Shown here: positions 1 through 23,517 of the stretch, one piece after another | How the letters are laid out: every line of letters begins with the position of its first letter | Numbering within the stretch: the first letter of the stretch is position 1 | Source of the DNA: a virus | DNA length: 23,517 nucleotides | Reading direction: 5' to 3' (one strand) | Virus record (IMG/VR): IMGVR_UViG_3300042691_023224 | Location: 1 to 23,517 of that record | Made by a program: the position numbers and the translations under genes | The notes under the pieces: generated by a model | Seen by the model: only the letters and a program-made list of their open reading frames with translations | The model's database searches: none | Told to the model about the DNA's origin: nothing

Positions 1-41
1 ACAAACTAACAGTCCCAACGGACATTAAAAAATAAAGAAGG

Positions 42-347
42 ATGATATTAAAGAAAAAAGAAACTTGGGAAATAGGCATTACAACTTCTGCTATTACATA
101 TTGGAAACCCACGACTTGCGGACAATTAGATAATTTCTTTAAAGTAAAAAACGGAAAGGATTTTAAGTTCCTGAACACGTGGAGTTATTATGTGCCTACT
201 TTTATTCAGATATTTTGGTTGCGGTGGATTTTTTATATCAAAATAACGCCAAAATTAATAAGCGGAGAAGAACCTGTGCGCTACGTAAAATTTGAAGATA
301 CTCACTTAGAAATAATGGACGTTCCAAAAGGAAATTGGGATGATTAA
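42..347 (+). CDS. Hypothetical protein, 101 aa
   Basis: I do not recognise this protein. The ORF opens with ATG shortly after an AAGAAGG stretch that could act as a ribosome site. It is rich in Trp, Tyr, Phe and Lys, with one hydrophobic aromatic stretch around residues 50-68 (VPTFIQIFWLRWIFYIKI) that could be a membrane-associated helix. The C-terminus is acidic and ends in NWDD. It is followed 23 bases later by a Cys-rich microprotein, and similar short spacing through the next genes suggests a rightward cluster of tiny genes. Being an open reading frame of reasonable length on the same strand as its neighbours supports it as real; function is unknown. Confidence 0.6.
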   Translation: MILKKKETWEIGITTSAITYWKPTTCGQLDNFFKVKNGKDFKFLNTWSYYVPTFIQIFWLRWIFYIKITPKLISGEEPVRYVKFEDTHLEIMDVPKGNWDD

Positions 348-370
348 TTTAACCCCAATAGGATATAGGA

Positions 371-526
371 ATGGAAAAAACTCAAAAGAAGAAAAAGACG
401 AATTATAGCCCCGTTTATTATTGTAAACAAACGGGAGGTTTTAAATGTAGAAATTGTAAGTCTTGTACAGAATTTGCTTACTGTAATAATTGTAACATTT
501 TAACCCCCATAAATAAGACAAACTAA
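371..526 (+). CDS. Cys-rich microprotein, 51 aa, probable zinc-binding knuckle
   Basis: A short ORF starting at ATG 371 and ending TAA at 526. After a Lys-rich N-terminus, six cysteines lie at residues 18, 26, 29, 32, 38 and 41, giving spacings C-x7-C-x2-C-x2-C-x5-C-x2-C. Paired CxxC motifs like these usually bind zinc, so a small zinc-ribbon or knuckle fold is likely. Such proteins often bind nucleic acid or a host protein, but nothing here shows the partner. It lies between two other small rightward genes at short spacing (23 and 15 bases). The dense, regularly spaced cysteines make a chance ORF unlikely. Function unknown. Confidence 0.6.
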   Translation: MEKTQKKKKTNYSPVYYCKQTGGFKCRNCKSCTEFAYCNNCNILTPINKTN

Positions 527-541
527 CAATACAGAAATAAG

Positions 542-688
542 ATGGAAGGAAAGAAAATAAAACGTGCGGTACTTTTTGGAATGGGATATATCTGCGGAAA
601 GCACAATCTCCATATTCCTAAAAAAGAAAGAGAGCGAATAGCCTCTAATTATGCAAAAGAAGGAATAAAACTTAAAAAGAAGAAATAA
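542..688 (+). CDS. Small basic hypothetical protein, 48 aa
   Basis: ATG at 542, TAA at 686-688. The product is very basic: a Lys/Arg N-terminus, a central KKERERIASNYAKEG stretch that should be helical, and a C-terminus ending in four lysines. No domain is recognised. The high positive charge would fit nucleic-acid binding or interaction with an acidic host protein, which is inference only. It follows the Cys-rich gene by 15 bases and shares its leader style (AT-rich, no strong Shine-Dalgarno), so it probably belongs to the same transcript. Confidence 0.5.
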   Translation: MEGKKIKRAVLFGMGYICGKHNLHIPKKERERIASNYAKEGIKLKKKK

Positions 689-722
689 TTTAATCCCTCA
701 CTAAGGGACAGACTAAAAGAAG

Positions 723-785
723 ATGTTTGTAATAAACAGTAAAGCGATCGAACGATATAAAAAGTATCGAACCGAAAACACGTAG
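723..785 (+). CDS. Possible 20-aa microprotein
   Basis: A 21-codon ORF (ATG 723, TAG 783-785) encoding a basic peptide beginning MFVINSKAIERYKKYR. It sits between two better-supported small genes with similar spacing, preceded by a purine-rich AAAAGAAG stretch. It is too short to judge by sequence alone and may be chance. Confidence 0.25.
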   Translation: MFVINSKAIERYKKYRTENT

Positions 786-817
786 AGTAATTAACGAATC
801 AATAAAATGAAGCGAAA

Positions 818-916
818 ATGGAATGCTTAGCGGTAATAGGTGCGCTGTTATTGATTCTATATTGTCTGCCCATTGATGGATACGAGGACTGGGAGGATAG
901 AGACAGGAGGTTTTAA
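818..916 (+). CDS. Small single-span membrane protein, 32 aa
   Basis: ATG 818 to TAA 914-916. The N-terminal half (residues 3-18, CLAVIGALLLILYCLP) is a clean hydrophobic segment, followed by a highly charged tail of Asp, Glu and Arg. This is the architecture of a tiny single-pass membrane protein. An ATG at 807 in another frame reaches a stop after seven codons, so 818 is the likely start. Phage early regions often encode such membrane microproteins (for example to alter the envelope or exclude other phages), but nothing here identifies the role. Confidence 0.45.
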   Translation: MECLAVIGALLLILYCLPIDGYEDWEDRDRRF

Positions 917-971
917 GTTTGTCCGCGACAAGGTATCTATTTATTAAAATAGAGCTTTAAATTAAGCCTAA

Positions 972-1127
972 ATGATCATATTAGCCATTAAAACACCCTT
1001 GAGCATATCACTTAACCCGGCGGACAGGAGTAGATGGAAACAAAGATCAATTACCATACTGCTACTTTTCAATATCAATATTTTAACATATCTCTTTAGT
1101 TTATTATATTTGCCTCATTACCAATAG
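972..1127 (+). CDS. Possible small membrane protein, 51 aa
   Basis: An open frame from ATG 972 to TAG 1125-1127. A basic stretch around residues 19-25 (RSRWKQR) is followed by a hydrophobic segment (residues 27-47, ITILLLFNINILTYLFSLLYL) consistent with one membrane span. Against it, the frame runs through the promoter-like element at 1105-1112 that probably serves the next gene, and the region could simply be regulatory. An 11-base direct repeat (GAGCATATCAC at 1001-1011 and 1129-1139) starts inside it. Kept as a low-confidence gene. Confidence 0.3.
   Translation: MIILAIKTPLSISLNPADRSRWKQRSITILLLFNINILTYLFSLLYLPHYQ
1105..1112 (+). promoter_or_regulatory. Bacteroidota-type -7 element upstream of 1155 gene
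   Basis: TATATTTG matches the Bacteroidota -7 consensus TAnnTTTG exactly. It lies 42 bases before the ATG at 1155, giving a predicted leader of about 35-38 bases. No clean TTTG is visible at the -33 spacing, only a TTTTA run near 1080, so this is a half-supported promoter. Confidence 0.4.
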
Positions 1128-1154
1128 AGAGCATATCACCCCAGATTAAAAGAA

Positions 1155-1757
1155 ATGGCTAATACTAAAATAGTAGAGCGGACAGAGACACTAATTCTCC
1201 CGGATTATCCGCCACTCGCGGACGGTAAGAAAGGGAGGATATTGACCAAGCACCTAGTCAATCTATCGCTTATCCTAGACCAATCTCATTACTGTCTCCT
1301 ATCATGGCTCATATATCAAAGTTCGGCAGATAACGCTATAACGTATTCCGGGGGGCTTTTAAAGCAGTATGTCGCGGCCGTCAAAGCCGCGGACAAATAC
1401 TACCAATCCCTCCCAAGATCCATTAACCATCTCTACATAGGGCTACCTAAAAACAGACAGCTATTCATGTCCCTGATCAACCAAGGGTTATTACTCCCAA
1501 CCACCAAACCAAAGATATTCATAATCAATCCTAACCTCACTTACAACAGGAGATACACAAAACCAGCATTCTACAACCAATTTATAGAGCATTACAACAC
1601 GCTCCCAAAGGACATATCCCACCATCAGTCAAAGCTAAAAGCCCTCACAACCAGCTTTATATCACACGTACAGTCAAATGTCAAGCATACGCGCCACTAT
1701 AACGAAGGGGCGGACAGAAAGCAATACAAACCCATCAAATCCCAACTACTCACATGA
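1155..1757 (+). CDS. Winged-helix-like protein, possible replication or transcription regulator, 200 aa
   Basis: The ORF starts at ATG 1155. Residues about 37-60 are a helical hydrophobic stretch (LSLILDQSHYCLLSWLIYQ). Residues about 97-130 resemble the recognition helix and wing of a winged-helix domain, with LFMSLINQGLLL followed by a beta hairpin ending IINPNLTYNRR. An [I/V]NP-N-x-x wing ending is seen in RepL-like plasmid initiators and related phage regulators, so a DNA-binding role in replication initiation or transcription is my inference. The C-terminus is basic. The coding strand becomes very C-rich through the second half of the gene (for example C18:G4 at 1501-1560), unlike the G-rich packaging genes. 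It overlaps the next gene by ATGA, suggesting coupled translation. Confidence 0.5.
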   Translation: MANTKIVERTETLILPDYPPLADGKKGRILTKHLVNLSLILDQSHYCLLSWLIYQSSADNAITYSGGLLKQYVAAVKAADKYYQSLPRSINHLYIGLPKNRQLFMSLINQGLLLPTTKPKIFIINPNLTYNRRYTKPAFYNQFIEHYNTLPKDISHHQSKLKALTTSFISHVQSNVKHTRHYNEGADRKQYKPIKSQLLT

Positions 1758-2074
1758 ACACTAAAGACCTAAGAATAGGATACTACTATAACTACAAAGG
1801 ATCACCAATCCAGTTAGACCAAGACACCCTAGCATCTATACTCCAAACAGGAGGAGAATACAATTACTCCCCAATCCCACTAACAGAAGAATGGTTAACT
1901 AAGTTTGGATTCAAACCATACGGTGATGGATTTCATAAGGGACATTTCTGGATTGGACCACATCATAAAATAGCATGGTATGGCAAATCGGAAATAATAG
2001 AATGCCAATATATCCACTCCCTCCAAAACCTCTACTCTGCCCTAACCGGAAAAGAACTTAATTTACCCCAATAA
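1754..2074 (+). CDS. Bacteroidota-phage small family protein, 106 aa
   Basis: The ATG at 1754 overlaps the stop of the previous gene (ATGA), so translation is probably coupled. The protein has the layout of a small family I recognise from Bacteroidota phages and prophages: an N-terminal LRIGYYYNYKG (family style DLRIGNYV), a middle PIPLTEEWLTKFGF, a variable aromatic stretch, and a C-terminal IHSLQNLYSALTGKEL. Members usually sit in accessory or early regions. The molecular function is unknown to me. Base composition remains strongly C-rich. No terminator follows on this strand; about 150 non-coding bases lead to the convergent HNH gene. Confidence 0.65.
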   Translation: MNTKDLRIGYYYNYKGSPIQLDQDTLASILQTGGEYNYSPIPLTEEWLTKFGFKPYGDGFHKGHFWIGPHHKIAWYGKSEIIECQYIHSLQNLYSALTGKELNLPQ

Positions 2075-2103
2075 AAACCAACCAAATTACCAATTCACAC
2101 ACC

Positions 2104-2124
2104 AAAAACCCCAAATCCAAGGGG
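2104..2124 (-). terminator. Weak terminator-like hairpin for the leftward HNH gene
   Basis: Read leftward, CCCC (2124-2121), an 8-base loop, GGGG (2112-2109), then five T. The stem is only four GC pairs, so it is weak, but its position about 100 bases beyond the HNH stop and the T-run in the right orientation fit a leftward terminator. Confidence 0.3.
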
Positions 2125-2220
2125 AGGGGATATCATCTTTACTAAAAAGGGGTAAAAACACGTTATTTTAGGAAAATCCCTATTTTATAACAGATTAATA
2201 ATCAGGGTCAAAATGACAGG

Positions 2221-2553
2221 CTATAGGGGTTTTTTAAATCTTGTGCCTTTGCTTGCATTAAGAATGTTTAACCTACCTTTATGATATGCGTCTTTAGCGT
2301 TATCCGATGGCGTTCCTAAGAATAAATGATCTGGGCGAACACAAGAAGGGTTATCGCACCTATGACAAACGAGCATTCCTTTTGGTATTGGATTGAAATT
2401 TAACACAATAACAGACATAACTAATCTACTAACCTGTGTGTATTTTCCCGCTATTCTTATCCTTCCGTAGCCGTATGCGTTCTTTTCCCCTTTCCATTCC
2501 CAGCATAAATCTGATTTCTCAGTGTATTTTTCTAATTTGTCTAAAATATCCAT
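2221..2553 (-). CDS. HNH homing endonuclease (HNH_3-type), 110 aa
   Basis: Leftward gene, start codon at 2553. The N-terminal CWEWKG and AYGYGRI followed by VSRLVM are typical of the HNH_3 family of free-standing phage homing endonucleases. The catalytic core is residues about 60-85: LVCHRCDNPSCVRPDHLFLGT, with the zinc-type Cys/His pairs and the His/Asn/His arrangement of the beta-beta-alpha-metal fold. It is followed by SDNAKDAYHKGR, the usual tail of this family. Such enzymes nick or cut a site in a relative's genome and spread by repair copying. It has its own promoter (2582-2612) on the leftward strand and stands alone in the rightward phage backbone, so it is an insertion. Its target is not evident. 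Confidence 0.88.
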   Translation of the reverse strand: MDILDKLEKYTEKSDLCWEWKGEKNAYGYGRIRIAGKYTQVSRLVMSVIVLNFNPIPKGMLVCHRCDNPSCVRPDHLFLGTPSDNAKDAYHKGRLNILNASKGTRFKKPL

Positions 2554-2581
2554 ATATCTTAATGTTAGTATTAGTGTGCTA

Positions 2582-2612
2582 CAAAGGTATCGTAATTTAC
2601 CGAGAAAACAAA
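2582..2612 (-). promoter_or_regulatory. Bacteroidota-type promoter for the HNH gene
   Basis: On the leftward strand a -33 TTTG (2612-2609), 19 bases, and a -7 TACCTTTG (2589-2582) match the Bacteroidota consensus elements and spacing exactly. The predicted start of transcription is about 20-25 bases before the ATG at 2553. This is the best promoter match in the window. Confidence 0.65.
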
Positions 2613-3045
2613 ATATATTCCACCGTACGGAGACAAATAAAATCTAAACGCAGATCAGGGTATTTATACCCATTACATTACATTTCTTGTAACAGAATTT
2701 CAAATCGGTATTTCATTACAAACTGTGCAAAGGTATGCAGGGGACAATACATAGATACCCACAATAACGCATTATAAGACCATATAGGCTACTCAAACCA
2801 CGCAGGGCATACTACGCTATAGATCTATCCGTGGATACCCATAGAGCGGACAAACCAGCCATACCTATCCCCTTACCCTTATCCATGGCAGCTCCTATAA
2901 CCAATCCCCTTTAATCTAATTTCAAAAGCATTCTTTTCAAATCAGGATCTTAAAAATCAAGTCCCCCCTACCCCCGTTTGCTTTGGGTTTGGGAAATCTA
3001 GGTATATGATTCCCCCTCTGTACCCACAAAAATTTTTTTTTGCAG
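2613..3045. other. Non-coding region with strand-composition switch; possible origin or packaging site
   Basis: No convincing gene lies here; reading frames crossing it are poor. Plus-strand bases are strongly C-biased (2881-2940 has 17 C and 4 G) up to a run of CCCCCC/CCCCC near 2960-2980, then the bias flips to G-rich at about 3045 (3061-3120 has 17 G and 1 C). A lone leftward -7 element TACCTTTG lies at 2735-2728 with no gene behind it, so a non-coding leftward transcript is possible. Loosely repeated ATACCCA[T/C] boxes occur at 2666, 2755 and 2835. A replication origin, terminus or packaging (cos/pac) site is plausible because the small terminase follows, but this is inference. Confidence 0.4.
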
Positions 3046-3078
3046 TTGTAAAAGATGTACAATAAAGGAGTATTTTTG
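3046..3078 (+). promoter_or_regulatory. Promoter driving the packaging operon, predicted near-leaderless
   Basis: A -33-like TTG (3046-3048) is followed after 22 bases by TATTTTTG (3071-3078), a full match to TAnnTTTG. Only five bases separate it from the ATG at 3084, so transcription would begin at or next to the start codon. It is the first rightward promoter after the composition switch and would serve the 3084 gene, the GIY-YIG gene, small terminase and large terminase, which all overlap by a few bases. Confidence 0.5.
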
Positions 3079-3083
3079 TAAGT

Positions 3084-3359
3084 ATGAATAGAAGAGGTTT
3101 TATAAAAAGGCTTGGGGTGTTAGGGGTAGCGAGTTTATTGCCTGATTTAAAATTTGGGGATAATGAGGTTGAGTTGGGTCCGCGCCCGGCTGAGAAGTTT
3201 ATAAATCACATGACTATTCAAAGGAGGACTTATCCAATTACCGGATCTGTTAATGCGCGAGGTTGTTTTACTATTATTGACGGTAAAGAAAAATACGTTT
3301 GGTATAAGATGGATAGTGGTGGTAATTGGGTTTTATGTAATAAGCAAGATTTTGTATGA
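3084..3359 (+). CDS. Small protein with Tat-like N-terminus and major-capsid-like segment, 91 aa
   Basis: Residues 1-22 (MNRRGFIKRLGVLGVASLLP) read like a twin-arginine signal: RRGFIK followed by a weakly hydrophobic stretch. Residues about 40-80 resemble the window's own major capsid protein at residues about 205-245: both have NHMTIQR[RK]T, then TGS, then [VL]WY followed by [DE]-[SN]-G. The insert between TGS and WY is a few residues longer here. The gene ends in a TGA that overlaps the ATG of the GIY-YIG gene, an overlap that may originally have belonged to the small terminase. No function is known. A capsid-assembly modifier, a decoy or a relic of recombination are possibilities. Export by Tat is not proven, since phage proteins with Tat-like starts may stay in the cytoplasm. 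Confidence 0.65.
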   Translation: MNRRGFIKRLGVLGVASLLPDLKFGDNEVELGPRPAEKFINHMTIQRRTYPITGSVNARGCFTIIDGKEKYVWYKMDSGGNWVLCNKQDFV

Positions 3360-4228
3360 GCTTGGTTAATGATATAAAGAAATATAAAATTTATGCTCTA
3401 TGTGAGCCTTGTTCTAAAATTATAAGATATATAGGATTAACAGGAGATTCATTAAAAAGACGTTATTATGACCATTATAAGTGTAGTGTTAATACAAAAA
3501 AGAGCAGTTGGGTAAAATCAAAAAAGATTATTGGATTGAGGCCAAAATTGATAATTATTGAAAATAATCTTACGTTACATGAAGCAAAATCTAAAGAAAT
3601 ATATTACATATCTTATTATAAATCACTAGGGTTGAATTTAGTAAATGGGACAAGCGGAGGTGACGGTTTATTTAATCCTAGCGTAGAGGTAAGGAAGAAA
3701 ATAGGGGATGCTCACCGTGGTAAAAAGATAAGTCCAGAACATATTAATGTCCTTAAAAAACTTGGAATGAATAGGATTTGGACAAAAGAACAAAGAGAAA
3801 AGGCATCCCTAAGTAATAAAGGAAAATTATTATCAGAGGCCACGAAGGAAAAATTATCTTATTTTCGTAAAAATACGCCCTTTAGTGAAAAGCATATTGA
3901 AAATATACGGAAAAGTAAAAAAAAGATTAAGGGTATTAAAATATCAGAAGAGCGTAGATTAAACATGATAGGAAGAAAACGTAGTATAGAGGCAAAAAAC
4001 AAACATTCTATATCTATGAAGTTACATTTTGCTAATATGGATAAAGAAAAAAGAAATAATATAAATAAACATTTTTGTAAATTATCAGAACATGAATTAA
4101 AAGAAATGATTGTGTTAAAAAGAAACGGATACACTTATTCGTTTTTAGCTAAAAAATATAATATTACAGCAAAAACAGTATATTTAAATTTAATAAAACA
4201 AGGTTATGAGCCTAATAATAGACGTTGA
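3356..4228 (+). CDS. GIY-YIG homing endonuclease with NUMOD3 repeats and C-terminal HTH, 290 aa
   Basis: Domains in order: GIY-YIG nuclease, residues about 11-100, with the two tyrosines Y13 and Y25 (KIYAL and RYIG), probable catalytic R36 and H40, and metal-binding E81; then NUMOD3-type DNA-binding motifs (VRKKIGDAHRGKKISPEH and later NKGKLLSEATKEKLS); then a helix-turn-helix at about 245-285 (ELKEMIVLKRNGYTYSFLAKKYN). It is a free-standing homing enzyme. It lies exactly on the boundary between the 3084 gene and the small terminase, overlapping the former by 4 bases and the latter by 23. Its first ten residues (MSLVNDIKK) resemble the small terminase start (MSLIIDVDIKN) in the same frame, as though the nuclease took over a copy of that start. 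It is AT-rich compared with the G-rich genes around it, consistent with insertion. Confidence 0.9.
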   Translation: MSLVNDIKKYKIYALCEPCSKIIRYIGLTGDSLKRRYYDHYKCSVNTKKSSWVKSKKIIGLRPKLIIIENNLTLHEAKSKEIYYISYYKSLGLNLVNGTSGGDGLFNPSVEVRKKIGDAHRGKKISPEHINVLKKLGMNRIWTKEQREKASLSNKGKLLSEATKEKLSYFRKNTPFSEKHIENIRKSKKKIKGIKISEERRLNMIGRKRSIEAKNKHSISMKLHFANMDKEKRNNINKHFCKLSEHELKEMIVLKRNGYTYSFLAKKYNITAKTVYLNLIKQGYEPNNRR

Positions 4229-4772
4229 TATAAAAAATAATACCATATTACGTCCGGGGGTGCTTGGGTTGTGTCCGGCGTTAGGGGCGTTGGATGAGAG
4301 GGAGTTGATTGTGGTGGCGTTGGTGTATGATAATTGTAGTCCTATGAGGAGGTATAATTTGGGGGATAGGATTAGGCGGAGTATATTGCAAGTTTACGAG
4401 AATGACAATAACCCTAAGTTGTTGTCCGCGCTTGAGAACATGGAGGATGGTCATAGGATAACGAGGGCGGTTTATTATTATAAGGGTTTACAGTATGACA
4501 GGAAGGAGGCGATGATCGAGCAATATAAGGTGATGATTGATGATGTGAGGGATCAGATGGATGTTAGTGGCGGGACTACTAAGTTGAAGAAGGATTTGGA
4601 GAGTATAGAGATGCTTGAGAAGAGCATTAAGGCATTGGAGGCGGAGCGGGATGATGATATTGTGGCGATGGGTGTTTTGAAGGGTGGGGCGGATAATAGT
4701 TTGATTGAGTTGTGGCAAAAGAATTTAAAGAACTGGGAGAGTATTAAGAACAAAAAACCTGTTAAGGCATGA
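4206..4772 (+). CDS. Putative terminase small subunit, 188 aa
   Basis: Called by position and architecture, since I do not recognise a family signature. It directly precedes and overlaps the large terminase (ATGA at 4769-4772). The N-terminal part (residues 25-70) is helical and could hold a DNA-binding helix-turn-helix. The C-terminal half is charged and predicted coiled-coil (residues 95-150, KLKKDLESIEMLEKSIKALEAERDD), fitting an oligomeric ring. In a terminase it would recognise the packaging site and load DNA for the motor. The coding strand is extremely G-rich (4261-4320 has 29 G and 6 C). The start at ATG 4206 lies inside the end of the GIY-YIG gene, and the bases around it match the GIY-YIG start region. 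Confidence 0.55.
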   Translation: MSLIIDVDIKNNTILRPGVLGLCPALGALDERELIVVALVYDNCSPMRRYNLGDRIRRSILQVYENDNNPKLLSALENMEDGHRITRAVYYYKGLQYDRKEAMIEQYKVMIDDVRDQMDVSGGTTKLKKDLESIEMLEKSIKALEAERDDDIVAMGVLKGGADNSLIELWQKNLKNWESIKNKKPVKA

Positions 4773-6799
4773 GTTATCCAAAGAGTCCTTATATAAAGGG
4801 CAAAAACTTCGACCCATTTTTTATCGCTAAGCGTGGGATACCAAAGGAGGCGGATAGCATGTTGAATCCGAAGGTTATAGGGACTCCTAGGTGGGAGGCA
4901 TACTGGCAGGAGATCGTATATTATTGTACTCATGGGTACCAGACGGGCGGACTTTTCATGCCGGGTCGTTATTTTTATTACGGAAATTTTAATTCGATGA
5001 GTACTAATACTGGTGTGATCACCCCTGACATGGTGGATTTGCACTTGGAATTGAGCTATGTTTTGGATTACTGTATAGCGAATAAGAAAAATTTGATTTT
5101 GGCTAAGAAGAGAAGGGGTGGGATAAGTGAATTTTTTCAAAAGGCGAAGGTGGATTATGACTATCGTTTTAACCCCGGATCACAGAGCGGGGTGGCCTCT
5201 GGATTAGATACGTTTGCTCAGGAATTTATGAAAAAGTGGCGATTCGGGGATGCTCTTATGCCCCCGGAACTGAGGCTAAAGATGCTGAAGGATAATGATA
5301 AGGAGATTATCGCCGGGTATAAATTTAAGAACGAGAACGGGGAGTTGGTTAATGGAGGCAGTAAGAGTACTATATATGTTCGAACCATGAACCGGGACGC
5401 TGCTTTGTTTAAAGGACTGGCTTTGAGTACTATTATAGGTGAGGAGTGTGGGGAATTTGAGAAATTGGAGGATTTTTATAACGATTCCAAGGCGTGTTTG
5501 ATGCAGGGGTCGGTCCAGACGGGGATTTTCATCTTTTTTGGTACCGGGGGAAACATAAATAAGGGATCGGCGGACTTCCAAAAGATATGGAATAACGCGG
5601 AGGACTATAATTTCGAGAAATTTTTGATCACGGCCAAGCGTTTCCACTTCCCTTTTTACGGCGGGGCGACACCTATTAATGGAATTAAGGCCCAAACCCC
5701 TAATTTACTTGAGAAATTTCAGCCGTATCAGTTGATAGGGGTAGAGGATGTGGATGCGGCCGAGAAAAACATCTTGGATAACCGGGCGGAAGCGTTGAAG
5801 AGCAAGAATATGAAGAAGTATAGGGAAGAACTTAAGAACTACCCTTTAACGGAGGCCGATATTTTTACAAGCACCGTGGATAACGACTTTGATATTGATA
5901 TTTTGAATGATCAGCAAGTTCAGATCGATTCCAACCCTAAAAAATACATTGCTTGTCAGTTGGATTATAAGAAAGACCCTAAAACTAAGGAGATTAAGTA
6001 CCCATTTGAGCTGGAAGTTAGGGTTGATAACACTGTGGATGAGAAAGGGGTGTGTTTTTTAATACATCAGGATTTTTTACAGCAATTTAAAGGATGGGAC
6101 AGTTTATTTGTCGGCGGGATTGATAGTTATGATCAGGATAAGGCTAAAAGTAGTAAATCTTTGGGCGCGATGTGCGTTACGGTTAGGAGAAATACTATCG
6201 GAGGGATGATGCAGATGGCCCCGGTAGCTACTATTTGTTGCCGTCCGCAACGCAGGGAGATCTTTTACGAAATGTGCTTTAAGCTGAGTATTTGGTTTAA
6301 TTTAAGGGGCAATACACTGATAGACGTGGCAAATAAGGCTATTTTTGACTATTATATTCAAAGGGGTGGCGAGGCATACTTGGCGTATAGACCAAAGAAA
6401 TTCGAAGGAGATAAGAGCGAACAGACACATACTTATGGTTTTCACTTGAATTTACACTCCAAACCGCTGATGGTAGGATTTATGCAGTCTATGATATTGG
6501 ATTACGGCAATCACATCTGGTTTCCGGAATTAATCAAGCAGTTACGGAATTATAATGTAGCGATGATCGGATCCGATAATGACCTTGCGGACGCGTATGG
6601 GATTAGTTTAGTACAGGACGTTAGTAGCGAAATGAAACCGCGCGACACCGGGGCTTTGTTTAAAGAAAACCCTTTCGTTTTACCGGAATGGGTGGACGAT
6701 GGACAAGGGAATATGATCAGGAAGGAAAGGGGTAATGAAAACGCTGTTAAGCAGCTTTTTTCCGTAGAGCGCGATCACCCGCGATTTGGGCAGAAGTAA
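4769..6799 (+). CDS. terL: Terminase large subunit (packaging ATPase/nuclease), 676 aa
   Basis: The motor that pumps DNA into the prohead and cuts concatemers. ATPase half: a Walker A-like loop at about residues 107-122 (NLILAKKRRGGISEF), Walker B with catalytic Glu pair at about 218-227 (LSTIIGEECGEF), and motif III FFGTGG near 255. Nuclease half, RNase H-like: first acidic strand VGGIDSYDQD at about 447-457, a second region around LIDVANKAIFDYY, and the last acid in DLADAYG at about 605. Length is somewhat larger than common terminases but fits those with an extended N-terminus. It overlaps the small subunit by four bases. It ends immediately next to the stop of the leftward phosphatase gene (convergent, no spacer), which marks the edge of an inserted leftward cassette. 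Confidence 0.9.
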   Translation: MSYPKSPYIKGKNFDPFFIAKRGIPKEADSMLNPKVIGTPRWEAYWQEIVYYCTHGYQTGGLFMPGRYFYYGNFNSMSTNTGVITPDMVDLHLELSYVLDYCIANKKNLILAKKRRGGISEFFQKAKVDYDYRFNPGSQSGVASGLDTFAQEFMKKWRFGDALMPPELRLKMLKDNDKEIIAGYKFKNENGELVNGGSKSTIYVRTMNRDAALFKGLALSTIIGEECGEFEKLEDFYNDSKACLMQGSVQTGIFIFFGTGGNINKGSADFQKIWNNAEDYNFEKFLITAKRFHFPFYGGATPINGIKAQTPNLLEKFQPYQLIGVEDVDAAEKNILDNRAEALKSKNMKKYREELKNYPLTEADIFTSTVDNDFDIDILNDQQVQIDSNPKKYIACQLDYKKDPKTKEIKYPFELEVRVDNTVDEKGVCFLIHQDFLQQFKGWDSLFVGGIDSYDQDKAKSSKSLGAMCVTVRRNTIGGMMQMAPVATICCRPQRREIFYEMCFKLSIWFNLRGNTLIDVANKAIFDYYIQRGGEAYLAYRPKKFEGDKSEQTHTYGFHLNLHSKPLMVGFMQSMILDYGNHIWFPELIKQLRNYNVAMIGSDNDLADAYGISLVQDVSSEMKPRDTGALFKENPFVLPEWVDDGQGNMIRKERGNENAVKQLFSVERDHPRFGQK

Positions 6800-7225
6800 T
6801 TAGAAATTCCCATCTGCCACCTGTAAGCAAGTCAATCCCAAGGAACGCCACATTTCTACAACCTGATTTCGATCATCTAGTACAAAATGCACTTCATAAT
6901 TAGGCTTAATGTGTTTTTCATAAATTTCTTTTTTTACGATACTATCCTTTCTATTGTCCGCCGTTTGGCGCATGAATATTTCAATAAATTGGATATTGTG
7001 TTTTTGTAGAAACTTAAGCGTAGGTTCTAAATATTTATGCTCTCTTCCAGATACTAAAATCACCTGTCTGTCTTTTATAATATCCGCAACCACCGTGTTT
7101 AATAGGTCATTGTCGCAAGTAGAGGCATTGTAAGGATTGCGATAATGAGGCTGAGTTTTATCAATTTTTTCAAATAAACTAAGCGTTCCATCTAAGTCGC
7201 AAATAACTACTTTAGGCTTTGTCAT
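6800..7225 (-). CDS. T4 Pnk-like polynucleotide 3'-phosphatase (HAD family), kinase domain absent, 141 aa
   Basis: HAD-superfamily phosphatase. Motif I is DLDGTL (nucleophile D10, acid/base D12), motif II VSGRE (S59), motif III Lys K93 in NRKDSIVKKEIY, motif IV LDDR (D117, D118). The C-terminal run QVVEMWRSLGLTCLQVADGNF-like pattern is the hallmark of the 3'-phosphatase domain of T4 polynucleotide kinase, which removes 3'-phosphate or 2',3'-cyclic phosphate from cleaved RNA before ligation. The N-terminal kinase of T4 Pnk is missing, so this acts as a stand-alone phosphatase. It overlaps the upstream nucleotidyltransferase gene by 14 bases, so the two are translated from one leftward message. 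In context, repair of tRNA cut by host defence nucleases is the likely job (inference). No RNA ligase is visible in this window. Confidence 0.88.
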   Translation of the reverse strand: MTKPKVVICDLDGTLSLFEKIDKTQPHYRNPYNASTCDNDLLNTVVADIIKDRQVILVSGREHKYLEPTLKFLQKHNIQFIEIFMRQTADNRKDSIVKKEIYEKHIKPNYEVHFVLDDRNQVVEMWRSLGLTCLQVADGNF

Positions 7226-8267
7226 AATTACGTATTTCTATTAATAAATCGTTTAAAAATTCGCTATCTATATCATCCGGCAAAGAGGATGTTTCATAAA
7301 TCCAATCAAGTCCTTTTATATCTTGTTCGGCTTCATTTATAATATCATCTAATTTTACTTCTCCTTTACGGATCTGCAATAAATAATCTTTATTAGGTCG
7401 GCGCACACTAATCGTTCCTTCGTTTGCGATCTCTATGGCCATATCTAAAAGTCGACGACAGTGGAGTAAGTTTTTCCCGTCTATCTGTTGATTATGACCC
7501 TTTATATCTACGTATCGCTGTGTGTTTCGATTATTGAGCCATGTAGTGTATTCGTTATAATCTTTACAGTGCCGGATATAACCGTCTTTATTATAACTCA
7601 TCACGATTGCTTTAGGAGTTTCTTCCACAGGGATACTAGACAAACATAGATCATTACTAGTTTCTTGCTCATTAATAATACCATGATAGCCAAGATCACC
7701 TCTGGACGGATAAATAAAATACAAGTCACGCGCATTGTTTATTGCTGATACTCCATAAAAGTGTTGGTGTACCTCATAGCCTTTTTGATACCGAAGCCAC
7801 TCTCGTAATGGACGAGTGCCTATAGGGGTAATAACGTAACAGAAGTCTAAAGGGGTTTTGCGTTCCGCTTTTTCTTTTTCCCAATTCATTTTTTTGTCAA
7901 GCCCACGGGCCTTTTTGATTTGGGCTACTGCATACCCTCCAAAAGAATTTAAACACTTTTTAGTTAAGAATTTATGTCTGTTTTTTACTATTAATTCAAA
8001 TTGGGGAGAAGTTTCAATTATGCAATCCGCCGGGCTATAAAGAAGCTCTAAAACAGTAGGGTTAGCCGTACCTAATAACTGTAAGAATCTGCGAACTTCA
8101 TAATAACACTCATCTTTACCAACTTCGTACTGTTCTTTGTACTTAAATCCTAATATTTCGTTTTTTGATTGTATATAAACTCCCTTGTAGTCTATATCGC
8201 TTGTTGGTAGATTGGTGCCATAAGCCTGACTGCCAACTATAGCCTTGAATAACATTTTTGATTCCAT
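7212..8267 (-). CDS. RlaP-type nucleotidyltransferase, 351 aa
   Basis: The N-terminus carries the polymerase-beta-fold signature: GS at residues 12-13 (VGSQAYGT) and paired metal-binding Asp in TSDIDYKGVY (D24, D26). It is followed by YYEVRRFLQLL and NPTVLELLYSP, the conserved block of the predicted nucleotidyltransferase family PF10127 (RlaP/YcgL-like). Members of this family occur next to RNA ligases and other RNA-repair genes, and are proposed to add nucleotides to damaged RNA ends; the exact reaction is not settled. The pairing with a Pnk-type 3'-phosphatase in one operon supports RNA repair. It is the first gene of a leftward two-gene unit with its promoter at 8275-8304, placing the predicted transcript start almost at the ATG. 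Confidence 0.82.
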   Translation of the reverse strand: MESKMLFKAIVGSQAYGTNLPTSDIDYKGVYIQSKNEILGFKYKEQYEVGKDECYYEVRRFLQLLGTANPTVLELLYSPADCIIETSPQFELIVKNRHKFLTKKCLNSFGGYAVAQIKKARGLDKKMNWEKEKAERKTPLDFCYVITPIGTRPLREWLRYQKGYEVHQHFYGVSAINNARDLYFIYPSRGDLGYHGIINEQETSNDLCLSSIPVEETPKAIVMSYNKDGYIRHCKDYNEYTTWLNNRNTQRYVDIKGHNQQIDGKNLLHCRRLLDMAIEIANEGTISVRRPNKDYLLQIRKGEVKLDDIINEAEQDIKGLDWIYETSSLPDDIDSEFLNDLLIEIRNYDKA

Positions 8268-8274
8268 GTCTATT

Positions 8275-8304
8275 TAAACGTAAATTTATATAAAAGGTTA
8301 CAAA
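8275..8304 (-). promoter_or_regulatory. Leftward promoter of the RNA-repair operon (repeat copy 1)
   Basis: Read leftward: TTTG at 8304-8301, 18 bases, then TACGTTTA at 8282-8275, one mismatch from TAnnTTTG. The predicted start is within a few bases of the ATG at 8267. The 22 bases 8283-8304 are identical to 11604-11625 upstream of the other leftward cassette, and the similarity continues beyond. Shared sequence at equivalent positions before two unrelated operons supports a dedicated promoter. Confidence 0.6.
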
Positions 8305-8364
8305 TTTAAGATAATTAACAAAGATACGTAAGTAACTAAATTACAAACTTTTAATTCTTAAATG

Positions 8365-8372
8365 TATTTTTG
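8365..8372 (+). promoter_or_regulatory. Candidate -7 element for the portal gene
   Basis: TATTTTTG matches TAnnTTTG. It lies 53 bases before the portal ATG, in the divergent spacer between the RNA-repair operon and the portal. No TTTG is seen at -33, so support is partial. The portal would need its own promoter because a leftward operon separates it from the terminase. Confidence 0.4.
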
Positions 8373-8425
8373 ATGAAATTAAGGGCCACAGAGATGGCTT
8401 AAAATTAATTTAATTCATTCATAAG

Positions 8426-10642
8426 ATGCCAAACTTGCCGCGTCAGGACGTGCCTGAGAAAGACAAAACCGCTGATTGGGCGGGACAATGTATAGATTAC
8501 GGAAAATCACTTTTATACTTCAATAACCCTGATAATATTTTAGCAACCCGGTTATGGAATTCCTATAATGGAGTTAAAGACCCTAAGTCTATTCAGTGGA
8601 TAGAAAAAACTTACGGATCTTCTTTCCGCGCTAAGATGATTCCTTATCGTGTCGGCCGCACAAAACAAGATGTACTTAACGGAGAATTCCTTTCTCAACC
8701 TTTGTCGGCGACAGTAGAAACCATTAATATCAAAGCCAAGTCAGAAAAAATGTTGCAGACCGACATTATGATGGGTGCAATGATAGCCAAACCTGAGTTG
8801 ATGGAACTTAAGGAAAAAGCTGGTGTTGATGTAATGGAAGGTGCGCCTATCCCTGATGACGAGAATGATCCTTTGTGGGCTAAAATGAGTCCTAAAGATA
8901 AGCAAGAGGATATAATGCAGATCATAATTGATGAACAGATCAAACAATTAAGATTAGTATCAAAATTTGCAGAATTATTTACCTCCGCGCGAGTTACCGG
9001 GCGTTGTTTTGCCAAAGTAGAGATCAATCAAAAAGGAGATGTTGATTTTATTCCAATCGATGTACGTAATTCTATTTACGAAGAGATCGAGGGCGACGAT
9101 ATGCTTGTAAAATCGCCGATAAAAGGATGTAGGATCACAATGCCAGTGCATGAATTATTAATGCGCTATGAGTTAACTAAAGAACAAAGAGACATTGTTT
9201 ATAACATCCAGTCCCAACCTAATTATTACATAAACAAGAGTAACGGGTGGATCCGCAGAAACGGTAACGGTATAGTAATTGATGTCGTTCACGTAGAATG
9301 GAAATCAGTTAAACCGTCTTACTATAAAATAATGCCTAAAACCCCTAATCAATTGGCATTTGATGATACTACCGATACGATCACTAAAGAGATTCCGTGG
9401 GAGATTTACGAGAACCGTAAGGCTGAGTACGATAAAGGGGAAGCTAAGGGTGAGTTTAAAATAGTAACAAAATTTGAGGAAGATCTATGGGAAGGAACTG
9501 AAGCAGGGGGATTAAAAGAATTAAGATTTAATATGCGCCGCAAACCTGCTCAGTTACGCAGACACGATTCTCCGTCTTACATTTTAGATTCTTCTTATGT
9601 AGGATGTTTATTTGGTACTTATTCCGGTGTTCGAATTCCTTTACAGCAGGTTATAGAGAACTTTGATACGATGTTTGATATTGTAATGTATCAGATATTA
9701 AAAGAGCTTAACATGGTTAAAGGTCGCGTTTTAGGATACGATGCCGCCGGATTACCAATAGACATGACCGTGGAGAAAATTATGTACCAAGCCGCTAATG
9801 ATGGTTTCGTGGTGTATAACTCAATGGCTGAAGGAAACATGGCTAAACGTAACTTGGATTTAAAAGGAATGCTTCAGTCTATTGATTTAGGATTTAGCGA
9901 TTCTTTTAGAGAATTAGTTGCTTTAAAGTCGGACATATTAAATACTCTTGACCGCGTTACCGGGATCAATGAACTAAGAGAGGGCGCGGCCCCGGCAAGT
10001 TCTACGGTTACAAACGCACAGCAAGGGTTGCAAAACTCGCGGACGATTACCGCTCCTTTATTCTATCAAATGCAACAGTTTATTGAGCATACCATGGTTA
10101 GGATTGTAGAGGCCACTAAAATTAGCTGGGCATTTTATAAGCTTGATAAGGGTGAGCAAATATTAGGAAGCGAGAAGTTTAAGTATATGCAGGTGTCCCG
10201 CGAGTTAGGATACCGTGATTACGGGGTACACATCGCGGACGGCGGACGATACAATAAGATCCGTCAAAGAATGCAGTCTTATATTGAACTTGCTTTAAAT
10301 GCTAAGGAAATACATATTTCAGATGCTTTACGCTTTGAGATCGCTGAAACTACAGTAGAGGCTAAGCACGTATTTGACGAGGCTTTAGCAAGGGTACAAC
10401 AGATCGCACAGCAACAAGCGGCTCAGGAACAACAAGCAGCTATGGCTCAGCAACAGCAAATGTTGGCCGCTCAAGAACAGCAACAACAGCAGGACGTTCA
10501 GAATGTAATGGCTATTGAAAGTCAGAAGATCGCCGACAAAACACAAAGCCAGATGGCTATTGATGATAATAAAGCTCAGAATAAGGTCATTGAGCAGAAC
10601 CACAAATTGAACAGTGAGGCTAACTTAAGTCAAGAGCAATAA
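8426..10642 (+). CDS. Portal protein, 738 aa
   Basis: The portal forms the dodecameric ring at one capsid vertex through which DNA enters and leaves. Size, position after the terminase and before scaffold and capsid, and internal features fit: an N-terminal alpha/beta region, a central stem region with long helices, and the stretch at about residues 495-560 with NTLDRVTGINELREGAAPASSTVTNA, typical of portals, where a helix is followed by a Gly/Ala-rich loop and an N-rich helix. The C-terminus (about 650-710) is a Gln/Ala-rich coiled segment with runs of Q (QEQQQQQ), probably the barrel or crown helix. It starts at ATG 8426 after an A/T-rich leader without Shine-Dalgarno sequence. The end is convergent with the leftward cassette, with eight bases between stops. 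Confidence 0.82.
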   Translation: MPNLPRQDVPEKDKTADWAGQCIDYGKSLLYFNNPDNILATRLWNSYNGVKDPKSIQWIEKTYGSSFRAKMIPYRVGRTKQDVLNGEFLSQPLSATVETINIKAKSEKMLQTDIMMGAMIAKPELMELKEKAGVDVMEGAPIPDDENDPLWAKMSPKDKQEDIMQIIIDEQIKQLRLVSKFAELFTSARVTGRCFAKVEINQKGDVDFIPIDVRNSIYEEIEGDDMLVKSPIKGCRITMPVHELLMRYELTKEQRDIVYNIQSQPNYYINKSNGWIRRNGNGIVIDVVHVEWKSVKPSYYKIMPKTPNQLAFDDTTDTITKEIPWEIYENRKAEYDKGEAKGEFKIVTKFEEDLWEGTEAGGLKELRFNMRRKPAQLRRHDSPSYILDSSYVGCLFGTYSGVRIPLQQVIENFDTMFDIVMYQILKELNMVKGRVLGYDAAGLPIDMTVEKIMYQAANDGFVVYNSMAEGNMAKRNLDLKGMLQSIDLGFSDSFRELVALKSDILNTLDRVTGINELREGAAPASSTVTNAQQGLQNSRTITAPLFYQMQQFIEHTMVRIVEATKISWAFYKLDKGEQILGSEKFKYMQVSRELGYRDYGVHIADGGRYNKIRQRMQSYIELALNAKEIHISDALRFEIAETTVEAKHVFDEALARVQQIAQQQAAQEQQAAMAQQQQMLAAQEQQQQQDVQNVMAIESQKIADKTQSQMAIDDNKAQNKVIEQNHKLNSEANLSQEQ

Positions 10643-10650
10643 AAAAGGGG

Positions 10651-10914
10651 CTACCATACGATTTCTTCACAAGCTAATCTTATTCCTTTAACAATTAACT
10701 TTTCATCGTTTAAGTTTAGGCTTCCATCAGGGGACAAAACGCTCTGATTTTCTCTGCTATTCTCCGCGTGTTCAATTGCTTTTTTAGCAGCTTCGTTATA
10801 ATTATTAGCAATAACGTATAGTGGTTTTTGAGAATTTCCTCCGAACGAAATCCATCCCCCTGCCGTATCTGGTTTGCCAAATTCTACAATAAATAATTTG
10901 CCTTTATTTGTCAT
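10651..10914 (-). CDS. Hypothetical protein, 87 aa
   Basis: Last gene of a leftward four-gene cassette. It overlaps the upstream gene by four bases (ATGA pattern on the leftward strand). The N-terminal half reads as beta strands (KLFIVEFGKPDTAGGWISFGG) and is followed by a helix containing YNEAAKKAIEHAE, resembling small alpha/beta proteins where a sensory value is passed to an ageing helix; no family is recognised. There is no signal peptide or membrane span. Accessory function unknown. Confidence 0.6.
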   Translation of the reverse strand: MTNKGKLFIVEFGKPDTAGGWISFGGNSQKPLYVIANNYNEAAKKAIEHAENSRENQSVLSPDGSLNLNDEKLIVKGIRLACEEIVW

Positions 10915-11117
10915 TTTTTAATAGTTCCTTTCTTAATACCAAGCAACGGGACATCTACTTTAAATCCCATTTGAATAGCCTGTAATTCATTTTTACAGTT
11001 ACTTAGGATTTTAGAAGCTCCGTTGAATAGTTCTTTTGCTTGTTTAACTTCGATTTTCTTTGTCCGCAATTCTGTGAATATCTTGGACAACTCTTCATGT
11101 AACTCTGTGTGTTTCAT
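10911..11117 (-). CDS. Small helical Bacteroidota-phage protein, 68 aa
   Basis: Mostly alpha-helical with a heptad-like charged first half (HEELSKIFTELRTKKIEVKQAKELFNGASKILSN). Its layout, a helix ending in a [V/I]P-L-L-GI hydrophobic stretch, resembles small uncharacterised proteins common in Bacteroidota phages and mobile elements, where an E-V-K-x-A-K-E-L segment is typical. Function is unknown. It is separated by two bases from the upstream gene and overlaps the downstream gene by four, so the cassette is one translational unit. Confidence 0.6.
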   Translation of the reverse strand: MKHTELHEELSKIFTELRTKKIEVKQAKELFNGASKILSNCKNELQAIQMGFKVDVPLLGIKKGTIKK

Positions 11118-11119
11118 TT

Positions 11120-11344
11120 TTATCGGATTTTTTGGTTTTTAAGTTCTCTGTATAATTGTAATCGTATTCTTTCAAGTTTAATTAATTCTGGAGTCGCGGA
11201 TAATCCTTGCTTCTTTAAAACGCCTATTAAGTACTCATCGGTTAAATTCTCTCTTTGAAATTTAGAACGAGTCTTACATTTATTGTAAGCGTTATTTCCG
11301 TAATCTACTGCTCTTAAAACACTCATTTCCAAAACTGATACCAT
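11120..11344 (-). CDS. Small basic hypothetical protein, 74 aa
   Basis: Two halves: an N-terminal basic region (YNKCKTRSKFQRENLTDEYL) and a C-terminal amphipathic helix (TPELIKLERIRLQLYRELKNQ). The TPELI-x-L-x-R-x-x-L-x-x-YRE pattern is one I have seen in small Bacteroidota phage proteins, without assigned function. The start at 11344 overlaps the end of the upstream gene by 22 bases; a later start at MSVLRAVDYG, six codons in, would still overlap by four bases and is an alternative. Confidence 0.55.
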   Translation of the reverse strand: MVSVLEMSVLRAVDYGNNAYNKCKTRSKFQRENLTDEYLIGVLKKQGLSATPELIKLERIRLQLYRELKNQKIR

Positions 11345-11568
11345 TTTTTACTACTTTTAGATTCTATCAATTTATTTTTAGCATCAATAGCGTTTTTATC
11401 AAAATAAATGATAATTACGCAATAATAACACGTATTGTTAGGATGATGTAAAATAAAAGATTCCGCTTCTTCTGATGTGTTAAAAAGTTTAACACAATCT
11501 TTAGCTAACATCCCGCCATATCCATAAACTAACATATTTAACGGAAGCACACCGTAATATTTTTTCAT
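11323..11568 (-). CDS. Hypothetical protein, 81 aa, first gene of leftward cassette
   Basis: Unrecognised. It contains a Gly/Tyr-rich N-terminus (YGVLPLNMLVYGYGG), a helix with TSEEAESFILHHP, and a beta strand CYYCVIIIYFD, ending in the aromatic KKWYQFWK. The SEEAESFI helix is common in small alpha/beta proteins that convert an amino-acid range to a fold resembling ACT or sensor domains, but this is weak. It is the promoter-proximal gene: the promoter block at 11596-11625 lies 27 bases upstream. Confidence 0.55.
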   Translation of the reverse strand: MKKYYGVLPLNMLVYGYGGMLAKDCVKLFNTSEEAESFILHHPNNTCYYCVIIIYFDKNAIDAKNKLIESKSSKKWYQFWK

Positions 11569-11595
11569 AAATATTTATTTTATTGGTTTCTTATT

Positions 11596-11625
11596 TATAC
11601 GCTAATTTATATAAAAGGTTACAAA
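11596..11625 (-). promoter_or_regulatory. Leftward promoter of the four-gene cassette (repeat copy 2)
   Basis: Bases 11604-11625 are identical to 8283-8304 before the RNA-repair operon. Read leftward, both begin TTTGTAACC and continue for about 36 bases with roughly 31 matches. TTTG (11625-11622) is at the right distance for -33, while the -7 region here (AGCGTATA then TATAAATA) is further from consensus than in copy 1. A common phage-specific promoter or activator site is the simplest explanation. Confidence 0.55.
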
Positions 11626-11636
11626 ATTTATTATAT

Positions 11637-11677
11637 AATTTGTAATGAAATGGCGGATAATAATTTCATTACAAATT
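11637..11677. repeat. Perfect 15-base inverted repeat, candidate operator
   Basis: Left arm AATTTGTAATGAAAT (11637-11651), 11-base spacer, right arm ATTTCATTACAAATT (11663-11677), a perfect match. It lies between the leftward cassette promoter and the rightward scaffold promoter at 11734, a natural place for a regulator controlling both. There is no T-run and the stem is AT-rich, so a terminator is unlikely. Thirteen bases of the right arm recur at 2710-2722. Confidence 0.5.
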
Positions 11678-11733
11678 CTCTTTCAACATAACGCTCTTAA
11701 TATCTTTATTTCTAACTACATACATACATTACC

Positions 11734-11741
11734 TATATTTG
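11734..11741 (+). promoter_or_regulatory. Candidate -7 element for scaffold/capsid genes
   Basis: TATATTTG matches TAnnTTTG and lies 30 bases before the ATG at 11772, giving a leader of about 25 bases. The -33 region has only a TTTATTT run. It would drive the scaffold and capsid genes up to the terminator at 14535. Confidence 0.45.
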
Positions 11742-11771
11742 ACCAACAAATAACTTATAAACCCATTTCAA

Positions 11772-12965
11772 ATGAGCGATACACCAGCTACAATAGCACA
11801 GCCAAAGGCTGAAGATGTAAAGTCGGGACTTGATTTACTATCTCAAGACCGCCGATTTTTGGAAGATAATCAGATCATTACTCCAAAAACAGAAGAACCG
11901 CCAGTAGTAACAAAACCCGAAGAAACTCCTTTAAGCCCGATTATTGAGCCTACAGCCGAAGAAAAAGCGGCTCAGTTAAAAGAATTAACTGATTTAGGAT
12001 TAACCGAAGGGGCGACAAAAGAACAAATCGAAGAGGCTAAAGTAAAGGCAGAAGAAGCAAAGAAAGCCGATACATGGACTTTAGATACAGTTCAGGAGGT
12101 AGTTAAAGAACAAGAAGGGTTAGGATGGAAAGAATTAGCCAATACTTTTGCTGAAAAAGCAGGGGTAGAGGTACCTGCCGAGATCGCGGACACAGAAGAA
12201 GCCTATTTACAGTTTCAGATCGATACTATCAATAAGATACGTGAAGAAGCTCAGAAATACAATATTGATCAAGAACTCTCTAAATTTACTCCGGAACAGC
12301 GTTTAATCATTGATTTAAACAAAGCAGGGGTAAGTATCCAAGAGTACAACAAACCTTTCGTGGAGGTAGCTCAATTAAAAGCATTGGACGACACCGCTTT
12401 AGTTCGCAGAAGCTATGAAATTCAGCCGGGGTGGACAGAAGAAATGGTAGAGGTTCAAATGCAAAAGGTGATCGACAGCGGACATTTATCAGTAGAGGCT
12501 CAGATCGCCCGTACTAAACTAGACAACTACGAAAAGTCTATAATTACAGCACATCAAGAACAATTACAACAATATACAGTACAACAACAACAAGTTCAGG
12601 CACAGAAACGTAATCAAGAAGCTGCCCGTGTAAAAATAGCGTTGGACAAAGTTCCGACCTTTATGGGCAGAAAGATTGATGACAAGGTAAAAGATTTTGT
12701 TTTTCAGGAGTTAACGTCTGGAAAATACGATAATATGCCCGGCACACCTGAAGAGAAGGTTGATTATGCGTATTATAAAATGCTAGGTAAAAAAGGTATT
12801 GAACACATGAGAGCCAGAGTGCTTGAAGAACTTACCTTGGAACAAGCGAAAAAACAACACAATGTAGCACCAGTCATCACAGGTGGCGCAAATAGAGTTA
12901 CGCAACCAGCATCGGAAGTTACCGATGGAATGAAAGCAGCTTTGGAAGATCCACGTTTTAAGTAA
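11772..12965 (+). CDS. Putative capsid scaffolding/assembly protein, 397 aa
   Basis: Called from composition and position directly before the major capsid gene. The N-terminus is Pro/Glu/Thr-rich and disordered (residues 1-60). The rest is acidic, Glu/Gln/Lys-rich and helical, with coiled-coil stretches at about 70-100 (EEAKVKAEEAKKAD) and 255-285 (HQEQLQQYTVQQQQVQ). The C-terminal 30 residues include a Gly-rich turn and the ending MKAALEDPRFK. Elongated helical acidic proteins next to the capsid gene are typical scaffolds, which fill the prohead and leave before DNA packaging. No protease motif is visible. Head maturation protease activity cannot be excluded but is not supported. Confidence 0.65.
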   Translation: MSDTPATIAQPKAEDVKSGLDLLSQDRRFLEDNQIITPKTEEPPVVTKPEETPLSPIIEPTAEEKAAQLKELTDLGLTEGATKEQIEEAKVKAEEAKKADTWTLDTVQEVVKEQEGLGWKELANTFAEKAGVEVPAEIADTEEAYLQFQIDTINKIREEAQKYNIDQELSKFTPEQRLIIDLNKAGVSIQEYNKPFVEVAQLKALDDTALVRRSYEIQPGWTEEMVEVQMQKVIDSGHLSVEAQIARTKLDNYEKSIITAHQEQLQQYTVQQQQVQAQKRNQEAARVKIALDKVPTFMGRKIDDKVKDFVFQELTSGKYDNMPGTPEEKVDYAYYKMLGKKGIEHMRARVLEELTLEQAKKQHNVAPVITGGANRVTQPASEVTDGMKAALEDPRFK

Positions 12966-12982
12966 CGTGTAGTGATTAAGAA

Positions 12983-13006
12983 TTGACATTATTAAACTAT
13001 TGTCAA
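12983..13006. repeat. Short inverted repeat upstream of the capsid gene
   Basis: TTGACA and TGTCAA arms flank an AT-rich spacer in the 62-base gap between scaffold and capsid genes. It could be a weak RNA hairpin or operator ahead of the highly expressed capsid gene. TTGACA also resembles a sigma-70 -35 box, which is not the usual Bacteroidota promoter form. Low support. Confidence 0.2.
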
Positions 13007-13027
13007 ACTTAAAAACTAAAAAATAAA

Positions 13028-14527
13028 ATGGCATCAACACAACCCGTAAATCCCGGCCAGATAGTCGTGAAACGCGGACAATTCTCAACGGACACTTGTA
13101 CCACTGAGAACAACTTAATTGCTAACGCAGCGATTAAACCACAAATTCGTAACCTTTTGGAGTACAAAAACAAGCGTTATTTAATGACCTTGTTAACTTC
13201 AGGAGCATTCGACAAAGGTGGAAATAACTATTTCGTAAACAACAACCAAAAAACCAAAATCCCGATGGTGAAAACTGACGGTGGTGGTATTGGTGGTAAT
13301 GCTTACTATTTTGACTCTATCGGCCGTATCGAGAAAGCCGCTACTATTCGCTCTCAAGTTGGAGCATCAGGAGTAGACGGATCTTTTACCTTGAATATGC
13401 TTGATGAGTACCTTTATCCGGGTTGGGTTGTACGTTTCAGCTCTGGCTATTTAGCCCGTGTTCAGAACTACCCCACAGGAAGCTCTGCAAGTGGATGGAA
13501 CTATAACTTTAAATCAGTTAACGGAACTCAGTTTGTATTCGCTACTCACGTAGGGGTAACTAAAACCTGTTTCCCTATGTTCTCTGCTTACTCAGAAGGA
13601 TCACTTAACTCTGATAGCCGCGATAAACACCCAGATCGTTTAGTAAACCACATGACTATCCAGCGTAAAACTGGTGCCATGACTGGTTCTGCTAAATCTG
13701 ACATCCTTTGGTATTCTTACGAGAATGGCGCAGGTATCGGATGGATGCCGTGGAAAATTGACCAAATGAACGCCGTGTTTACCGAAGAAAACGAAAGACA
13801 CAAATGGTTCTCAGTTTCTTCTATGAAGAATTCTGATGGTTCGTTAGCTACAGTTTCTAACATGGGTAACGACCCTACTACCGGATTACCTATCATTATC
13901 GGTGACGGTTGGCAAGAACAAGTGCTATCAAGTAACATTATGGTTGCTTCTGGTACTGATGGAAATGCTACCGAAGATAACTTTACCGACATGATGCAGT
14001 TAATGCAGCTTGGTTCTAACCAAGTTAAAGGTATCACTTGGGTAATGGTTACAGGAACTAGCGGTTACGCTAACTTCCAACGTAAAGCAGTTAACTTGGC
14101 AGGCAACCAAAACATTCAATTAATGCAGTCTATCACTCAAAGCGCAGCAGCGGGTGGAGCAGTAGTTGATATGGGTTACGATTTTGCTTCAATTAACTTT
14201 GCTGGTAACAAGATCACTTGTATTATTCACCCAATGTTTGACGATCCGAAAATATTCCCGGAAATCGGACAAGACGGTAAACCATTAATGTCAGGAACTT
14301 ATTTCTTGATGGGCGTAAATTCAGAAGATACCCCTACTATGGAGATTTTAGCTAAAAACGCGAATGGTGTAAACCGTTCTTACGTTCAGGCTTCTTTCAC
14401 TGGTATGACCGGATCTGCTGGAATGGTTCAGTCAGAAGTAGATGCTGATAAATGGGCAGTTCTAAAAGAGGACTTGTTCTGTATTTATAATCCTGCTCTT
14501 TGCGGAATTATCTACAAAGCATCCTAA
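13028..14527 (+). CDS. Major capsid protein, 499 aa
   Basis: The building block of the head shell. Assignment rests on its place after portal and scaffold, its size, its own strong terminator just downstream, and a composition typical of capsid proteins (Gly, Ala, Asn, Ser, Thr-rich, few Cys). The first 50 residues probably form the N-arm. Residues about 50-120 (GAFDKGGNNYFVNNN, IPMVKTDGGG) fit the extended-loop and early spine regions of an HK97-like fold, which I cannot prove without structure prediction. Residues about 205-245 (VNHMTIQRKTGAMTGS, ILWYSYENGAG) are the part that recurs in the small 3084 protein. A-rich leader AAAATAAAATG is typical for Bacteroidota. It ends with LCGIIYKAS. 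Confidence 0.78.
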   Translation: MASTQPVNPGQIVVKRGQFSTDTCTTENNLIANAAIKPQIRNLLEYKNKRYLMTLLTSGAFDKGGNNYFVNNNQKTKIPMVKTDGGGIGGNAYYFDSIGRIEKAATIRSQVGASGVDGSFTLNMLDEYLYPGWVVRFSSGYLARVQNYPTGSSASGWNYNFKSVNGTQFVFATHVGVTKTCFPMFSAYSEGSLNSDSRDKHPDRLVNHMTIQRKTGAMTGSAKSDILWYSYENGAGIGWMPWKIDQMNAVFTEENERHKWFSVSSMKNSDGSLATVSNMGNDPTTGLPIIIGDGWQEQVLSSNIMVASGTDGNATEDNFTDMMQLMQLGSNQVKGITWVMVTGTSGYANFQRKAVNLAGNQNIQLMQSITQSAAAGGAVVDMGYDFASINFAGNKITCIIHPMFDDPKIFPEIGQDGKPLMSGTYFLMGVNSEDTPTMEILAKNANGVNRSYVQASFTGMTGSAGMVQSEVDADKWAVLKEDLFCIYNPALCGIIYKAS

Positions 14528-14534
14528 AACATAT

Positions 14535-14568
14535 AAGAGCGGGGACAAGGAAAGCCCCGCTCTTTATT
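14535..14568 (+). terminator. Intrinsic terminator after the capsid gene
   Basis: Ten-base stem AAGAGCGGGG (14535-14544) paired with CCCCGCTCTT (14555-14564), 10-base loop, followed by T/A-rich sequence. It lies seven bases after the capsid stop, so it limits or attenuates transcription into the next gene. The stem is strong; the T-run is short. Confidence 0.85.
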
Positions 14569-14591
14569 ATAAACAAATAAAAACATAAAAA

Positions 14592-15719
14592 ATGGAAAGC
14601 GTATTAACGGCTCCTAAAGGGAGTGAAATCCAAAAAAAAGAAGTTCCTTTAACCGTAATGGTAAAAGACGGGAACGGATTCGAAGTAGAGGTGTATAATT
14701 TAGAACACCCAGATAATTGTCCGCGCACAGGAATAGTGGTAGTGGAACTTATCAAAAAGAAAAATTACACGGCGGACAGAGACATTAACATGGAGATCTC
14801 CGCTTATACCGACAAGACCACAGGACTTATGTGGGGTAAATATTCCGGTATAGACAACATTTCGAAAGAAATTCGTTGGAAAAAAATCAAACTTAACCCT
14901 TTAAACATTTTTGACCGTAGCATTAAAGATCAGGCAGAAAAATGCGCCATTGTTCTTAATAGCCCGGTAGTAGAAGGGTCAAGAAACGCCGTATATCGTT
15001 TGACTTTTTTCCGTCAGCACGATAAAGAAATCGAAGCGAATCTTAAGATCAAACGCATTAAAGCCGGACAAAGAGCTTTAAGTATTGCGGAATCGTTATA
15101 TGGAGAAAAATTACTCCAAATGGCCCGTAACTTAGCTTTACCAGTAACATCCATGAGTTTATCCATGATAACCGCGGCGGTACTAGAAAAAGCAGAACAG
15201 GACCCTACAGGGTTTTTAGCTATCTATGACAATCCTCATTACGAAGCGTTAAGCGTTTTAAACGCAGCGATCGAAGTGGCGGTTATAGAAAACGACCCTC
15301 AAACAGGGTATTTATTCAAAGGCCGTCCTATGGGAACTACAGAAGGGGAAGCGATTGACTTTTTGGTTAAACACAAAGACATTCAGTCCTCTATTGATAT
15401 GCAAACTAAGAATCGCCAATCTGAATCAATTAAAGCCATGGCTACTCAGGAAGCGGTATCAACCGCCTCTGATAAAGATGTTGAAATGGCATTAATGAGA
15501 AAGCAATTAGCCGAGCAAAAAGCCCTTATTGAAAAAATGAGCGCGGAAGGTATGAAGCAAGTTGTAGAGGAAGAAAAAGGTGATGCTGATCATATTGTTA
15601 AATTAAAAGACAGAGCAAGAGCTTTGAAAATTAAAGCCGTTCATGCTTATAAAAGCCCAGAAGCCATTAAGAAATTAGAGGCTTTAGTTAAGGCTAAAGA
15701 AGCGGAACTTAATAAATAA
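14592..15719 (+). CDS. Putative virion-associated protein with C-terminal SAP/HeH-like motif, 375 aa
   Basis: Unrecognised core. The N-terminal third (residues 15-150) reads as beta-rich, while residues 155-260 are helical and hydrophobic (LPVTSMSLSMITAAVLEKAE). Residues about 290-330 form a coiled coil (MALMRKQLAEQKALIEKMSAE). The C-terminal 40 residues (LKDRARALKIKAVHAYKSPEAIKKLEALV) resemble a helix-extension-helix/SAP-like motif (LR-x-x-A-K-x-L-x-I-K-x-x-H...), which binds DNA or ends capsid-associated proteins in many phages. Location between capsid and connector genes suggests a head or internal virion protein. It begins 23 bases after the terminator and ends in its own terminator, so it is a monocistronic unit. 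Confidence 0.5.
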   Translation: MESVLTAPKGSEIQKKEVPLTVMVKDGNGFEVEVYNLEHPDNCPRTGIVVVELIKKKNYTADRDINMEISAYTDKTTGLMWGKYSGIDNISKEIRWKKIKLNPLNIFDRSIKDQAEKCAIVLNSPVVEGSRNAVYRLTFFRQHDKEIEANLKIKRIKAGQRALSIAESLYGEKLLQMARNLALPVTSMSLSMITAAVLEKAEQDPTGFLAIYDNPHYEALSVLNAAIEVAVIENDPQTGYLFKGRPMGTTEGEAIDFLVKHKDIQSSIDMQTKNRQSESIKAMATQEAVSTASDKDVEMALMRKQLAEQKALIEKMSAEGMKQVVEEEKGDADHIVKLKDRARALKIKAVHAYKSPEAIKKLEALVKAKEAELNK

Positions 15720-15745
15720 TCACACAACTAAACACAACCAAAGAG

Positions 15746-15774
15746 GGCGGACATAAAAGTTCGCCTTTTTTTTT
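15746..15774 (+). terminator. Intrinsic terminator containing a GCGGAC motif
   Basis: Stem GGCGGAC (15746-15752) paired with GTTCGCC (15759-15765), one G-T pair, six-base loop, then nine T. It sits 27 bases after the stop of the 375-aa gene. The left arm is one copy of the window's over-represented hexamer. Confidence 0.85.
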
Positions 15775-15800
15775 ATACCTTTACTTTAAAATTATAACAC

Positions 15801-16586
15801 ATGAACGCAATTCAATTTCAGTTAGAAATAGATCTATATATAGACAGAGCAAGGAATGCCCGTTATTATCGTTACCAATACGATACCGCAGTAAATGACG
15901 CTATCCGATTATTTATTGAACAGAGGGCTGGTGATAAAAAACAAGAAAATCCTGTGCTGAATTATAAATCAGAACAACAGGTCGCGGACGAACTATACAC
16001 TCTTTATAAAACCCAAACAGCAGCACCGACAGCAGATATAGCTCTGTATCCGGCAGATTATTATTTCTTAACTTCTGCTTACGCTACAATAGGAGGAGTG
16101 AGATCTTATTGCCGTCCTGTAGTAGAAAACCAATTAGGTCCATTACTAAAAGATTCTTTCCGCAAACCAACTGATATAATGCCTTATTATTTTCAGGAAT
16201 TAACCGGGTTTAAAATTTATCACGGAACAGGAACGATCACTTCTGCTGAGCTGAATTACTTAAAGACACCCGCTACTTTCACTATAGGAACAGAAGCGCA
16301 ATTGATTAACGCTGGAGCGGCTGTTGTTACAATTGGACAGTCTTATATCGCTACGGAGATAAGTGTACAGAATGGTGTTACTTACAATCCCGGTACACAA
16401 TTTACCGCCGCGGTTACTACTACGTTAGCTAGTGGGCAGGTGATCTTAGCTAGTAACACTACCACTTCAGACCTTCCTGATAAAACACATAAGGAACTGG
16501 CAAAAATTTCCGCGGAAATTTTGCTCGGAACTGTAGGTTCTTTAACTCAATCAAATTATGTTAGCAAGGAAGCGTCAAAATCATAA
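15801..16586 (+). CDS. Putative head-tail connector/adaptor protein, 261 aa
   Basis: Position after the capsid genes and before the large structural protein suggests a head-completion or adaptor role. The N-terminal 60 residues are helical with Arg/Tyr pairs (DRARNARYYRYQYDTAVNDAIRLF). A PADYYFL segment at about residues 93-99 and a later KTHKELAKISAEILLGT helix resemble Bacteroidota-phage structural proteins in which a conserved helix ends the protein. Between them are beta-rich Thr/Ala/Ile segments. No known family is assigned with confidence. The last 18 residues (TVGSLTQSNYVSKEASKS) are repeated, in diverged form, at the end of the following GIY-YIG gene, whose start codon lies 29 bases inside this gene. 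Confidence 0.45.
   Translation: MNAIQFQLEIDLYIDRARNARYYRYQYDTAVNDAIRLFIEQRAGDKKQENPVLNYKSEQQVADELYTLYKTQTAAPTADIALYPADYYFLTSAYATIGGVRSYCRPVVENQLGPLLKDSFRKPTDIMPYYFQELTGFKIYHGTGTITSAELNYLKTPATFTIGTEAQLINAGAAVVTIGQSYIATEISVQNGVTYNPGTQFTAAVTTTLASGQVILASNTTTSDLPDKTHKELAKISAEILLGTVGSLTQSNYVSKEASKS
16530..16586 (+). repeat. Gene-end repeat, left copy (3' end of connector gene)
   Basis: 57 bases encoding TVGSLTQSNYVSKEASKS plus stop. By hand alignment 39 of 57 bases and 14 of 18 residues match the right copy at 17344-17400, with nine codons differing only synonymously. Confidence 0.8.
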
Positions 16587-17400
16587 AGGGTGCGAGGAAA
16601 GAATTTTTTCCGTTTATGCTTTAAAAGAGCCTGAATCTGATATTGTAAGATATATTGGCTATACAGGTAAGTCGATTGAATATAGATTAAGGAGACACTT
16701 AGATGGAGGAAAAACAAGAAAAGATAATTGGATAAAAAGTCTTAAAAATAAAGGACTTCGTCCTTCTATTGAGTTATTGGATGATAACTTATTGTATGAG
16801 GAGGCTATTCAGAAAGAAATAGATTATATAAAATTATTTCTTTCAGCAGGAGCAAGGCTTACTAATTTAACTATAGGAGGAGACGGAATGAGACTGGGAT
16901 ATATGTCAGATGAGGTTAGAAAGAAAATAGGAAATGCGCATAGAGGTAAAAAATATAATGAAGAGACGTTAAAGAAAATGTCAGAAGGACAAAAGGGGAG
17001 AATAGCGTGGAATAAAGGAACTAAAGGCGTATGTAAAGCGTGGAATAAGGGAATTAAGTCAAATGCGCCAAGCCCAAGAAAGGGTAAACAATTTAGTAAA
17101 GAAGTAAGAGAAAAGATGTCTAAGGCAAGAATGGGAAAAATACCTTGGAACAAAGGAAAGGGTGGTTATAAAATCAAGCCAAGAACAGAAGATCGGCAAA
17201 AAGAAATAGTGGCAAATATTTCTAAAGGGGCTAAAAATAGAAATTACACTAATGACGGTAGAAGAAAAATATCCGAATCCAGAAAAAGACAAATAAAGGA
17301 AGGTAAATCTAATCTTAAACATATTCAGGAATATATAAATCGTACCGTTGGATCATTAACCGAATCAGCTTACGCAAGTAAAGAAGCGGCGAAAAGTTAA
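16558..17400 (+). CDS. GIY-YIG homing endonuclease ending in a copy of the host gene's C-terminus, 280 aa
   Basis: GIY-YIG nuclease at residues about 16-105: Y20 (SVYAL) and Y32 (RYIGYTG), catalytic R43, H47, and metal-binding E87 in QKEIDYI. Next come NUMOD3-type DNA-binding modules (VRKKIGNAHRGKKY) and three WNKG repeats (AWNKGTKG, AWNKGIKS, PWNKGKGG). It is a paralogue of the 3356 gene: both share the NUMOD segment VRKKIG[DN]AHRGKK. The final 18 residues, TVGSLTESAYASKEAAKS, are not part of the endonuclease family; they copy the C-terminus of the preceding connector gene. The start ATG 16558 lies within the connector gene in another frame. The gene thus fills precisely the gap between two copies of the connector gene's end. 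Confidence 0.88.
   Translation: MLARKRQNHKGCEERIFSVYALKEPESDIVRYIGYTGKSIEYRLRRHLDGGKTRKDNWIKSLKNKGLRPSIELLDDNLLYEEAIQKEIDYIKLFLSAGARLTNLTIGGDGMRLGYMSDEVRKKIGNAHRGKKYNEETLKKMSEGQKGRIAWNKGTKGVCKAWNKGIKSNAPSPRKGKQFSKEVREKMSKARMGKIPWNKGKGGYKIKPRTEDRQKEIVANISKGAKNRNYTNDGRRKISESRKRQIKEGKSNLKHIQEYINRTVGSLTESAYASKEAAKS
17344..17400 (+). repeat. Gene-end repeat, right copy (fused to GIY-YIG C-terminus)
   Basis: The diverged partner of 16530-16586, in frame with the endonuclease. It probably represents the original end of the connector gene before the endonuclease arrived with its own replacement end. Confidence 0.75.
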
Positions 17401-17407
17401 TAAATCG

Positions 17408-17424
17408 TTGTATATTTTATACAA
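17408..17424. repeat. Short inverted repeat downstream of GIY-YIG gene
   Basis: TTGTATA and TATACAA arms with a TTT loop, directly after the GIY-YIG stop and before the large structural gene. AT-only stem with no following T-run, so a weak RNA structure or protein-binding site rather than a clear terminator. Confidence 0.3.
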
Positions 17425-17511
17425 GTGTATAACTCCTAATAAGTTACAATATCAACATTTTAAGTAATGGTTATTTTTACGGTATTATAAACCAATTAAA
17501 AAATAACTAAA

Positions 17512-19158
17512 ATGACTCAAAATTTCGAATCAGTATTGTTCAGAACGTCCGCAGCGACAGACGTACAATGCAGTGGCGGAGTAATAACCGTCGCAGGTTT
17601 GCCAACGAGTACAAGAAAAGTTAGAATCACGGATTTTAAACAAGTAAAGTACAGGGCAGAAGTAGTTCAGGTTTACACTTTAACTACAACTTACACTCCG
17701 GCAGGAGGAACAACTTACGCTTTAGAGATGGGCGACATTAACCGCGTGAATGCAGGTTATCAATCTTCTTTATTGCCGTTCTCTTACACAACTCCTACTG
17801 ATGTTACTACATTAGGAGCTACAGCCGCTTTACAACGTGAAGCTATCGCTGCTGCTTTAGTAACTGCCATCAACACCGCAACAGCGTACAATTACATTAC
17901 CGCCGCATCTTTAGGTACAGGAACAGGTATTACTTTAACTGATAGCTCAGGGTATTACCCAGTGCCTCAGCAAGGAGTAAACAACCGTTTAGGTGCTTCT
18001 CAGGTGTATGCAATTACCAATTCTGACGGATCCGGTTTCACTCAGTCAATGCTTTCGATCACTACTGCCGCGGTTTACGAATTCGGTGTTGGTGCTAACT
18101 TAGCGTTAACTAAACCAGTTATCGACGGTATGTATCAAAACCTTATCCAAGGCTACTTACAACCTCTTGGTAATTTTGCTCCTACTACTAAATCTGCTAC
18201 TGCTGCATTGAACAATTTACCAGCGGTTTCAGGTCAGAAGTACGATGCGTTTGTTATCAATTCACTTGCTTTAGCTCCGGCTCACAATCAGCGCGGACAA
18301 GAAGCTTATATCCAAAAGATACAAGGTGTTTTTATTGATAACGGTACTGGAACAGACACTACTAACTTAGCTGGATTTAAAGCTATCGAGCGCGTATTCC
18401 ACAAACTATTAGTAGGACAATATGCTACTGATGCTTCGACCGTTCAAGAATGGTTTGATCGTCCTATTGTATTCCAAGATCCATTAGGCGCGGCTCCAAC
18501 AGGAACAGCAGACACCCTTGGATGGCAATACGGATACACTCCGTTAAACCGTACAAACATCGGATCACAAACTATCGTGGCTCCAGTTCTTGACGATACC
18601 GGATTGTTAATCGATCAAGACGATACAGCAGGTGAAGGTTCACATACTTCTGCTAACCAACAAGTGTTAGGAGATCAATCTTTTGTTGTTGGTAAAACAG
18701 CATTCATGGTTGGTTGCCGCGTTGTTGCTGGCGATTGGACTGACACTCAGTTTATGGTTGGTTTCCGTAAAAAAGCTGTTTACACAGCCGATTACAACAA
18801 CTATACTGACTTAGCCGCTATTGGTGGCGGTGCCGCTGACGGTGATTCTATCACTACTCAGGGTATTCTTAATAACGCAGCTACAGTAGCTACAGACAGC
18901 GGAACAAACTTCGCTGACGGAGTGTCTATGTTGTTGTTCGTTAAGGTTGCCTTAGATGGTACTGTAACTACTTATTTTGCTAACGCAAATGGCGGATTAA
19001 CATCTGCTGCGATCTACTCAGTAGGTACAACTACTCTAATATTAGACGCTGGTGATGAGATGATTCCTTTCTATCAACACGTAAATATCGGTAACGGTAA
19101 CCCGGCTGTATCAATAGGTGAGTTTTTTGCAGTTGCAACTACGGACCTAATTGCATAA
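17512..19158 (+). CDS. Large virion structural protein, 548 aa
   Basis: A large Thr/Gly/Ala/Asn-rich protein with few charged residues and beta-rich sequence, typical of exposed phage structural proteins. Residues 20-160 contain repeated short strands and TTYTPAGGTTYAL-type turns. The last 150 residues (about 385-545) read as a beta-sandwich (SFVVGKTAFMVGCRVVAGDWTDTQFMVGFRKK, then TTYFANANGG) similar in style to concanavalin-like or decoration domains that bind glycans. Candidate roles are a major tail, sheath-like or head-spike protein; order alone cannot separate these. A near-consensus -7 element (TATTTTTA, 17472-17479) lies 32 bases upstream. A strong terminator follows. Confidence 0.55.
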   Translation: MTQNFESVLFRTSAATDVQCSGGVITVAGLPTSTRKVRITDFKQVKYRAEVVQVYTLTTTYTPAGGTTYALEMGDINRVNAGYQSSLLPFSYTTPTDVTTLGATAALQREAIAAALVTAINTATAYNYITAASLGTGTGITLTDSSGYYPVPQQGVNNRLGASQVYAITNSDGSGFTQSMLSITTAAVYEFGVGANLALTKPVIDGMYQNLIQGYLQPLGNFAPTTKSATAALNNLPAVSGQKYDAFVINSLALAPAHNQRGQEAYIQKIQGVFIDNGTGTDTTNLAGFKAIERVFHKLLVGQYATDASTVQEWFDRPIVFQDPLGAAPTGTADTLGWQYGYTPLNRTNIGSQTIVAPVLDDTGLLIDQDDTAGEGSHTSANQQVLGDQSFVVGKTAFMVGCRVVAGDWTDTQFMVGFRKKAVYTADYNNYTDLAAIGGGAADGDSITTQGILNNAATVATDSGTNFADGVSMLLFVKVALDGTVTTYFANANGGLTSAAIYSVGTTTLILDAGDEMIPFYQHVNIGNGNPAVSIGEFFAVATTDLIA

Positions 19159-19182
19159 TTTAATTAATTATTAATCTTAAGA

Positions 19183-19210
19183 GGCGGACAAAACAACGTC
19201 CGCCTTTTTT
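19183..19210 (+). terminator. Intrinsic terminator built from paired GCGGAC motifs
   Basis: A perfect seven-base stem GGCGGAC (19183-19189) and GTCCGCC (19198-19204), eight-base loop, then six T. It separates the 548-aa structural gene from the fibre gene. Both arms are copies of the over-represented hexamer in inverted orientation. Confidence 0.9.
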
Positions 19211-19226
19211 ATAAAACATAGAAATT

Positions 19227-20336
19227 ATGGCATTTATTAGAACAAAAAACGGAGCTTTAGCCCCATCAGGGACGAGCAACGTGAGGATTACGGGGATAGC
19301 TAAGGGTGTTAACACTACCGATGTAGCCACTATGCAAAACATAGATGACTTACAGGACGGAACTATCGATTTGAATAAGATCGAAATGGCTACAGACGGT
19401 ACAGCGGCCGCACCATCGATTACTTGGAATTCGGATACAGATAGCGGTTATTACCGTATTGGCGCGAATAACTTAGGTATTAGCATCGGCGGAACTAAGC
19501 TAGTTGATATGTCCGCTGCTTTATTTGCGGTTACAGGGGCTATTACAGCCACTACTTCAATAGCGGCGACAACTACATTAGCTTCTACTACATCTACAGC
19601 AGTTGGAACATCTTTATCTATCGGTACAGATGTAACTTTAGCAAAAGAGGTTAACCACAGCGTTAGCGTAACAACTTCTACCACAGCAGCAGCAGCGGGA
19701 GGCAACTTAGCTTTAGCGGCTGGTACCGGAGCTACTTCCGGAGCAGGTGGAGTTATGAGTATCGCAGGTGGAGCAGCAGGAGCTACAGCAGGAGCAGCAG
19801 GTGGAGCAGTTAACATTACGGGTGGTGCAGAAGGTGCAGGAACAGGAACCACAGGAGCGGTTAATATCACTACCCCAGCCGCTACAGGCGGAGCAGCGGG
19901 TAACATTAACCTTACTCCCGGTACATCCTCTTCTACCACTATCGCCCCTTTGACTATTATAAGCAAAGGAAAAGTATGGAAGCCTCTATCGGGCAGTGTT
20001 GCGTCCGGCGGTACTATTACTGGTATTCAGATCGCGGGTGGATTGATTACAGCTACAGGAGGTACAGGAAACTGGCAAATGCCAACTGCCGCTCAGATCA
20101 CAACTGCAATTGGAGCAACTCCGGCAGGAACTATAGTAGATTTCGTGTTTAACGCAGCAGGAATGACGGCTACAAATACAGCTACCATAGTAGTTGGAAC
20201 TAACATGACCGTTATGTCCGCCCCTCCTATCACAGGTGGCGGTACATTGACCGTAACTCAGGACACTCAAGTAGTGGGTTATTTCAGGTTGATTTACGAT
20301 ACAGCGACAACTTGTAAAATTTCAAGGATTTGCTAA
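19227..20336 (+). CDS. Tail fibre/virion protein with Gly-rich beta-solenoid repeats, 369 aa
   Basis: N-terminus: GIAKGVNTTDVATMQNIDDL, common at the start of phage fibre or appendage proteins, and ITWNSDTDSGYYRIGANNLGISIGGTKL (residues about 70-98), a known fibre segment of the DTGFYRIG type. Residues about 157-232 hold four to five tandem repeats of 15-18 residues alternating a short strand with a Gly/Ala/Thr loop (GGNLALAAG, GGVMSIAGG, GGAVNITGG, GAVNITTP, GNINLTPG), expected to stack as a solenoid or trimeric shaft. The C-terminus (240-369) is beta-rich, ending in CKISRIC, and may be a receptor-binding or trimerising head. A likely host-contact protein. It lies between two terminators, a single-gene unit. 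Confidence 0.7.
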   Translation: MAFIRTKNGALAPSGTSNVRITGIAKGVNTTDVATMQNIDDLQDGTIDLNKIEMATDGTAAAPSITWNSDTDSGYYRIGANNLGISIGGTKLVDMSAALFAVTGAITATTSIAATTTLASTTSTAVGTSLSIGTDVTLAKEVNHSVSVTTSTTAAAAGGNLALAAGTGATSGAGGVMSIAGGAAGATAGAAGGAVNITGGAEGAGTGTTGAVNITTPAATGGAAGNINLTPGTSSSTTIAPLTIISKGKVWKPLSGSVASGGTITGIQIAGGLITATGGTGNWQMPTAAQITTAIGATPAGTIVDFVFNAAGMTATNTATIVVGTNMTVMSAPPITGGGTLTVTQDTQVVGYFRLIYDTATTCKISRIC

Positions 20337-20360
20337 ATAGTAATTAACAATTTATATTTA

Positions 20361-20392
20361 AAAACCCGTTGCTTGATAGTGACGGGTTTTTA
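20361..20392 (+). terminator. Intrinsic terminator after the fibre gene
   Basis: AAAACCCGT (20361-20369) pairs with ACGGGTTTT (20382-20390) around a 12-base loop and runs into T's. The A-tract on the left and T-tract on the right make it able to work in both directions. It directly precedes the promoter of the next gene. Confidence 0.82.
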
Positions 20393-20394
20393 GT

Positions 20395-20402
20395 TATATT
20401 TG
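20395..20402 (+). promoter_or_regulatory. Bacteroidota-type -7 element, predicted leaderless start
   Basis: TATATTTG matches TAnnTTTG and ends five bases before ATG 20408, the same spacing as at 3071-3084. A -33-like TTG lies at 20369-20371 (23 bases upstream). Placed immediately after a terminator, it would restart transcription for the following cluster. Confidence 0.45.
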
Positions 20403-20407
20403 GGGGT

Positions 20408-20614
20408 ATGAAAAAAGACTTACAACAAGCTTACAATAATTTCAAGTTTTTATGCGACGAGCATAAATGTACGGCAAAAGATCGCATTGAATTAAACAGA
20501 AATTTATCTGATTTTAAAAACATGATCGATTCTTTACCGGAAGATCCAATCGAGGAAGTTACTGAAACAGTAGCGGAACCCGCGGACACAATAGAAGAAC
20601 CTTTAAACCCATAA
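20408..20614 (+). CDS. Small acidic hypothetical protein, 68 aa
   Basis: ATG 20408 is chosen over an upstream in-frame TTG at 20369, because the latter lies inside the terminator stem and before the promoter. The protein has a helical N-terminal half (KKDLQQAYNNFKFLCDEHK) and an acidic, Pro/Glu/Thr-rich tail ending in PLNP that is probably disordered. No family recognised. It precedes a structural gene by three bases, so it is likely co-translated with it; a chaperone or assembly role for the neighbouring virion protein is a guess. Confidence 0.55.
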   Translation: MKKDLQQAYNNFKFLCDEHKCTAKDRIELNRNLSDFKNMIDSLPEDPIEEVTETVAEPADTIEEPLNP

Positions 20615-20617
20615 ATC

Positions 20618-21142
20618 ATGTCATTAAATAAAGACGATATAAAATTGTTTTCTACTGCTTTTTCTACCTTAAAATCAGGTGGTAAAACAGTAATAGTTAG
20701 TAGCACAGTAACCATGAGTGTTGCGGGAGCGTATGCTACTGGTGACTATATGGGAACATCGGCGACACCACAAGCTTTTACAGATGTGGTTACGTCTAAC
20801 GGCGGGACAGGAATAATTAAAAGCATAACCATTTCTGATAAGATCACGACAGCTAACGTAGCTATGGAATTATGGTTATTCTCATCTACCTTTACTGCCC
20901 CTACGGATAACGCAGCATGGGCTATTACGGATGCTGAGGCATTGACTTGTTTGGGTGTTATTCCAATTTCAACTGCGGGATGGTATGCAAGTGCTAATAA
21001 TCAAATTTATTTCGACGGTACTCAGAGCATGGTTATTAAACCGGGAGTTAAATCTTTATTTTATGCTTTAGTAGCAAGAGGAACTACTCCTGCTTTTACT
21101 TCTGGGGATTTAACGATTAATCTTGGAATTTTACAGGACTAG
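20618..21142 (+). CDS. Virion structural protein (decoration-like), 174 aa
   Basis: A short beta-sandwich protein. The sequence order SVAGAYATGDYMGT, a GTGIIKSITISDK strand, a VAMELWLFSSTFTAPTDNAAWAITDAEAL segment, and the ending LFYALVARGTTPAF matches a widespread phage structural family whose members follow the plan 'AGAYATGD-V-G ... G-I-I-S-V-x-I-x-D-K ... L-x-L-F ... DNA-x-x-x-x-D-A ... LY-x-L-V-A-R-G'. It is thought to be a head decoration or fibre-associated protein. Location in the fibre cluster fits. The ATG follows the small acidic gene by three bases. Confidence 0.65.
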   Translation: MSLNKDDIKLFSTAFSTLKSGGKTVIVSSTVTMSVAGAYATGDYMGTSATPQAFTDVVTSNGGTGIIKSITISDKITTANVAMELWLFSSTFTAPTDNAAWAITDAEALTCLGVIPISTAGWYASANNQIYFDGTQSMVIKPGVKSLFYALVARGTTPAFTSGDLTINLGILQD

Positions 21143-21145
21143 AAA

Positions 21146-21952
21146 ATGCCTAATCCAAATATAAATAGAAGGGTTGTTTTAAAAGGAAGTGTAATGCCAA
21201 ATTCTTTAATAGCATCTTGGTATGACGCTTTAGTGATTAAGCCAAGTCCTTCTTTGCTTACTGCTTTAAATCAATTAACTTGGGGACTAAGCAGTAATGG
21301 GATTTGGACAGAATTAGATTTATTTCATCCTATTGGTGGACTTGAGACAGACGAACAAAGATTAAGACCATTAATTACTACTTCTACTACTAAGACTTTT
21401 ACTAATGTGAATTCAGTAACACTTGATAGTACTGGGGCTACAGGAAATGGAACTACAAGTTATATTAACACAAATTGGAACGCTACCACAGATGGAATTA
21501 AATTTATTCAAAACTCTGCATCTATGGGAGTATATAATAGAACAAACTCTACTGGTGATTTATACGAAATAGGTGCGTTTGTGTTTGTTGGGAATAAAAA
21601 TCAGTATTTAGCCTCTAAAAACGCAGCAAATAATCAACAGGTAACAATAAATAGTGTAACCAACTTAAATTCGGCTACATCAGATAGTTTAGGGCTTAGA
21701 TCGGGGGTTAGGACCGCAGTAAACGCAAGAGCTAGTTATGTAAACGGAGTTTCTATTGGATCTGATGCAGGAGCGGCTGGAAGTATAGTTACCATCAACA
21801 CGTTTTTATGTGGAGTCAATGGAGACGGAGCATTGTATAAACCATCAAATAGAAATATTAGTTTATTGTTTTTAGGGTCAGGGGCAATAAATCAGTTAAC
21901 TTTTTATAATCATATTCAAACATACATGACCTCAAGAGGAATTAGCGTATGA
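21146..21952 (+). CDS. Putative fibre/receptor-contact structural protein, 268 aa
   Basis: Residues about 38-65 (LLTALNQLTWGLSSNGIWTELDLFHPIGG) match the plan of a common phage structural module, a helix followed by IW-x-K/E-x-x-x-x-P-x-x-GG. Beyond it are beta-rich segments with GNGTTSYINTNWN, SMGVYNRTNS and ARASYVNGVSIG, the style of a concanavalin-like glycan-binding domain. It is likely an appendage protein contacting the host surface. It starts three bases after the previous gene's stop and ends by overlapping the next by four bases (ATGA). Confidence 0.6.
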   Translation: MPNPNINRRVVLKGSVMPNSLIASWYDALVIKPSPSLLTALNQLTWGLSSNGIWTELDLFHPIGGLETDEQRLRPLITTSTTKTFTNVNSVTLDSTGATGNGTTSYINTNWNATTDGIKFIQNSASMGVYNRTNSTGDLYEIGAFVFVGNKNQYLASKNAANNQQVTINSVTNLNSATSDSLGLRSGVRTAVNARASYVNGVSIGSDAGAAGSIVTINTFLCGVNGDGALYKPSNRNISLLFLGSGAINQLTFYNHIQTYMTSRGISV

Positions 21953-22200
21953 TTGTTTTGACTAATAAACAAAAAGAAGAGTTTTTAGAGTTTAAAAAGT
22001 CTATTCAGGCAGAGCTTAATGCTAACTGTTGTGATTTTATCCCTATTGAGATTAAAGGAGATTTGTGGATATTGCCTGACGAAGTTCTTTTAGACCCTAA
22101 TTTTAGTAAATTAAAAGAATTAATATCGGACAAGAATTACGAAAAAAGAGAAGTATTAGAAACAGAATTTAAAACAATAGAAGATGCCAAAGATAAATAA
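21949..22200 (+). CDS. Small hypothetical protein, 83 aa
   Basis: Unrecognised. It has a basic/acidic N-terminal helix (TNKQKEEFLEFKKSIQAEL), a CC pair at residues 27-28, and an EIKGDLWILPDEVLLDPNF strand-turn region followed by a charged C-terminal helix. It is coupled by ATGA to the previous gene and overlaps the next by 17 bases. Its placement in the fibre/lysis region suggests an accessory or chaperone role, unproven. Confidence 0.55.
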   Translation: MIVLTNKQKEEFLEFKKSIQAELNANCCDFIPIEIKGDLWILPDEVLLDPNFSKLKELISDKNYEKREVLETEFKTIEDAKDK

Positions 22201-22474
22201 CGTATTTACCTCCGATTATACTAAACACGTATACGCAGGACTTATCATAACGGTAATCGGCGGACAACTATCTCATTTCTTATACAGTCCCTTTCTAAGC
22301 GGACTTATAGGACTATTGACAGGGAACATAGCAGGATTTGGAAAAGAGTACGTATGGGATCTATGGCTTAAAAAAGGGACGTTTAATAAGCGAGACATAT
22401 TCGCTACCTTTTGGGGGACATTGATCGGGGCGATAATCTTAATCGTTATTTTCAACATTCACAACGGGATATAA
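22184..22474 (+). CDS. Small membrane protein, possible holin, 96 aa
   Basis: Hydrophobic segments at about residues 17-33 (YAGLIITVIGGQLSHFL), 37-52 (FLSGLIGLLTGNIAGF) and 73-92 (FATFWGTLIGAIILIVIF) predict two or three membrane spans, with a charged loop KEYVWDLWLKKGTFNKRD between. The AG-x-x-KE-x-x-D layout resembles small membrane proteins found near lysis or tail genes in Bacteroidota phages. A holin (pore timing host lysis) is the leading guess, but no lysin gene is in the window to support it. The start overlaps the preceding gene by 17 bases. Confidence 0.5.
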   Translation: MPKINNVFTSDYTKHVYAGLIITVIGGQLSHFLYSPFLSGLIGLLTGNIAGFGKEYVWDLWLKKGTFNKRDIFATFWGTLIGAIILIVIFNIHNGI

Positions 22475-23098
22475 GTGGCAGGAAATGTTCAAACATCTAA
22501 GCCTACAGACATTGCCTTAACTGATATTTTTACGTTAATAAAAAGTGACGTAAGCTATCAATCAAGAATAACAAACCTATTATCTTTTATAGAAGCCAAT
22601 GCTGATTTTGCAACACCAGAATTAATAATATCATTATGTTTATCTATGGCAAAAGGAGATTTAGTACAGGAATACACATTTGACGCATCAGCTCAAACGA
22701 TAGACTTTGATGCTTTTTCTACTATAGATTTAAGGCGCGTATTATTAATAACTAACGTAGAAGATAATATTATAATTTATAGTTCAGCGGAGGTCGGAAA
22801 AGGGGCAGAAATAGGCGTAACCCCTAATCAGATTTTACTTGACTACGATACTACCACAATGGATGACGCTGATGAATTACAGATTTATTATGATTACCCT
22901 AGTTTGTTGCAATTAATAGACGAAGCAACTGCGACTATTACTTATATAGGTAAAGCACAAACCGGCTCCGATCCAGCAAATCCATTATGGCAAATAGAAA
23001 GAATTGATACGACAAGCGGAACGGAAATAGCATGGGCGGATGGAAGCGATGCCTTTAATCAGATTTGGGATGACAGGGCAATTTTAACCTATTCATAA
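22475..23098 (+). CDS. Putative virion protein, 207 aa, GTG start
   Basis: The GTG at 22475 directly follows the previous stop and is the natural start because no in-frame ATG follows for many codons. The protein reads alpha-helical at the start (DIALTDIFTLIKSDVSYQSRI), then beta-rich (AQTIDFDAFSTIDLRRVLLITNVEDNIIIYS, LQIYYDYP). It ends in a 50-residue segment (TITYIGKAQTGSDPANPLWQIERIDTTSGTEIAWADG) that matches a short phage module of the 'Y-x-G-x-A-x-x-G-x-x-x-x-x-x-x-W-x-I-x-R-I-D' type, common in fibre-associated proteins. A tail- or fibre-associated role is likely; exact function unknown. Confidence 0.6.
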   Translation: MAGNVQTSKPTDIALTDIFTLIKSDVSYQSRITNLLSFIEANADFATPELIISLCLSMAKGDLVQEYTFDASAQTIDFDAFSTIDLRRVLLITNVEDNIIIYSSAEVGKGAEIGVTPNQILLDYDTTTMDDADELQIYYDYPSLLQLIDEATATITYIGKAQTGSDPANPLWQIERIDTTSGTEIAWADGSDAFNQIWDDRAILTYS

Positions 23099-23104
23099 TT
23101 TTCA

Positions 23105-23112
23105 TATATTTA
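23105..23112 (+). promoter_or_regulatory. Near-consensus -7 element before the last gene
   Basis: TATATTTA differs from TAnnTTTG by the last base. It lies between the stop at 23098 and the ATG at 23134, giving a predicted leader of about 16-20 bases. Weak support. Confidence 0.25.
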
Positions 23113-23133
23113 CACAACTAAAAACAAAATATC

Positions 23134-23517
23134 ATGTCAAAATCTAATTCTTTTGAAAATAGCTTACTCTTATTATTGTTTAACAATACAGACATAGCAA
23201 ATATTGGCGATGCCGGTGGACTACAAAATTCAGCAGTAGCAGGAAGTTTATATTTAGCTTTGCATACAGGTGATCCAGGTGAAGCTGGTGACCAAACAAC
23301 TAATGAGTGTGCTTATGGGTCTTATGCAAGGGTTGGCATAGCAAGAAGTGGTGCGGGTTGGACAGTAGCTACTAATACAGCTACTAATGCCGCGTTAGCT
23401 CAATTTCCTGAATGTACTTCAGGTTCAGAAACCATTACTTATGTAAGTATTGGAATGTTATCAGCGGGAGCATCTGTGATACTTTATTCAGGAGCATTGA
23501 CAGCTTCTCGATCAGTG
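23134..23517 (+). CDS. Phage structural protein, 3'-truncated by window end (at least 128 aa)
   Basis: The frame is open from ATG 23134 to the end of the window. The visible part includes GSLYLALHTGDPGEAGDQTTNECAYG-type order, then SYARVGIARSGAGWTV, NAALAQFPECTSGSE, and LYSGALTASRSV. This matches a widespread family of phage tail-region proteins with the plan 'L-x-x-ALHT-x-DPGE-G-Q-T-x-E-x-x-Y-x-x-YARV-x-V-x-R-S-x-x-GW-V ... F-P-x-x-x-G ... LY-x-G-x-L'. The role is structural; details unknown. The gene is not in the precomputed open-frame set because it lacks a stop in the window. Confidence 0.75.
   Translation, partial: MSKSNSFENSLLLLLFNNTDIANIGDAGGLQNSAVAGSLYLALHTGDPGEAGDQTTNECAYGSYARVGIARSGAGWTVATNTATNAALAQFPECTSGSETITYVSIGMLSAGASVILYSGALTASRSV

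Follow-up and report, generated by a model that had tools for sequence, protein, structure and literature searches.

Free-standing homing endonucleases of phages are usually placed between genes or in introns and inteins, so that harmless landing sites are limited. GIY-YIG genes of the I-TevI type and their relatives are often carried by introns. In the mitochondrial atp6, atp9, cox2, and nad3 genes of Glomus, an endonuclease mORF lies between an inserted and the native C-terminus of the host gene (PMC3630166). The mORF of Glomus atp9 encodes a GIY-YIG enzyme, and the inserted and native ends of atp6 share 63.5% identity in DNA and 91% in protein (PMC3630166). The atp6 gene of Allomyces macrogynus likewise carries an mORF with a duplicated C-terminus (Paquin et al. 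1994, as summarized in PMC3630166). In T4-type phages, according to the sections of PMC2988022 that deal with them, free-standing seg and mob endonucleases lie between genes, and mobE/mobA insertions split nrdA, for example in phage Aeh1.

Here, we analyzed a 23,517-base stretch of viral DNA (the window), a complete IMG/VR record that is itself probably a genome fragment. A predicted GIY-YIG endonuclease gene, HEG1, stands in it between two diverged copies of the 3' end of a connector-like virion gene. The features of this locus are as follows.

15801-16586, plus strand: connector-like virion gene, 261 aa; the putatively invaded gene, with same-position homologs in 24 related contigs
16530-16586, plus strand: left copy of the gene end, 18 codons plus stop; currently completes the connector gene
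16558-17400, plus strand: HEG1, a predicted GIY-YIG free-standing homing endonuclease ORF, 280 aa, recognized by PHROG and NUMOD3 matches, residue pattern, and fold
17344-17400, plus strand: right copy of the gene end; currently the C-terminal tail of HEG1
17401-17511, plus strand: 111-bp spacer before p548, with a hairpin just 3' of the right stop and a conserved ATTATAAACCAAT ahead of the p548 start
17512-19158, plus strand: p548, the next virion gene (tail/structural); a conserved neighbor that marks the empty site

The connector protein ends in TVGSLTQSNYVSKEASKS, with its stop at 16586, and HEG1, whose ATG is at 16558, ends in TVGSLTESAYASKEAAKS, with its stop at 17400. HEG1 therefore starts out of frame within the left copy, and its last codons are those of the right copy, read in frame. 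The two copies are identical at 39 of 57 bases (68%) and at 14 of 18 encoded residues (78%), and the stop codon is also shared. Nine codons differ synonymously and four nonsynonymously; by codon position, the base differences are distributed 4/3/11 over positions 1/2/3 (11 of 18 at third positions). On recount, the coordinates, base and residue identities, and nine synonymous codons reported in a first-pass annotation of this DNA were exact. The edge of homology is sharp, falling at a Thr codon (ACT at 16530 in the left copy, ACC at 17344 in the right), and the codons upstream are unmatched. Joining 15801-16529 to 17344-17400 yielded an intact connector ORF of 261 aa, the same length as at present. 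The connector stop lies 925 bp from the p548 start, and the HEG1 stop lies 111 bp from it. The 13-mer ATTATAAACCAAT of this spacer is also present in the spacer of contig L070.

The phage is crAss-like, a distant relative of the Crassvirales, as judged from protein matches and gene order: it has homologous terminase, portal, and major capsid protein (MCP) genes in the usual order. The MCP is 24-26% identical to Crassvirales proteins (E down to 1e-8) and the portal 19-25% (E down to 3e-16), with a portal match to PHROG_6547 at 2.5e-40. The protein of 15801-16586 had no PHROG match and no Pfam match, and we call it connector-like (head-tail connector, connector/ring type) from its position when the gene order is compared with that of Crassvirales. 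No close match came from phage records or from scans with the connector or MCP as a single protein. A two-sequence portal alignment search opened the family, returning 21 related contigs, and a connector alignment search returned 23. The order TerL-portal-MCP-p375-connector-p548 of the window is also that of the related contigs, where connector homologs follow MCP and p375 and p548 homologs (42-65% identical) stand immediately behind the connector. In all 24 related contigs that span both the connector end and the next gene, the site was empty, with a single connector end, no endonuclease, and a gap of 58-132 bp between the connector end and p548. HEG1 is thus polymorphic in presence at an otherwise conserved site, and its arrangement with a duplicated 3' end was found in one contig only among the data searched. 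Connector core identity to the relatives is 36-63%; the nearest empty-site relative, at 60-63%, is too distant to display the right end as native directly. Since all 24 relatives have a single connector end and no insert, the 814-bp insertion bounded by the two gene ends is derived. The first-pass annotation had predicted a single connector gene in relatives without the endonuclease and had counted the presence of both tails in such relatives as evidence against its reading; the 24 single-ended contigs agree with the prediction on both points.

HEG1 matched the homing endonuclease family PHROG_314 (8e-12) and NUMOD3 (2.3e-11; 43.9 bits versus a cutoff of 20.4), whose repeats lie in the DNA-binding half of the protein. 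It has the conserved Y-YIG-E-N-GG pattern, with Y20, Y32, G34, E87, N103, and GG107-108 invariant across seven homologs. The Pfam GIY-YIG profile scored below threshold on HEG1 and above threshold on a relative in contig L014. Because HEG1 fell below this threshold, its fold was predicted. The AlphaFold (AF2) model was of low overall confidence (pLDDT 52). The top seven PDB matches of the model in Foldseek (probability 0.92-1.00) were to I-TevI (1ln0, 1mk0) and the restriction endonuclease PD-T4-3, and the probability for the I-TevI catalytic domain 1ln0/1mk0 was 0.99. The model supports the assignment of HEG1 as an I-TevI-like GIY-YIG nuclease. A second GIY-YIG gene of the window, HEG2, has a weakly recognized C-terminal helix-turn-helix region and HEG1 does not, which is consistent with truncation of HEG1 at a fusion. 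The endonuclease region is a low-GC island (0.30-0.36 versus 0.38-0.45). When bacterial genomes were scanned for the endonuclease, one locus was returned. Given that the HEG1 start lies out of frame inside the left copy, HEG1 is probably dependent on connector translation.

The likeness of the two ends stood well outside its null distributions. The flank-versus-flank protein score was 71 (shuffle maximum, 38), and the HEG1 C-terminus scored 67-68 against the upstream C-terminus (maximum of 36 among 1,190 mismatched endonuclease/neighbor pairs). When 18 random unconstrained base changes were introduced (20,000 simulations, starting from either copy), neither 14 of 18 residues nor nine synonymous codons was ever reached. 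A likeness by chance or by unconstrained drift is excluded. Since random change never matched the observed conservation, the two gene ends diverged under protein-level selection, and the proposal that both had been selected as connector ends is borne out by the synonymous pattern together with the simulations. The two ends would most simply have belonged once to two connector genes in two phages. Scores so far beyond the nulls make it extraordinarily improbable that the likeness is accidental or that the endonuclease family ordinarily carries such a tail as a conserved domain. Moreover, the tail resembles the conserved C-terminus of the connector family and was not found in HEG2, in the L014 endonuclease, or in about 35 further endonuclease loci, so that in the data searched it is not the family-wide feature that the first-pass annotation had considered damaging to its own reading. 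Genes of the HEG1 type are often intron-borne, and a group I intron, or an intein, carrying the endonuclease could be imagined to interrupt the connector gene, with the two ends as alternative exons. An Rfam search of 15700-17700 at E up to 1 detected no RNA family and no group I intron core, and the region therefore gives no sign of an intron. In addition, the left copy with its own stop already finishes the connector gene and the nuclease is out of frame with the connector, so that splicing is unneeded. We regard such an interruption as very improbable.

Which of the two ends is native is weakly resolved. The codon usage log-likelihood ratio was +1.5 for the left copy (like the endonuclease body) and -2.9 for the right (like structural genes; P about 0.07). 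At two of the four columns that differ, the right copy has A, the majority residue in the family; this copy also outscored the left against 14 of 18 relatives, the nearest included; the BLOSUM scores summed over these 18 relatives, all distant, were 403 for the right copy and 328 for the left. Against the nearest core relative, L011, the scores were 27 and 22, respectively. Four relatives (L012, L013, L014, and L089) favored the left copy, L073 was a tie, and DNA identity of the tail to relatives did not separate the copies. The right copy is probably the old native connector end, and the left copy probably arrived with the endonuclease. We consider this direction, which the first-pass annotation had proposed, likely. 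Of its claim that the endonuclease arrived with a recoded end, the derived insertion and the absence of the tail elsewhere stand, while the nativeness of the right copy is backed weakly (P about 0.07; relatives 36-63% identical). Conversely, the left copy could be native, with the endonuclease having come with the right copy from the connector of another phage and landed just behind the intact gene. The ends of L014, L012, L013, and L089 are slightly closer to the left copy, as this would predict; codon usage, the family-majority residues, and L011 oppose it, and insertion precisely at the stop codon of a homologous gene would be required, making it rather unlikely. The spacer follows the right copy under either direction and does not discriminate. 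It also seems quite improbable that the insertion doubled the last 57 bases in place and that the left copy was later recoded under selection to escape cutting. Near-identical copies can arise, as the exact 15-base duplication at contig L103 (see below) illustrates, and change in the left copy only, under purifying selection, is compatible with the two sequences. Nevertheless, the left copy would have had to take up at least 18 changes while the right took up hardly any, and nine synonymous plus four replacement codons in 18 demand strong protein-level selection, which is unexpected for an endonuclease tail.

In our judgment, the best explanation of the locus, and a likely one, is that a free-standing GIY-YIG homing endonuclease replaced the end of the gene. 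This explanation builds on the observation of two homologous ends with the mark of protein-level selection, empty sites in relatives, an I-TevI-like nuclease, and homologs that are free of the tail. We infer the identity of the foreign end, the cut position, and the repair route. The enzyme would have cleaved an allele of the connector gene that lacked the insert, at the beginning of its last 18 codons or close by. Upstream of the break, homologous repair would have copied in the endonuclease gene along with the left copy, the diverged connector end of a related donor phage; downstream, illegitimate (nonhomologous) joining would have linked the insert to the broken end of the recipient. In this way, the right copy, the former native end, would have been turned into an in-frame tail on an endonuclease truncated at its C-terminus. 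With the left copy completing it, the connector gene would have remained whole, and the divergence of that copy would shield the gene from recutting.

A related arrangement at the other end of a gene was found in L102 and L103, contigs from different metagenomes that are 94.8% identical and come from a phage unrelated to the window.

L102:55-765 and L103:2971-3681: GIY-YIG gene; neighboring exonuclease gene at L103:3668-4693

This endonuclease starts with MKIPEKHSTS ahead of FYVYLHRR; a relative, in L060, starts nearly directly (MTKFYVYEHWR). The downstream Cas4-type exonuclease gene has its own start behind the endonuclease and begins MKIPEQTNT, with 15 bases identical to the endonuclease start (ATGAAAATACCTGAA). 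Insert-free exonuclease relatives begin MKIPEPDNS, MTKIPEPEN, MKLPNREHS, and MAKLPERQN, so the conserved MKIPE start is the exonuclease's own. By this sequence comparison, L102/L103 is the mirror image of the HEG1 locus, with the start of the downstream gene captured at the N-terminus of the endonuclease. As at HEG1, the endonuclease ORF bears the terminus of a neighboring gene, and relatives lack the insert. Here, however, a downstream neighbor supplies its 5' end, and over 15 bases the two copies show no divergence.

The window itself offers a second GIY-YIG gene for comparison, with the following features.

3356-4228, plus strand: HEG2, second GIY-YIG gene, 41-42% identical to HEG1 over the catalytic half
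4206-4772, plus strand: p188, conserved gene ahead of the large terminase, with the N-terminus MSLIIDVDIK; its 5' end overlaps that of the HEG2 3' end
2221-2553, minus strand: HNH gene

The HEG2 N-terminus, MSLVNDIK, resembles that of p188 (score, 17; about 2% of mismatched pairs score equally high), and p188 homologs in related contigs begin in a similar style, e.g., MSLLLDVDTRNN and MSYLFYIDQKNN. This hints that the HEG2 N-terminus may be a captured start of p188, a likeness that is not significant alone. A GIY-YIG gene between terminase and portal at L014:2973-3683 (also in L015) starts MLSTIPQQN, which resembles the portal starts of relatives (MRSYPQTNV, MASQAQFPQQT); its possible origin as a captured portal start is suggestive only and likewise not significant alone. 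Depending on the measure, about 1-7% of background N-termini are as good as these two likenesses. Across 38 endonuclease/neighbor sets, only HEG1 (C-terminus) and L103 (N-terminus) scored above all mismatched pairs. Averaged over the whole set of pairs, the score was not significant (P = 0.06 to 0.19), and terminus capture is therefore not common among these 38 loci. Of further GIY-YIG genes flanked by a partial repeat of the upstream gene's 3' end, for which the first-pass annotation had recommended a search, none in the 38 sets scored above all mismatched pairs. We tentatively propose, on the doubtful side of an even balance, a general phage mode without intron or intein, in which homing endonucleases insert at 3' or 5' gene termini, supply a replacement terminus, and absorb the old one; at 5' ends (L102/L103, perhaps HEG2 and L014), they would inherit the ribosome-binding site and start codon of the host gene.

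Three other candidates were set aside. Given how many tests were made, the likeness of ends at L058 (RILAAAND/RILSAANQ) is no better than chance, the flank match at L100 is probably an artifact of a called start inside the nuclease domain, and the repeats around HEG1 and HEG2 are background.

The site before p188 resembles a hot spot, holding HEG2 in the window and HNH endonucleases in L091, L093, and L094, where they adjoin p188 or lie one or two small ORFs away. A small gene, conserved at 3084-3359 of the window, L010:1433-1681, and L013:4809 onwards, has a twin-arginine-like N-terminus (MNRRGFIKRLG) followed by a segment like an internal piece of the MCP, NHMTIQR[RK]T...TG. Just upstream of p188 in L012 (6963-7358) is a gene for a putative membrane protein of 131 aa; over its first 30 residues, this protein is similar to the C-terminus of the MCP (tblastn E = 0.003). 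In L043:2307-5763, and in L044, a GIY-YIG gene lies between apparent split-intein halves (...ADHRIFTKNRGYVEAGNL / ...EDVFDIQTEDHHNFYANGILVHN).

End replacement during the invasion of an essential gene would open gene ends as targets for endonucleases, and would yield chimeric virion genes together with a searchable footprint. Since the window predicts the exact empty site and the likely cut region, the idea lends itself to direct testing.

The first-pass annotation had described gene-end replacement as rarely reported, a statement that gives way to its documentation in fungal mitochondria, including the GIY-YIG case of Glomus atp9 (PMC3630166). The architecture is thus already known, and its occurrence in a phage is the new setting; among open-license papers, our literature search found no phage case of gene-end replacement. 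With I-TevI, HEG1 shares a predicted catalytic fold and residues; unlike I-TevI, which is encoded in the td intron of T4, it has no intron seen around it. Like the T4-type endonucleases, HEG1 is free-standing and affects a protein-coding gene close to where it is inserted. Theirs are intergenic or split a gene into two polypeptides, and the passages searched in T4-type reviews describe no duplicated gene end. The fungal mORFs share the architecture of the HEG1 locus. In both, the endonuclease ORF is flanked by two diverged 3' ends of the host gene, the proximal copy finishes the host gene in frame while the distal copy stays on as a remnant, divergence is much greater in DNA than in protein (68% and 78% identity, respectively, at HEG1), and insert-free relatives are single-ended. 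Unlike the fungal cases, the window is from a double-stranded DNA phage, the gene is a virion gene, the replaced end is just 57 bases, and the HEG1 reading frame runs on into the distal copy, while its start codon lies within the proximal copy in another frame. If fungal mitochondria and a phage share this solution, the two would have converged on it in response to one problem.
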